NCBI GenBank assembly: GCA_015064885.1
Contig: SVRJ01000004.1
Span: 1-64,000, forward strand
From: Oscillospiraceae bacterium
Lineage (GTDB): Bacteria; Bacillota; Clostridia; Oscillospirales; CAG-272
DNA length: 64,000 nucleotides
Direction: 5' to 3'
Shown here: piece after piece, positions 1-64,000 of the stretch
Position numbering within the stretch: the first letter of the stretch is position 1
Layout of the letters: each line of letters opens with the position of its first letter
The notes under the pieces: generated by a model
What the model was told of the DNA's origin: nothing
Databases searched by the model: none
Seen by the model: only the letters and a program-made list of their open reading frames with translations
Program-made: the position numbers and the translations under genes

Positions 1-380
1 TCATATCTGTAAATCGTATGATTTACCATCAAAAAGCAATGTGCATCACTCACCCAAAATACTTCAATATCAGACGTTTCATCAGAAATGCTTTTGGGGG
101 TAATGTTCACAGTTCGGGTAATGTTATCCGTGTTGTAGTTATAATCCTTTTCACCGCCGCGGACGTATCCATCGCTTTTCAAAGTTTCCAGAAATTCATC
201 ACAGTGAAGATTGTTCGTCGCATTATAATCCGGAATAAAATAGCCTGTTTCGCTCTGTGTGTTTTTGCTTGGGTTGTTGGTTTCATTTGAAGTACTTGCC
301 TCTGTTCTTCTATCCGAAGAGCAACCCGCCAATGCCAGCATGAATGTCACCGATAAAATAAATGCTATAAGTTTTTTCAC
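1..380 (-). CDS. Lipoprotein of unknown function, truncated by the window edge
   Basis: Manual minus-strand reading: GTG start at 380, translating to MKKLIAFILSVTFMLALAGCSSDRRTEASTSNETNNPSKNTQSETGYFIPDYN...; lipobox LALAGC; RBS AAAGGAGG upstream; open to base 1. Absent from the ORF track (non-ATG start, no stop). Confidence 0.8.
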   Translation of the reverse strand, partial: MKKLIAFILSVTFMLALAGCSSDRRTEASTSNETNNPSKNTQSETGYFIPDYNATNNLHCDEFLETLKSDGYVRGGEKDYNYNTDNITRTVNITPKSISDETSDIEVFWVSDAHCFLMVNHTIYRY

Positions 381-399
381 TTTGAAAGCCTCCTTTATC

Positions 400-495
400 A
401 AATTCTTATTTATCGTTCTCTTTTATCGCCTATTTCGCATTTGTATTACGGCGTTGCAAGCAACGATAGCTTCGGGCAAAGCCCATACCCCTAAA
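400..495. repeat. Dispersed ~95-bp intergenic repeat, copy A (inverted relative to copy B at 34393-34490)
   Basis: 'aaattcttatttatcgttct.ttttatcgcc..tttcgc.tttgtattacggcgttgcaagcaacgatagcttcgggcaaagcccatacccctaa' matches the reverse complement of 34393-34490 with only a few mismatches. Confidence 0.85.
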
Positions 496-648
496 GTAAC
501 ACGCATCCCAAGGCTCTCCCTTTGGACTCCCGCGATAGCGGGTGAGAGGGGAATTGTTCGCCCTCTCCGTCGGCTACGCCGCCACCTCTCCCAAAGGGAG
601 AGGCTTTTTGTTAGCCCCATTATAACACAAATTTGCTGAGAAAGCAAG

Positions 649-727
649 AGTGATATTCCGACTTCGTCGGAGTGATATTATCGCTGTCGCAATAGTGATA
701 TTGAAGCCTTACGGCTTCAGTGATATT
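649..727. repeat. Four exact AGTGATATT 9-mers alternating with short hairpins of different sequence
   Basis: AGTGATATT at 649-657, 671-679, 694-702 and 719-727; spacers ccgacttcgtcgg, atcgctgtcgcaat, gaagccttacggcttc are self-complementary or nearly so. Confidence 0.85.
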
Positions 728-781
728 CTATTCGCCCATAAACTCGCGAAGCGAATACCGCACGGTGGGGCGAATAGAACT

Positions 782-811
782 GGCGTGATACTCAGTCAAG
801 AGTATCACGCC
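782..811. terminator. Perfect 12-bp stem hairpin downstream of the solute-binding lipoprotein gene
   Basis: ggcgtgatactc-agtcaa-gagtatcacgcc; no strong T-run, so the terminator role is tentative. Confidence 0.5.
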
Positions 812-853
812 AACCGGATGCATTTTGTTTTAGTTTATTTTCCTTATACAATA

Positions 854-2539
854 TCACTCGGAATCAACGTAACCCATCTGCTTAAGCCAAGCATAGTAAG
901 CTGCGTAAGGAGAAAGGAGACCGTCTGTAGGAAGGTCATCAACCCAACGAATGTTGAGGTTACTGATCTCTGCGTCTACTCTGGATTCGTCGATAACCGC
1001 CTGAAGCTCTTCGGAGTTCTTGCAAGCGGCAAGCTTATCTGCGTACTTCTTGGAGATAGCGTTTGCCTGCTCAATAATTTCGAAGTTGGTCTCTTCAGGG
1101 TTAAGGAATACGTTGATGGAGGGGTAGAGGGCAGCGTCAACGTTCTGCTGTCTCATGTAGTCGATGTTTGCAGGATCGATTCCCTCTTCAGCGTGAGCGA
1201 TAAGGACGTTACCTGTCTTGTTTACATCCATCATGTAATCCTGGTTAAGTCTCTTGAGGATGCCTGTCTTTGCGTCTATTGTGTAATGTACGCCTTCAAT
1301 ACCGTACTGAACAATATTTCTGAGCTCAACATCTGTATTCATGAGAGAAATGACCTCCATACATCTGTTGGTTCTTGTTGTATCGTCAGCCATATTGGAG
1401 AATACACCGAACATATTCTCGTAAACGGAGTCGGGAGTCATCTTAGGATATTCTACAACGATAACCTCGTAGTCTTCTCTGTAGTCAATAACGTCTGCTT
1501 CGTTACCCTTAACAAATCCTACTGCAAATTCCTGACCTTCGCTAAGCTTATCGGAAACGTAGTTCTTATCCTTAAGCTTCTGAATGAGCTGAAGCTGTGT
1601 TCCGTAAGAGGAAGTAAGTGTTTTACCAAATCCGAGAACGGTATTCTCAGCGAGCTGAAGAGGCATAGCAGAACCGAAAACCGAGAACTGTGAAGGAACA
1701 AGCTTATAAGTCTTGAGACCGTTTTCTTCACCAAGCTCATAAGACCAGTTGTGAACGTTGATCGGCTGAGGGTTACCGAATATGGGGAGAACGGCTTTCT
1801 CATACTTAGCTATATCTTCAATGAAGGCTTCAGCGTTGGAAAGACTCGTCCAGTTTGCCATAGCTGCGGAGTACTGATACTTTTCTGCAAGCTCTTTATT
1901 AACGAGCATGTAGGTATAGTCACCTGCAATGTTATTGTTGGGAACCGCATATGTGATCTCGTTGTACTTCATAGCTGTAAGATACTCGGGGAATATGTAG
2001 TCGTTGAGTATCTTTGCACCTGTGGAAAGTGCTGTGTCAAGCTTTGCAAGATATCCGCTCTCGATGAAATGAGAATACATAGCAGCACCGCTGAGGTACA
2101 TGATATCTACCTGATTCTCTTTGATCTCGGGATACTTGAATTCGCTGTAGCCGTACTCTTCGTTTATGATAGTTTCTTCTTCAACAGCTGTTGTCTCGTC
2201 TCCGGAGGGAGCTTCGGTAACAGGCTCGTCTGTGTTGATTATCTTATCTATCATAGTTGTAAGAGCTGTGTAGTACTCTTCTTCCGAATAATATCTGAGG
2301 TCTACGCGTGTTTTATATTTTGCTTCTGTAATTGCGTTGAAAGCATCTTCGATAAGCTTCTCTGTCTCTGCGCTTACGGGTGCCTCGGAAACGAGGGTTA
2401 TAACGAGAGAGAACGGAGTTCTGTATTCAGCTGCAGTCTGCGGGTTCTCTTCCTTCTTACAAGACGTAAGAACGACAGATGAAAGCATAACAACGCACAA
2501 AATAAATGCTAAAAGCTTTTTAAGTGTATTTTTTTTCAT
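854..2539 (-). CDS. Extracellular solute-binding lipoprotein (carbohydrate ABC-type)
   Basis: 561 aa; MKKNTLKKLLAFILCVVMLSSVVLTSCKKEE signal/lipobox; SBP-like body; good RBS. Confidence 0.8.
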   Translation of the reverse strand: MKKNTLKKLLAFILCVVMLSSVVLTSCKKEENPQTAAEYRTPFSLVITLVSEAPVSAETEKLIEDAFNAITEAKYKTRVDLRYYSEEEYYTALTTMIDKIINTDEPVTEAPSGDETTAVEEETIINEEYGYSEFKYPEIKENQVDIMYLSGAAMYSHFIESGYLAKLDTALSTGAKILNDYIFPEYLTAMKYNEITYAVPNNNIAGDYTYMLVNKELAEKYQYSAAMANWTSLSNAEAFIEDIAKYEKAVLPIFGNPQPINVHNWSYELGEENGLKTYKLVPSQFSVFGSAMPLQLAENTVLGFGKTLTSSYGTQLQLIQKLKDKNYVSDKLSEGQEFAVGFVKGNEADVIDYREDYEVIVVEYPKMTPDSVYENMFGVFSNMADDTTRTNRCMEVISLMNTDVELRNIVQYGIEGVHYTIDAKTGILKRLNQDYMMDVNKTGNVLIAHAEEGIDPANIDYMRQQNVDAALYPSINVFLNPEETNFEIIEQANAISKKYADKLAACKNSEELQAVIDESRVDAEISNLNIRWVDDLPTDGLLSPYAAYYAWLKQMGYVDSE

Positions 2540-2776
2540 TGTAATAAGCTCCTCCTAAGCATGGCTCTTTATACTTATAATATTTTACATCAAAACTCGT
2601 CAAAAGTCAAGAGTCTTTTTTTGAACAATTATTAAACACGAGGTGGCGGTTTTATAAAAAACCGCTTTTTATTGTGTATCATTCACAAATACGGGCGTCT
2701 TGTTTTGTACACAATGCCGTATATTTCGGCTTTATATACAATTATAAGGCATTAAATTTGTGAATAAGTCACAAAC

Positions 2777-3832
2777 TTAATCCAAAAATCCTTTAAGGTG
2801 TCTTGCTCTGCTGGGATGACGGAGCTTTCTGAGTGCTTTTGCTTCGATCTGTCTTATTCTTTCTCTTGTGATCTGGAATTCCTGACCTACCTCTTCAAGA
2901 GTTCTTGTCTTTCCGTCGATAAGGCCGAATCTGAGTCTTATAACCTTAGCCTCTCTGGGGGTGAGCGTTTCAAGCTCCTTCTCTATCACCTCGCGGAGGA
3001 TAGTCTGGCTTGCGGCATCGTTGGGAGCGGGTGTATCCTCATCGGGAATGAAATCTCCGAGGTGGCTGTCCTCTTCCTCACCGATAGGTGTTTCGAGAGA
3101 AACGGGATCCTGAGCTATCTTTATGATCTCGCGGACCTTATCTGTGGTCATACCCATCTTAGCCGCGATCTCATCAGCGGTAGGCTCACGTCCGAGCTCC
3201 TGTATCATTTCTCTCTGGTAGCGCGATACCTTATGGATAGTCTCTACCATATGGACCGGGATACGGATGGTTCTCGCCTGATCTGCTATAGCTCTTGTAA
3301 TAGCCTGCCTTATCCACCACGTAGCGTACGTGGAGAATTTGAATCCCATATTGGGGTCAAACTTTTCTACGGCTTTCATAAGACCGAGGTTACCCTCCTG
3401 AATAAGGTCAAGGAAGAACATACCCTTGTTTACGTATCTCTTTGCGATACTTACGACAAGACGGAGGTTGGCAACGACGAGCTTTTCTCTCGCAGCCTCA
3501 TCGCCCTGCATCATCTTCTCGGCAAGCTCCTTCTCCTCGTCCTGGCTGAGAAGCTCTATCTTACCGATCTCCTTAAGATACATACGTACCGGGTCGTCTA
3601 TAGCAAGTCCATCCTGCTCGAGAACTCTTTCTATGCTGTCGGAGTGCATGATCCTTTCAAGGTCGGATTCGAGCTGGAGCATCTCGCTTGTTGTCGGGAT
3701 ATCAGAGCTTTCTCCGATATCTGAAAATACCTCTGAGTCTATGAAAGAAAAATCGTCGCTTATTCCGTCGTCAACGACTGTTTCGCTTTCTATTATCGGA
3801 GATATGTCAATATTTTCTTCGGGATTATACAT
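2777..3832 (-). CDS. rpoD: RNA polymerase primary sigma factor RpoD/SigA
   Basis: 351 aa with [33 protein letters not shown]...[37 protein letters not shown] and [21 protein letters not shown]. Confidence 0.97.
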
Positions 3833-3891
3833 TTAAAATTCCTTTCCGCATATGTAAAATGCTTTGAAATATAAGTTCCTTGGTTTTACGT

Positions 3892-5646
3892 TCAGAGTCC
3901 CATTCGCTTTCTCGCCGCAGCTATCGGGTCCTCGCACGTGTCTGTTTCCTGCTTAAGCGTTTTAAGTGCCTCGAGCATCACCTGCACACCGTTTGCAGAG
4001 AGCTGTTCCCTGCTATGGTATATAGAATAAACTCTCGCGAACTCATCGGGGGTATACCCTTCTTCGATAAGTGCGAGTGAAAATCCGTGATCGGAATGCT
4101 GAAGCTCGACTATCCGGCGAAAAAGCTCTCTTGAAAACTCGGAGAAGAAATCCTCTTCTCTTATTGCGTCGCTGTTTTTCTCAAGATACTTTCTCGCGTC
4201 CTCGTCAAGCAGAAGAACTCCGAGTATCGTCTCCTCCGCTCTGACTGCGGCGGGATTCTTGGATGCTTCCTTATTGACGTTGTCGCCAAGCATCATTATC
4301 GACCTGTCAGCCTCTTTTTTCAGATCGTCACGCTGTTTTTTTCCGTTGTACGAGCGTTTCCTTTCAACGTCCGAGCGAAGGCTGTCTGCGGGAATATTCA
4401 GCCGTTTGGATATATCAGCTATATAAAGCTCTCTCGCAACGCCCGAATGATACGTGGCTATTACCGAGCAAAGCTTATCGGCGGCCTTTATCTTCTGATC
4501 GGGTATCTCCGTATCGAAGGATGCAAGCAAAGCATCGCGCTTGTAGTCAAAATCGGATACGCTGCTGTTTATAAGTCCTTCGAATCTGATCCTGCCGAAT
4601 TTTTTGATATATTCGTCCGGGTCCTTGGCTCCGTTCATCTGAAGCATGCGTACCTCAAGCCCTGCCGATGCGAGGATGGCAGATGCTCTGCTTGACGCCG
4701 TACGTCCCGCTTCGTCACTGTCGTAGGCGATGATCACCTTCTTGGTATATCTCGCCATAACTCTCGCCTGCTCCTCGGTGAGCGCGGTTCCGAGAGTAGC
4801 CACCGCAGATTCAAACCCTGCGGCGTGTACCGCGATAACGTCCATATATCCCTCACAGAGGATGAGCTGATCCTCGCACTTGTTTTTGGCAAAATTGAGT
4901 GCAAACAGATTTCTGCTCTTTTTGAACGCAGCGGTATCCGAGGTGTTAAGGTATTTCGGCTTTGAGTCGTCCATGACACGTCCGCCGAAGCCTATTATTC
5001 CGCCCGCGGTATCTATTATCGGGAAGATAACGCGATTACGGAAATAGTCATAATATCTGCCGTTTTGACTTTTTCCGCACAGGAAAGCAAAATGAAGCTC
5101 TTCCTCGGTATATCCGAGGCTTTTCATATGCTTTGTGAGAGAAGAAAAGTCATTCGGGGCAAATCCGAGTCCGAAATGGCGTATGGTGCTCATATCGAGC
5201 TTACGCTCATCGCGGAGATATCTCATTCCGACAGCTCCTATCCTCTCATCGAAGAGGCACTGTCTGAAGAATTTTGCGGCATCGAGGTTCATCTGAAGCA
5301 CCCGTTTTTTGCTCGGGCGGTTATCATCTTTATCACCGTATTCCCTGTCCTGAGGAAGCTGTATTCCCGAGCGCTCGGCAAGATTTTCAAGAGCCTCGTA
5401 ATATGTCAGGTTCTCCATTCTCGAGATAAATGTGATCGCACTTCCTCCGGCGCCACAACCGAAGCAATAAAAGCTTTTAGTGTTCGGATAGACTACGAAG
5501 GACGGAGTTTTCTCGTTATGAAACGGGCAAAGCCCCATATAACGTGAGCCTGCCTTTTTGAGATTGACGTACGAAGAAACAACGTCCTCTATAGGGTTTT
5601 TAAAAATTATCTCATCCACTATTTCGGGTGGGATCCTTTTACTCAT
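3892..5646 (-). CDS. dnaG: DNA primase
   Basis: 584 aa; N-terminal zinc finger CPFHNEKTPSF...FYCFGCGAGG and TOPRIM 'LILCEGYMDVIA...AYDSDEAG'; next to rpoD. Confidence 0.97.
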   Translation of the reverse strand: MSKRIPPEIVDEIIFKNPIEDVVSSYVNLKKAGSRYMGLCPFHNEKTPSFVVYPNTKSFYCFGCGAGGSAITFISRMENLTYYEALENLAERSGIQLPQDREYGDKDDNRPSKKRVLQMNLDAAKFFRQCLFDERIGAVGMRYLRDERKLDMSTIRHFGLGFAPNDFSSLTKHMKSLGYTEEELHFAFLCGKSQNGRYYDYFRNRVIFPIIDTAGGIIGFGGRVMDDSKPKYLNTSDTAAFKKSRNLFALNFAKNKCEDQLILCEGYMDVIAVHAAGFESAVATLGTALTEEQARVMARYTKKVIIAYDSDEAGRTASSRASAILASAGLEVRMLQMNGAKDPDEYIKKFGRIRFEGLINSSVSDFDYKRDALLASFDTEIPDQKIKAADKLCSVIATYHSGVARELYIADISKRLNIPADSLRSDVERKRSYNGKKQRDDLKKEADRSIMMLGDNVNKEASKNPAAVRAEETILGVLLLDEDARKYLEKNSDAIREEDFFSEFSRELFRRIVELQHSDHGFSLALIEEGYTPDEFARVYSIYHSREQLSANGVQVMLEALKTLKQETDTCEDPIAAARKRMGL

Positions 5647-6650
5647 TATTTCCTCCAGACGTGAGGTATCATAAGCTCACGGTAAGTATCGATAGCGTAT
5701 CTGTCGGTCATTCCCGATATAAAATCGCAAACGCATCTTTCCTTTCCGTCCGTCTCTATCATCGAAAAGTAGGTGCGCGGCATTTTCTCAACGTTTTTGA
5801 GAAAATACTCGTAAAGTGAGCAGAGCAGGTTTTTGGCCTTATCCGACTCCCCTTTTACAACGGGATTTCTGTATACTCTTTCGAAAAGGAACGCGCGGAG
5901 ATCGTTCATAGCCTCTTGAACCTCAGGGTCCATTGATATCACCGGCTTATCAGCGCTGCATTTGATAAGAGACGTGACCATAGTATTGATCCTGTCGCCG
6001 TGTGAATATCCGAGCACCTTCCTGATCTTTTCGGGTATATCGTCCTCTGTCATGACTCCTCCCGAGCACGCATCGTCTATATCGTGATTGATATACGCTA
6101 TCCTATCGGCAAATTTAACTATAACGCCCTCGAGCGTCTGAGCCATATGGCTTCCCGTATGATTCACTATGCCGTCTCTGACCTCATACGTAAGGTTAAG
6201 TCCCTTTCCGCTTTTTTCGAGCTTCTCGACGACGCGCAGGCTCTGCTTATAGTGAGTGAAATCAGGAGAAAAGCACTCCTGCATAGCATCCTCGCCCGCA
6301 TGCCCGAAGGGTGTGTGCCCAAGGTCATGTCCAAGGGCTATCGACTCGCACAGGTCCTCGTTGAGTCTTATTGCTCTTGCGATTATCCTCGCTATCTGCG
6401 AGACCTCAAGCGTGTGCGTAAGTCTTGTTCTGTAATGATCGCCCGTAGGCGCAAGGAAGACCTGCGTCTTATGCATAAGTCTTCTGAATGATTGGCAATG
6501 TACTATTCTGTCACGGTCTCGTTGAAATTCGGTTCTGTTCTCACACGGCACGTAAGGATGGTCGCGCCCCTTTGTGTTCTCTGTCAGAAAAGCATACTTG
6601 GAAAGATTTTCACGCTCGCGGAGTAAAAAAAGATCGCATATGTTTCCCAT
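5646..6650 (-). CDS. dgt: Deoxyguanosinetriphosphate triphosphohydrolase-like HD protein
   Basis: 334 aa; FQRDRDRIVHCQSFRRLMHKTQVF, RTRLTHTLEVSQIAR, ALGHDLGHTPFGHAGE motifs; upstream of dnaG. Confidence 0.93.
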   Translation of the reverse strand: MGNICDLFLLRERENLSKYAFLTENTKGRDHPYVPCENRTEFQRDRDRIVHCQSFRRLMHKTQVFLAPTGDHYRTRLTHTLEVSQIARIIARAIRLNEDLCESIALGHDLGHTPFGHAGEDAMQECFSPDFTHYKQSLRVVEKLEKSGKGLNLTYEVRDGIVNHTGSHMAQTLEGVIVKFADRIAYINHDIDDACSGGVMTEDDIPEKIRKVLGYSHGDRINTMVTSLIKCSADKPVISMDPEVQEAMNDLRAFLFERVYRNPVVKGESDKAKNLLCSLYEYFLKNVEKMPRTYFSMIETDGKERCVCDFISGMTDRYAIDTYRELMIPHVWRK

Positions 6651-6665
6651 TTCAATACCTCCGTT

Positions 6666-7301
6666 TTATATCTGTTCGCAGACACAGCCCCATTTTTCTC
6701 CCGTGAGAGAAACGCTCCAGCGGCCTGCGCTTATTTCGGTAAAGCTGTCGAGAAGAGTCTGTGCCTCGTCGCTTTTTACCGAAAAGCTGACTGTTACCGA
6801 ATCCGAATAGTCTGTTTCGGTATCTATGATATGATACGGCGCAAGCAGTTTACCGAGCTTCTGATAGTCGGAGTAGGAAAGCTTTATTTCAACTCCGGTA
6901 AATCTGTCAAACCTTTTTATTCCCGCCGCATCTATAGCTGCGGACGCTGCCTGCGTATACGCTCTCACAAGGCCTCCGGCTCCGAGAAGGGTTCCTCCGA
7001 AATATCTTGTTACGACCACACACGCACCGCATATTCCGCGTTTTGTTATGACCGAAAGGGTCGGCATTCCTCCGGTCCCCTGCGGCTCGCCGTCGTCAGA
7101 GTACCTCTGAGTAACTCCGTCCGGGAGCACGTAGGCCCATACGTTATGTCTTGCATCGTAGTATTCTTTTTTCTTGCTTTTGATGATCGCAAGCGCGTCA
7201 TCCTCCGAGCTTATCGGAGCGGCATAGCCGATGAATACCGAGTTTTTTTCCTCGTATTCGCCCTCGCCCGGACCGTTCAGCGTAACAAAATTCTCATTCA
7301 T
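6666..7301 (-). CDS. YigZ/IMPACT family protein
   Basis: Likely start MNENFVTL at 7301 (the ORF extends to 7331); SKKKEYYDARHNVWAY, SDDGEPQGTGGMP, TRYFGGTLLGAGGLVRAY motifs. Confidence 0.92.
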   Translation of the reverse strand: MNENFVTLNGPGEGEYEEKNSVFIGYAAPISSEDDALAIIKSKKKEYYDARHNVWAYVLPDGVTQRYSDDGEPQGTGGMPTLSVITKRGICGACVVVTRYFGGTLLGAGGLVRAYTQAASAAIDAAGIKRFDRFTGVEIKLSYSDYQKLGKLLAPYHIIDTETDYSDSVTVSFSVKSDEAQTLLDSFTEISAGRWSVSLTGEKWGCVCEQI

Positions 7302-8577
7302 CCGCGCCCTCCGTGCTGACGTAGTCGGCAAGCATGCCCTTTACTCTCGCATCCACAAGTGCCGTAACCGTAGCGCCGTTCTCTCCGTAATCGACAGAAA
7401 CGACGACCGCCTCCTTATAGAGCAGATTGAGTGCCGAGAAGGCATCCGACGGTATCTTGAAGATCTCCTCAGTCCTTCCTTCGGAGACTATGCGCTGAAG
7501 TTTTTCGGACAGCTCATCGATGCCGCTCCCGGTCTTTGCGGAGATAAACACCGTATTTTGGTCGGTATTTTCTTCCGGAAACGTATCCGGTGTCAAGGTG
7601 TCGCATTTGTTATAAACAAGAAGCACCGGTTTATCGCCCGCACCGAGCGACTGAAGCGTATTTTGCGTGACCTCAAGTTTTTCACGGCATTCGGGGTCGG
7701 ACGCGTCGCAGACTATCATAAGGATATCGGCGTAGACCGCCTCATCGAGCGTAGACTTGAAGGCCTTGATAAGCTGGTGCGGAAGATTGCTGATAAAGCC
7801 TACCGTATCGGTTATCAGCACGTCCTCTCCATTCGGAAGCGTAAATCTGCGGGTAGTAGGATCGAGAGTAGCAAAAAGCTTATTCTGTACAAGTACCCCC
7901 GCTCCCGTAAGGCGATTGAGAAGAGTGGACTTTCCGGCATTGGTATATCCGACCACCGCTATTCTCGCTCTTGAAGACCTGTCTCTCGCCGCACGCATGG
8001 TGCGTCTCGTTCTGTCAAGCTCATCGAGAGATTCTTCAAGCGCGTGTATCCTGCGCTTTATATGACGTCGGTCGCTCTCGAGCTTTGACTCTCCGGGACC
8101 TCTCGTACCTATTCCGCCTCCGAGTCTTGACATCTCCACGCCCTTACCGCAAAGTCGCGGTGCAGAATACTTCAGCTGAGCAAGCTCAACCTGAAGCTTT
8201 CCCTCCCCCGTGACCGCATGAAGCGCGAATATATCGAGTATCAGCATCGTTCGGTCGATCACGACCACTCCGCCCAAAGCCTCGTCTATATTGCGTATCT
8301 GCGAGGGTGTAAGCTCTCTGTCGAAGATGACCGTATCAGCCTCGAGTGCCTCGCACATTTCAGCAAGCTCAAGAAGCTTTCCGCTTCCGATCACAGATGC
8401 GGCATTGGGCGTATCAAGCCTTTGAATAAGCTTGCCTACCACCCTTCCTCCGGCGGTATCCGTAAGCTGTTCAAGCTCCGCGAGACTGCTCTCAAAAGCG
8501 CGTTCATCCTCACCGTCGAGAAGGATCGCGACAAGCACGACGGACGACGACTGTATTTCGTTTTTTGGCAGCATCAC
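7294..8577 (-). CDS. hflX: GTPase HflX
   Basis: 427 aa; GRGPGESKLE-type linker, VVGYTNAGKSTLLNRLTGA (G1), DTVGFI (G3), YNKCD (G4). Confidence 0.95.
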   Translation of the reverse strand: MMLPKNEIQSSSVVLVAILLDGEDERAFESSLAELEQLTDTAGGRVVGKLIQRLDTPNAASVIGSGKLLELAEMCEALEADTVIFDRELTPSQIRNIDEALGGVVVIDRTMLILDIFALHAVTGEGKLQVELAQLKYSAPRLCGKGVEMSRLGGGIGTRGPGESKLESDRRHIKRRIHALEESLDELDRTRRTMRAARDRSSRARIAVVGYTNAGKSTLLNRLTGAGVLVQNKLFATLDPTTRRFTLPNGEDVLITDTVGFISNLPHQLIKAFKSTLDEAVYADILMIVCDASDPECREKLEVTQNTLQSLGAGDKPVLLVYNKCDTLTPDTFPEENTDQNTVFISAKTGSGIDELSEKLQRIVSEGRTEEIFKIPSDAFSALNLLYKEAVVVSVDYGENGATVTALVDARVKGMLADYVSTEGADE

Positions 8578-8751
8578 AGAACCTCCGAGAATAATAATTA
8601 TTATATTATCACGCGCGCACGCGTTAAATATTCACGCGGCCGATCCGCGTGCCGAAAAAAGCCTGTTTTCTACCGTAAAAATGGTAGCAAAACAAGGGCA
8701 ATAGCGTGTTTTCTTTCAACACGCTCTTGCCCGCAGCAGTAAAAACCGCTA

Positions 8752-8970
8752 TTATTTGCCGAGTGCATTACGTCTCTTATTGAACTTGTCAACTCTTCCT
8801 CCGGCATCGACAAACTTCTGCTTGCCTGTGAAGAAAGGATGGCACTTAGAGCAAATTTCAACCTTTATTTCATTGCCGCCGTTGGGATTTGTGGAACGTG
8901 TTGTAACGCTCTCGCCGCAGGCACATCTGATGGTAACTTCCTCGTACTTGGGATGGAGTCCTTCTTTCAT
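8752..8970 (-). CDS. rpmE: 50S ribosomal protein L31 (zinc-binding, C+ form)
   Basis: 72 aa from ATG at 8970: [66 protein letters not shown]; the ORF-track N-terminus is extended. Confidence 0.95.
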
Positions 8971-9078
8971 CGGGTTACACCTCACTTTGCTGAATTTTAG
9001 ATACCGTGTTATTATAACACGCAAATGTTTTTTTGTCAATAGAGATGTGTGCATTTTTGCGATTTTTTAAAACAGTGT

Positions 9079-9774
9079 TTACAATAAGTCAACAAATTGC
9101 CGCCGTAATTTTTCGATAATTCTCTTTTCCAGACGCGATATATACGACTGCGATATCCCGAGCATATCCGCGACCTCGTTCTGCGTATATTCTCTGTTCC
9201 CCGCAAATCCGTATCTGAGCTCAATTATTTTACGTTCTCGCGGTAAAAGCTCGCTTACTGCACGGCGTATAGTCTCTCTTTCCTCTCTTTTTTCTATTTC
9301 GTACATCATATCGTCCTCAGCGTTTCCAAGTACGTCGGAAAGCAAGAGCTCGTTTCCGTCCCAATCGGTATTGAGCGGCTCATCGAGTGAGACCTCGCAT
9401 CTGGCGTTTATCTTTCTTATGTGCATAAGTATTTCGTTTTCTATGCACCGCGACGCGTAGGTTGCGAGCTTTATGTTTTTCTCGGGCTTAAACGTGGATA
9501 TAGCCTTTACAAGCCCTATCGTGCCTATAGAAATAAGATCCTCAAGGCCGGCACCGTTGCTTTCGAATTTTTTTGCTATATACACGACCAGACGGAGATT
9601 ATGTTCTATCAGCTCGTTTCTGGCCTCTATATCCTTTCCGAGGCGGGATATACATTCTGCCTCCTCGCCTTCTTCAAGAGGCGGTGGGAGAGTCTGCGCT
9701 CCGTTTATGTAGTAGATCTCGTTATCCCTGCCACCGTCCTTTGGTCTTCCTTTTAAAAAACCGAAAATATCCAT
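9079..9774 (-). CDS. sigE: Sporulation RNA polymerase sigma factor SigE
   Basis: 231 aa sigma-70; [37 protein letters not shown]; directly downstream of spoIIGA. Confidence 0.9.
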
Positions 9775-9818
9775 TCCGCTATGCTCCTTAGTTTATACTC
9801 TTTAAAACGCGCTGTTCT

Positions 9819-10673
9819 TCATATCAGCTCCGCGGGAAATACCGCTTTTCCGCCCTCGAATCCAACCTCCGTGCTTATCAGGATAACGGTATCCACGCTT
9901 TTGACAGTTTTTCCGGATCCATCGAGAAGCTCTGCACTATCCGGGACAAATCCGAAAACAACAGACGAACCGTTCACCGTGATCACGGGAACCGCACATA
10001 TCTTTATTCCATCCCAAGATCCGATCATCCCGCGCGAAAGCATATGCGCCTTTTCTTCCCCGATCATTAATGCAATATCGTTTTGTGAAATTACGGTGCA
10101 CGCTTTACCGCGCAAGGGATCCCTCAGCTTGTTTCCGCTGTCGATAAGCAATAAAAGCTCTGCGCTCTTTCCGAATGCACTTATACGTATCCTCTCCGCT
10201 CTGTCTATCCTGCTCCTTTTTATAACTATCAGCACTGCGTATGAAAGAAACGCGCCGAGAGCAAGAGCGAGATATATTCCCGGCGAAAGGCTTGCTGACG
10301 GCTGCGCCTCCCATCCGTCGTCCACAACGTCCAAAAATCTGTGTATGAAGTAAAATGCAACGCTCACCCCACCTCCAACCGCGGTGTTCACTCCGAGGTA
10401 TACAAGAGATATTCTGAGCATCCTGATCATTCTGTCACCCTTGCGAAAAAAGGCTGTAAACGAGATGACCGCACAAAAAGCAAGTGACAAAAGAACGGAA
10501 GCAATACCGTCGGGAAGAAAAAGAGCACATATCGAGTACACACCGCCTATAGCAGCCGCAAGACAGATCCTGTATCTTTTTCCGCTGAACGAACCTATTT
10601 TTGCAGCTATCGTGAGGCATGCAAGGTCCATAAAAAAGTTTATCAGGAAAAGAAGATCTGCATAAACGTCCAA
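9819..10673 (-). CDS. spoIIGA: Sigma-E processing peptidase SpoIIGA
   Basis: 284 aa; multi-TM N-terminus MDVYADLLFLINFFMDLACL and aspartic-protease motif LLLIDSGNKLRDPLRGKACTVIS; adjacent sigE. Confidence 0.93.
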   Translation of the reverse strand: MDVYADLLFLINFFMDLACLTIAAKIGSFSGKRYRICLAAAIGGVYSICALFLPDGIASVLLSLAFCAVISFTAFFRKGDRMIRMLRISLVYLGVNTAVGGGVSVAFYFIHRFLDVVDDGWEAQPSASLSPGIYLALALGAFLSYAVLIVIKRSRIDRAERIRISAFGKSAELLLLIDSGNKLRDPLRGKACTVISQNDIALMIGEEKAHMLSRGMIGSWDGIKICAVPVITVNGSSVVFGFVPDSAELLDGSGKTVKSVDTVILISTEVGFEGGKAVFPAELI

Positions 10674-10803
10674 AGATCATCCCTCACTTTCGTACACCTT
10701 TATGCGCTGATAAAATTATATCACCCAAGACTCGAAAAAAATGTCGCTTACGCGCCCTATGAAAAAAAATATTTGATCAGCCGATCAAATTTACAGAAAT
10801 ATC

Positions 10804-10832
10804 TTGAAAGATAAATTGATATATGTTATAAT
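10804..10832 (+). promoter_or_regulatory. Sigma-A-type promoter: TTGAAA-N17-TATAAT
   Basis: Direct reading; upstream of the 10866 CDS. Confidence 0.75.
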
Positions 10833-10865
10833 TAAGGGGAATAACACACTTGCGGAGGCTTCTTT

Positions 10866-11693
10866 ATGGAAAAGAAAATAAAAGAGCTACTCGAAAGCGA
10901 GGGTATCCTTCTCTTCGGTATATGCTCTCTTGCCGATTGCAATATCACGAGAGAATATCTTCTTGAGAAAGCCGGGATACGTTCCGGGAGCGCAATACTC
11001 TTTGCTATCCCCTATTTTTCGGAGGATTCGCTTTTGAAGGAAAGAAATATTTCCGCTTACGCTGTGTGCAAGGATTATCACGCATACACGAAGCAACTCT
11101 TTAAAAGACTCGAAAGCGAGCTTTCGTCAGCCTTCCCAAAAAACAGATTTGCATTTTTTGCGGATCACTCACCGATAGATGAACGCGATGCGGCGGTAAA
11201 ATGCGGAATAGGCTTTTTCGGGAAGAACAGACTGCTTATAAGCAATGCATATTCATCCTATATGTTTATTGCCGAGATAATTACCGACGCCACTCTGACA
11301 CCCACTTTACCGCTGTCCTCTCTTGAATGTATAGGATGCGGGAAATGCCTCTCCGCGTGCCCAATGAATACGGACGGCTCTCCCGAGTGCCTCTCGGCAA
11401 TTACTCAGAAAAAAGGGGCGCTCTCGGACGGGGAGGTCGCTCTTATGAAAAAATACAACACCTTCTGGGGCTGCGACATATGTCAGGAGGTATGCCCTCA
11501 CACGAAAAAGGCTATTGAAAGCGGCAGCATATTCTCCCCTATTGCTTATTTTTCAGAGGATACAACGCCTCATCTCACCGTACCTCTCATAGAAGGAATG
11601 AATGATGAGGAGTTTTCAAAAAGAGCATATTCATGGCGAGGAAAGCAGGTCCTGCTTCGGAATCTTTTGTATTCGGACGATCACGTTCTCTGA
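10866..11693 (+). CDS. Epoxyqueuosine reductase (QueG)-like 4Fe-4S protein
   Basis: 275 aa; paired Fe-S motifs CIGCGKCLSACPMN and CDICQEVCPH; QueG-like KCGIGFFGKNRLLIS. Confidence 0.8.
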   Translation: MEKKIKELLESEGILLFGICSLADCNITREYLLEKAGIRSGSAILFAIPYFSEDSLLKERNISAYAVCKDYHAYTKQLFKRLESELSSAFPKNRFAFFADHSPIDERDAAVKCGIGFFGKNRLLISNAYSSYMFIAEIITDATLTPTLPLSSLECIGCGKCLSACPMNTDGSPECLSAITQKKGALSDGEVALMKKYNTFWGCDICQEVCPHTKKAIESGSIFSPIAYFSEDTTPHLTVPLIEGMNDEEFSKRAYSWRGKQVLLRNLLYSDDHVL

Positions 11694-11711
11694 TAATTTT
11701 AAAATCCGGTT

Positions 11712-12440
11712 ATGAAAATGAAAAAGAAAAATGAAATAAACGAGCTTCAAAAAGAAAACCGAATGCTGCGCGCAGAGCTTGCACGCGCAGAAAAAAGGAT
11801 ACGTATTCTCAGCAAGGATTCGGCTTCCGAGATCACGGGATACGTCTCGGGCAAGGCGGACAGATACGCTTATTCAAATCATTATCTCGGGTTTCTTTTC
11901 ATGTCGCTAAAGGCAAGCAATATATACAACAAGACAAAGACTGTCATAAAATTCTTCTCGCGATTCAGAATAGTTTCTCTGCTTGTTAAGATCATAACGT
12001 CGATCGTGGTATTCCTTGAGACGAGTGCACACCTTATTCTCTTCTCTACTATCGCCCTGATAACCCTTCCCATCTCGGCGGTGTTCGGGCTCATCACGTT
12101 TACCGTCGCTTTTCTCGGAAGCAGCAGAGCAAACAAAAAGCTCGCGTCTCTTCCCTACAAAAAGAACGTATACGTATTCTTCCCCCAAAACGTAAAAAGG
12201 TTTAAGGGCGACAATTTCTTCAAGGGCTGGGTAGAGGAGATCGCAAGCAACAAAAGGAACCTTGTAATTATCGTATCCCCCGCTTTCTGGAAGAGGTCGG
12301 GATACGTCAAGGGAAAATATTATCTGCATTACAGACGGGATGCCGAAAATATTTTTATGATAAGAAATTATTATTTCTTCAGCTTCAGACGGAACGTACT
12401 GAATAATTCACTCGCAGAAAACGTTTATATGATACATTGA
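11712..12440 (+). CDS. Hypothetical membrane protein with N-terminal coiled coil
   Basis: 242 aa; N-terminal heptad-like region, two hydrophobic segments (SLLVKIITSIVVFLETSAHLILFSTIALITLPISAVFGLI); RBS and tandem spacing support coding. Confidence 0.65.
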   Translation: MKMKKKNEINELQKENRMLRAELARAEKRIRILSKDSASEITGYVSGKADRYAYSNHYLGFLFMSLKASNIYNKTKTVIKFFSRFRIVSLLVKIITSIVVFLETSAHLILFSTIALITLPISAVFGLITFTVAFLGSSRANKKLASLPYKKNVYVFFPQNVKRFKGDNFFKGWVEEIASNKRNLVIIVSPAFWKRSGYVKGKYYLHYRRDAENIFMIRNYYFFSFRRNVLNNSLAENVYMIH

Positions 12441-12458
12441 TATGGAGTTTGATATAAG

Positions 12459-15400
12459 ATGATTGAATTTATTTGCTCCGGCTCAGAGGAGCACCGCAGA
12501 AACCGTATATTTAAAAAAGCCGGGCAATGTGTGAGCGAGGGGCGAAAGGCCTACCTTCTTGTCCCCGACCAGCAGGTGCTCGCCTATGAGGATGAGGCGG
12601 GAAAAAAGCTCCCCCCTTCAGCCCCTCTCTCTTTCACGGTAACAAGCTTTTCACTTCTATCCGATATAGCATCGCGCAGATACGGTGCTCTCTCTTATAA
12701 AATGCTCACAAGACCGCAAAAGGTACTGTTCATGTGGAAAGCCATAAAAGAGGTTTCTCCTTTTTTATCGGTATACGGCCGTTCCTCTCCCGAAGCTCTC
12801 TCCGTCCGTATGCTTGAATGCGTTGACGAGCTCAAATCCTGTGGGGTAACCTGCGAGCATCTTCTCGACGCTTCGGCATGCATGACCGACTCTCCCGTCT
12901 TTTCAAAAAAACTTTCGGATATAGCGTCGGTATATTCCGCATATTCCGCACTTACACAGAATAAATATTCGGACGTAAACGACGAACAGAAAAAGCTTCT
13001 CGGTTTTCTTGAAAAAGAAGACATGTTTTCAGGGTACGACGTCTACATAGACTCGTTTACCGATTTCACTCGGTTACAGCTCGAAATAATCGCTCATATA
13101 TTCCATAAGGCAGAAAACGTTTGCGTGTCTCTCCATGCCGACCCAAGCGAAGACGTCTCTATACAATTTGAATGCATAAGACAAACCTTTTTTGATCTTT
13201 CAAAACTGTGCGAAAGGTACGGCAAGGAATATACCGTGACCTCTCAGAAGATGGAGGCCGGCGGAAATTTTGCACTTGAATATCTTTCGGAAAACCTTCT
13301 CTCTCCGCGGCAGTCGGTATACGAAGGAAAATACGCTGAAGGAGAACGGATAGAAGCCTTTGCATGTCTTGACGTTCAGGAGGAGATCTGTGCGTGCATA
13401 AATCTTATAAAGAGAGCTCTTTACGAGGGATACAAGCTTTCTGATATCGCGGTCCTTTCAAGAGATCCGTCAAAGTACGAAAAGCTGCTCGCGCTTTCTG
13501 CCGCCGATGCCAAGATCCCCCTGTTCACCTCGGACAAAATGCTGATCTCTGACAGCTGCTTTGCAGTATATATGATAAGCCTTTTGAAAATCATTTCGGG
13601 AGGTTGGAGAAGAAGCGATATACTCGCACACCTCAAATGCGGTCTTACCGATTTTTCCTTCGAGGATATAAGCCGATTTGATCTGTACACTTCCCGATGG
13701 GATATCGACGGAAGAGCGCGCTTCTGCGGCAAGGATTTTTCTGCATCCTACAAGCGTTTTTCCGGCAAGGGTGACGAGGACGATGAATTCATCATCTCCT
13801 CAAACAAAATAAAAAATGGGCTCTTCCCACGCATACTCTCTCTTGAGGAAAAGCTCACAAAAGCCAAAACGGTAAACGATATGCTTATATCACTGTTCGA
13901 GTACACGGAAGAAAACAACACCGCGCAAAAGCTCAGTGACATGTCAAATGCATCAGCAAACACCGGCGATCTCAGAACCGCAGAACAAAATGCACGCACG
14001 TATAACACAGCCGTAAGGCTTCTGGACGATATAGCATATGCTCTCGACGGTGAACCTGCCATGTCGGTAAAAGACCTTTGCTCTATGATAGAGCTTATAT
14101 TCTCGAACACTGAAATAGGCTTTATTCCCACGAGAAAGGACGAGGTGATACTTGCAGACGCTTCTCTGTACCGATCCTTCGGTCACAAGGTGGTTATCAT
14201 ACTCGGCATGAAGGAGGGTGACTTCCCACGTGCGATAAGCGGGGCGGGTCTGATAACAGACGCTGAAAAGAGCTTGCTCAGAAACGAAGGCATAGATCTC
14301 ACGCCTTCGGCGGTAATATCGGCATCCAAGGAATATCTCCATCTGTGGAAGGCTATAACCACAGCCAAGGAGCAGCTGTACGTGACCTACCCGCAAAGAT
14401 GTGCGGGAGAGGGCGAATGCGCTCCGGGTATAGCGATAAAGAGTATATCCGCACTTCTCGGGAAAGAGCACGTGCGAATCTTCTCCGAATGTATGGGCGA
14501 GCTTATGTACGATCCGCTCACTACCTTCTCGGGTCTTTCGTCACAGGAAAGCGGAAGTGTATACAAAAAGCTTGCAGACGAATACTGCAGGGATACTGAC
14601 TCTGAAAGTATACGGCTCGGTGGAAAAAACGCTTCTCTCACCTCTGCGCATTCTCTGTCTGAGGAAAGTGCGTCAAGGCTTGTTCCGACTCCGATAACAG
14701 TCTCTCCGACCTCTCTCGAGGCATACAACAAATGTGCTTTCTCATATTTCTGTTCACGCTTTCTTGAGCTTGACGACGGAAGAAAGAACGAATATTCCGC
14801 AATAATCTCCGGCTCCCTCATACACGAGATACTCGAAAAGTATCTGGCAAAAGGTAAAAAATACACTGCCGAAGAAACCGAGGAGATATGCCGGAAGATC
14901 TCCGACGAATACTATGACGAGACGTGTCCCGAGCATCTTTCGGACAATGAACGCTTAAAATTGAATTTCACGCGCGCCGCGATAAACGCGGCTCTGCTCG
15001 CGAGATTTGCCGAATTAGATATAGAAAACTCGGGCTTTTCTCCGACAGCCTTCGAAAAGCAGATCCACACACCCCTCCGTGATGACACGAACGGTGACGT
15101 ATATCTGCGCGGAAGGATAGACAGAGTTGACATGGCATCAACAAGTGAGGGTGATTTTCTCCGCATAATCGATTACAAGAGCGGAAGCAAAAAGTTTTCA
15201 CTTGAGGAGACACAGGAGGGCACCGAGCTTCAGCTGCCGCTTTACCTCTCTGCCCTTATGAAGGGAGACAATTCAGTAATGCCCGGAGGATTTCTCTATC
15301 TTTCAAGCGCGGTGTCAAGGCACGACGTATCCTCTGCCGCAGAGCTCGAAGATACGGAAGCGCTCGACGCCTCTCTCGTTTCCAAAATCGAAGCAAGCGG

Positions 15401-15623
15401 AATACTGAACAGTCTCTTCACTCAGAAAAAGAGTGCAAAGCTTCAGGGGCTTTCGGATGAAAGGATCCGTGAAATACTGATGGAGGCGGAAAGCGTAGCA
15501 TCGGATACGGTAAAGCGCATGCGTAAGGGCAATATTTCTCCTTCTCCGAAGAAAATATCAGACAGATATACGTGTGAGTACTGTCCTTATTTCGCCGTCT
15601 GCCGCTCAAAAAAGCAGGGGTGA
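12459..15623 (+). CDS. addB: ATP-dependent helicase/nuclease subunit AddB
   Basis: 1054 aa; helicase-like core (VVIILGMKEGDFPRAI), C-terminal nuclease GRIDRVD...LRIIDYKSG and Fe-S cysteines CEYCPYFAVC. Confidence 0.9.
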   Translation: MIEFICSGSEEHRRNRIFKKAGQCVSEGRKAYLLVPDQQVLAYEDEAGKKLPPSAPLSFTVTSFSLLSDIASRRYGALSYKMLTRPQKVLFMWKAIKEVSPFLSVYGRSSPEALSVRMLECVDELKSCGVTCEHLLDASACMTDSPVFSKKLSDIASVYSAYSALTQNKYSDVNDEQKKLLGFLEKEDMFSGYDVYIDSFTDFTRLQLEIIAHIFHKAENVCVSLHADPSEDVSIQFECIRQTFFDLSKLCERYGKEYTVTSQKMEAGGNFALEYLSENLLSPRQSVYEGKYAEGERIEAFACLDVQEEICACINLIKRALYEGYKLSDIAVLSRDPSKYEKLLALSAADAKIPLFTSDKMLISDSCFAVYMISLLKIISGGWRRSDILAHLKCGLTDFSFEDISRFDLYTSRWDIDGRARFCGKDFSASYKRFSGKGDEDDEFIISSNKIKNGLFPRILSLEEKLTKAKTVNDMLISLFEYTEENNTAQKLSDMSNASANTGDLRTAEQNARTYNTAVRLLDDIAYALDGEPAMSVKDLCSMIELIFSNTEIGFIPTRKDEVILADASLYRSFGHKVVIILGMKEGDFPRAISGAGLITDAEKSLLRNEGIDLTPSAVISASKEYLHLWKAITTAKEQLYVTYPQRCAGEGECAPGIAIKSISALLGKEHVRIFSECMGELMYDPLTTFSGLSSQESGSVYKKLADEYCRDTDSESIRLGGKNASLTSAHSLSEESASRLVPTPITVSPTSLEAYNKCAFSYFCSRFLELDDGRKNEYSAIISGSLIHEILEKYLAKGKKYTAEETEEICRKISDEYYDETCPEHLSDNERLKLNFTRAAINAALLARFAELDIENSGFSPTAFEKQIHTPLRDDTNGDVYLRGRIDRVDMASTSEGDFLRIIDYKSGSKKFSLEETQEGTELQLPLYLSALMKGDNSVMPGGFLYLSSAVSRHDVSSAAELEDTEALDASLVSKIEASGILNSLFTQKKSAKLQGLSDERIREILMEAESVASDTVKRMRKGNISPSPKKISDRYTCEYCPYFAVCRSKKQG

Positions 15624-15773
15624 AAGGGATCCGACCGGTAACAGGTAACAAATCTCTTTGCGTAAGTACTTTCAATACAACGCTGAAAGCATACCGAAAA
15701 ATATTCGCAAAAATATTTCAAACAAAAAACGGCCGAGCAATTTCTCTGTTGTCCTTAACGGAGAAATCACAAT

Positions 15774-15806
15774 AACCGCACCGCTGACGTAATTAGCGGT
15801 GCGGTT
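15774..15806. terminator. Hairpin aaccgcaccgct/agcggtgcggtt
   Basis: 12-bp perfect inverted repeat downstream of addB. Confidence 0.65.
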
Positions 15807-15811
15807 TCTAT

Positions 15812-15871
15812 TACATAAAGAAATGTTCGTATACATAAAGAAATGTTCGTATACATAAAGAAATGTTCGTA
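15812..15871. repeat. 3 x 20-bp tandem repeat (tacataaagaaatgttcgta)
   Basis: Three exact consecutive copies: 15812-15831, 15832-15851, 15852-15871. Confidence 0.95.
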
Positions 15872-15893
15872 GGGCGGGGGCTTGCTCCCGCCG
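15868..15893 (+). repeat. REP-like hairpin element, left flank of accessory island
   Basis: cgtagggcgggggcttgctcccgccg; exact reverse complement of 18652-18677. Confidence 0.9.
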
Positions 15894-16082
15894 AAATATG
15901 TAGGAGAGGCTATATCTGCTAAAGAAAACATAGATCTCTTTTCAGCGTAGCGTACCATCCCCCGAGAGTGGGAGCAAGAACCTTGTAAGGTTCGGATATT
16001 GCAAGGTTTTAGAAAAAATAGGGCGGTTTGAGCAAAAAGTTCATGCCGCCTTGTCTTTTTTGGATTGATTTATTAACATATT

Positions 16083-16109
16083 TGTGGTATAATTTAGATG
16101 TATACCACA
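16083..16109. promoter_or_regulatory. Promoter with an overlapping 9-bp inverted repeat TGTGGTATA...TATACCACA
   Basis: -10 TATAAT at 16088-16093 lies inside the palindrome; ATG at 16125. Confidence 0.6.
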
Positions 16110-16124
16110 GAAAGGTATCTTGTT

Positions 16125-17600
16125 ATGGATATATATGAATCTCTCAATTACGTATCAAAATTAGCATTTCCAAGAATTAAGTATGTTTGGGATGGATTAA
16201 GCATTAAAGAAGCAAGGCCTATTTTTAGGATTTCTATTTTTACGAATAAAGTAGAAGATTATATAGAGGATTATTATGAAAAAGGCTTAAAGTCGCTATT
16301 AAAAGTCATTGAATGCGGCAATCTTTCATCGGAAGTAGAATTTTACGCCAAACAACTGTTAGTAGTCTTGGCTGATCATACTATCAACTACCATAGTGAT
16401 ATATGCAAAAACAAAGCCGAGATTGCATGTAAACTATATAAGAAAAACATTGTTTTTAGAGAAACCGTAATTGAGTACTCCCCTTATCTTTATAAGTTAA
16501 TTCCCAACTTAATAGCTTCATCATTTTTTCACTTGGATTATAAAACGGTTAAGGATGTGTGTGATAACTGTATCGATAAGTGTCGAAGAGAAACAAAAAA
16601 TTTCGAACAATTTTTAGAAAAGCTTTACGATGAATTTACCTATAATCATTCGTTTGCCAATTTGGTTACAGAAGATAATGTTTTCAAGTATTGGCAAATA
16701 GCCGAATATATTAACACCTCAATTCCTGAACTGAATTTTTATGATGTGCGTGATGGTAAAACAATTTTCGCTTTTAAAAAGGATATTGATGCCATAAATG
16801 ATACACGAGCATCTATCAAATCGGTAAAAAATAGAAAATTTTGGATAAACAAAAAGGACATTCCAGAATTTTGGGAGTTTTCGTTTAGGTATCCTAATGG
16901 TGTTAACGGTGATTTGGTAAGATACATATTTGAAGAATACGGAGAGGCAGAAAAGCAATCATCTTCTATGTGGCGAGGGAAAATATCAAAGAAATACTTT
17001 GAGTTGTTTGAGGTGTTTTCTACCATAACCAACTATATAACCTATGATCCCGATTTCTTTTCGGTCTTCGAGAACCACCATTTACCTACAATATTATATC
17101 GAAATAGATATTCTGTAACAGAAACTCAACAATTTGGGAAACTCTTTTATAATGAACTAATGGAAGTGCTAAATGCCCATAAAAATGAGCAAAAGCAAAA
17201 AAGAACTGATTTATATGCTCAACTAATTCTTTTAGATAGAACATCTCCCAAATGGAAATCCGAGGCACAGCTGTTTTCACTTGTTTCAAGTATCTACCCA
17301 GATGCGATATATCAGTATCGTACAGATTGGCTTGGTATGCAATCTCTTGACATATTTATACCTTCTTTGTCAGTGGGTATAGAGTATCAAGGAAAACAGC
17401 ATTACTCTCCTATCGAGCATTTTGGTGGTGAAGAACATTTTAAGCAACAGCAAGAGAATGATAAAAGAAAAAAGATGCTTTGCAATAAAAATGGGGTTAT
17501 CTTAATAGAATGGCCTTATACAGAAGGTATAACAGCAACAAATCTAACCAAATTTTTATCAGAAGCACAAAGCAAAAAAGAAAAAAAGGCTAATAAATAA
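16125..17600 (+). CDS. Uncharacterised protein with C-terminal PD-(D/E)XK-type nuclease-like domain
   Basis: ~491 aa from ATG 16125 (the ORF extends to 16098); C-terminal 'QSLDIFIPSLSVGIEYQGKQHYSPIEHFGGEEHFKQQQENDKRKKMLCNKNGVILIEWPY' has D...E-x-x-G-K spacing. Confidence 0.65.
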   Translation: MDIYESLNYVSKLAFPRIKYVWDGLSIKEARPIFRISIFTNKVEDYIEDYYEKGLKSLLKVIECGNLSSEVEFYAKQLLVVLADHTINYHSDICKNKAEIACKLYKKNIVFRETVIEYSPYLYKLIPNLIASSFFHLDYKTVKDVCDNCIDKCRRETKNFEQFLEKLYDEFTYNHSFANLVTEDNVFKYWQIAEYINTSIPELNFYDVRDGKTIFAFKKDIDAINDTRASIKSVKNRKFWINKKDIPEFWEFSFRYPNGVNGDLVRYIFEEYGEAEKQSSSMWRGKISKKYFELFEVFSTITNYITYDPDFFSVFENHHLPTILYRNRYSVTETQQFGKLFYNELMEVLNAHKNEQKQKRTDLYAQLILLDRTSPKWKSEAQLFSLVSSIYPDAIYQYRTDWLGMQSLDIFIPSLSVGIEYQGKQHYSPIEHFGGEEHFKQQQENDKRKKMLCNKNGVILIEWPYTEGITATNLTKFLSEAQSKKEKKANK

Positions 17601-17624
17601 AATAACAATCAATAGAGGTGCAAA

Positions 17625-18173
17625 ATGTATTTTGATCCATTATCAGCTTGGTTAGTTGCGTTAATAGCAGACGGAACTATAATAGCAGGAGAAAAATTTG
17701 GTGGTCGTTCTGCTATGGCAGAGTATGATAAAAAACGTATAAAAGAACGTAACGAGTGGCTAAACAATGATATTAGAAGACTAAAAGCAAAATTCGAATT
17801 GGTTATGCCCGAACACACCTATGAAAGAATACAAACTCAAATAAAGATATATAGAGATTCTGTTTCATTTACGCGACCTAATGATCCGCCAATTGTAATT
17901 GACTTGGATAATCAAGAGTATATTATTTCTCTTCTTGAAGAATGTTCCAAAAGGTACAGCCAATATTCAAGTGAGAAATATCTCCCAAAGGCTGAATGGT
18001 TCAAAAATGCGGCTATAGAAGCAAGACGGAGAAAAGAACGATATACAAAGGAACTTGAGGAGAACCGCATAAAAGAAGCAAAAGAACGAGAGAAACAGCA
18101 GACTATGAGCAATATATATTTGGTTATAGGACTTGTGATTTTCGTTGCTTTTATAATCTTCTTTTTCTCATAA
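17625..18173 (+). CDS. Uncharacterised coiled-coil protein with C-terminal transmembrane helix
   Basis: 182 aa; charged helical middle and C-terminal NIYLVIGLVIFVAFIIFFFS; RBS 'agaggtg'; 24 bp after the nuclease gene. Confidence 0.65.
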   Translation: MYFDPLSAWLVALIADGTIIAGEKFGGRSAMAEYDKKRIKERNEWLNNDIRRLKAKFELVMPEHTYERIQTQIKIYRDSVSFTRPNDPPIVIDLDNQEYIISLLEECSKRYSQYSSEKYLPKAEWFKNAAIEARRRKERYTKELEENRIKEAKEREKQQTMSNIYLVIGLVIFVAFIIFFFS

Positions 18174-18215
18174 ATATTATAGTGCTATTTATATTAAATG
18201 ACATAAATATCAATC

Positions 18216-18254
18216 GACCTCGGTCTGCGTACAACGCAGATCGGGGTCTTTTTT
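18216..18254 (+). terminator. Rho-independent terminator
   Basis: gacctcggtctgcg-tacaa-cgcagatcggggtc followed by ttttttc. Confidence 0.8.
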
Positions 18255-18294
18255 CTCGCCATACATATTATAGTGCCGATTTTCCTTGCTGGTA

Positions 18295-18344
18295 GAAAAA
18301 ATGACATTTTTTGATATTTTCATTTATCAAGATGTCATTTTTTC
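18295..18344. repeat. 13-bp perfect inverted repeat gaaaaaatgacat / atgtcattttttc
   Basis: 18295-18307 and 18332-18344. Confidence 0.8.
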
Positions 18345-18651
18345 ACTATAATATAGCAAAGGCATTTTTTGCTATAAAATTTGTAAGGTACAGAATATGA
18401 AAGGAGTGAAAATACAGTATGGATAAGGATTTTGAGGCTTTTATATATTGCGATAAAGGTATATATAAAAGTATCAAAATATTGGGATGAAACAGCGAGC
18501 GTAGCTCGATGCTTCATCCCGAAGGAACGTGAAGGATTTTTGATAAAGAAAAATCCAACATTCTCTCAAATGATTTTGCAAACGACAAAATCGACACTAT
18601 AATGGGTTTAGCTACACTTTACCTGCATATGTGAAAAGAGTGTATAAAAAA

Positions 18652-18677
18652 CGGCGGGAGCAAGCCCCCGCCCTACG
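18652..18677 (-). repeat. REP-like hairpin element, right flank of accessory island
   Basis: cggcgggagcaagcccccgccctacg; exact inverted copy of 15868-15893. Confidence 0.9.
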
Positions 18678-18785
18678 TTGTATAGATATTTTTTCTGTAT
18701 TTATCGCCAGTTCCGCATTTATTTAACAAATGCACAGGGCTATGCCCATACCCCTATCTTATTTCTCCGATAAGGGCATCAGCCA

Positions 18786-19511
18786 TTAATTCTCAGCCGT
18801 TTTTATTTTTTTGGGGATCATATCAATTATCCGAACGTCCTCATAATATTCTGCGGAATGCTCAAGGAAATGGCAATTAATTTTACCGTTGCCTTGCGAA
18901 AGGATAACGTGCTCTATCAAAGTCGATCTCGAAAATGCCAAAAGCTTTTTTATATCACTGTGTATATAAATATCCGCTTCCGACGGTGTACTGTCTCCGA
19001 ACGGGTGCGAATGTATTATTACAAATGCGTTTTCGCTGTTTTCCTTCAAGACCGAATAAAGCTCGTCAAGATTCATATAGCAAAAATCCAATAACGCACC
19101 GTCGCTTTCGTACACCGCGCTGCAATAGGAATCCGGGCCTATTTTGAATATGAGCAGTTTTTCGAGATCATGCATACCAAAACAAGCCCACGCATATTCT
19201 ATCACGTCGCGAAGCACGGTGACCTTTCTTCTCACACGGTAAAGAGAACTCTTTTGAGATCCGACCGATCGCTTATCCATCATATAGAGCAGTTTGAACA
19301 AGGCCTTTGTTTTCAAACAGCCGTAATCCTCATACCGATTTACAAAACGGTACGCAGCCGTGAATACATCTTCAGTGGTGTTCGCTGTTGAAAGCAGCTT
19401 TTCGGCGATTCTTTCGGAGTCTGAAGCGGAAGCTATACGGCATACCTCAAAGACCAGCTCCTTATCCTCGTCTTCCGTTTCAAGCATATTTCTTATCTCT
19501 TCTTTTGTCAT
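18786..19511 (-). CDS. RadC-like JAB/MPN domain protein
   Basis: 241 aa; JAMM-type motif HSHPFGDSTPSEADI; C-terminal 'LIEHVILSQGN'. Confidence 0.8.
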   Translation of the reverse strand: MTKEEIRNMLETEDEDKELVFEVCRIASASDSERIAEKLLSTANTTEDVFTAAYRFVNRYEDYGCLKTKALFKLLYMMDKRSVGSQKSSLYRVRRKVTVLRDVIEYAWACFGMHDLEKLLIFKIGPDSYCSAVYESDGALLDFCYMNLDELYSVLKENSENAFVIIHSHPFGDSTPSEADIYIHSDIKKLLAFSRSTLIEHVILSQGNGKINCHFLEHSAEYYEDVRIIDMIPKKIKTAEN

Positions 19512-19544
19512 AACAGATGAAGTAATCGTTTATTCAAAGCAACG

Positions 19545-20360
19545 TCAACCGAGCAGAGCCCTGTCATTTGCAAACTCTTCACCGCTCGCCTCCGAGAATT
19601 TTGCGAGAAGCATTTCAACTGTGAGGTTCTTCTTCTCCTCACCTCTTACGTCGTATATGATCCTTCCGTTATTCATCATGATAAGTCTGTTTCCGTGAGT
19701 TATGGCGTCACGCATATTATGTGTTACCATAAGAGCGGTAAGATCGTTTTCGTTTATAAGCTTATCTGTTATTTCGAGTACCTTTGCAGCGGTCTTGGGG
19801 TCGAGAGCAGCGGTGTGCTCGTCAAGAAGAAGGAGCTTCGGTTTCTGTAAAGTTGCCATGAGAAGGGTAAGAGCCTGCCGCTGTCCGCCCGAAAGCAGAC
19901 CGACCTTTGCGGTCATTCTGTCCTCAAGTCCGAGATCGAGTATCTTAAGCTGCTCGTAAAAGCTCTTTCTCTCATCAGAGGTAATGCTCCACTTAAGCGA
20001 TCTGAGCTTTCCTCTTCTTGCGGCAATGGCAAGGTTTTCTTCTATCTGCATATTGGCGGCTGTTCCCGTCATGGGATCCTGGAAGACACGGCCGATGTAT
20101 TTTGCTCTTTTGTGCTCCGGAGTCTTTTCAACGCTTACTCCGTCAATAACGATATCTCCGTTATCAATCGGCCAAACTCCGGCGATCGCATTGAGCATAG
20201 TTGACTTTCCGGCACCGTTACCGCCGATCACGGTAACAAAGTCACCGTCTTCAAGGTCAAGAGAAATATCGTTCAGAGCCACCTTCTCGTTGACGGTTCC
20301 GGGATAAAAGACTTTACGCACGTTGCGTAGAGAAAGCTTAACTTCAGAAGATTCAGTCAT
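19545..20360 (-). CDS. ABC transporter ATP-binding protein (TrpXYZ/ABC-2692-type amino acid uptake)
   Basis: 271 aa; Walker A GGNGAGKST, signature LSGGQRQALTL, Walker B LLLLDEHTAALD. Confidence 0.88.
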   Translation of the reverse strand: MTESSEVKLSLRNVRKVFYPGTVNEKVALNDISLDLEDGDFVTVIGGNGAGKSTMLNAIAGVWPIDNGDIVIDGVSVEKTPEHKRAKYIGRVFQDPMTGTAANMQIEENLAIAARRGKLRSLKWSITSDERKSFYEQLKILDLGLEDRMTAKVGLLSGGQRQALTLLMATLQKPKLLLLDEHTAALDPKTAAKVLEITDKLINENDLTALMVTHNMRDAITHGNRLIMMNNGRIIYDVRGEEKKNLTVEMLLAKFSEASGEEFANDRALLG

Positions 20361-21264
20361 TTCTCTTTACCTCCTTTTTCTTTGTTTTAACAAACTTATT
20401 TTTAAAGTCTGATCCGAAGTTGGAGATGCAAAGAGCAACTACAACCACGAAAGCAGTCATGATCTTTACGTCGTCGGTATCCATATCGAGATAGAGAACT
20501 ACGGCTACAACTATTCTGTAGATCAACGCGCCCGTAACTATTCCCGTCATCATGACGAAGAAATTCTTTGCTTTGGAGAAGATAGCCTCACCTATTATTA
20601 TAGAAGCAAGCCCTATAACTATGGCACCGACACCCATTGTAATATTCGCAAAATTCTGATACTGGCAAAGGAAAGCCCCCGAAAGAGCGATAAATCCGTT
20701 TGAGAGGGAGAGTCCGATTATCTTGGTAAGGTCAGTATCTATACCCTGAGCGCGGCACATCTTACCGTTTATACCCGTTGCACGTATGCTCGCGCCGAGT
20801 TCTGTGCCGAAGAACCAATAGAGAACTATCATGATGATAATGCAAACGATCCCGCCGAGAATGAGGGAGGTATACATTTTGTTCAAGGGAAGAAGACCTG
20901 TAAGAACGGTATATACCGTAGAGTTATTCATAAGCTGAATATTGGCGGTTCCCATGATGTGAAGGTTAACAGAGAAAAGTGCCGTCATAGTAAGGATTCC
21001 GGCAAGTATCGGAGGTATCTTAAGCTTTGTGTGGAGCACGCCCGTAACGATTCCCGCAATACAACCTGCCAAAAATGCTATAACAAGTGCAAGAAAAGGA
21101 TCAAGATCTTTGCTTATAAGCATAGCCGCAACCGAAGCGCCGAGAGTAAAGGTGCCTTCACATGAAAGATCGGCAAAGTCAAGAATTCTGTATGAGATGT
21201 ACACTCCAAGTGCAAGTATCGCCCAAATAAATCCTTGTGACGCTCCTTTTAACAAGAAATCCAT
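20353..21264 (-). CDS. ABC transporter permease, branched-chain/TrpY-like
   Basis: 303 aa multi-TM; DLSCEGTFTLGASVAA motif near the N-terminus; overlaps the ATPase gene. Confidence 0.88.
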   Translation of the reverse strand: MDFLLKGASQGFIWAILALGVYISYRILDFADLSCEGTFTLGASVAAMLISKDLDPFLALVIAFLAGCIAGIVTGVLHTKLKIPPILAGILTMTALFSVNLHIMGTANIQLMNNSTVYTVLTGLLPLNKMYTSLILGGIVCIIIMIVLYWFFGTELGASIRATGINGKMCRAQGIDTDLTKIIGLSLSNGFIALSGAFLCQYQNFANITMGVGAIVIGLASIIIGEAIFSKAKNFFVMMTGIVTGALIYRIVVAVVLYLDMDTDDVKIMTAFVVVVALCISNFGSDFKNKFVKTKKKEVKRND

Positions 21265-21290
21265 AATATAAATGTTCCTTTCAAAAACTC

Positions 21291-21325
21291 ATTTGAGGGT
21301 TGCGGAAAATATCCGCAGCCCTCAT
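21291..21325. terminator. Hairpin between the permease and substrate-binding protein genes
   Basis: gagggttgcgg-aaaatat-ccgcagccctc. Confidence 0.6.
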
Positions 21326-21349
21326 ATATTTATTTTTATCCGTACCGTA

Positions 21350-22390
21350 TTATTCGCCGATATTTGTGGAATGTACAAGCGCGGATGCGTTTGCGAGAAG
21401 GTTATCCGTAGGAATGTAGATGGCGTCAACGCCTTCCTTAACGAGAGCAGCCAAAGCGCTTTCGATATCGTTCATATCTACTATTCCCTTTTCAACGTAG
21501 GTATATCCCTTGCTATCGCAATGAGTCTTACCCATATTGACCTGCATTACAGAGTTTGTCTCGGCAGACGTGTAGAGGAATCCTATCTTTACGTTATCCT
21601 TACCGAGAAGCTCTGCGATAAGATCGATCTGCTTTTCAACGGGGTTCATATCCGTAACACCGGTTACGTTCTTGCCGGGGGCATCAAGAGACGCTACGAG
21701 TCCTGCATCAACGGGATCTGTAACCGCGTTGAAGACTACCGGTATCTTATTCTCCGCGGTTGCCGTAACAGCTGCCTGCGAGGAGGATGTTGCTATCGTG
21801 TATATAAGATTTACGTTCTGAGAAACAAATGTATCTGCTATAGTGATATTGTTTGCTTCGTCTCCGTTTGCGTTCTTATCGAGGATGGCGACCTTCTTGC
21901 CGGCGGCGTTCATACGTACCGAAAGCTGATCCTGGAATCCTTCGTTTGCCTTATCGAGAGCAATGTGCTGAACGAGCTGGAGAATACCTACCGTATAGTC
22001 CGCACCGCTGCTTACGATCGCGGAATCAACACGTGCGACCTTCTGAGCGCCCGAGCCCGTAGCCTTGGAAGAAACAGATTCGGGGATCGTAAAGCCTATA
22101 GCCTCGGCAACTGTCTTGTTTACACTGAGAGCGGGATTGGGGTCGTTCTGAACCTTCATGGTTGCAGGGTCTGCTCCGTTGAGAAGAATGTCAGCCGCCA
22201 TGTCGCCGGCCTTAATTCCGAGACTGTAATAGTCAACGCCGTACGTTGCTATTCCGCAAAGGTCGTTCATACCCGTTTCTCCGCATACGATAGGGATCAT
22301 GGGAGCCTTAGAGGCGCAGGACGTAAAAGCCATAGCAGAGGATATGATCATAATTACTGCCATTACAAGTGATAAAATTTTCTTTTTCAT
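21350..22390 (-). CDS. ABC transporter substrate-binding lipoprotein, TrpX-like
   Basis: Start MKKKILSLVMAVIMIISSAMAFTSCAS at 22390 (the longer ORF runs into the T-box leader); ABC substrate-binding fold typical of the family (IVSSGADYTVGILQLVQHIALD). Confidence 0.88.
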   Translation of the reverse strand: MKKKILSLVMAVIMIISSAMAFTSCASKAPMIPIVCGETGMNDLCGIATYGVDYYSLGIKAGDMAADILLNGADPATMKVQNDPNPALSVNKTVAEAIGFTIPESVSSKATGSGAQKVARVDSAIVSSGADYTVGILQLVQHIALDKANEGFQDQLSVRMNAAGKKVAILDKNANGDEANNITIADTFVSQNVNLIYTIATSSSQAAVTATAENKIPVVFNAVTDPVDAGLVASLDAPGKNVTGVTDMNPVEKQIDLIAELLGKDNVKIGFLYTSAETNSVMQVNMGKTHCDSKGYTYVEKGIVDMNDIESALAALVKEGVDAIYIPTDNLLANASALVHSTNIGE

Positions 22391-22465
22391 AATAGATACT
22401 CCTTTGAGCTTGTGATATATTTCCGGATCGGCATATGCCGTAATGGACTGATTTGATGATAAAAA

Positions 22466-22748
22466 AACAAAAAGTCTCCATAGTCCACCCATAGATGGAC
22501 TACAGAGACGATATTTTATATACCGCGTTACCACTCTGTTTTTCTTCTGCCTCACAGCAGAAAACTTACGAGGTCTCCAACCTCACCGCTTACGGGCGGA
22601 TATCCGTGACGGTCTACACACCCATAAAGGGCTTCTCCCGTCAAGCTCAGAGACTGTACCTCGCGGAATCCGACGTTCGGCTCGCATCAACCGCCGACTT
22701 TCTGTGCGTCAAAAGACCGCTAACGTTTCTCTTCATAGCCTTTTTGAT
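22466..22748 (-). ncRNA. T-box riboswitch leader; specifier read as UAC (Tyr)
   Basis: Minus strand: stem I with specifier loop CCGC-GAGGTACAG-TCTCT; T-box AGAGTGGTAACGCGG; terminator AGTCCATCTATGGGTGGACT...TTTTTGTTTTTTT; promoter TTGAAA-N17-TATAAT immediately upstream. Confidence 0.9.
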
Positions 22749-22754
22749 GCAAAG

Positions 22755-22783
22755 ATTATAGCAGATAAATGTTGATTTTTCAA
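22755..22783 (-). promoter_or_regulatory. Promoter of the T-box leader (TTGAAA-N17-TATAAT)
   Basis: Reverse complement of 22755-22783. Confidence 0.75.
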
Positions 22784-22852
22784 GGCTATTTTATTAACAT
22801 TCAGAAAACATTGGGCATTTTACCCGATTTTTTTGATTGTTTTTCGCAAAAT

Positions 22853-23827
22853 TCAAACGATTCGGTTCCTTTTTTCTCCTATCGCAAACGACTCGATATT
22901 TTTCGCTATCTCCTCTATGCAGCGGTTTCTCGCCTCGTATGCGCCCCATGCCATGTGCGGAGTAAGGCAGACGTTTTGCATATCTTTTATCGGGTAGAAC
23001 GGGTGGTCTGCGGGCATCGGCTCTGTAGAATACACGTCGCAGCCGAGGAAGCCTATCTTTCCGGAAAGCACAGCGTCTGCGAGTGCCTGCTCGTCGGTCA
23101 CTTTTCCTCTTGCAACGTTTACAAGTATTACCCCGTCCTTCATGAGGGCGATAATATCACCGTTTATCATTTTTTCGGTAGAGGCGTTCAGAGGAACGTG
23201 AAGACTTATTATATCAGAGGTGCGGGCAAGCTCCTCAAGACTTACACAGTCCACACCTTCAACGGGTGTTCTTTTGCAAATCTTTATTTTACATCCGAGA
23301 GCTCTTGCCACGTCGGAAACCCTTCTGCCTATTCCGCCGTATCCGACAATTCCCCACGTCTTTCCGCAAAGCTCGTGATATACGGGCGTAAGGATATTCT
23401 GCACGTTGCCCTCCGTATATCTTCCGCTTGCAACAGACTCTCTGTATGCCCGAAGATTTACAGAGGCGGAAAGCACCATCGCAAGCGTAAGCTGAGAGAC
23501 CGATTCGGATGAATATCCCGGAACGTTACACAGAGCTATACCGTGTGCCTTGCAGTATTCGGTGTCTACGTTATCATATCCTGTTGCCGCAACGCATATC
23601 AGAGAAAGCCGGTCGAGCTTTGAGAGTATATCGGCGGTAAGCTTTACCTTGTTCATAACACAGACGTCGCTGTCCGAAAGTCTGGAAACCACCTCCGCGG
23701 GAGGTGTGATATCGTATACGTCTGGTGAGGCTATCATTGCGATCGGACTAAGGTCGATGTCCTCTCCGAGAGTAGCTTTGTCAAGTACAGTTATCTTCAT
23801 ATATCGGTTCTCCGCATTATTCTGCAT
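22853..23827 (-). CDS. D-2-hydroxyacid dehydrogenase (NAD-binding)
   Basis: 324 aa; WGIVGYGGIGRRVSDVARALG, VILVNVARGKVTDEQALADA, LTPHMAWGAYEAR. Confidence 0.93.
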   Translation of the reverse strand: MQNNAENRYMKITVLDKATLGEDIDLSPIAMIASPDVYDITPPAEVVSRLSDSDVCVMNKVKLTADILSKLDRLSLICVAATGYDNVDTEYCKAHGIALCNVPGYSSESVSQLTLAMVLSASVNLRAYRESVASGRYTEGNVQNILTPVYHELCGKTWGIVGYGGIGRRVSDVARALGCKIKICKRTPVEGVDCVSLEELARTSDIISLHVPLNASTEKMINGDIIALMKDGVILVNVARGKVTDEQALADAVLSGKIGFLGCDVYSTEPMPADHPFYPIKDMQNVCLTPHMAWGAYEARNRCIEEIAKNIESFAIGEKRNRIV

Positions 23828-23959
23828 TTTTGTTTATATTATATCACCATTTTAGCTTTTTGTCAATAAACATACGTATTTTTCATCTTATGCGAGAGCG
23901 ACTGCGACTTATTGCGCTTTTTTTCACAGAAAGGAAACTTATTTTTACAAATTACTATA

Positions 23960-23988
23960 TTGACAAGCGGGCGGACGTATGATATAAT
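23960..23988 (+). promoter_or_regulatory. Promoter TTGACA-N17-TATAAT
   Basis: Direct reading, upstream of 24052. Confidence 0.75.
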
Positions 23989-24051
23989 TATTGTGTATAT
24001 ACTTTTTATTGTTGTGTAAATTTAATTTCCCCAAAAGGAACTGATATCCAA

Positions 24052-25833
24052 ATGTTGAATATAAAAAATGAAAATGCGGTAAAGAAGATCTTCGTTTCTT
24101 CACTGTCTTTGTTTCTGATATTATGCTTTTTTGCCGTCCTCATTCCCCAGCCGGCGTCGGCGGCACCCGTCATCGGCACTTACCTCGTCACCGATTCCGT
24201 ACGTCTTCGCAAGGGACCGAGCACTTCGTACGAGGTCGTAAACAACACCCTTATCCCAAAGAACTCCACAATAATCATTGAGGAATTCACAGAGGATTAT
24301 TCGTGGGGCAGGACCTCATACAGCGGCAACACCGGGTGGGTCGCTATGGCATATCTCGAAAAGATCGAGGACGACACCACGATAACGGGTAAGACCGGAG
24401 AAGAGATCTGTGCAGAGATAACCGCTGCGTATAAAGCTATGCGCAAAAAATTCGGACGCTCCTATTCGGGCTGGTGCGGACAGTACGTAAAGGATATGCT
24501 CAATCAGCTTAAAATAGGACTCTACGGAAGCGGAAGTCTTAACGGAAACAAGTGGATGTCCACACTCGTAGATAACGCGGTAACTCCGTACGGCTACAAG
24601 CAGGTAAAATACTACGGTGAAAATTGCCTTCAGGATATCATTGATGCAAACGGCGGCATTGCATACAATATAGTTCTCTCGTTCAATATTCAGAGCGGAC
24701 AGTTTGCAAAGTACGGTCACGTTCTCTTCATCAACGCCATTATCGACGGGAAGGTCTACTATTCGGAAAGCTATTCCACGTCACGCGGAGCAGAGGGTGC
24801 TCCGCAGGTAAACACTCTTGCTAACTTCCTTCGCTACTACAGAAGCTTTCAGATAATCGGCGCAATACATATGACTCAGGGAACCTATCTCAAGCCCGTA
24901 AGCGGAACAAAGATAGAAAACATCGCGTCATCAAAGTCGATCACGGTAGAAAACAAAAATGATTCGAGCGATTTTGAAGGAGCGGCGATCCAGGTATACT
25001 CATCTCTCGGATTCTCGTCGAGACAGGCCTTCCACTTTGAAAAAGCTACAGATACGGGAATATTCAAGATACGTCCCGAGTCGTCATCCTCACGCGTTCT
25101 TTCCGCCAAAGATCCAAGCTCCCCCGAAGAAAGTGCGGTGGTTCTATCCACCTATACGGGGCATGCGTCACAAGAGTGGTACTTCCAGCTTATCGACGCT
25201 TCAAATTACAGATACGTAATACGCCTGAGATCGAATCCCGACTACGTGCTTACCGCCGATTCCACGGGAGATTACGCCTCGGTAAGTATTCAGAAATATG
25301 CCTCGGGTAACACCCGTCAGCTCTGGAAGGTGCCGACAAGCCAGGACCTCTCTTGCCTTGTCGAAAAGATAAGCATCTCACCCTCCAAAACAGACCTTGC
25401 CACAGACAGCTCACTCAAATTAACCGCAACTGTCTTCCCCTCTTTTGCAAAGAACGCACAGGTAGTCTGGTCATCAGACGATCCCTCGGTAGTTACGGTT
25501 CAGGGAGGAACGGTATTCGGAAAATCCAAGGGAACTGCGATCGTACGGGCAAAGCTCGCGGACGGAAGCCTGTTTGCCGTATGCGTTATCACGGTAAAGG
25601 ATGAGCTTACACTCCTCGGAGACGCAAACAAGGACCACGCGGTAACTCTTCTCGATTACAACACGGTCGCAAGATATATAAACGGTGACACCTCGGCGTC
25701 TATGATAAATATAGAAAACGCAGATATAAACCGCGACGGAAAAATAGACTCCGCCGACCTTGAGGAATATGAAAAATACTTCAGCGGAAACACTGATTGT
25801 ATTCTCTACAAGGAACACGGCAGAGTGAACTGA
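24052..25833 (+). CDS. Secreted multidomain protein: SH3b, CHAP-like cysteine peptidase/amidase, ricin-type lectin, Big_2, dockerin
   Basis: 593 aa; signal peptide; SYEVVNNTLIPKNSTIII...GNTGWVAM (SH3); SGWCGQYVKDML...YGHVLFINAII; QEWYF/RQLWKV repeats; Big_2 VWSSDDPSVVTVQGGTVFGKSKGTAIV; dockerin GDANKDHAVTLLDYN / ADINRDGKIDSADLEEYEKYF. Confidence 0.8.
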   Translation: MLNIKNENAVKKIFVSSLSLFLILCFFAVLIPQPASAAPVIGTYLVTDSVRLRKGPSTSYEVVNNTLIPKNSTIIIEEFTEDYSWGRTSYSGNTGWVAMAYLEKIEDDTTITGKTGEEICAEITAAYKAMRKKFGRSYSGWCGQYVKDMLNQLKIGLYGSGSLNGNKWMSTLVDNAVTPYGYKQVKYYGENCLQDIIDANGGIAYNIVLSFNIQSGQFAKYGHVLFINAIIDGKVYYSESYSTSRGAEGAPQVNTLANFLRYYRSFQIIGAIHMTQGTYLKPVSGTKIENIASSKSITVENKNDSSDFEGAAIQVYSSLGFSSRQAFHFEKATDTGIFKIRPESSSSRVLSAKDPSSPEESAVVLSTYTGHASQEWYFQLIDASNYRYVIRLRSNPDYVLTADSTGDYASVSIQKYASGNTRQLWKVPTSQDLSCLVEKISISPSKTDLATDSSLKLTATVFPSFAKNAQVVWSSDDPSVVTVQGGTVFGKSKGTAIVRAKLADGSLFAVCVITVKDELTLLGDANKDHAVTLLDYNTVARYINGDTSASMINIENADINRDGKIDSADLEEYEKYFSGNTDCILYKEHGRVN

Positions 25834-25843
25834 TAAATAAAAT

Positions 25844-25893
25844 AAAGGCTACCCCGAATACGAGCTTATGAATGTATCCGGGTAGCCTTTTTT
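25844..25893. terminator. Bidirectional terminator hairpin
   Basis: aaaggctacccc...gggtagcctttttt between convergent genes. Confidence 0.8.
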
Positions 25894-25937
25894 GTCGCAT
25901 TGAAACAAATATCTTGTCTATCTCATTCAAAGCTTAC

Positions 25938-26765
25938 TTATTCAAAATAAGAATCTATTCCGTTCGCTATTCCGTCGACTATTTTTCTTCTGTATTCATC
26001 GGTTGCCATAAGCTCGTCTTCTTCGATATTCGACATATAGCCCATTTCCACTATCGTAACGGGTATACGGCACCAATTTATTCCCGTCATTGTGTCTGTT
26101 CCGTATATTCCGCGGTTGAGCGCCCCGGTAGATGCGCAAAGGCTATCGACTATTATTTTTGAGAGGCGGCGGCTTTCACCGATGATACCCGCAGAGAGAA
26201 ATTCATTCGCAAACGTAGGCGCACACGTAAGTGCTCCTTTTACTTTCGGATCGGAAGAACCGTTTGCGTGTATTCGTACGAATATATCCGCTCCGCTTTC
26301 GTTTGCTGTTATTGCCCTTTTCGCATTGCTTATCGGACAATCGTGAGTTTCTCTTATCATTACGACCTTGTATCCACGTAATAGAAGCTCCTCCTTAAGC
26401 ATAAGCGACACCTCAAGAGTAAGGACGTATTCAGGAATACCCGTAGAAACGCCGCGTGTTCCGCTTGAGAGCTTTGCTTTAAGCACGCTTGAACCGGGGC
26501 CGTTCGGCTCTTTTTCCGGAATTCCCTTTTGCTGGTGTCCCGCATCTATACACACGCAGTATCCGTTTTCATATCCGGTGGTTTCTTCAGCTGAACTGTT
26601 TACGGTGTCGGAGGTGTGTAAAGTCTCGGGCTTCGCAGTATCGCTCTGCTCATCCGAGCTTACCGGATCTGTGTTTTCGGTCTTCTCTTTCCCGGGGCTG
26701 CAGCTTTGAAGCAATATGAGGGTCAGAATTATGAACAAAATCAATATACGCAGAGATATTTTCAT
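25938..26765 (-). CDS. N-acetylmuramoyl-L-alanine amidase lipoprotein (Amidase_3)
   Basis: 275 aa; lipobox LQSC; VCIDAGHQ, IFVRIHANGS, PVTIVEMGYMSN.EED. Confidence 0.92.
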   Translation of the reverse strand: MKISLRILILFIILTLILLQSCSPGKEKTENTDPVSSDEQSDTAKPETLHTSDTVNSSAEETTGYENGYCVCIDAGHQQKGIPEKEPNGPGSSVLKAKLSSGTRGVSTGIPEYVLTLEVSLMLKEELLLRGYKVVMIRETHDCPISNAKRAITANESGADIFVRIHANGSSDPKVKGALTCAPTFANEFLSAGIIGESRRLSKIIVDSLCASTGALNRGIYGTDTMTGINWCRIPVTIVEMGYMSNIEEDELMATDEYRRKIVDGIANGIDSYFE

Positions 26766-26875
26766 CTTCTTTTGATATTCCTTTTATCTTTTTTACTATT
26801 ATAACGCACGATATCGCCAAAGAATACAAAAAAATATTAACAAAAAGAGAAAAATAAAAAATCTCAAAAAAACTA

Positions 26876-26904
26876 TTGCAAAACAAAAGGTTTTGTGGTA
26901 TAAT
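26876..26904 (+). promoter_or_regulatory. Promoter TTGCAA-N17-TATAAT of the SRP RNA
   Basis: Direct reading. Confidence 0.7.
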
Positions 26905-26931
26905 ATATATGTGAGTATATGCTCACACGGT

Positions 26932-27236
26932 GTCAAGCCGTGAAATAAGGCCATACCAGCCGGGGAATTAGCGGAGCCCTGTACCTGAAATCCGCTACAG
27001 CAGGGGTTGATTCCTCTTCTGAGGGTCGATTCTTTACGGTCCGAGGCATATTTGTTTGTGTTGAGAGATGGGTCTTGCGCAATTAGGCTCTGTGAACCAT
27101 GTCAGGTGGGAGACCAAGCAGCATTAAGCGGATAACCTGATGTGCCGCGAGGGTGCCTGTTTTGAGCAAACGGTATGTTTCCGCGTAGGGAAAACATTCG
27201 ATTTAGAGGTGTATGGTCTTATTTTGCGGCTTGATT
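26932..27236 (+). ncRNA. ffs: Signal recognition particle RNA, large bacterial type
   Basis: Conserved domain IV 'ccatgtcaggtgggagaccaagcagca'; 5' end gtcaagccgtgaaataaggccatac pairs with 3' end gtatggtcttattttgcggcttgat; directly upstream of dnaX. Confidence 0.9.
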
Positions 27237-27258
27237 TTATTATGTAAAGGTGGTAGCT

Positions 27259-28842
27259 ATGCAAAAAGCTTTATACAGAAAATACCGATCAAAAAATTTT
27301 GACGAGGTATACGGTCAGGAGCATATAACGAGCGTTCTGAAATATGAATGCGCATCGGGAAACATTTCCCATGCGTATCTTTTCTGCGGTTCGAGAGGAA
27401 CCGGAAAGACCTCATGTGCAAAGATACTTGCCAAGGCTGCCAACTGCCTTGATCCGATCGACGGAAATCCATGCGGTGTCTGCGACGCCTGCCGCTCTAT
27501 AGACGAGGGGTTTGCTACAGACGTTCTCGAGATGGACGCTGCGTCGAACAACGGTGTAGACAATATACGCGACATACGTGACGAGGTGATCTTTGCTCCG
27601 AGTGTGCTTAAGTACCGAGTATATATAATCGACGAGGTACATATGCTTTCGGCAAGTGCTTTCAACGCACTTCTCAAAACTCTCGAAGAGCCTCCCGCAC
27701 ACTGTATATTCATTCTCGCAACGACAGAGCTTCACAAGCTTCCGTCCACCATCATATCAAGATGTCAGCGATTTGATTTCCGACGTATTTCTATCGAAAA
27801 CATATCTAAGAGGCTTCACTATATTGCAGAACACGAGGGATTCTCTATTGAGCCTTCGGCGGCATTCAGCATAGCGAGATACGCCGCGGGCGGAATGAGA
27901 GACGCAATTTCTCTGTTTGAGCTCTGTGCTTCGACGAGCAAGGACATAACTCTCGAGGTGGTTGAATCGGTCATAGGCTCAAGCGGTCGTGACACGGTCG
28001 AAAAGCTTATTCACTCTATCTGTGAAAAAAACTATGAGGAGATATTTTCTACAGTCCACAATACGGTAATGAGTTCAAAGGAGCTTAACGTTCTCTGGCA
28101 GGAGCTCATGGACTATTACAGGGATATGCTCATTTTCAAATACGCGAGCGATCCGGCGAAATATCTCGATCTTACAGACGTTCAGATGAAGTCGCTTAAA
28201 GAAAACGCGCAAAGCTTTACAAAGGCCGACCTTCTTTTCCAAAGCGGACTTGTAGGCGATGCGTACCTTGAGATGTTGAGATCTCCCGCGTCAAAAAGAT
28301 CGATCGCGGAGCTCACGCTGATACGCATCTGCGATTCTGCTCTCAACACGTCATACGAGTCTCTTCTCAAAAGAATTGAACTGCTTGAAAACAAGTTGTC
28401 CGAGCTTTCCTTCTCGGGTATCGGCATTTCACCCGCCCCCGTCAAAGAAGTAAAAAAAGAAGAGAGCCCCAAAGAAGCGGTTCCCGAGCCAAAGCCTGAG
28501 CCAAATCCCGAAGCAAAGTCTCCCGTAAAGACGTCACCCGAGACCAAGGAAGAGATCAAGCGGGTAAGATTCAGACAGGCGGCCGAGCTTACAGAAAGAA
28601 TAAAGACGGAAAACGATTTTATGCTCGCATCATTTCTTGAAAACTGCAAAATATTCCGCGAGGGAGATACGGGCTTCGTCTTCACGGTGAACGATTCATT
28701 CACCGAGGGCAGAATAAATGCAAGCCGGGAGAAGATAGCGAGAAACCTTTCTCCTCTTATCGGCAAGGCGGTATCCGCAGATGACGTCAAGGTCGCTGTG
28801 GGAAGCACCTCTGACGGTGACGATCCCTTTGAAGAGATATAA
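27259..28842 (+). CDS. dnaX: DNA polymerase III subunit gamma/tau
   Basis: MQKALYRKYRSKNFDEVYGQEHI, GSRGTGKTSCAKILAKAANC, zinc cysteines CGVCDAC, DEVHMLSASAFNALLKTLEEPP. Confidence 0.97.
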   Translation: MQKALYRKYRSKNFDEVYGQEHITSVLKYECASGNISHAYLFCGSRGTGKTSCAKILAKAANCLDPIDGNPCGVCDACRSIDEGFATDVLEMDAASNNGVDNIRDIRDEVIFAPSVLKYRVYIIDEVHMLSASAFNALLKTLEEPPAHCIFILATTELHKLPSTIISRCQRFDFRRISIENISKRLHYIAEHEGFSIEPSAAFSIARYAAGGMRDAISLFELCASTSKDITLEVVESVIGSSGRDTVEKLIHSICEKNYEEIFSTVHNTVMSSKELNVLWQELMDYYRDMLIFKYASDPAKYLDLTDVQMKSLKENAQSFTKADLLFQSGLVGDAYLEMLRSPASKRSIAELTLIRICDSALNTSYESLLKRIELLENKLSELSFSGIGISPAPVKEVKKEESPKEAVPEPKPEPNPEAKSPVKTSPETKEEIKRVRFRQAAELTERIKTENDFMLASFLENCKIFREGDTGFVFTVNDSFTEGRINASREKIARNLSPLIGKAVSADDVKVAVGSTSDGDDPFEEI

Positions 28843-28906
28843 TTACAGCAATGCTGTTACAGACAATAAACACAAATACAAATAAAGTCCGAAAGGAAAA
28901 TTAAAA

Positions 28907-29263
28907 ATGAAAGCAAGAATACCCAAAGGTATGGGCGGCGGCCCCCAGAATATGAACGCAATGATCAGACAGGCACAGAAGCTTCAGGAGGACATGGCTG
29001 CTCTTCAGGAGGATCTCAACTCCAGAGAATACGACGTTGCTGCGGGAGGCGGCATGGTCGAGGTCAAGATCACCGGAACAAAAGAGATACTTGAAATAAA
29101 GGTAAAGCCCGAAATAGTCGATCCCGACGATATAGAAACGCTTGAGGACATTCTCGTTGCAGCGGTAAACGAGGCTATAAAGCGCGTTGACGAGACTAAT
29201 ACGGCCGAGATGGATAAGCTCACAGCGGCAAGCGGTATGCCTAATATTCCCGGAATGTTCTGA
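28907..29263 (+). CDS. YbaB/EbfC family nucleoid-associated protein
   Basis: 118 aa; MRQAQKLQEDMAALQEDL-like, dnaX-ybaB-recR synteny. Confidence 0.95.
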   Translation: MKARIPKGMGGGPQNMNAMIRQAQKLQEDMAALQEDLNSREYDVAAGGGMVEVKITGTKEILEIKVKPEIVDPDDIETLEDILVAAVNEAIKRVDETNTAEMDKLTAASGMPNIPGMF

Positions 29264-29264
29264 T

Positions 29265-29864
29265 ATGTACGGAACGATAGAATCTCTTGACAGACTTATA
29301 GAAAAATTCGCTTCTCTTCCCGGTGTAGGCAAAAAAACAGCCGAAAGGCTTGCGTACGGTCTTATTATGTCATCCGAGGAAAACGTAAGATCATTCTCTG
29401 ACGCCATGCTCAAGGCTAAGGAAAATATACACCTCTGCCCCGTATGTCAATCGCTCACAGACAAGGAGCTGTGCTCGGTATGTGCAAACGAGGCGCGCGA
29501 TCATTCGGTAATATGCGTGGTGGAAGATCCGAAGGTAGTCCTCTCTCTCGAAAAAGTAAGACAGTTTTCGGGAGTCTATCACGTTCTTCACGGATCTATT
29601 TCACCTACGCACGGAATAACTCCGGACAAGCTCAAAATATCAGAGCTGACCGAAAGAGTCGCCAAAGGAGGAATACGCGAGGTAATACTTGCAACAAACG
29701 CCACCTTCTCGGGCGATACCACTGCTCTTTACATATCACAGCTTCTTAAGGAATACGACGTCAAGATAACGAGACTTGCTTACGGTATTCCCGTAGGAGC
29801 AGATCTTGAATACGCCGATTCGATAACACTTCTCAAGGCTCTTGAGGGGCGCCGCGAATTTTGA
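29265..29864 (+). CDS. recR: Recombination protein RecR
   Basis: Start MYGTIESLDRLIEKFASLPGVGKKTAERLAY at 29265; CPVCQSLTDKELCSVC zinc finger; TOPRIM VICVVEDPKVV. Confidence 0.97.
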   Translation: MYGTIESLDRLIEKFASLPGVGKKTAERLAYGLIMSSEENVRSFSDAMLKAKENIHLCPVCQSLTDKELCSVCANEARDHSVICVVEDPKVVLSLEKVRQFSGVYHVLHGSISPTHGITPDKLKISELTERVAKGGIREVILATNATFSGDTTALYISQLLKEYDVKITRLAYGIPVGADLEYADSITLLKALEGRREF

Positions 29865-29868
29865 CCTT

Positions 29869-29898
29869 ACGGGACGCTCTATGAACGTCCCGTTTTTT
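29869..29898 (+). terminator. recR terminator
   Basis: acgggacg-ctctatgaa-cgtcccgttttttt. Confidence 0.85.
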
Positions 29899-29952
29899 GT
29901 AACTGTTTTTTATTATTGATTTTTTATTACTGAAATTTGAAAGGAATCTGCT

Positions 29953-31017
29953 ATGAGTACTGAAAACAAACTCAATCTCGGTATCGCTTATCATGGCAAC
30001 CGCATGCCTCATCACGCAAGAGAAGACCTTATCTCTATTGCAAGAAACGGCTTTGACACGGTGGTACATATGCTTTCGCACACAGACTGGGACAGGCACA
30101 AGCTCGTTATGAAGGATATCGTATCAATGTCCGAGCAGTTCGGACTTGACGTATGGGTGGATAACTGGGGACTCGGAGGCCCTCCGGGTGACAAATCGCA
30201 TTTCCTCGCTTATTATCCGGAGGCGCACGCACGGTTTTCCGACGGAACGCTCGCTCCCGTACACGCATGTCTCAACAGTCCCGAATTCAGAAAATTCACC
30301 TATGATTGGATAGACGCCGTAAGATTCATCGGCGGAAAGACAATATTCTGGGATGAGCCTCATCTTCCGACGAAGAAGGTTGACGGCAAGGTCTACTACG
30401 CTTGCACATGCGACAGATGTAAGAAGCTCTTTGAGGAAAGATACAACAGACCTATGCCCGAAATTGCTGACGAGGACGTTATAAAATTCGGTGTTGACTC
30501 TGTAGTGGATTACTTTAAGGACGTTACCGCTTACAGTGCTTCCTTCGGAATAAAGAATATCGTTTGCGTTATGCTGGGAACCTACGGCATGAGCCTTTCC
30601 GCGGCAGACGCAATATGCACTATCCCCACTATGCAGTCTATCGGCTCCGACCCGTACTGGCTCAAGTGGAAAAAGGGCAATCCCGATTTTGACGTTTACG
30701 ATTTCGTATATAACGGAACAAAGGAAAACCTCGACCTTTGCGAACGCTTCGGCAAGGAGCACAACATCTGGATACAGACCTACAGTACACCGAAGGGCGA
30801 GGAGGATGATATAATCCTCGCGGCAGAGGCTGCATACGACGCAGGCGCGAGAACGATCCTCGCATGGGGATATTACGGAAGCGAATCAAACGACTACGGG
30901 GCAAAAAACCCGGAGGTAACGTGGGCAAGGACCTGCGACGCGTTCGCGCGTCTGCGCAACAGACACAGGGACGAGCTTCTTGCGGCGGCAAGAAAGAAAA
31001 AAGGAATAATTGTTTGA
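29953..31017 (+). CDS. Uncharacterised protein, possible TIM-barrel glycosidase-like fold
   Basis: 354 aa; GIAYHGNRMPHHAREDLISIARNGFDTVVHML, FGLDVWVDNW, IFWDEPHLPT, ARTILAWGYYGS. Confidence 0.6.
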   Translation: MSTENKLNLGIAYHGNRMPHHAREDLISIARNGFDTVVHMLSHTDWDRHKLVMKDIVSMSEQFGLDVWVDNWGLGGPPGDKSHFLAYYPEAHARFSDGTLAPVHACLNSPEFRKFTYDWIDAVRFIGGKTIFWDEPHLPTKKVDGKVYYACTCDRCKKLFEERYNRPMPEIADEDVIKFGVDSVVDYFKDVTAYSASFGIKNIVCVMLGTYGMSLSAADAICTIPTMQSIGSDPYWLKWKKGNPDFDVYDFVYNGTKENLDLCERFGKEHNIWIQTYSTPKGEEDDIILAAEAAYDAGARTILAWGYYGSESNDYGAKNPEVTWARTCDAFARLRNRHRDELLAAARKKKGIIV

Positions 31018-31036
31018 TACACGGGAGGAAAATGCT

Positions 31037-31780
31037 ATGACAAAGATACTTATGATAGGAAACAGCTTCGGTCAGGACTCTCTCCGCTATCTTTACGGAA
31101 TATACCGTGCGGCAGGAAAAGATGCAAAGATAGTAAACCTGTATATCGGCGGCTGTTCGCTTTACAGACACTACAGAAATATGCTCAGCGAGGAGAAAGC
31201 ATACTCGTATGAGATAAACGGTCACGTAACAGGGCTTTTCGTCTCTCTGAAAGAAACTCTTCTTTCCGACGAATGGGATTACGTGGTCATGCAACAGTGC
31301 AGTCCGGACAGCGGAGACTGGGATTCTTATCTTCCCTATCTTCCCGAGCTTTACGCATACGTCAAAAAGCTCTGTCCGCCCGCAAAGGTATGTATAAACA
31401 AGACGTGGACCTTTGCACACGGATGTCCGAGATTCGGAAAGACGGCATTCACGTGTCCGGAAGAAATGTTCCCCGCTCTCAGCGAAGCGTATAACAAGGC
31501 GGTAAAGCTTATCGGTGCGGATCTGCTTATCCCGAGCGGAGATGCTATGATGAAGCTTTATCAGATATACGGAGAAGACATATACCGCGACGGCTTCCAT
31601 GCAAACAAGCTCTACACAAGATATATGCTCGGCTGCGTATGGTATATGGCTATAACCAAAAAGAGTATAGAGGGCAATACCTTCCGCGATTTTGACGGTG
31701 AGATAGACGAGGAGCATATAGCAAACGCTCAGAGATGTGCTATCGAAGCGGTAAAGGAAGCCGGCCTTCTGAGGGATTAA
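31037..31780 (+). CDS. DUF4886-type SGNH-like hydrolase
   Basis: MTKILMIGNSFGQDSLRYLYGI (block I GNS) and DGFHANKLYTRYMLG; likely start at 31037. Confidence 0.7.
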   Translation: MTKILMIGNSFGQDSLRYLYGIYRAAGKDAKIVNLYIGGCSLYRHYRNMLSEEKAYSYEINGHVTGLFVSLKETLLSDEWDYVVMQQCSPDSGDWDSYLPYLPELYAYVKKLCPPAKVCINKTWTFAHGCPRFGKTAFTCPEEMFPALSEAYNKAVKLIGADLLIPSGDAMMKLYQIYGEDIYRDGFHANKLYTRYMLGCVWYMAITKKSIEGNTFRDFDGEIDEEHIANAQRCAIEAVKEAGLLRD

Positions 31781-31784
31781 GCAT

Positions 31785-32438
31785 ATGCAGGATTACAAAT
31801 ATATTCTGTTTGATCTTGACGGAACGGTAATAGACTCAAGTCCCGGTATCACCAACTCATGCATGTATGCCCTGAGAAAAATGGGAATTGAGCCTCCGAA
31901 GCGAGAGGAGTTGTATTGCTTTATAGGACCTCCGCTGACAGAAAGCTTTTCAAAATACTACGGTATGAGTGACGACGAGGCAACTCAGGCGGTAGCCTTC
32001 TACAGAGAATACTACAAGGATACCGGAATTTTTGAGATAACACCCTATCCGGGTATTGAGGAGCTGTTTGCCTCTCTCACAAAAAGCGAAAAAAAGGTCG
32101 TACTCGCAACGTCAAAGCCCGAGCTTTTTGCAAAGAGGATAATCGAGCATCTCGGCTTTGACAAGTATTTCTCCTTTATTGCGGGAAGCCTGTTTGACAA
32201 ATCGCGTGAGAAAAAGGCGGACGTCATCCGTTACGCTCTTGACTCGCTTGGCGTTACCGATATTTCCGAATGCTTAATGGTCGGAGACAGAGAGCACGAT
32301 ATAAAAGGAGCCGCAGCGCTCGGGATGGACGCATGCGGAGTTCTTCACGGCTTCGGCTCGATAGAAGAATTTAAGGAATGTAACGCAAAATATATCGTAA
32401 AAGACTCTTTTGAGCTTCTCGATATGCTTACAAAATAA
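31785..32438 (+). CDS. HAD-superfamily hydrolase, phosphoglycolate phosphatase-like
   Basis: 217 aa; FDLDGTVIDSSPG, LATSKPELFAKRI, MVGDREHDIKGAAALGM. Confidence 0.9.
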   Translation: MQDYKYILFDLDGTVIDSSPGITNSCMYALRKMGIEPPKREELYCFIGPPLTESFSKYYGMSDDEATQAVAFYREYYKDTGIFEITPYPGIEELFASLTKSEKKVVLATSKPELFAKRIIEHLGFDKYFSFIAGSLFDKSREKKADVIRYALDSLGVTDISECLMVGDREHDIKGAAALGMDACGVLHGFGSIEEFKECNAKYIVKDSFELLDMLTK

Positions 32439-32665
32439 AATATAGGGCTGTCTCACTTTCCGCTATGGCAGCCCTTAGTCTGTTTTCACGGTTAAAAGCC
32501 GTCGTTTTGGACAAACCGGAAATTCTTTTTCTTTAACCATCGGTTTTCAATACATTCCGCAACTCTCGGTTGTCAAAAAATCACCTTTTGGGTGCTTGCA
32601 ATTTGTCTTTGATTGTGTTATACTTATTATAGTGATACAAAACGGCACTAAAAGGAGGTTTTTGT

Positions 32666-34243
32666 ATGTCAATAGATACTGCGATAAGGAAAATAAGAAC
32701 AGCTGCAAAAATGTCTCAGGAGCAGTTTGCGTCCGTATTCGGCGTTTCGCGTCAGTCGGTCCAAAAGTGGGAGAGCGGAGAATCTGTTCCGGAGATCGGA
32801 AAGATAATAAAAATAGCAAAATATTTTGACGTTTCCGCCGACACCCTTCTCTTTGACAGTGACACGAGAATAACCGAGGAGCTTTCATCTTCAAAGGATA
32901 TAAAGCCGAAATATGCCAACATAAGCGATTGGGAGATGTATTCCGCGAATCTGATGACAGAATACGCTCAGTCTATCGAAGAGGGCCTCGACGTTGAAAG
33001 ATACAAGGATATTTTCGAGGCGGTATCCCGTCTTCCCAAGGGGGAAATAAAAAAGAGATTCGGTAACATAATATTCGATATAGTTCTGAATGCCGACACG
33101 GCAGAGGGATACAAATACACAGAGCCGTCCGAGCTTGAAAGAATAAAATGCCTCAGAAAAGGAAACGTGAAAAAACGGGAAAAGCCCGAAAAAAGCATTC
33201 TCGAGGATAAGATATACGGTGCGTGGCTCGGAAGGATATGCGGATGTCTTCTCGGAAAGACGGTGGAGGGTATACGTACCAACGAGCTTGTTCCCTTCCT
33301 CAAGGAGACGGGTAATTATCCTATGCACAGATACATTATGCGTTCGGAGGTAACCGACGAGATGTGCGAGAGATACAAATACAGATTTGCAAAGAGGTGC
33401 TATGCCGACACCTGCAACGGAATGCCGGTTGACGACGACACGAATTACACGGTAATGGCACAGCTGATAGTAGAAAAATGCGGAAGAAATTTCACACCGT
33501 ACGACGTCTCTCGCGCATGGCTGAAGTATCAGGGTAAGGACGCCTACTGCACTGCTGAAAGAGTCGCATATAAGAACTTTGTAAACGGATACGAGCCTCC
33601 CGAGTCCGCAAAATACATGAATCCTTACCGCGAGTGGATCGGTGCACAGATACGCGGAGACTATTTCGGATATATAAATCCGGGAGACCCAGAAGCAGCG
33701 GCCGATATGGCGTTCAGAGACGCTTGTATCTCACACGTAAAAAACGGAATATACGGTGAAATGTTTGTCTCCGCAATGATAGCGGGTGCCGCCGTAACGA
33801 GCGATATTGAGGAGATAATAGAGATAGGTCTCGGTGAAATACCGCATACGTCAAGGCTCTACGAAAGCGTTACGTCGGTACTTAACGAATACAGAAGAGG
33901 TGTTACCGCGGAGGAGTGTTTTGGAAACATCCATGAAAAATGGAACGAGTACACAACTCACGGCTGGTGCCATACGATATCAAACGCCATGATAGTTACT
34001 GCAGCCCTGCTTTACGGAGGCGGAGACTACGGAAGATCTGTATGTATGGCAGTAGAAACAGGTTTTGACACAGACTGCAACGGTGCGACTGTCGGTTCTG
34101 TTCTCGGAATGGCCCTCGGAAGCGCATGCATCTCGGACGAGTGGTCAAGGCCTATAAACGATACCCTTTACACCTCAATTTTCGGGGTAGACAAGCTGAG
34201 CATAAAGGAATGCGCGAGAAAAACTCTCGCACACGTTGAATAA
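32666..34243 (+). CDS. XRE-family HTH fused to ADP-ribosylglycohydrolase domain
   Basis: 525 aa; N-terminal MSQEQFASVFGVSRQSVQKWESGESVPEIGKIIKIAKYFDVSADTLL; C-terminal YGAWLGRICGCLLGKTVEG, PVDDDTNYT, GFDTDCNGATVGSVLGM. Confidence 0.88.
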   Translation: MSIDTAIRKIRTAAKMSQEQFASVFGVSRQSVQKWESGESVPEIGKIIKIAKYFDVSADTLLFDSDTRITEELSSSKDIKPKYANISDWEMYSANLMTEYAQSIEEGLDVERYKDIFEAVSRLPKGEIKKRFGNIIFDIVLNADTAEGYKYTEPSELERIKCLRKGNVKKREKPEKSILEDKIYGAWLGRICGCLLGKTVEGIRTNELVPFLKETGNYPMHRYIMRSEVTDEMCERYKYRFAKRCYADTCNGMPVDDDTNYTVMAQLIVEKCGRNFTPYDVSRAWLKYQGKDAYCTAERVAYKNFVNGYEPPESAKYMNPYREWIGAQIRGDYFGYINPGDPEAAADMAFRDACISHVKNGIYGEMFVSAMIAGAAVTSDIEEIIEIGLGEIPHTSRLYESVTSVLNEYRRGVTAEECFGNIHEKWNEYTTHGWCHTISNAMIVTAALLYGGGDYGRSVCMAVETGFDTDCNGATVGSVLGMALGSACISDEWSRPINDTLYTSIFGVDKLSIKECARKTLAHVE

Positions 34244-34392
34244 AGAAACGGCGGATCCGTTCCCTCTGCATTCTTAGCGAAGAAATGGGCTTCACAAAAA
34301 CTTCGGCAGAGAACTTGTTTTCTCTGCCGATTTGTGATATAATGGTGGTAGCGTAAAAGCCCCCTCACGGAGGGAGGCTTAGGTCGTGCAGC

Positions 34393-34490
34393 CTTAGGGG
34401 TATGGGCTTTGCCCGAAGCTATCGTTGCTTGCAACGCCGTAATACAAAGGCGAAACTGGCGATAAAACAGAACGATAAATAAGAATTTGA
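34393..34490. repeat. Dispersed ~95-bp intergenic repeat, copy B
   Basis: See copy A (400-495), inverted orientation. Confidence 0.85.
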
Positions 34491-34594
34491 CGGTCAAATC
34501 CACTCTACCAACGGTTTACTTCTCCTCACTAAACCAACGGTGGGTGTACTTTATGTGATATAGCAGTTATACTGTATGCGAAAGGAGGTCGCCT

Positions 34595-35203
34595 ATGGAT
34601 CAATTGAAAATAGGAAAATTTATTGCCGATTGCAGAAAACGGAAAAACTTAACGCAAATGCAGTTGGCAGAAAAACTCGGTATCACCGACAAAGCAATAT
34701 CTAAATGGGAGCGAGGCATCGCAATGCCGGATTCCTCGATCATGCTTGAACTCTGTGATATTCTCAGCATCAGTGTAAATGAATTATTAAGTGGGGAGAA
34801 AATCAGTATGGAAAACAACAATCAAAAAAACGAACAGCTTTTGCTTGATATGGCGAAAGAATTAGAGAGAAAAAATAAAACAATTTGGTCTTCTATGTGG
34901 GCATTTATGATCGTAAGTATGACGGCCCTGTTTGCCGGTATCTTAATTGCTGCATTTTTGATACCCGAAGGGATATGGCAACTCGTTACAATTCTTGGGA
35001 GTTGCATTGTATTTTTGATACCGTGCTTCTATGCATTAAAGCTTGAGGTAAGTGTAGGTGCTTACAAGTGCAAAAATTGCGGTTGCGAAATAGTGCCTAC
35101 TTATAAAGAAGCAATGAATGCAATGCACATGGGATTTACCCGTTATTTAAAGTGTCCGAATTGCAACAAACGTACTTGGTGCAAAAAAGTAATAAAGAAA
35201 TAA
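34595..35203 (+). CDS. XRE-family HTH protein with two TM helices and a C-terminal zinc ribbon
   Basis: 202 aa; IGKFIADCRKRKNLTQMQLAEKLGITDKAISKWERG; two hydrophobic spans; CKNCGCEI...CPNCNKRTWC. Confidence 0.88.
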   Translation: MDQLKIGKFIADCRKRKNLTQMQLAEKLGITDKAISKWERGIAMPDSSIMLELCDILSISVNELLSGEKISMENNNQKNEQLLLDMAKELERKNKTIWSSMWAFMIVSMTALFAGILIAAFLIPEGIWQLVTILGSCIVFLIPCFYALKLEVSVGAYKCKNCGCEIVPTYKEAMNAMHMGFTRYLKCPNCNKRTWCKKVIKK

Positions 35204-35367
35204 GATTTCAAATTGAGAGAGCGTCAAATTCCAATTTATCGAACAAAATAACCGAACCCCGACAGATGTCGGGGTTATTTATTTGTTTACAGCGGAGCAA
35301 TTATTAAACAACCGTACATAATTCTCTGTTAATTTTGCACGCCCTTCGATCCGCCTTTATTTTTTTG

Positions 35368-36405
35368 TTACGTTTCTTCCGAGTCGGTTTCCTCGGTATC
35401 CTCGGGGGAGTTTGTTTCCTCGGGGGCTGTCGTCTTCTTTGACTGCTCCTTTATATAGTCGTCATAGTATTCTTCCGCTCCCTCGTGAAGAGGAACACAC
35501 ATATTCTTCCACATTGTCTCGGGAAGAAGCTCCTCTGCCTTGTCGTGCATAAGGAGGAAGGTATCCTCGGCAAGCCGCTTTGTCATATTGTATACGACGT
35601 CCTCGTCTACCGAATTTGAAACGAGAAGGGTCGCATACAGACCTACCGTAATGAGATCACCTTTCAGAACCGAATAATTATTTTTCTTTACAGTACAAGG
35701 AATAAAATACGGATTATCCTCGCATGCATCCGCTAAAACGTCGTCGGGAAGAGAGAGAAGATTGAATTTTGCAGACGCTGCAAGATCCTTAATCGTAGAG
35801 GAAGGAACTCCTGATATAAGTATAAGTGCATCGATCTCTCCGTTCTTATACGCCTCGACAGAGCCCGCAACGGTCAAGTTGACCTTTTCATATTCGGTAA
35901 CACCACATGCTGCCATCAGACTCTCTGATACCGCCTCGTTAGCACTTCCCTTCTCACCGACAGCGATCCTGCATCCCGAAAGCATTCCCACAGAGGTAAT
36001 GCGCTCGCCCGCAACGATGTATACGGCTTCAAGGTAAAGATGCGCTATAGCGGAAAATCCTTTTTTCATACTGCCCTTATAGCATCCCGTACCGTTCAGT
36101 GCAAAATAGGCTATATCGTTACGTACGATAGCAAGGGCTGCTTCTCCGGATGAGAGAGCATCTATATTCTGTTTATATCCGGAGCTTGATCTTACCTGTA
36201 TATCAGCTCTGAATTTCGTCTTGTCCTTATCGCCTTTCGTATCCTCATTTTCTTTGAAGAGCTCGGATATCGAATTTCCGAGGTTATAGTAGGTACCTCT
36301 TTCTCCTCCGGTATACATCACGTACGTCGGAAGATCGGCACAGGAGGAAAGTATCGTAAGGATAAGAACGGAAAGTATTATAAACACGGCGGTTTTTTTC
36401 ATCAT
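35368..36405 (-). CDS. TAXI-family TRAP transporter solute-binding lipoprotein
   Basis: Start MMKKTAVFIILSVLILTILSSC after RBS GGAGG; TGGERGTYYNLGNSISELF, DIQVRSSSGYKQNIDALSSGEAALAIVRND. Confidence 0.85.
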   Translation of the reverse strand: MMKKTAVFIILSVLILTILSSCADLPTYVMYTGGERGTYYNLGNSISELFKENEDTKGDKDKTKFRADIQVRSSSGYKQNIDALSSGEAALAIVRNDIAYFALNGTGCYKGSMKKGFSAIAHLYLEAVYIVAGERITSVGMLSGCRIAVGEKGSANEAVSESLMAACGVTEYEKVNLTVAGSVEAYKNGEIDALILISGVPSSTIKDLAASAKFNLLSLPDDVLADACEDNPYFIPCTVKKNNYSVLKGDLITVGLYATLLVSNSVDEDVVYNMTKRLAEDTFLLMHDKAEELLPETMWKNMCVPLHEGAEEYYDDYIKEQSKKTTAPEETNSPEDTEETDSEET

Positions 36406-36555
36406 AAGATCAAGCCTCCGACCTGAAAATTCATAGTTATATTTTATTATACAACTTTTTTGCCGCGTATGCAAGTCTTTTTTTGCGATTTAATATTTTT
36501 TTTACACTTCGTTTAGCACAAGAACGATTCATTTGAAGTAAAATCGGATAACTTA

Positions 36556-36584
36556 TTGACAAAAAGGGGGTTATGTGATATAAT
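36556..36584 (+). promoter_or_regulatory. Promoter TTGACA-N17-TATAAT
   Basis: Direct reading, upstream of 36623. Confidence 0.85.
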
Positions 36585-36622
36585 AATACTCAACAAACTA
36601 CTTCTCAAAGGAGAAACTGAAA

Positions 36623-37384
36623 ATGAAAATCAAGGTAATGACATTTAATCTTCGTACAGATACACCCGTAGACGGTATCAATAAGTTCACTGAACGAGTA
36701 GACCGCGTTAAAGAGGTAATAATGAACGAGGATCCCGATCTTATAGGATTTCAGGAAGCCAAGGACAGCATGCGCGAATGGCTTCGCAACACGCTTTCCG
36801 ACTACTGCATTTTCGGCTGCGGAAGAGACAAAAACTACTATGGAGAATCAACTGTTATTGCGGTAAAGAAGAATAAGTTTGAAGTAATCTCAATGGACAA
36901 CTTCTGGTTATCTACAAACACCGAGCTCCCCGGAAGCAGATTCGGTATAGACCAGAGCAATTGCCCCAGAATAACCACGTGTGTAAGACTTTGCGCAAAG
37001 GAGATATCCGCTCCATTCTGGTTCTACAACACACACCTCGACCATAAGGGAAGCACGGCAAGACTTCTCGGCTCTACCGCCCTTATGCACGACATCGCGC
37101 TCCGCACAAGAGGCGAAAAGTACGTTCTCACGGGTGATTTCAACGCCCTTCCCGACACACGCGAGATAGAATTCATCGTTAACGCAGGTGCTGCAGACGC
37201 AACAGCCACACTCGGCGGAACCTTCCACGGCTTCGGCAGACTTGAAAACAAGATAAAGATAGACTACATCTTCACAAACGCGGATTTCGATGCAAGTGAA
37301 TCCTACGTTGTTGAAGATAACCCGGTTGAGGGAGTTTACATATCAGACCACAACCCCGTTTGCGGATTTATTGAGCTCAACTGA
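36623..37384 (+). CDS. Endonuclease/exonuclease/phosphatase family protein
   Basis: 253 aa; MTFNLRTDTP, IGFQEAKDS, FYNTHLDHKG, LTGDFNALPD, KIDYIF, SDHNPV. Confidence 0.92.
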   Translation: MKIKVMTFNLRTDTPVDGINKFTERVDRVKEVIMNEDPDLIGFQEAKDSMREWLRNTLSDYCIFGCGRDKNYYGESTVIAVKKNKFEVISMDNFWLSTNTELPGSRFGIDQSNCPRITTCVRLCAKEISAPFWFYNTHLDHKGSTARLLGSTALMHDIALRTRGEKYVLTGDFNALPDTREIEFIVNAGAADATATLGGTFHGFGRLENKIKIDYIFTNADFDASESYVVEDNPVEGVYISDHNPVCGFIELN

Positions 37385-37778
37385 TATTCTTCTTGCCAGC
37401 CCCCTCAAGTGAGATAAAACGCATAAGCGATTTATATTCGGCACGTTTGTTTATACGAAACACGGTCGAGCGGGATACGTACATTTTTTCCGACGCATTT
37501 TCTATTGTAAGCCCCTTGATATAGTGCAGGAAAAAGAGCTGCTTTTCATCGCGGTCAAGATCCACCGACGCGATAAAATCCTCTATACTTCTGCACCTCT
37601 GCTTACACTCGAGATAAAATGCGTGTCTGTATTCCCGCTCGACCTTATTTATAAGATCCGCGTCCGACTCCGCCTCATACATATCGCACGCCGCCTTACA
37701 CGGCATATAAGAGGACAGAAAGCTTTTCATTCTGTCGTAAGCGGGTGTCCCCTTGTAGGGGAAAGTTTTATTCTCCAA
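37377..37778 (-). CDS. Small sigma-70 region-4-like HTH protein
   Basis: 'DEKQLFFLHYIKGLTIENASEKMYVSRSTVFRINKRA'; the ORF extends to 37811, but a TTG at 37778 preceded by GAGGGGGTG is the better start. Confidence 0.65.
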   Translation of the reverse strand: MENKTFPYKGTPAYDRMKSFLSSYMPCKAACDMYEAESDADLINKVEREYRHAFYLECKQRCRSIEDFIASVDLDRDEKQLFFLHYIKGLTIENASEKMYVSRSTVFRINKRAEYKSLMRFISLEGAGKKNIS

Positions 37779-37782
37779 TATG

Positions 37783-38019
37783 TTACACCCCCTCTTCATC
37801 ATTGTACACATTATTCCCTATACCGAGGTAATCGAAAAGATATTCCTCGTACGTTATGCCCAGAACCTCAAGGATCTCATACATACTCATCTCCCTGAGG
37901 CATTCAGTGCATAAAACGTTTCCGTCCACGATCCTGCAGTCGTTCGGATCGTAGATCGCACCGCCGCAACGATCGCATTCGAGCGGCATTTCGTCAAAAT
38001 ACTGATAAAATTCGGTCAT
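37783..38019 (-). CDS. Small zinc-finger-like protein of unknown function
   Basis: 78 aa; CDRCGGAIYD...VLCTECLREMS; RBS AAGGGAGGTG; strong promoter upstream. Confidence 0.7.
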   Translation of the reverse strand: MTEFYQYFDEMPLECDRCGGAIYDPNDCRIVDGNVLCTECLREMSMYEILEVLGITYEEYLFDYLGIGNNVYNDEEGV

Positions 38020-38052
38020 TTGACACCTCCCTTATTATAAAAAAATTTGCAC

Positions 38053-38070
38053 AGAGAACTTTTGTTCTCT
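38053..38070. promoter_or_regulatory. Palindrome AGAGAAC-TTTT-GTTCTCT (GAAC-N4-GTTC)
   Basis: Perfect palindrome just downstream of the minus-strand -10. Confidence 0.7.
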
Positions 38071-38080
38071 TTTCGGAAAA

Positions 38081-38109
38081 ATTATATCACAAACGCAATT
38101 GAATGTCAA
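38081..38109 (-). promoter_or_regulatory. Promoter TTGACA-N17-TATAAT of the small minus-strand operon
   Basis: Reverse complement of 38081-38109. Confidence 0.85.
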
Positions 38110-38162
38110 TACCAAAAAAGACTTTTTTCTCTTTTTGGAATTTATCACAAACTCAGAATATC

Positions 38163-38176
38163 AGAACATATGTTCT
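38163..38176. promoter_or_regulatory. Candidate LexA (SOS) box AGAACATATGTTCT
   Basis: Fits the core GAAC-RNRY-GTTC of the Gram-positive LexA/DinR consensus; perfect palindrome. Confidence 0.6.
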
Positions 38177-38213
38177 TTAGTATAAATAGCAACAAAACAG
38201 GAGCGAGCATACG

Positions 38214-40142
38214 ATGATAAGCATAGGAGCGGGAGATCTTTCCTTTTCCATAGGAACAAAAACAATACTCGACAGGATATCCTTTTCGCTTGAGGTCGGT
38301 GACAGACTCGGAGTCGTCGGACTGAACGGAAGCGGAAAATCCACTCTTTTTAAATTGATAACGGGAGAATACGAAAGTACGGGCGGCTCGGTATACATTG
38401 CAAGCGGCGCTACCGTCGGCATCCTAAAACAGAACGACGCATTTCTCAGCTGCAAGGAGAATGACACACCGCTTTCGATAATGTATTCCGCCTTCGATCA
38501 TCTGATAAAGGAAGAAGAGCGATTAAAGGAACTGGAAAAGAAAATAGAGATATACGGCAAGCACTGTCCGGAGCATATGACGAACGATTATGCCGAGGCA
38601 TACAAAAGATTCTCGGACAACGGAGGTCTTCAGTTCCGCTCGCGCTGTACCTCTACCCTTCTGAAGATGGGATTTACCGAAAGTGAGATAAACGATTCCG
38701 CGGCAAAGCTGAGCGGAGGTCAGAAGACGCGCCTTGCTCTTGCCAGTCATCTGTGCACAGAGCCTGACATACTGCTTCTCGACGAGCCTACAAACCATCT
38801 TGATATAGGAACACTTTCCTGGCTTGAAGGCGTTCTCGCATCGTATAAAAAGACTCTTCTCGTTATTTCGCACGACCGTCTCTTCCTTGACCGTGTTACG
38901 AACAAGACTCTTTCCATAGAATACGGAAAAGCAAAGCTCTATAAGGGCAACTATACTCAGAGCCTTGCACAAAGGAAGGAGGACAGAGCGGCAGCCGAAA
39001 AGGCGTATATCCTTCAGCAAAAGGAGATCGCTCATCAGGAGGCGGTAATAGCAAAGCAAAAGCAATTCAACCGAGAGAGAAACATCAAAATGGCGGAGAG
39101 CCGGCAGAAAGCGCTTGACAGAATGGTTCTCGTAGAAAAACCGAAGTCTGATCCCGCAAAGATGAAGCTGACCTTCAACCGATCGCTTGACGGCGGAAAC
39201 GAGGTCATCATCTGCAAAAAGGTCACTGCGGGCTACGGTGACAATATTCTCTTCTCCGACCTCGACCTCCTTGTATCAAAGCAGGAAAAAGCATTTATCA
39301 TCGGAGGAAACGGGTGCGGTAAGTCAACACTGATAAAAATAATTCTCTCAAAACTCATGCCTATATCGGGTAAGGTCGTTATGGGATACAACGTCCGAAT
39401 AGGATACTACGATCAGGAAAACCAAAATCTCGACGAGAGCAAGACCGTCCTTGCCGAGCTATGGGATGCCTATCCCAAAATGGCTGAAAAGGACGTGCGA
39501 TCTACTCTTGCTTCCTTTCTGTTCTCTTATGCAGACACAGAAAAGCCGATCTCCGTACTCAGCGGAGGAGAACGCGCAAGGCTCACTCTTGCCAAGCTTA
39601 TGCTTTCAGACAACAACTGCCTCGTTCTTGACGAGCCGACAAACCATCTCGATATAAATTCACGCGAGGTACTTGAGGATGCTCTTGAAAGATATACCGG
39701 AACCATCCTTTGCGTTTCACACGACAGATATCTTATAAATAAGCTGGCAAGCAGGATAATAGAGATCGCGCCCAAGGGCTTCACCGTTCCCTCCATTGAA
39801 TGCAAGGTCACGCCCGGTAAGGCATACGAGGAGTTCTGCGAATTCAAGGAGACAAGAGAGCGAAGCGGCATGCAAGGCGCGGAAGTGCAGATCCCCCAAC
39901 GCACAGCCGGAAAGGATGACTATCTTGCAAGCAAGCGCGATCTTGCCGAACAAAGAAAACAGCAACGGCTTATAGAAAAGCTGACAAGAGAGTCCGAGCA
40001 GCTTGAGCATGAGCTTTCCGAAATAGAGAAAAAAATGAGCGGTGAGCTTTCCACCGATTATCATGCTTTGGCAGAGCTCTGTGAAAGGAAGGACGCCATT
40101 GAGGAGCGGTTGCTTGAGATATACGAGGTAATAATGAAATAA
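38214..40142 (+). CDS. ABC-F family ATP-binding protein
   Basis: 642 aa; two ABC modules ([42 protein letters not shown]), DEPTNHLDI twice; no TM domain. Confidence 0.95.
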
Positions 40143-40229
40143 AATGCACAAATATTCATCGCGATTGCATATTTATTCATTCATTTAGCTGTTTTTTTCG
40201 ATAATTTTACATTTTTTTGCGAAAAGCTA

Positions 40230-40258
40230 TTGACTTATCGGCAAATTCGTATTATAAT
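40230..40258 (+). promoter_or_regulatory. Promoter TTGACT-N17-TATAAT
   Basis: Direct reading, upstream of serC. Confidence 0.8.
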
Positions 40259-40383
40259 ATTTAGTATATTTTAAAGATTGCGTTGAAACAATGCCCGATC
40301 AAGAAGATCAGGCTCGACGCGGTACATTTAATTTTATTCGTATGAAAGGAAATCGCCCGCCTTGCGAGCGAACGGTTACACAC

Positions 40384-41469
40384 ATGAACAGAGTTTACAA
40401 TTTCTCGGCAGGTCCCTCCATGCTTCCCTTGAGCGTACTTGAAAAGGCGCAGTCAGAGCTCGTTTGCTATGGCTCCTCGGGTATGAGCGTAATGGAAATG
40501 AGCCACAGATCGCCGGATTACGAAGAAATTATCAAGTCCGCAGAAGCTCTTCTCCGCAAGCTCATGAATATCCCCGACAACTACAAGGTCCTGTTCTTAC
40601 AGGGTGGTGCTTCCACACAGTTCGCATCCGTTCCTCTTAATCTTCTTCCCGTAGGCGGAAAAGCTGATTACATCGTTTCGGGTCAGTTCTCCGGTAAGGC
40701 TTACAAGGAGGCAAAGAAGTACGGTGACGTAGTGGTTGCCGCTACAAGCGAGGCTGATACGTTCTCGCACATTCCTTCGTTCGACAAAGATTCCTTCCGT
40801 AAGGATGCGGCATACGTTCACGTCTGCTACAACAACACGATCTACGGAACAAAATTTGCCTCGGTGCCCGATACGGGAGATATTCCGCTTGTTGCTGATA
40901 TGTCCTCCTGCATTCTTTCGGAACCGGTAGACGTTTCAAAGTTCGGCGTTATTTACGCAGGAGCTCAGAAGAATATGGCTCCCGCGGGCCTCACGGTCGT
41001 TATAGTCAGAGAGGATCTTCTCGGAAACGCACGTCCCGAGACACCTTCCATGCTTGACTGGAAGCTCATGGCCGACAATGATTCTATGTACAACACTCCT
41101 CCTTGCTACGCTATCTATATGGCTAAGCTCGTATACGAATGGCTTCTCGACCTCGGAGGTCTTGAGGTAATGAAGAAGATGAACGAAAAGAAGGCTGCTC
41201 TTCTTTACGACTATCTCGACAGCCAGGACTACTATAAGGCTCCGGTTCACAAGGACTCGAGATCTATGATGAACGTTACCTTTGTAACAGGCAACGCTGA
41301 TCTTGACAAGAAATTCGCTTCCGAAGCAGGCAAGGCAGGACTCAAGAACCTCAAGGGTCACCGCTCTGTAGGAGGAATGAGAGCTTCCATATATAATGCA
41401 ATGCCGTATGAAGGCGTTGTCGCCCTCGTTGAATTTATGAAGAAATTTGCTGAGGAAAATCAGAAATAA
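40384..41469 (+). CDS. serC: Phosphoserine aminotransferase
   Basis: Start MNRVYNFSAGPSMLPLSVLEKAQ at 40384; FLQGGAST, AGAQKNMAPAG PLP-lysine motif; SVGGMRASIYNAMP. Confidence 0.96.
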   Translation: MNRVYNFSAGPSMLPLSVLEKAQSELVCYGSSGMSVMEMSHRSPDYEEIIKSAEALLRKLMNIPDNYKVLFLQGGASTQFASVPLNLLPVGGKADYIVSGQFSGKAYKEAKKYGDVVVAATSEADTFSHIPSFDKDSFRKDAAYVHVCYNNTIYGTKFASVPDTGDIPLVADMSSCILSEPVDVSKFGVIYAGAQKNMAPAGLTVVIVREDLLGNARPETPSMLDWKLMADNDSMYNTPPCYAIYMAKLVYEWLLDLGGLEVMKKMNEKKAALLYDYLDSQDYYKAPVHKDSRSMMNVTFVTGNADLDKKFASEAGKAGLKNLKGHRSVGGMRASIYNAMPYEGVVALVEFMKKFAEENQK

Positions 41470-41486
41470 GTAAAGGATACATCACT

Positions 41487-42650
41487 ATGAAAAACGTAAA
41501 GCTTATGAATAAAATAGCGAAGGTCGGCACCGATAAGCTCGACCCGAGCGTATACAACGTAGGAGCAGACGTTACCGGAGAGGACGCTATAATGGTCCGC
41601 TCGGCTGCGCTCCACGATCTCGAATTCGATAAAAACCTCAAGGCTATCGCAAGATGCGGTGCCGGAGTAAACAACATTCCGATAGACAGATGCTCTGAAA
41701 ACGGTATAGTTGTATTCAACACTCCGGGTGCCAACGCAAACGGAGTAAAGGAGCTTGCACTTTGTGCGCTTCTCCTTGCCGCACGCGACGTAACCGGCGG
41801 AATCGAGTGGGCTCTTACGCTCAAGGACGATCCGAATGCGGCAAAGGCCGTTGAAGCCGGAAAGAGCGCATTCGCAGGAAACGAGCTTCTCGGAAAGACT
41901 CTCGGTGTTATCGGCCTCGGTGCTATCGGTGGTCTCGTGGCAAACGCTGCCGCAAGCCTCGGTATGAACGTCATCGGCTGCGACCCGTACATAACGGTTG
42001 AAGGTGCATGGAGCCTTTCAAGTGCTGTAAAGAAGGCTGCTTCCTATGAGGACGTATACAAGGCTGCTGACTACGTTACCATCCACGTTCCCTCTACCCC
42101 CACTACCAAGAACATGATCAATGCCGAAGCGATCGCCATGATGAAAGACGGTGTAAAGATAATCAACCTCTCCCGTGCAGATCTCGTAAATGCGGCAGAC
42201 GTCAAGGCAGCTCTTGAATCGGGTAAGGTAAAGAGATACGTAACAGACTTCCCCACACCTGAAACCATCGGTGTCAAAGGAATAGTCAACATTCCTCATC
42301 TCGGTGCTTCCACAGAAGAGAGCGAGGACAACTGTGCCGTTATGGCAGCTCTTCAGCTTGATACCTTCCTCAGAACGGGTAACATCAAGAACTCGGTAAA
42401 CTATCCCAACGTTTTTCTTCCCTACGGCGGACATTCGAGAATTTGCGTATTCCACAAGAACATTCCCAACATGATCTCAAGCGTAACAAGCGCAGTCTCC
42501 TCTTTCAATATCAATATTGAAAATGCGGCTAACGCCTCCAAGGGTGATAACGCTTACACGCTTATGGAAGTATTCGGAGATATTCCCGCAGAACTCAAAG
42601 AAAAGATCGGTTCAATAGACGGCGTATCGAGAGTTAATATTATTAAATAA
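41487..42650 (+). CDS. serA: D-3-phosphoglycerate dehydrogenase
   Basis: 387 aa; IARCGAGVNNIPID, LGVIGLGAIGGLVANAAASLGM, ACT-like C-terminus; adjacent serC. Confidence 0.94.
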   Translation: MKNVKLMNKIAKVGTDKLDPSVYNVGADVTGEDAIMVRSAALHDLEFDKNLKAIARCGAGVNNIPIDRCSENGIVVFNTPGANANGVKELALCALLLAARDVTGGIEWALTLKDDPNAAKAVEAGKSAFAGNELLGKTLGVIGLGAIGGLVANAAASLGMNVIGCDPYITVEGAWSLSSAVKKAASYEDVYKAADYVTIHVPSTPTTKNMINAEAIAMMKDGVKIINLSRADLVNAADVKAALESGKVKRYVTDFPTPETIGVKGIVNIPHLGASTEESEDNCAVMAALQLDTFLRTGNIKNSVNYPNVFLPYGGHSRICVFHKNIPNMISSVTSAVSSFNINIENAANASKGDNAYTLMEVFGDIPAELKEKIGSIDGVSRVNIIK

Positions 42651-42656
42651 CAAACT

Positions 42657-42687
42657 GCGCCAAAGCATCAAACGCTTTGGCGCTTTT
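42657..42687 (+). terminator. serA terminator
   Basis: gcgccaaagc-atcaaac-gctttggcgctttt. Confidence 0.85.
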
Positions 42688-42701
42688 ATTTGGAGAACGG
42701 T

Positions 42702-44036
42702 ATGTGTAAAGTAAACTATTCAAAGCTCATTGACGTAAATAAGGCGTACGACGTGGCAGTAGTCGGAGGCGGCCCTGCAGGAATATGCGCGGCGGTAAGT
42801 GCCGCACGCGAGGGTGCAAACGTTATCCTCATCGAAAGACACGGTGTTCTCGGCGGAAACCTCACCGCCGGATATATAAGTCCTATTCTCGGGGCGGTTT
42901 CCGAGGGAACAATGTATGACGAGATAAGTGACCTTCTTGCAGAAAACCACAAAGGCGCACGCGAGGTCATAACGAGAAACGGCAAGGAAATACACATAGA
43001 TCATGAGGAGGCCAAGCAGATACTTACCCGTCTCGTTGCAGATAGCGGAGCAAGCTTTCTTCTTTCCACCGCACTTGCCGACATAGTAAAGTCAGACGGC
43101 GGAGACTACGTACTGCTTCTCTGCGGTCAAAGCGGTATTTTCGGTGTAAAAGCGAAAATAGTTATAGACTGCACGGGCGACGGTCTTGCCTCCTACCTTC
43201 TCGGGGCGGAAATAAAAACAGGACGCGAAAGCGACGGAAGAGTTCAGCCATGCACAATAGAATTCGTTGTTGAAAACGTTGACGAGAGTATCGGTATTGC
43301 GGCATGGGGCGGAAGCGACCCGGTTAAAGTTCCTGCGGGCGAATTTGCAGGAATGGAATACAGAGAGCTTTGCAAGCTTAAGAACAAAGAGGGCGAGCTT
43401 CCCGAAAACGTTACTATAGTCCGTCTCCATAGGACGTTCTATGATGGTGAGCGTTCTGTAAATGCGACTCAGGTAAACGGTATAGATTCAACAGATCCGT
43501 ACGACGTATCAAGAGCAGAGACAGATCTCCGCTCTCAGATAGGCTCTATCCATCTGTTTCTGAAGAAATACGTTCCCGGTTTTGAGAACTGCACTATAAA
43601 GGGCTCTGCCTCAACTCTCGGTGTAAGAGAGTCAAGAAGAGTGTGCGGTCTTTCTTCGGTGGAGGACGCCGACGTTGAATGCGGAAACAAGAAATCAGAC
43701 GTCGTTGTTCACAACGCTTGGTTCCTTATAGACATACACAACCCGTCCGGCGGAGGTCAGGCAGAGGGACACTCACAGCCGGCAAAGCCGTACGATATCC
43801 CGCTCGGTGCACTTATCCCGAGAGGGGTAAAAAATCTCCTCACGGCAGGCAGATGTATATCCGGTTCTCACCGAGCCCACGCCTCTTATCGGGTAATGTC
43901 GATCTGTATGGCTACCGGCGAAGCGGCAGGCGTCACAGCGTCTATCGCTTTGAAAAAGGGTATCCCCGTGGCGGAGGTAAACGCGACCGACGTGCAAAGC
44001 GTCCTTTCAAACAGAGGAATCAAGCTGTTTGACTGA
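42702..44036 (+). CDS. FAD-dependent oxidoreductase
   Basis: VAVVGGGPAGICAAVSAAREGANVILIERHGVLGGNLTAGY; AGRCISGSHRAHASYRVMSICMATGEAAG. Confidence 0.9.
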   Translation: MCKVNYSKLIDVNKAYDVAVVGGGPAGICAAVSAAREGANVILIERHGVLGGNLTAGYISPILGAVSEGTMYDEISDLLAENHKGAREVITRNGKEIHIDHEEAKQILTRLVADSGASFLLSTALADIVKSDGGDYVLLLCGQSGIFGVKAKIVIDCTGDGLASYLLGAEIKTGRESDGRVQPCTIEFVVENVDESIGIAAWGGSDPVKVPAGEFAGMEYRELCKLKNKEGELPENVTIVRLHRTFYDGERSVNATQVNGIDSTDPYDVSRAETDLRSQIGSIHLFLKKYVPGFENCTIKGSASTLGVRESRRVCGLSSVEDADVECGNKKSDVVVHNAWFLIDIHNPSGGGQAEGHSQPAKPYDIPLGALIPRGVKNLLTAGRCISGSHRAHASYRVMSICMATGEAAGVTASIALKKGIPVAEVNATDVQSVLSNRGIKLFD

Positions 44037-44209
44037 ACTGTTTAATTCGAGCCTTCCGAAAGGATCATATGCTTTTCGGGAGACTCGGTTGTCTTTTTTA
44101 ATCCTACGAAACATTTTTTAAAATTCACAAAAATTTTTTCTAAAAAGGCGTAGACTTTTACGCCTTTTTCTTGATATATATTTATGAGGGGTACCGTAAG
44201 GAGGAACGT

Positions 44210-44767
44210 ATGGACGACAGAACAATAATAAATCTCTTCTTTGACCGTTCTGAGGACGCGATAAAAGAGCTTGACATCAAATACGGTAAGTGTTGCCATG
44301 AGCTCTCTTACTCGATAGTGGGAAACAGGCAGGATGCTGAGGAATGCGTAAACGATTCATATCTCGGCGTATGGAACGCAATACCACCCAAAAGACCTAA
44401 TCCTCTGCTCGCATTCGTTTGCAAAATAGTACGCAATATCTCAATAAACAGATTTAATGCGAACAAGGCGAAAAAGAGGAACACCGAATATGATATTTCC
44501 CTTGAAGAGCTTGGCGATATAATAGAAGATCCAAATACGTTAGAGAGCGAATACGCTGAAAAAGAAATACTCGGATACATAGAAGAATTTCTCGATATGC
44601 AAACTCAGGAAAACAGAGTGATCTTCATTCGAAGATACTGGTTCTCCGACTCACTCGCAGATATAGGAAAATACACAAGCATGAGCAAAAAAGCCGTTGC
44701 GGCAAGACTCAGAAGAATGCGTGAAAAGCTGAAAGTATACTTGGAAGAAAGGGGTATAACCGTATGA
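44210..44767 (+). CDS. ECF-type sigma-70 factor
   Basis: Start MDDRTIINLFFDRSEDAI after AAGGAGG; DAEECVNDSYLGVWNAIPP; ENRVIFIRRYWFSDSLADIGKYTSMSKKAVAARLRRMREKLK. Confidence 0.9.
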   Translation: MDDRTIINLFFDRSEDAIKELDIKYGKCCHELSYSIVGNRQDAEECVNDSYLGVWNAIPPKRPNPLLAFVCKIVRNISINRFNANKAKKRNTEYDISLEELGDIIEDPNTLESEYAEKEILGYIEEFLDMQTQENRVIFIRRYWFSDSLADIGKYTSMSKKAVAARLRRMREKLKVYLEERGITV

Positions 44768-46041
44768 CGAAAAAAGATTTTTCATTAATGCTCGGAAATA
44801 TCGGCGATAAGTATATCGTCGAGGCGTACGCCTACGTTGAATCACACAAAAGAAAGTTCATATCAAAGCGGTGGATAGCGCTTGCGGCGTGTATAATTCT
44901 GATAGCGGCAGCGTTTCCCATTGGGATCATGTTACAAAACAGCGTATGGTTTGTGCCGGTCGGCACCGGGCCTATTACCACCGCGCCTACAGTGGTTACA
45001 GATCCGCCTCCTTCGCACGTACATGAGTGGGGAAAGTGGAGTCTTATCAGGATGGCAACGGCAAGTGAGGAAGGTCTTGAAGAAAGAGTCTGTGAATGCG
45101 GTGAAAAGGAAACCAATGCCTTCCCCTTAGGTTCTGAAGGACTCGAATACAAATTGAAAGAAAATGAAACGAACGAAATAATTATAACGGGAATAGGAAC
45201 GTGTACGGATATAGAGCTTGTAATCGGTACTTATATTGACGGATATAGAGTAACAGAGCTGGCTGAAGAAGTATTCAATGATCGCTATGACATTACTTCT
45301 GTAGAAATTCCATATAGTATTACAAGTATAAGCAAAGGGGCGTTTTCGGGGTGCAGACGCATTAAAAAAGTTATACTTCCGGATGGACTTATACAGATAA
45401 GTGAAAAAGCGTTCAAGGATTGCTCGTCACTAATAAGTATCAAGCTGCCTGATGGTCTCAGAATATTGGGCGATAGAGCTTTCGCTTGTTGTTATGAACT
45501 AAGTAACGTCACTATACCGAAAAGCATAGAAGAAATAGGACTCAGGGCGTTCTACGAATGCTTCTCGCTGAAAAACATCAACCTCCCGTCAAGTATAAAG
45601 AAAATGGGTAACGGAATCTTTATGAGATGTACAACTCTTAACAGCGTAACTATAGAAAACGGAATTACCGAGATCCCGACTCAGATGTTCTATCATTGCA
45701 CTTCTCTAAATAACGTCATTATTCCCGAAAGTGTAAAAGTCATTAATAATGAAGCATTTGAAGGATGCACAGTGCTTGAAAGCATAACACTCCACGACGG
45801 TATCACCTCAATAGGATCATACGCTTTTAAAAGCTGCCCGTCACTTCATAGCATATATATACCGAGATATCTTAAAGAAATCAAACTGCAAACGTTTCAC
45901 AGTTGTCAGTCTCTTAAAGACATAACATTCAACGGCACAAAAGCAGAATGGGTGGCTATTCCGAAATCCCGTGAGTGGGAGCCATCCTTCAAAGACTACA
46001 CTATCCACTGCACCGACGGTGACATAAAGAAGGGTGAATAA
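44764..46041 (+). CDS. Single-pass membrane protein with extracellular BspA-type (LRR_5) leucine-rich repeats
   Basis: 425 aa; TM WIALAACIILIAAAFPIGIML; ~23-residue repeats 'LPDGLxxISEKAFKDCSSLISIKLPDGLRILGDRAFACC...'; overlaps the sigma gene stop by 4 bp. Confidence 0.9.
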   Translation: MTKKDFSLMLGNIGDKYIVEAYAYVESHKRKFISKRWIALAACIILIAAAFPIGIMLQNSVWFVPVGTGPITTAPTVVTDPPPSHVHEWGKWSLIRMATASEEGLEERVCECGEKETNAFPLGSEGLEYKLKENETNEIIITGIGTCTDIELVIGTYIDGYRVTELAEEVFNDRYDITSVEIPYSITSISKGAFSGCRRIKKVILPDGLIQISEKAFKDCSSLISIKLPDGLRILGDRAFACCYELSNVTIPKSIEEIGLRAFYECFSLKNINLPSSIKKMGNGIFMRCTTLNSVTIENGITEIPTQMFYHCTSLNNVIIPESVKVINNEAFEGCTVLESITLHDGITSIGSYAFKSCPSLHSIYIPRYLKEIKLQTFHSCQSLKDITFNGTKAEWVAIPKSREWEPSFKDYTIHCTDGDIKKGE

Positions 46042-46058
46042 AGTAACCTTTTACTCTC

Positions 46059-46088
46059 CCCCCGAAGGCGTTATCGCCTTTGGGGGAA
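46059..46088 (+). terminator. Terminator hairpin cccccgaaggcg/cgcctttggggg
   Basis: Inverted repeat directly after the LRR gene. Confidence 0.7.
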
Positions 46089-46137
46089 GCTTTTACATTT
46101 TTTTTTGAAATTTCTCAAAAAACTTTTGAAAAAGGTA

Positions 46138-46166
46138 TTGACAAACGTTTTGATTTGTGGTATAAT
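46138..46166 (+). promoter_or_regulatory. Promoter TTGACA-N17-TATAAT of tRNA-Met
   Basis: Direct reading. Confidence 0.85.
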
Positions 46167-46185
46167 ATTTAGGCGCTGAAGAGAT

Positions 46186-46262
46186 GGGCCATTAGCTCAG
46201 TTGGTTAGAGCTACCGGCTCATAACCGGTCGGTCCGGGGTTCGAGTCCCTGATGGCCCACCA
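46186..46262 (+). tRNA. tRNA-Met (CAT)
   Basis: gggccattagctcagttggttagagctaccggctcataaccggtcggtccggggttcgagtccctgatggcccacca; cloverleaf with anticodon CAT and encoded CCA. Confidence 0.93.
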
Positions 46263-46284
46263 AGACAAATTCCATCTTAAAGCG

Positions 46285-46322
46285 AAAAGATTGCCGAGGA
46301 ATATTCCTCGGCAATCTTTTTT
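46285..46322 (+). terminator. tRNA-Met terminator
   Basis: agattgccgagga-atat-tcctcggcaatctttttt. Confidence 0.85.
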
Positions 46323-46342
46323 ATAAAAATTTCCGCTTTCTA

Positions 46343-46371
46343 TTGACTTATTGCAAATAATGTGATATAAT
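46343..46371 (+). promoter_or_regulatory. Promoter TTGACT-N17-TATAAT
   Basis: Direct reading, upstream of mtlD. Confidence 0.8.
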
Positions 46372-46441
46372 TTTATGTATGAATTTATTTTAATTTCAAA
46401 ATATATTTATGCCGCCTTTGTGCGGCGGAACGGAGATTATT

Positions 46442-47668
46442 ATGAACGCAGTTATGTATGGTGCCGGCAATATCGGCAGAGGCTTTATAGCACAGAGATT
46501 TTATCTTTCCGGATTTCACACGACATTTATCGACGTTAACGAAAGCGTTGTAAACGCCATAAACGAGAGAGGAAGATATCCTATTCACGTTACAAAGGGT
46601 ACAAAATTTGAGGCTGAGTACGTTGAAAACGTAAGCGCCGTAAACGGCAGAGACGAGGAAGCTGTTGTAAACACAATTGCAGGCTGCGACATTATGGCTA
46701 CCGCTCTCGGAGTTAACATTCTCCCCTTTGTTGCTCCTCTTATAGCAAAGGCTATTGTAAAGAGACACAAGGAATCGGGTGCTCCCCTGAACATTCTCAT
46801 ATGCGAAAATCTTATCGGCTCCAACGAATATCTCTGCGGGCTCGTTAAAAAATACATTCCCGAGGAGGACGAGCAGTATTTCAACGATATGGTAGGCTTT
46901 GTTTGCGTCTGCGTAGGACGTACCGTTCCTCCCACGGCGCCCGAATTTCTCGAGGCTGATTCGCTCGCTATATGTGCCGAGCCCTACAGTGAGCTTCCGG
47001 TTGACGCCAAGGGCTTCCGTCCCGTAGGTTGTGAGTATCCGCCTATCCTCGGTCTTGTTCCCTTCTCTCCCTTCAGCTACTTCATAGAAAGAAAGCTTCT
47101 CATACACAATATGGGACACGCTCTTATGGCTTACATGGGCTGGCTCAAGGGTCATAAATTCATATTTGAGGTTGCTTGTGACGGTGAGATAAAGTATATT
47201 CTCACACGCGCTCTTCTCGAATCCTCTCGCGCTCTTGCGGTTCGCCACGGTGCTTCTCTCGACGATACTCTCCAGTTTGTAGAAGATCTCGTCGTAAGAT
47301 TCGAAAACAAGCTTCTCGTTGACAGCCTTGACAGAGTGGGCCGTGATCCCAAGAGAAAGCTCTCTAAGAACGACAGACTCGTCGGCGCGTTCAATTGCGT
47401 TCGTGAAAGCGGAAAAATCCCCGCTCACATCGCGGTAGGCATCGCGGCGGCACTCTTGTTCGACAATCCCGAAGACGCGGCAGCGGTTGAAATTTCGACC
47501 TTCACAAAGGAAAACGGTGTAAAGGCAGCTCTTGAAAAGTACTGTGAGATAACCGCGGACGAAGACGTCGCTATGATAAGCGAATTCTACTTTATGCTTA
47601 AGGACGGCAAGCCTTTTGCGGAATTCGTTGAAAAGCTTTCATCCTACAAGGACGCAGCTTCACACTGA
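46442..47668 (+). CDS. mtlD: Mannitol-1-phosphate 5-dehydrogenase-like protein
   Basis: Start MNAVMYGAGNIGRGFIAQRFYLSGFHTTFIDVNESVV at 46442; ICENLIGSNEYL; family-typical C-terminal half. Confidence 0.88.
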   Translation: MNAVMYGAGNIGRGFIAQRFYLSGFHTTFIDVNESVVNAINERGRYPIHVTKGTKFEAEYVENVSAVNGRDEEAVVNTIAGCDIMATALGVNILPFVAPLIAKAIVKRHKESGAPLNILICENLIGSNEYLCGLVKKYIPEEDEQYFNDMVGFVCVCVGRTVPPTAPEFLEADSLAICAEPYSELPVDAKGFRPVGCEYPPILGLVPFSPFSYFIERKLLIHNMGHALMAYMGWLKGHKFIFEVACDGEIKYILTRALLESSRALAVRHGASLDDTLQFVEDLVVRFENKLLVDSLDRVGRDPKRKLSKNDRLVGAFNCVRESGKIPAHIAVGIAAALLFDNPEDAAAVEISTFTKENGVKAALEKYCEITADEDVAMISEFYFMLKDGKPFAEFVEKLSSYKDAASH

Positions 47669-47697
47669 ATATTATCCTTACGAAAGGACACACTTAA

Positions 47698-48705
47698 ATG
47701 AACAAGGTTTATATCCCCGACGGTTACAAGCCGAGTCTTGATGCATATCAGACACAGAGGGCTATCGAATATATAAAACGCACGTTCCAGTCGGATTTCT
47801 CCTCCGCTCTTCACCTCAAGAGAGTTTCCGCGCCTCTTTTCGTTACCGAGGAGTCGGGACTTAACGATAATCTGAGCGGTGTCGAGCGTGCAGTATCCTT
47901 TGACGTTCCCGCAATAGGCCTTGATGCGCAGGTAGTACATTCGCTCGCAAAGTGGAAGAGACTCGCTCTGAAGCGTTACGGCTTCGGTGTCGGCGAAGGT
48001 CTTTATACAGACATGAACGCTATCCGCAGAGACGAGGAGCTTGACAACATCCATTCGATATACGTTGACCAATGGGACTGGGAAAAGGTCATAACGAAGG
48101 AAACGAGAACTCTCGATTATCTGAGGCTGATAGTACGCGCTATCGTAAACGCGATCTGCGATACGAACGATCAGCTCCACGTAAGATTTCCGCAGTTATC
48201 AACGAAGCTCTGCAGAGAGGTATCCTTCATAACGACGCAGGAGCTTGAGGATCTTTATCCCGACCTTACGCCCGTAGAGCGTGAGGATGCGTACCTCAAG
48301 GAGCACAAGACGGCATTTATAATGCAGATAGGAGAGAAGCTCAGATCGGGCAAGCCGCACGGAAGCAGGGCACCGGACTATGATGACTGGCAGCTCAACG
48401 GTGACCTGCTCTTCTGGAACGACGTTCTCGGTCACGCGCTCGAGATATCCTCAATGGGTATCCGTGTTGATGAAAAGTCTCTCGACTATCAGCTCACGGC
48501 GTCAGGACACGATGAAAGACGCGCTCTTCCCTTCCACAAAATGCTTCTCTCAGGCGAGCTTCCCCTTACTATAGGAGGCGGTATCGGTCAGTCGAGACTC
48601 TGTATGCTTATGATCGGCTGCGCTCACATCGGTGAAGTTCAGTCAAGCATATGGGACAGCGAAACTATCAGAGTTTGTGAAAAAGCGGGAGTACCGTTAC
48701 TTTAA
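47698..48705 (+). CDS. asnA: Aspartate-ammonia ligase (asparagine synthetase A)
   Basis: 335 aa; VTEESGLNDNLSGVERAVSFD, SIYVDQWDWEKVI, GGGIGQSRLCMLMIG. Confidence 0.96.
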   Translation: MNKVYIPDGYKPSLDAYQTQRAIEYIKRTFQSDFSSALHLKRVSAPLFVTEESGLNDNLSGVERAVSFDVPAIGLDAQVVHSLAKWKRLALKRYGFGVGEGLYTDMNAIRRDEELDNIHSIYVDQWDWEKVITKETRTLDYLRLIVRAIVNAICDTNDQLHVRFPQLSTKLCREVSFITTQELEDLYPDLTPVEREDAYLKEHKTAFIMQIGEKLRSGKPHGSRAPDYDDWQLNGDLLFWNDVLGHALEISSMGIRVDEKSLDYQLTASGHDERRALPFHKMLLSGELPLTIGGGIGQSRLCMLMIGCAHIGEVQSSIWDSETIRVCEKAGVPLL

Positions 48706-48712
48706 TGAATAT

Positions 48713-48741
48713 AAAAAGCCTCGCATCGCGCGAGGCTTTTT
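48713..48741. terminator. asnA terminator
   Basis: aaaaagcctcgc-atcgc-gcgaggcttttt. Confidence 0.85.
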
Positions 48742-48748
48742 ACGTTTA

Positions 48749-49372
48749 TCATCTTCCGAAAAATTTTTCACCGTAATCGTTATATTGCATTTCATTATCT
48801 ACGGTCTCTTTTATACCGAAATGGCGGAAGAAATCCCGCGTATCCTGATTTGCGTGAAGCGCGCACATGGGGGTACCGTTTTTTGAAACAACGATATACC
48901 TTACCTTTGTCACCTTGCCGTTAGATATAACGTTTTGTACGAGAGCTCCTACAGAGCTTACAGAATATTTTCTTGTTTTTTTGAATATCCTCACCTCTAT
49001 CGTGTCGCCACCGTCCCATATCATATAAGAATTATACATAGCAAAGACAGATAAGGTCAGCCAAACGACACCGAGTAAACAAGGACCGCAGACGGGCAGC
49101 AGCATTATCCATGCTCCCGGCTTCATTTCGGTCACCGAAAAAACCGCAATTATGATCCATATAAGGCCTACTATACAAAAAGCAAACACTCCGAGAAGCG
49201 GGATCCTTCCCCACGGAGAGGTCGACATATGTAAATAATACTTTTTATTCGGATACGCCGGATAGAGGCTTGCATAATCGACCACGAGGGTCTTGTTGCA
49301 GTACGGGCATTTTTCTTCATCCGGGCGGATCTGTTCTCCGCAGTGCTTGCAGCTTATCATTCTTTCTTTCAT
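48749..49372 (-). CDS. Zinc-ribbon membrane protein of unknown function
   Basis: 207 aa; ISCKHCGEQIRPDEEKCPYCNK and two hydrophobic segments. Confidence 0.8.
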   Translation of the reverse strand: MKERMISCKHCGEQIRPDEEKCPYCNKTLVVDYASLYPAYPNKKYYLHMSTSPWGRIPLLGVFAFCIVGLIWIIIAVFSVTEMKPGAWIMLLPVCGPCLLGVVWLTLSVFAMYNSYMIWDGGDTIEVRIFKKTRKYSVSSVGALVQNVISNGKVTKVRYIVVSKNGTPMCALHANQDTRDFFRHFGIKETVDNEMQYNDYGEKFFGR

Positions 49373-49551
49373 CGGGTTTCTCCTTTCACGGGTTACGATT
49401 CAATTATATCATATTTGTTTTCGCTTGTCAATAGAAATACGTTTAGAAAAGAGAATTTTGGAATTCATCAGCTTATTTTGCAATATAAAAATCACCTGCG
49501 GTGAGGTGATTTTTATATTTTGACGATTGGTTTTAAAGATTGCTGCAGACG

Positions 49552-49758
49552 TCATTCATCCCATGGTGAGAAAAGTTGACATCCCGATTTTCTGTAACGT
49601 ATTATAAGGTTTTCAAGGTCCTCTCTCGACGCTCCGAATTTTTTCCCGAGACAATCTATACAAAGTCTCACCTCGGTATCTCTCCCGATAAGCTTTTCAC
49701 AGAGACCTTCCTCATCCGGGTGCATAAGAGCACCGCATTTTTGACACGGTGTTTTCAT
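49552..49758 (-). CDS. Small cysteine-rich protein of unknown function
   Basis: Likely start MKTPCQKCGALMHPDEEGLCEKL...VRLCIDCLGKKFG at 49758. Confidence 0.6.
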   Translation of the reverse strand: MKTPCQKCGALMHPDEEGLCEKLIGRDTEVRLCIDCLGKKFGASREDLENLIIRYRKSGCQLFSPWDE

Positions 49759-49763
49759 GAATA

Positions 49764-50912
49764 TCAAAGCGTAACGAGTTTTGCGCGGAAGATGCGGCAT
49801 GAGTGAGCCTTTACTCTTATTCTCATATCGTCACGGCGGATACCAAAGTGCTCTGTTTCACCTATTCTGTCCTCGGTAAGAAGTATCTCGGTAAGATCAA
49901 CACCTACCCCGGAATGATACTGAATACCGAGATCCGGGAACGGCATTTCAAGAGTTCTGTCTGCGTCCTTGAGGTTAAAGAATGCAAGCGCAAACTCGCC
50001 GTTTTCAAGGAAGCGTATCATTATCGGATAATCCTTGGTAGTTCCGTTTGCCTGATACAGAGGACGGCATTCAAGATCCTGATTTATTGCGATAAGGTGC
50101 TTATTCAAAAGGAGCTTTTTACATCCGTCATCAACGTCACGAATATCGCACCCCATCATAAGAGGAGCTCCCGAGAAGCACCAAAAGGCAAACTGTGTAG
50201 CATATTCGTCAAAGGTACAGCTGCTCTCTCTGGAGACATGTCCTTTTCCGTACATACCTACCGTGAGCATATCTATATCGTTAAAGCATCCCGGTGAGTT
50301 CGCATTCATATTGTCTATCTGAAGACGGATTATGTTTGCAAAAGACTCGTACGTATCTATAATATCACCTGTAGAGCGGTACATATGAGCGCCTATGCTT
50401 CTCATCCAGTTCCACGGTTCTCCCTTTCCCCAGTTGCAGGCGGAAAAAAGTATGTCTCGGCCGGTTGATTTGAGAGCCATACTCATGGTAAGGTATCTGT
50501 TCTTATTATTGGCATAGTTCGGAAAATTGCAGTAATCATATTTAAGAAAATCTATTCCTATCCTTGCAAAGAGGCGTGCGTCCTGATACTCATGATCGTA
50601 GCTTGACGGGAAGCCCTGGCAGGTTCTCACTCCCGCACAGGAATACATTCCGAATTTAAGTCCCTTGGAATGTATATAGTCAGCGACGTACTTCATTCCG
50701 TGAGGAAACTTTTCAGGATCTGTAACAAGGTCACCGTTCTCGTCTCTGTCCATAAGCAACCAGCAGTCATCAATAACGATATATTCGTATCCGGCGTCCT
50801 TATATCCCTGCTCAACTATAGTGTCCACAGTTTCAAGTATCATCTTCTCATTTATATCCGCACCGAAGGTGTTCCAAGTATTCCAACCCATAGGAGGTGT
50901 TCTTGCTATCAT
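49764..50912 (-). CDS. GH27 alpha-galactosidase-like glycoside hydrolase
   Basis: MIARTPPMGWNTWNTFGADINEKMILETVDTIVEQGYKDAGYEYIVIDDCW; FLKYDYCN nucleophile region; start at 50912. Confidence 0.93.
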   Translation of the reverse strand: MIARTPPMGWNTWNTFGADINEKMILETVDTIVEQGYKDAGYEYIVIDDCWLLMDRDENGDLVTDPEKFPHGMKYVADYIHSKGLKFGMYSCAGVRTCQGFPSSYDHEYQDARLFARIGIDFLKYDYCNFPNYANNKNRYLTMSMALKSTGRDILFSACNWGKGEPWNWMRSIGAHMYRSTGDIIDTYESFANIIRLQIDNMNANSPGCFNDIDMLTVGMYGKGHVSRESSCTFDEYATQFAFWCFSGAPLMMGCDIRDVDDGCKKLLLNKHLIAINQDLECRPLYQANGTTKDYPIMIRFLENGEFALAFFNLKDADRTLEMPFPDLGIQYHSGVGVDLTEILLTEDRIGETEHFGIRRDDMRIRVKAHSCRIFRAKLVTL

Positions 50913-51023
50913 AATATTTCTTCCTTTCTTTACGGCTTTCCACCGCATTTATTACATTATAGCACAAAAAAAGACGGGTGTCAATAACAGTTTGAAAAAT
51001 CCCGTCTTTTTTATATTTGATTT

Positions 51024-52328
51024 TCAGGTCTTTATTTTAGCAAAGGACATATCTACGTCTTTCTTCTTCCAGCCGAGTCCGAGGTAATCATTCTCCTCCC
51101 ACGCCTGCCTTGCTTTTTCCAGAGCTTTATCTGTAGGCTTCCAAGGAGAAAGAGTTCTCGGGGGCATACCCGAGTCGTCCTCGCCCTCTTTTCTGAAGAC
51201 CGTCCATCTGTCGTTTTCGTACTTTTTTCTCTCCTCCTCATTTGAGAAGTCGGGAACGTCGTACGTTCTTCCGCCCTCACATGCAGATCTCCACGCGAGC
51301 ATACCTATAGCTGACATCGCACAAGCTCTGTAAACGTTAAGCCATGGCTGCTCATTTTTTCTTATCGCCTCAGCAAAGTAGTACATTACCCAGAAGTCGC
51401 CTCCACCGTGTCCCGCAGCCGACGCAAGGTCCGCGTGCTCGGGCCAATCGGGAGAATACGTACGTGTTTTCGGCATTTCCCCTCTGTTAAAGTCCTCATG
51501 CCACACCGTCATGGAATCTGCATTTCTATCCGTCTCGCAAGCTCCCATTGTGCAATGCAGTCTCGTGGAGCGAGAGGTGTTCCGAAAGGCTCCCTGCATG
51601 GTTCTGACGACCGCGCCGTTATCCATCTGGCATACGATGATACCGCCCGGGTCCTGCATACGGAGCTCGTCTCCTCTGAAGGACTGATCCTTTATCTTGG
51701 GCACAAATCCGTTTACCTTTACCGGCATTGTATTTGTTATATACATTATGGGTGCTATAGCGTGTGTGGAATAATATGTTGAGGGTATCTGATTGCGCCA
51801 ATGGTATTCGCCGGGTGCGATATCATAGGAGTACTTGCCTGTTATGGGATGTGCGTATTCGCCTTCCCCGTAAAGAAGCTCACCGAGCTCTCCCAAATCG
51901 TAAAGACGCTTCATCTCCATGCGGTTCTTTGTAAACGGGTAATTCTCCGCGATCATATAGATCATACCGGTCTCCTCGACAGCACGGCACAGCTCAACGC
52001 CCTCTGCGAGAGTTCCCATCGCGATGCACTCGGACATAACGTGTTTTCCCGCCTTCATTGCTTTTATAGCAAATTCGGCATGCTCGTGAAAGAAATTTGC
52101 AAGTATTACCGCATCGATATCGCTTTTCAGCATTTCATCATAGTCGGTAAACGTCATAAGAGTACCGTCTTTATCATATTTGCTCTTTATTATTTCAAGC
52201 TTATCCTCTCGTCTGTCGCATACTGCGGCAAGCTCCATTCCCGTACATTCGGGCGGAGTCATAAAGGTCTTGCCTCTTCCGGTTCCGACTACTCCGTATC
52301 TTATCTTTCTCATAAACAAGTCCTCCAT
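51024..52328 (-). CDS. Gfo/Idh/MocA-family protein, possibly GH109-like
   Basis: RYGVVGTGRGKTFM, HVMSECIAMGTL; 'GHGGGDFWVMYYFAEAIRKNEQPWLNVYRACAMSAIGMLAWRSACEGG' resembles the GH109 C-terminal region. Confidence 0.8.
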   Translation of the reverse strand: MEDLFMRKIRYGVVGTGRGKTFMTPPECTGMELAAVCDRREDKLEIIKSKYDKDGTLMTFTDYDEMLKSDIDAVILANFFHEHAEFAIKAMKAGKHVMSECIAMGTLAEGVELCRAVEETGMIYMIAENYPFTKNRMEMKRLYDLGELGELLYGEGEYAHPITGKYSYDIAPGEYHWRNQIPSTYYSTHAIAPIMYITNTMPVKVNGFVPKIKDQSFRGDELRMQDPGGIIVCQMDNGAVVRTMQGAFRNTSRSTRLHCTMGACETDRNADSMTVWHEDFNRGEMPKTRTYSPDWPEHADLASAAGHGGGDFWVMYYFAEAIRKNEQPWLNVYRACAMSAIGMLAWRSACEGGRTYDVPDFSNEEERKKYENDRWTVFRKEGEDDSGMPPRTLSPWKPTDKALEKARQAWEENDYLGLGWKKKDVDMSFAKIKT

Positions 52329-52361
52329 TAATTCTATCTTTGATACCGTCTATGTAGGATA

Positions 52362-53213
52362 TCACTTTGTATAAAAAAGTACTCCGAGTGTATTTGGACC
52401 GCAGTGGCTTGATATTACGCCTCCTGCCTGAGTTATAAGGATCTCCTCAAAATAACCGAGCGCCTCTATCTTTTCTTTCACCAGGTCGATGATCGCCTGC
52501 TCGCATCCCGAGTGAGTAATAAATACTCTTTTACTGTCGGCATTCACCAGCTGCGAGGAAAGATCGTCAACGTAAGCGGAAAGAGCCACCGACATACGTC
52601 CGCGGTACTTTTTGCCTACTCCCATTTTTCCGTCCTTGACTATTATCATGGGATGAAGCTTGAGCGTATTTGCCATAATAGCGGTTATGGCAGTGCATCT
52701 TCCTCCCCTTGCAAGGAAGGTAAGCGTATCTACAACAAAGCTCGCTCTGACCTTTGCTCTGTCGGCATTGATCATGTCGACTATCTCTTCCGCGGTACGC
52801 CCTTCAAAAGCAAGCTCGGCAGCTTTTATCACCTGAAGCCCTATCCCCGTAGAAAGGTTCTCGGAATCTATAACGAATATACGGTCATAATCCTCCTGTG
52901 CACCGAGAATGCGCGGAACGTTACACGTACTGCTCATATGTGAGGATATTCCGAAAAAGATAATATCGTCTCCGTTATCCATAAACGGCTTAAAGACCTC
53001 AAGCGTTTTTTCAAACGTAATGGCTGCGGTCTTCGGGGTGGTTTTGTTTTCGTCAGACCACCTGAATATCTCATCCGGAGTTATTTCGAGACCGTCAAAA
53101 TAGCTTTTTCCGTCGAGAAGAATACAAAGCGGAACTATGGAAATGTCATATTTTTTAATAATGTCTTCACTAAGGTCACACGTACTGTCGGCAATTATTT
53201 TTATTTTTTTCAT
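52362..53213 (-). CDS. DegV family protein
   Basis: 283 aa; IIADSTCDLSEDIIKKYDISIVPLCILLDGKSYFDG; RGGRCTA; GPNTLGVLF. Confidence 0.95.
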   Translation of the reverse strand: MKKIKIIADSTCDLSEDIIKKYDISIVPLCILLDGKSYFDGLEITPDEIFRWSDENKTTPKTAAITFEKTLEVFKPFMDNGDDIIFFGISSHMSSTCNVPRILGAQEDYDRIFVIDSENLSTGIGLQVIKAAELAFEGRTAEEIVDMINADRAKVRASFVVDTLTFLARGGRCTAITAIMANTLKLHPMIIVKDGKMGVGKKYRGRMSVALSAYVDDLSSQLVNADSKRVFITHSGCEQAIIDLVKEKIEALGYFEEILITQAGGVISSHCGPNTLGVLFYTK

Positions 53214-53233
53214 AGCATACCTCTTATATTTTT

Positions 53234-53267
53234 AAAAAAAAGGCTGTTGAAAACAACAGCCTTTTTT
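53234..53267. terminator. Terminator hairpin
   Basis: aaaaaaaggctgttg-aaaa-caacagcctttttt. Confidence 0.85.
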
Positions 53268-53278
53268 AATCCTTGGAA

Positions 53279-54472
53279 TTATTCTGTTGTATAATTATCA
53301 AAATATCCCTGAATATGAACGATAGGTGTTCCCTTGTCTCCCGAACCGGACGTAAGGTCACAGAGTGAACCGATAAGGTCTGTAAGGCGTCTGGGTGTAG
53401 TTCCTTCGGATACCATCTGACCTACAAGGTTACCATCCTTCTGAGTTATCTTCTCCTTGATAGCCTCCTTGAGCGCATCGCCCGAAAGATCTGCAAAATC
53501 ATTGTCTGCAAGATATTTGAGCTTCAACTCGTTGGGAGTTCCTTCGAGACCTGCCGTATATGCGGGAGAAACTACCGGGTCAGCAAGCTCCCAGATCTTA
53601 CCGATGGGATCCTTGAATGCACCGTCTCCGTACACCATTACCTCAACGAGCTTGCCTGTTGCCTCGAAAAGTCTTCTCTGTATGTCCTCAACGAGGGGCT
53701 GGCAATCTCTCGGGAAAAGCTTCACCTGATTTTCGGTAGCCTTATTGGATCCGAGAAGTCCGTAATCCTTGTTATAGCCGCTTCCGTTAACGGGAGCATT
53801 GAGGATCTCATCAAGTCCGAATACGCGTTCTGCACCTGCAGCCTTGAGAAGGCGCTTTGTACGGAAGCGAGTGTGTATATCGCAGTTTATTACGTTCTTT
53901 GTATAATTGAGAACGGCTCTGGGATCGTTAGCGAAAACTATCTCAGCCTCTGCTCCGCAATCACGGATAAGGCCCTCGTAATATTCAACGTAATCAACTC
54001 CGGTGAAAGGATGCTTTTCGTATCCGAAGAGCTCGCGGTACTTTGCGAGGTCAAGAACGTCACGGTAAGGATCCACTCCCTTTTCATCCATTGCATCTAT
54101 GCTTATAAGGTGGTTTCCTACCTCGTCGGATGGATATGAGAGCATAAGTACCACTTTTTTAGCGCCCTTTGCTATTCCGCGAAGGCATATAGCAAAACGG
54201 TTTCGGCTGAGTATCGGGAAGACAACGCCTACAGTTTCACCGCCGAGCTTTTCTTTGACGTCTGCAGCTATATCTTCAACTGTAGCGTAGTTTCCCTGTG
54301 CGCGGGCCACTATAGCCTCTGTCATAGCAACGATATCGCGGTTGCGGATCTCATAGCCTTCCTCTTTGGAAGCATCGAGAATAGAATCGGTAACGATCTG
54401 TGCAAGATCATCGCCGTTTCTGATTATAGGCGCACGAACGCCTCTTGATATGGTACCTACCATACGACTCAT
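53279..54472 (-). CDS. Coenzyme F420:L-glutamate ligase (CofE)-like protein
   Basis: 397 aa; [19 protein letters not shown]..., [42 protein letters not shown]. Confidence 0.8.
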
Positions 54473-54654
54473 TATAAACCACTCCTTTAATTAACTCACG
54501 TGTTCTGTGATGGGTTTGAATTTTTTTGCACAATATAGTATACCATAAAATCTTCAAAAAGTAAAGAACAATTTTAACAAAAAACTCCCTCTTGATTTTT
54601 TTTTACAAATAGTTAATCTTTTCGACGCAAGAAAAACGGTATACGCGTTTATTT

Positions 54655-55338
54655 TCAGAGTCTGAGCGTTTTGAGATAGGCTTTATGCTCTTCAGTAATT
54701 CTGAAGCTTTCGCATGCTTTTCTTATGCTCATACCATGAACGAATGGTGGGAGACGCCTCTGCTCTATATATTTCACTGCGCTTTCATACTGAAGAGCAA
54801 GTGCCGTGGCAAAGAACCACGCTGTCATCATATTGACGTAGTATTCATCGCTTATTATTCGTGCGCATCTGAGAAGGTACTCCTCCTTAAAATCCTCCCC
54901 GTCAAGGAAATGGAGCATAAGCATCTCTTCTCCGAATCTCACCGTATAAGGGTGTACAGATGCTATCCACCCGTCAATAAGGGGCAACAGCTTCTCCTTG
55001 TTTTTTGCAAAGCATTTCGGGCGCAGGCCGTCGCACGTCGCCCAGTTATCCACATGCGGAAGGAATCTCTCGATCTCGGTTATACATCTGTCAAAGTCAT
55101 TTATCTCCGAGATCAGAAATGCGTGCAGATTATTCTCGTCATAATATTCGTGCGGAAGCTCGCGAAGAAAGCTTTCATCTATTCCTTCTTTTTTCATTTT
55201 TCTTGCAAGCGCTCTGAGAGACGGTACTCTGACACCGATCATTCTCTCAAGACTAACGGTCGGAACAAGCCTTGACTGAAATTCTCTGTATTCAGCGTCT
55301 TGCATATTTATCAGTTGTTCATATATAATGCTTTTCAT
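54655..55338 (-). CDS. DNA alkylation repair (AlkD-like HEAT) protein
   Basis: 227 aa; IGVRVPSLRALARKMKKEG, VDNWATCDGLRPK. Confidence 0.9.
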   Translation of the reverse strand: MKSIIYEQLINMQDAEYREFQSRLVPTVSLERMIGVRVPSLRALARKMKKEGIDESFLRELPHEYYDENNLHAFLISEINDFDRCITEIERFLPHVDNWATCDGLRPKCFAKNKEKLLPLIDGWIASVHPYTVRFGEEMLMLHFLDGEDFKEEYLLRCARIISDEYYVNMMTAWFFATALALQYESAVKYIEQRRLPPFVHGMSIRKACESFRITEEHKAYLKTLRL

Positions 55339-55446
55339 ATAAACACTCCGTTTTTTACTCTGTTATTATAATAACACAGACAGGATAAAAAGTCAAGCCG
55401 CTTTGAAAATATTTATATAGTAAAGTGCAAAAAAGCACTTTGGATA

Positions 55447-55475
55447 TTGACATTGCAAAATATAAATGCTATAAT
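55447..55475 (+). promoter_or_regulatory. Promoter TTGACA-N17-TATAAT
   Basis: Direct reading, upstream of 55516. Confidence 0.85.
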
Positions 55476-55515
55476 TAATATATAAAATTATATACCGAAG
55501 GTAAGGATAAGCAAG

Positions 55516-57105
55516 ATGACACTTTTAAGCTCTCCTTTTGATTCTGTAGCTCACTCTCTTGCGCTGACTTTAAAGTACGCAAAGGAAACGGGAGAAAAGG
55601 AAATATGTATTCCCAAAGGGACCTATCACGTCTATGCGAGCGAGGCTTCCGCTCCGCCGATCTGCGTCGCAAATCACGGCCATAACGGATTTAAAGCCAC
55701 CGCTCTTTCAATAGAGGCTATGAACGATATCACGGTAGACGGATCGGGAAGTGAGTTTATTCTCCACGGGCCTATGGACTTTGCGATAATAAGCAGATCA
55801 AGGAACGTAACCGTCAAAAATCTTACTGTCAGATGTGCCGACACATGCAATTTTCAAGGAAAGGTCACAGAAAGCACAGAGGAATATGTTAAAATAAAAC
55901 TCGATGAACATCCCGAGCTTCATTTCTTCGGTGATACGCTATTTCAGAAATTCAGCGACAACCAATACGAGGCTATGGGTAGAACTCTCGATTACGTCAC
56001 AGAGACTATGGAGCTTCGCAGAGGCACGGGAGACGAAAATTTCGGAACGTCGATAAACAAGCTGAAAAAGGCACTTGACGGTGACGTTCTAACGATATAC
56101 GGAGCAAAAAACATTCCTCCGGTAGGTGATACCATAGTCTTTACTATGTCGAGAAGGTGCAATCAGGCTTTTCTCGTATCACATTCTGAAAACGTGGTCC
56201 TCGAGAATATAATAGTGAATACCTGCTGGGGAATGGCTTTTATCGCACAAAAATCCAAGGACGTGACGGTACGCTCATGTACGGTAACTCCGGACGCGGG
56301 CAGATACTGGTCTGCAGGTCAGGACGCGACTCATTTCGTAAACTGCCGCGGAAGAGTCATAATAGAGGACAGTCTGTTTGAAAATCAACTTGACGACGCC
56401 GTCAATCTTCACGGAATATATACCGTCATTGCCAAGAAGGCTTCCGATTCAATACTCGTTCGCTACGGACATTTTCAGGCAAGGGGTATAGACATATATT
56501 CGGTCGGTGACAAAATTCAGATACTCGACAGAGAAAGTCAGCAGCCGAAGGCTTTTGCAAGAGTAAAATCTGTCGACGTTCTAAGCGCGGAATACACATC
56601 TCTGGAGTTATCTGATATCGATGGAGAGATATGCGAAAATATGATAGTCGAAAATCTTTCGGACAAGGCTGACGCGATCATCAGAAACAACGTCATCAGA
56701 AACAACCGCGCACGCGGTATGCTGATTGCTGCCAAGGGACACATAGAGATCGTCGGTAATTATTTTCACAGCGGCGGTGCGGCAATACAGTTTGAGTCAG
56801 ACCCAATGAAATGGCTTGAATGCGGATCTGTAAACGACGTAACGATAAAGAATAATTTCTTCGACGACTGCCGTCACGGTAAATGGAGCCGTGCCGTAAT
56901 CGACATAAACAAGCGAAGAAAGACGGTTGACGGCTTCTACTACCACGGAAGCATAAGAATAACAAACAACCGATTCACACAGACAAGCGTTCCCTGCGTC
57001 TGTGCAGACAACGTCAGGGATCTCGTATTTTCGGATAACGAATACGTATGCGAAACTCCTGTAGTTGCGGCACACGCCTATGTAAACCGAGAAATGTTTG
57101 AATAA
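55516..57105 (+). CDS. Right-handed beta-helix protein, GH110 alpha-1,3-galactosidase-like
   Basis: 529 aa; parallel beta-helix repeats; 'QDATHFVNCRGRVIIEDSLFENQLDDAVNLHGIYTVI' resembles the GH110 core. Confidence 0.72.
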   Translation: MTLLSSPFDSVAHSLALTLKYAKETGEKEICIPKGTYHVYASEASAPPICVANHGHNGFKATALSIEAMNDITVDGSGSEFILHGPMDFAIISRSRNVTVKNLTVRCADTCNFQGKVTESTEEYVKIKLDEHPELHFFGDTLFQKFSDNQYEAMGRTLDYVTETMELRRGTGDENFGTSINKLKKALDGDVLTIYGAKNIPPVGDTIVFTMSRRCNQAFLVSHSENVVLENIIVNTCWGMAFIAQKSKDVTVRSCTVTPDAGRYWSAGQDATHFVNCRGRVIIEDSLFENQLDDAVNLHGIYTVIAKKASDSILVRYGHFQARGIDIYSVGDKIQILDRESQQPKAFARVKSVDVLSAEYTSLELSDIDGEICENMIVENLSDKADAIIRNNVIRNNRARGMLIAAKGHIEIVGNYFHSGGAAIQFESDPMKWLECGSVNDVTIKNNFFDDCRHGKWSRAVIDINKRRKTVDGFYYHGSIRITNNRFTQTSVPCVCADNVRDLVFSDNEYVCETPVVAAHAYVNREMFE

Positions 57106-57130
57106 TACAGACCGCAAAGGAGATAAAACT

Positions 57131-59425
57131 ATGGAAAACAGGCTCAGATATTCATTACCCGCAACCTGTTTTGAGGAAGCACTTCCCCTCGGTAACGGTT
57201 CGGTAGGAGCCATGGTATACGGAAAACCGGGCGTTGAAAAAATATCACTTAATCATGATACGCTCTGGTCGGGAAAGCCGAAAAGAGTAAAAAAGGAAGG
57301 CGCCTATGATGCCTATATAAAAAGTCAGGCACTTGTCCTTTCCGGCAAGGTCGAGGAAGCAGAGGCTCTTATAGAAAAAGAGTTTACGTCCGATTTTTCA
57401 CAAACGTATATGCCTCTCGGAAATCTTTATATCAGATCCGAGTGCGAGGGAGAAATAAGCGATTATTACCGTGAGCTTGACTTTGAAACGGCAGCGGTAA
57501 ACGTAAGATACAAGCAAAACGGAATAGCCTTCAACAGAAAATACATTGTTTCGCATCCCGACAACTGCATTGCGGTATTCCTATCCTCCGACGCACCGTC
57601 AAGCTATACCTTCTCGGCCGACTCTCAGCTAAAAAGTATCACTACGGCATATCAAAACATGCTGTTTTTGACAGGTGAGGCTCCTTCCAATATGCCGGCA
57701 ACAGATTATACGAAAACGTCACCGATCGAATACGACGGAAGCGGTATAAAATTTGCGGCTATAGGCGCTGTAAAAACAAACGGAAGCATTTCGTTTGAGA
57801 GATCCGAGCTTACGGTAAAGGATGCTACCGAAGTTTATTTTACGATGTGTATTGAGACAAGCTTTGTCTCATTCGATTCGCTTCCCGTAAAGGATCATTA
57901 TTATCCTTGCAGATCCCGCGTTGAAAAGCTTTCGGAGGTTCGGTTCTCCGAGATACTCAAGAGGCATACGGAGGATCACTCTTCTCTTTATTCACGTATA
58001 AAAACCGATTTCGGATTCCCTATATCCGATAAAAATACAGATGAACGCTTAAAAGCTGAGGATAAATCGCAGGATCTCGGACTTATTGAGCTGATCTATA
58101 ATTTCGGCCGTTATCTCATCATAGCATCATCGAGAGAAGGTAGTGAGGCAACCAATCTCCAAGGTATTTGGAATGAGATGTTTATTCCTCCGTGGCAAGC
58201 AAATTACACGGTAAACATCAATACCCAAATGAATTACTGGCCTGTGCTTATGTGCAATCTCGCAGGACTTGATATGCCGCTTGTAGATCTGATAAAAAAG
58301 ATAAGCGTCACCGGAATGGATACGGCAAAGGAGTTTTACCGTGCAAACGGCTATTGTGCACATCATAACGTTGACATATGGGGACATTCATCACCGGTAG
58401 GGCTTCAAAGACCGAGAAGCACACAGTGGGCATTCTGGAACATGTCAGCGGGTTGGCTTTGCAGACATCTCTTTGAGCATTATGAATATACACTCGACAA
58501 GGATTTCCTCCGTGATACAGCTTATCCGCTCATGAAGGGTGCGGCAGAATTCTATCTTTCGGTAATGATAAAGGACGGTGAAAACTATATTGTATCTCCT
58601 TCCACATCACCCGAAAACTCATACAAAAATGCAGAAGGAAAACGCCTTGTGCTCGCAAAGCACACTGCAATGACACAGGCTATACTCACCGATCTTTTCA
58701 CATGTATTTCAAAGTCTGCGGATATTCTCGGCATCGATGACGACTTTGTAAAAAAGGTTCGTCAATTGCTTCCTGCCTTCAACACGTATAAAATAGGCTC
58801 GCAAGGACAGCTTCTCGAATACGACGAAGAATATGAGGAGTTCGATATAAAGCACCGTCACACATCACATCTGTACGGTCTTTATCCGGGTGATGAGATC
58901 ACTGTTGAAGGAACGCCGGAGCTTGCCGACGCATGCAGAGTTACTCTTGACCGCAGAGGCGATTTCAGCACGGGATGGGCTATGGGCTGGCGCGTATGCT
59001 TTTGGGCAAAGCTGAAGGATGGAAACAGAGCTCTCAATATCCTAAATAATCAGCTGAGATTCACAGATCCAAAAAACAGAAGCACTTGGAAAGGCGGCGG
59101 AAGCTTCCTCAATCTCTTCTGTGCGCATCCTCCATTCCAGATAGACGGAAATTTCGGTGTTTGCGCGGGAATAACGCTCATGCTTCTTCAATGTGAGGAC
59201 AGCAAGATACGGATCCTGCCTGCTCTTCCGGACAAATTCACCGACGGAAGCATAAGTGGGCTTAAGGCAAAGGGTAATATCACTGTGGATATTGAGTGGA
59301 AGAATAAAAAGGCTTCACGTGTTACTCTTGAAAGTCCATACACGCAGAAGGTTACGCTCGACGTACAGGGCAAAGAAATAAAAGCTCTGCTCTTTGCTAA
59401 CGAAAAGCTTGTGTTGGAGTTTTAA
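57131..59425 (+). CDS. GH95 alpha-L-fucosidase-like glycoside hydrolase
   Basis: MENRLRYSLPATCFEEALPLGNGSVGAMVYGKPGVEKISLNHDTLWSGKPKR; NLQGIWNE, NINTQMNYWP, DGNFGVCAGI. Confidence 0.93.
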   Translation: MENRLRYSLPATCFEEALPLGNGSVGAMVYGKPGVEKISLNHDTLWSGKPKRVKKEGAYDAYIKSQALVLSGKVEEAEALIEKEFTSDFSQTYMPLGNLYIRSECEGEISDYYRELDFETAAVNVRYKQNGIAFNRKYIVSHPDNCIAVFLSSDAPSSYTFSADSQLKSITTAYQNMLFLTGEAPSNMPATDYTKTSPIEYDGSGIKFAAIGAVKTNGSISFERSELTVKDATEVYFTMCIETSFVSFDSLPVKDHYYPCRSRVEKLSEVRFSEILKRHTEDHSSLYSRIKTDFGFPISDKNTDERLKAEDKSQDLGLIELIYNFGRYLIIASSREGSEATNLQGIWNEMFIPPWQANYTVNINTQMNYWPVLMCNLAGLDMPLVDLIKKISVTGMDTAKEFYRANGYCAHHNVDIWGHSSPVGLQRPRSTQWAFWNMSAGWLCRHLFEHYEYTLDKDFLRDTAYPLMKGAAEFYLSVMIKDGENYIVSPSTSPENSYKNAEGKRLVLAKHTAMTQAILTDLFTCISKSADILGIDDDFVKKVRQLLPAFNTYKIGSQGQLLEYDEEYEEFDIKHRHTSHLYGLYPGDEITVEGTPELADACRVTLDRRGDFSTGWAMGWRVCFWAKLKDGNRALNILNNQLRFTDPKNRSTWKGGGSFLNLFCAHPPFQIDGNFGVCAGITLMLLQCEDSKIRILPALPDKFTDGSISGLKAKGNITVDIEWKNKKASRVTLESPYTQKVTLDVQGKEIKALLFANEKLVLEF

Positions 59426-59536
59426 CAGTCATAGATGTTTTAAAAAATAAATTCGCCTTCATAACTAGGTAGTTTGAAATGGCACGTGCTCTCCACACTT
59501 ACATCATTACAGAAAATACTATAACGGAGAAATAAG

Positions 59537-60610
59537 ATGGCTCACAACTTTCAAAAACAAATAGATTTTCTTCTCGAAAACGCCAATCCCTCCATCCGTC
59601 TCCGTGTAAAGAAAGAGATTCTCGGTAACATTGCAGCAGAGGAAGAAACGGATCTTATTGCTCAGATCAAAGAAGAACAGATATACAAGCTCATCGCAAG
59701 TTGTCAAAAGGAAAACGGCTGGCTTGGCAACGGCTTTCACGGACCGAACAAAGATGCCGGACCTTACGAGAACCAAGAGGTCGGCACAAAGTGGCTTGCA
59801 GAAAAGGCAGTTGGTAAGAACGATCCCGTGCTGAAGCGTGCTATGGATGCCTTTGTGACAACCGAACTGACAGACCTTTGCTATCGTACCAAGGGCAAAT
59901 ATTATGACGAGTTCCGCTATGCTGCCAACGGTCAGAATCTGATTCGCTCGGCTTGTATCGCACGTGCCGGATATGAAGGTATTATTGATATCAGACCGCA
60001 GATACAGTTGGCACTTGACTCTTTTAAGCGTGTGCTTGAAGTGGATTCTATCTTGGATATCACACGCATTAAAAAGATCAGCGGCAAGGAAAAGCGTGTT
60101 TTCAACGATTACGAAAAGTGGCCTTGCTATTATCATCTTGATATTTTGGCACATACGACCTCGTGGAGAACCGAGGATAATATTAAGATTCTCGCAGAAG
60201 CCGTGAAAAAGCTGATGCGCTCTGACCGCCCCGAATGTCAAGTCGGCGGTGACAGTTGGGTAGGATACGTTCTTGGAACGGTAGGTTGCCTTAAGGAAGG
60301 ATACACTCTCGGTTATGACAAGGACGGCGTTCATTATACATATCTTGACCGTGTAGAATGGCTCTGCCGTTGCGGTCTTGCAACCTATATCCCCGAACTA
60401 CAAGCGGAAGTAGATCTTCTCGCCAATGCCATTGACGAAAACGGTATTTGTCGAGCCAACGTTGATGAAAATCAACTAAAAGGCATCAGCACCTACGGCG
60501 GTCAACAGCTTGAGGTCGATTGGAAAAACGATGCAAGAAAACTGTGCGATATTACGTTCCGAGTTCTCTTGATAATGCACTACACCAACGGAGGTAAATA
60601 TGAGCTTTGA
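59537..60610 (+). CDS. Uncharacterised protein, tandem paralog 1 (possible alpha/alpha toroid)
   Basis: 357 aa; MAHNFQKQIDFLLENANPSIRLRVKKEIL; WPCYYHLDILAHTTSWRTED; LCDITFRVLL. Confidence 0.8.
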   Translation: MAHNFQKQIDFLLENANPSIRLRVKKEILGNIAAEEETDLIAQIKEEQIYKLIASCQKENGWLGNGFHGPNKDAGPYENQEVGTKWLAEKAVGKNDPVLKRAMDAFVTTELTDLCYRTKGKYYDEFRYAANGQNLIRSACIARAGYEGIIDIRPQIQLALDSFKRVLEVDSILDITRIKKISGKEKRVFNDYEKWPCYYHLDILAHTTSWRTEDNIKILAEAVKKLMRSDRPECQVGGDSWVGYVLGTVGCLKEGYTLGYDKDGVHYTYLDRVEWLCRCGLATYIPELQAEVDLLANAIDENGICRANVDENQLKGISTYGGQQLEVDWKNDARKLCDITFRVLLIMHYTNGGKYEL

Positions 60611-61715
60611 CTATCAAAAATCAATAGATTTTCTTCTTGAAAACGGCAGAGATGTGATTCAGTACCGTTTGCATAAAGACATACTCCATGATCTCACCGA
60701 AGCTGAGGAAGAACTGCTTCTTGAAAAGGTGATGCAGACACCCGAATATCAGTTGCTTTTAACTCACGTTAAGCCAAACGGATATATCGGCATCGGTATG
60801 CACTCTTGGGAGAAATTCAAAGCATCACATCTTGATGACGGAGAAAATGCCGCAAGACTCTTACATAATTACGGTATCCCCAAGGATATGCCTATCGTGC
60901 AAAATTTCGTGAAAGCCATGCGTGACGATGCGGTACTCAAGCAAGAGTTTTCGTATTACAATCCCGAAAAGGTGCGATTTGAAACACGTAGTATCGGCAT
61001 CAACAGCGGCTCGTCTCTTGACGTCACACTGTATGCTTGTCAAGCGTTGCTCGGTTATGGTGACGATCCCGAAATGCGACATTTTGTTGATGCTTCTTAT
61101 AAGGCATTCGTCAGCTTGCTTGATTACGAGTCGGCAGATGAGATCACGACCTTCAATCCGAATCTCAAGAGAAAATATAACTACCCCACCATCACGCCCG
61201 ACACCTATTTCCCGTGTCAATACCATCTTGAAACCTTGGCTGAAACGCAGAGTTGGCGCACAGAGGAAAGTATTGCCCGTCTTGCCGAAGCAATCGACCA
61301 CCACGACAGAATCACAAAGGATTTCGGCGGTTTTGCGGTAAAGATCAACGGTAAGCAGGTAGGACCCGGCTGGGCGTATATGAATCCCTTTTTTGCGCTG
61401 TCATTTCCGCAGAAAGCTCCCAATCACAGAAAGACATTGACCGCGCTTGCAAAGGTCACAGGAGATCGAACACAAGTGGTCAGAGAATCGGTGGAAACCC
61501 TGCTTGAAATGCTGTCCGAGGATGGCGTACTTCGTACCACGTTCACATCGTCTTATGAAAAAAGTCGTTTCAAAGACAATTTCCGCAGCGGACATCCTTA
61601 TGCAGAGATCGGGCTTGAACCCGACCATAGAAAAGATACGGCGATATGGTGTGAGCTTACATTTTGGGCGGTAGAATTTTTGCATATAATTGAACGCATG
61701 AAAAAAGGAGAATGA
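60600..61715 (+). CDS. Uncharacterised protein, tandem paralog 2
   Basis: 371 aa; MSFDYQKSIDFLLENGRDVIQYRLHKDIL; FPCQYHLETLAETQSWRTEE; WCELTFWAVEF. Confidence 0.8.
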   Translation: MSFDYQKSIDFLLENGRDVIQYRLHKDILHDLTEAEEELLLEKVMQTPEYQLLLTHVKPNGYIGIGMHSWEKFKASHLDDGENAARLLHNYGIPKDMPIVQNFVKAMRDDAVLKQEFSYYNPEKVRFETRSIGINSGSSLDVTLYACQALLGYGDDPEMRHFVDASYKAFVSLLDYESADEITTFNPNLKRKYNYPTITPDTYFPCQYHLETLAETQSWRTEESIARLAEAIDHHDRITKDFGGFAVKINGKQVGPGWAYMNPFFALSFPQKAPNHRKTLTALAKVTGDRTQVVRESVETLLEMLSEDGVLRTTFTSSYEKSRFKDNFRSGHPYAEIGLEPDHRKDTAIWCELTFWAVEFLHIIERMKKGE

Positions 61716-61718
61716 GTC

Positions 61719-62765
61719 ATGGCATATAACTTTCAAAAGCAAATAGACTTTCTCCTTGAACATGCTTGCCCAAGTATTAAATATTTGGTATATCGAGATA
61801 TGCTTGATACTCCCGTGGACGAGCCTTTTATGATGGCGCTTCAGAATGAGATTTTGGCACAAACAAATACCCAAAAGCACTTGTCCGCACAGCACCCCGA
61901 CGGATGGTTCGGGCACGAGCTTCACGGTATTGACGGTATGGATTGCCACATTGGTGGACTTTTGAACTTGGGCGTTGAAGCAAGCTGTCCTGCGATTCAA
62001 AAGGCGGTCACTGCGTTGTTGACACCCGAAATCGCATCGACACACAAGAATTGGTTTCGCGGTGGTGCGGCATTGGATGCTGAGGGGCGCGGTGGCGACC
62101 GTGCCATCGTTGCCAACATCCTCGCTATGACAAAGGCTCCCGAAGATATTCCCGTTTATGCGGAAGAATTGACCTTGGCGTTTGAGCATTTGGCGGCGGT
62201 CTTGGAGTATAACTCGGTTGACGATTTTTCTATCAGGGGCAAGAACGAGCGATACTACAAACCAAAAGCCAGATTTCCCGGTGCAAACCATATCGGCATC
62301 CTTGCCGCTACGCAGGGATGGCGTACCGAGGAAAAGATGAATACTGCAAAAGCAGCCATCAATCACGCTTACGAGATCATGAAGGACGTTGACGAATATA
62401 TCACGTTCAAAAAGCCGACCGAATTTGGCGGTGGATTTGTCGGTCCGTTCAACTATAATTGGCAAGCTCTGAAGCCTATGAACGAGGAACAGATCGTCGG
62501 TATCATCAACAGCTCCTACAACTTCCAATTCGCATTTTGGCTCGGCGCAATTACCGGTGTTCCCGATTGGGTAAAACAGCACAACGGTACATACGAAGCT
62601 CTTGCCGATATGCTTGATCGGAATGTTATATTCAATCAGATTCCCGAAAGCACACTAAAAGCATTCAAACAGGTGTCGGGTAAAGAGCCTAACTACCGAA
62701 AGAAGCATGCCGCAGAATGTGACGTTACATACGCGATACTTAATGCGGTTTTAGGAAAAGTATAA
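61719..62765 (+). CDS. Uncharacterised protein, tandem paralog 3
   Basis: 348 aa; MAYNFQKQIDFLLEHACPSIKYLVYRDML; FPGANHIGILAATQGWRTEE; ECDVTYAILNAVL. Confidence 0.8.
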   Translation: MAYNFQKQIDFLLEHACPSIKYLVYRDMLDTPVDEPFMMALQNEILAQTNTQKHLSAQHPDGWFGHELHGIDGMDCHIGGLLNLGVEASCPAIQKAVTALLTPEIASTHKNWFRGGAALDAEGRGGDRAIVANILAMTKAPEDIPVYAEELTLAFEHLAAVLEYNSVDDFSIRGKNERYYKPKARFPGANHIGILAATQGWRTEEKMNTAKAAINHAYEIMKDVDEYITFKKPTEFGGGFVGPFNYNWQALKPMNEEQIVGIINSSYNFQFAFWLGAITGVPDWVKQHNGTYEALADMLDRNVIFNQIPESTLKAFKQVSGKEPNYRKKHAAECDVTYAILNAVLGKV

Positions 62766-62883
62766 AAAAAGAGCAGTAAAACCGCTCTAAACAACATACG
62801 ACCAAAAACGATCGGGCGTTCACCGTTTTTGTTATGAACGCTATTTTCAATACGAATATTTTATTACTGCGTGGTTAGTAAAA

Positions 62884-62922
62884 AAGGCAGTGACTGTACC
62901 GAAACCGGATACAGTCACCGCC
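62884..62922 (-). terminator. Terminator of tRNA-Pro
   Basis: Minus strand GGCGGTGACTGTATCC...GGTACAGTCACTGCC followed by TTTTTT. Confidence 0.8.
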
Positions 62923-62924
62923 TA

Positions 62925-63002
62925 TTGGTCGGAGTGACAGGAATTGAACCTGCGGCCTCATGGTCCCGAACCATGCGCTCTACCAAGCTGAGCCACACCC
63001 CG
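62925..63002 (-). tRNA. tRNA-Pro (CGG)
   Basis: Minus strand CGGGGTGTGGCTCAGCTTGGTAGAGCGCATGGTTCGGGACCATGAGGCCGCAGGTTCAATTCCTGTCACTCCGACCA; anticodon CGG, encoded CCA. Confidence 0.93.
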
Positions 63003-63105
63003 AAATATTCAGCCTTAATATTATACCACAAACATAACGGTTTGTCAAGTCTTTTTTTGAAATATCCGAAATATAAATATACAAAAAGTTAACGGAGGTA
63101 ATATC

Positions 63106-64000
63106 GTGGGTCTTCTCAGAAGAAACAAATATAAAAAACTCGTAAAAAAATCAGAAAAAATATTTTTGATAATAAATCCTGTCTCGGGCAAGCTGAAGGC
63201 GAGAGCTGCGCTGTTCGATATAGTTCAGACACTTTCGGAAAGCTCGGAGTTCCCCCCCACCGTTGCTATGACAGAATACAAAGGGCACGCTGAAAAGCTT
63301 GCCGCAGTAGCGGCTGCCGGCGGATACGACAGAGTCATATGCTGCGGAGGCGACGGCACTCTCAACGAGGTAATAAACGGAGTTATAAAATCAAAGAAAA
63401 AAATAAAGCTCGGCTATATACCCGCCGGCTCTACAAACGATTTTGCATCCGGAATCGGCATATCGCTTGATCTTCCCACGGCAGCAGTAAACGCGATAGA
63501 AGGTACTGACACAGAGCTTGACGTCGGAAGCTTCAACGGAGAGAGGTTCTTCTCTTATATTGCATCCTTCGGAATTTTCACCGCAAGCTCATACACTGCG
63601 CCTCAGGAGACCAAGAACGTTCTCGGGCATTTTGCATACGTTCTTGAAGGCTTGAAGGACCTTGCCTCGGTACAGTCGATACACGTAAAATGCGAGCTCG
63701 ACGGTGAGGAGATAGAAGGTGATTATGTTTTCGGTGCTATAGCCAACACGTTTAAAATAGGCGGTATAGTAAAGCTCAGCCGTGATACGGTAAAGCTCAA
63801 CGACGGTGTTTTCGAGATAGTTCTTGTCAAGAAGCCTGAAAACATAAACGATTTCAATAAGATCGGAGCAAGCGTTGCTTCATCAAACTTTGACAACGAT
63901 ATGTTCGTGTTCAGAAAGGCGGAAAAAATCACCGTCACTCTTCCAAATAACGTTATCTGGTCTGTTGACGGTGAACAGCAAAACACGCCCGAGGACGGAA
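63106..64000 (+). CDS. Diacylglycerol/lipid kinase family protein, truncated by the window edge
   Basis: GTG start at 63106 after GGAGG; MGLLRRNKYKKLVKKSEKIFLIINPVSGKLKARA..., CCGGDGTLNEVINGV, GYIPAGSTNDFASG. Absent from the ORF track. Confidence 0.92.
   Translation, partial: MGLLRRNKYKKLVKKSEKIFLIINPVSGKLKARAALFDIVQTLSESSEFPPTVAMTEYKGHAEKLAAVAAAGGYDRVICCGGDGTLNEVINGVIKSKKKIKLGYIPAGSTNDFASGIGISLDLPTAAVNAIEGTDTELDVGSFNGERFFSYIASFGIFTASSYTAPQETKNVLGHFAYVLEGLKDLASVQSIHVKCELDGEEIEGDYVFGAIANTFKIGGIVKLSRDTVKLNDGVFEIVLVKKPENINDFNKIGASVASSNFDNDMFVFRKAEKITVTLPNNVIWSVDGEQQNTPEDG

Follow-up and report, generated by a model that had tools for sequence, protein, structure and literature searches.

The window, a stretch of 64,000 nucleotides from an Oscillospiraceae bacterium (positions 1 to 64,000 of contig SVRJ01000004.1, here contig C14 of genome G000), carries near its beginning an array of short hairpins between two lipoprotein-type genes. 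In the direction of these genes, the locus comprises the following features:

854–2539, minus strand: recipient gene, a lipoprotein-type open reading frame of 561 aa (ORF list; without a Pfam match), the predicted terminator of which is split by the element
815–831, minus strand: proximal terminator arm of the recipient gene, AAAACAAAATGCATCCG on the minus strand; the partner CGGATGCGTTTTGTTTTTTT (16/17 match) is at C63:776–795, beyond the second gene
781–812, minus strand: terminal hairpin H8, TGGCGTGATACTC..GAGTATCACGCCA, with its outer half forming the proximal terminal inverted repeat; the same hairpin family occurs beside arrays in many genomes
728–780, minus strand: array centre and degenerate proximal arm, with the stem CTATTCGCCC (728–737)/GGGCGAATAG (768–777)
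within 728–780, minus strand: remnant hairpin TCGCGAAGCGA (744–754) and an AACT junction; relatives have a fuller arm
649–727, minus strand: distal arm of the array, with four linkers (649–657, 671–679, 694–702, 719–727) and three hairpins (658–670, 680–693, 703–718)
619–647, minus strand: promoter pointing away from the array (-35 TTGCTT, 647–642; 17-bp spacer; -10 TATAAT, 624–619)
418–648, minus strand: module X, a dispersed promoter/leader repeat that joins the array exactly at 648 and has other copies without an array
1–380, minus strand: second lipoprotein open reading frame, a probable passenger, with a GTG start at 380; its remainder lies on contig C63, with the stop near C63:640

The four linkers are exact copies of AGTGATATT on the plus strand, separated by the palindromic spacers CCGACTTCGTCGG, ATCGCTGTCGCAAT and GAAGCCTTACGGCTTC, and the stem CTATTCGCC/GGCGAATAG (728–737/768–777) and the hairpin at 781–812 are likewise present as described in the initial annotation. 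The window contains 8 copies of the motif (0.68 expected), a number reached in 0 of 100 shuffles, and the paired motif-spacer-motif pattern is found 3+1 times in the genome, compared with 0 for the reversed control. The folding z-score of the array is about -9 on both strands. In an Rfam covariance-model search of the window the array was unmatched, the only matches being SRP RNA and two tRNAs. The array is neither a simple tandem repeat nor a CRISPR, as had been proposed from the start: its spacers are perfect hairpins common to several loci, as opposed to the unique non-palindromic spacers of CRISPR. An inverted fifth copy of the motif, at 850–858 over the stop codon of the recipient gene, had also been counted with the array. 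This copy lies beyond the element boundary, which is the 815–831 arm, and the motif is found within 110 nt upstream of the terminal hairpin in 0 of 86 other copies; its membership in the array is thus not confirmed, and it is most likely a coincidence.

Promoters similar to the one at 619–647 are found directly behind arrays at other loci. Module X holds an outward sigma-70-type promoter inside the palindrome CGGCAGAGAA..TTCTCTGCCG; in the leader that comes next, a terminator-like hairpin, CTCTCCCTTTGG, is nested. Further copies are present at 34394–34490 of the window and at no fewer than 8 other loci of the same genome (L304–L319), and the module looks like a mobile promoter/leader cassette placed in front of genes. 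The ends of contigs C14 and C63 overlap over 354 bp at 98% identity. On C63 the second lipoprotein gene is followed by its own terminator, a repeat-like end (TTTCTCCGCTAATTTTGCACGCC) and then CGGATGCGTTTTGTTTTTTT. The second lipoprotein gene is probably carried in the loop of the terminator of the first one, provided that the inferred join of C14 and C63 is correct. Another pair of candidate split arms in the window (491–508 with 816–833) was rejected, as paralogous module X copies keep this sequence while the other side changes, and the real partner is on C63.

The initial annotation had allowed for the case that no other arrays exist in the genome or its relatives, and this is excluded by copies found in the genome, in the order and in other gut Clostridia. 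Within the order, 74 of 394 genomes have the pattern, with the reversed control being zero in every case, and it is also present in many assemblies of gut Clostridia, mostly ruminant-derived. By aligning the copies on their motifs a common plan was derived: four direct linkers with three hairpins, the centre xTATTCGCC, an inverted arm of three to four linkers and short hairpins, GGCGAATAx' and, finally, H8. The centre base x and its partner x' co-vary (C-G, A-T, T-A). The 9-nt linker is uniform within one arm and different between elements, and the linkers of one copy change together from copy to copy; the variants include AGTGATATT, AGTTATATT, AGTGAAGTT, AGAGATATT, GATGAAATC, TATGATATA and AGCTGAATT, among others. 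The hairpin spacers are 7–21 bp long. In contig C73 of the window's genome (L322:1328–1500), an array with the GATGAAATC linker is flanked by end modules like those of the AGTGATATT arrays, which means that arrays of different linker families occupy interchangeable places. A related family with the linker ATATGATGT (L030:1573–1800, L031) is found beside a duplicated tRNA terminator (GAAAAAAGCACTTGCGAAAGCAA repeated), adjoining a AGTGATATT array.

Some array hairpins hold nested hairpins in their loops, e.g. CTTTTGGAATACCTCGCC..GGCGAGATATTTCCAAAAG (H7 in L428, L429, L426 and L430; distal-arm hairpins in L105 and L107), which suggests loop insertion at a smaller scale. Single linker-hairpin-linker units in two Akkermansia-labelled records (L036, L056) could be due to transfer, mis-binning or chance. 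Viral contigs with the pattern mostly look like chance pairs of distant motifs, with one true copy (L170). Several contigs start or end in the middle of an array (G000:C27:1–96, G155:C5, G290:C6, L035, L024), which suggests that the repeats interrupt short-read assemblies and conceal full units; the presence of arrays at contig ends in several draft genomes may matter for assembly and annotation.

The array sits in a characteristic place. Its orientation behind the upstream gene or tRNA is fixed in 53 of 63 cases (p = 3e-8), and within genus g45 a plain terminator occupies the site orthologous to a filled locus. The element of genome G399 is flanked by AAAAGGACGGGAAT and ATTCCCGTCCTTTT; in G398, G374, G396 and G400 this terminator encloses a loop of a few bases only. 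A second pair, G356 with a filled site and G399 in which the loop contains just an H8-like hairpin, agrees with this. An exact complement (at least 10 nt) to the 24 nt preceding H8 is present behind the array in 28 of 73 copies, compared with 4.3% for swapped partners (p = 1e-19), and a search out to 5 kb gave 18 matches scoring at least 12, where 0.25 were expected. No second terminator arm can be detected in about 60% of the copies, be it in tRNA and promoter types, through decay or at contig ends. In 20 closed cases the insert measures 324–419 bp, with a median of 360. The outer half of H8 recurs inverted at the far end of the element, which therefore has terminal inverted repeats. At some junctions a repeated dinucleotide is found, not consistently enough to define a target-site duplication. 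These data place the element in the apical loop of an intrinsic terminator, with the terminator arms flanking it, and argue strongly for a dispersed terminator-nested element. The array of the window is one representative of a mobile-type DNA element that is widespread in gut Clostridia and apparently undescribed. Literature searches for terminator-loop repeats, with coverage of subscription journals mostly missing, retrieved no description of it, and a search with the motif string gave unrelated papers only.

The location directly behind stop codons and tRNA terminators, the fixed orientation and the very stable folding of both strands would also be expected of a structural element of mRNA 3' ends, i.e. 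tandem hairpins that act as a compound terminator or exonuclease barrier in the manner of REP/BIME, are kept by selection on the RNA and do not move. The stems and loops speak against this. Stem sequences are variable and their pairing is near-perfect: among the 2774 stem pairs of 133 copies, 2709 are Watson-Crick, 18 are G-T and 14 are A-C. G-U pairs thus make up 0.6% and are no commoner than A-C on either strand, so that wobble pairing is tolerated on neither. Read from the centre outward, the loops start with G and end with A in 157 of 256 and 221 of 303 hairpins, compared with 1 and 0 on the other strand, and they are closed by C-G in 119 of 125 cases. In the GNNA loops the third base is a purine in only 35 of 64, which departs from the GNRA rule of RNA; the loops fit C(GNA)G or C(GNNA)G, the rule for DNA mini-hairpins. 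Very stable DNA mini-hairpins are known to follow the GNA/GNNA rule, GCGAAGC being exactly included (PMC4686876). The lack of G-U tolerance and the DNA-type loops disfavour a structure at the RNA level, and the folded form that matters is, as these features point to, DNA rather than RNA. Orthologous terminators without an array, as well as the terminal repeats and carried genes, also count against an immobile 3'-end element, which we consider unlikely.

The perfect Watson-Crick stems, with intermediates being very rare, could also be a mutational by-product: replication would switch templates at quasi-palindromes, thereby making and perfecting the hairpins and homogenising the linkers, with no function or mobility involved. 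For template switching, the generation and maintenance of hairpins have been documented (PMC8794818), and the process may well explain, or contribute to, the perfection of the stems. It leaves unexplained the four-plus-four architecture that is constant from family to family, the terminal repeats, the empty sites, the passenger genes and the linkage to IVP described below, and is very unlikely to be the whole explanation. The conserved 9-mers and their position between terminator and promoter would suit an array bound by protein as double-stranded DNA (a nucleoid organiser or an insulator between transcription units). The linkers, however, change together between copies, and palindromy is kept while helical phase is not, given the varying linker spacing; such an array is highly improbable.

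Among the three options offered in the initial annotation, a selfish repeat is the best supported, because of the dispersed copies, the terminal inverted repeats, the empty orthologous sites and the passenger genes. The proposed 3'-UTR position is also correct, as the element sits within the terminator of the upstream gene, and it is the structure at the RNA level that is disfavoured. In longer units, genes are present between the array and the distal repeat. The passengers are as follows:

L338: AraC with a Cass2 domain (the AraC of L473 is a close relative by sequence)
L425: chloramphenicol-phosphotransferase-like protein
L345: methyltransferase
L477: GNAT
L013: lipoprotein
L032: membrane protein

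In three units (L345, G024:C24, G155:C25) the first gene behind the array encodes a four-helix-bundle protein of the 23S_rRNA_IVP family (PF05635, IVP), which has a solved homologue, 2rld. The family is present in all 22 array genomes, compared with 12 of 23 others (p = 2e-4), and in 0 of 14 control genomes; arrays whose linker is different or interrupted are in fact present in some of the "other" genomes (L498, L502). By eye, an array is located directly upstream in 23 of 30 PF05635 loci, the usual order being tRNA or gene terminator, array, promoter and IVP, and by script an array is found at 12 of 30 IVP loci and at 0 of 10 Y1/maturase loci. With the linkers assigned by hand, linker distance correlates with IVP distance (Mantel r 0.545, reached in 0 of 5000 permutations), and the correlation falls to r 0.19 for protein pairs below 70% identity; the co-variation may reflect shared ancestry. 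Statistically, then, IVP genes lie directly behind arrays and are co-inherited with the linker. Many copies of the array, including most of the short ones, are without the IVP gene, and some hold it.

The remaining 7 of the 30 IVP loci show short tandem repeats in inverted orientation and no hairpin array. Repeats of this kind around IVP genes, e.g. GAATGAGGAATGAG/CTCATTCCTCATTC, are seen in L485, L488, L491, L504, L510, L513, L514, L515 and L516, and tandem-repeat-flanked IVP genes are also found in Monoglobus and Treponema; they may represent another repeat style within this class of elements. In named plasmids of Monoglobus, Treponema and Nostoc, inverted repeats flank the IVP gene on both sides, and in one Nostoc plasmid (L517:800–1300) the gene lies between inverted copies of the hairpin-rich repeat CTAACGTCCCGCTCCGCTAACGCAATTCGCA.

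In respect to the enzyme involved, terminal inverted repeats and short non-coding copies are also the marks of an ordinary MITE, moved by a known hairpin-aware enzyme (an IS200/IS605 Y1 transposase, a group IIC intron maturase or an IS1397-like transposase), with IVP as a mere frequent passenger. There are insertion sequences with REP palindromes as their target (PMC1525189). Among the transposase, recombinase and reverse transcriptase families, the enzyme-tracking test covered the Y1 transposase and the maturase-type domain PF08388, and neither tracks the arrays: Y1_Tnp (PF01797) is present in 6 of 19 array genomes and 7 of 19 others, and the group II maturase domain (GIIM, PF08388) in 1 of 19 and 5 of 19. 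Neither is supported as the driver. Furthermore, no transposase is found between the terminal repeats of the gene-carrying copies inspected, and a terminal-repeat search in five genomes returned gene-carrying units with no transposase. An ordinary MITE with IVP as a bystander is therefore rather improbable.

The reading that we favour, and hold to be probable, takes the array as the cis-acting core of a selfish or cassette-type DNA element that inserts into hairpin loops and has IVP as its dedicated protein. The parts of this element are evident from the copies: a terminal inverted repeat (half of H8), two inverted linker/mini-hairpin arrays, an optional promoter with IVP and/or a passenger gene with its own terminator, and a second terminal repeat. 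The initial annotation had seen the array itself correctly and missed this larger unit, i.e. the terminator arms, terminal repeats, promoter, passenger gene and IVP gene. IVP would bind the linker/GNA-hairpin units as folded DNA and would bring the element or its copy into the loops of DNA hairpins, and the short 360-bp copies would be non-autonomous derivatives. The insert may fold on itself in such a way that the split terminator still closes, and we propose that insertion would thereby be nearly harmless. In a thermodynamic test of whether folding of the insert favours terminator closure, shuffled inserts did as well as the real one. We infer both the mobility of the element and its catalytic step; no transposition event was observed, and of the Y1 transposase and group II maturase, which were checked, neither emerged as a catalytic partner. 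The association of IVP with the arrays is well supported, and its part in the mechanism is a proposal. To our knowledge, S23p/IVP is a widespread family with solved structures, no known function and no known enzymatic activity, and the arrays provide a concrete biological context for it.

More tentatively, and with somewhat less than even confidence, PF05635 proteins in general could be dedicated factors of cross-phylum elements that enter DNA hairpin loops (rRNA helices, terminators), recognise mini-hairpin arrays, are mechanistically related to the Avd/hairpin step of diversity-generating retroelements (DGRs), and shuttle cassettes into terminators without breaking them. A single testable idea, that of a protein acting on DNA hairpins, would then tie together 23S rRNA intervening sequences, terminator-nested repeats and DGR accessory proteins. 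Gene cassettes nested in the terminator of another gene would also occupy a site where insertion could be almost cost-free.

Among the closest known systems is the intervening sequence (IVS) of 23S rRNA, a precedent for the proposed role of IVP, which replaces hairpin tetraloops of the rRNA and encodes S23p of unknown function; in the Coxiella IVS, S23p is probably not expressed (PMC4990558). Common to both are an insert in place of the loop of an RNA-forming hairpin (here seen from empty sites and split arms), a long terminal inverted stem, a PF05635 gene inside, which only some of the present copies have, and short repeats, which in Coxiella are just upstream of the ORF (PMC4990558). The present copies differ in being placed behind protein genes and tRNAs, in terminators and not in a 23S rRNA helix, and in having arrays of linkers and GNA mini-hairpins, passenger genes, many copies per genome and copies without an ORF. 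A further precedent is provided by DGRs, retrohoming of which requires an Avd protein as well as a DNA hairpin with a free stem sequence and a GRNA loop (PMC3240598). With these the element shares a DNA hairpin with a free stem and a constrained G..A loop, as well as a four-helix-bundle protein of the PF05635/Avd group, PF05635 resembling Avd (PMC10053308). No reverse transcriptase or template/variable repeat was identified here, PF08388 being the sole related domain searched.

Group IIC introns also recognise DNA stem-loops as their target (PMC10190682), but no ribozyme or maturase is found here (GIIM in 1 of 19 array genomes, no Rfam match at the array) and the insertion is inside the loop. 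Integron gene cassettes are similar in being small one-gene units with structured DNA ends and cargo of GNAT, CPT-like and AraC-Cass2 type. They differ in that no attC-type sites were seen here and that the unit, equipped with a promoter and a terminator of its own, is placed within a terminator loop. MITE-like properties are found as well, namely terminal inverted repeats, dispersed copies and no transposase of its own. Finally, REP/BIME/REPIN sequences with their RAYT (Y1) proteins share with the present arrays extragenic palindromes in arrays of alternating orientation, dispersed and located 3' of genes. The conserved REP hairpin with a GTAG-type tag is not seen here, and the Y1 transposase does not follow the arrays. 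REPs conserve the hairpin and vary the linker, whereas in the arrays described here the linkers and loops are conserved and the stems are free to vary, an array logic that is the inverse of that of REP/BIME.
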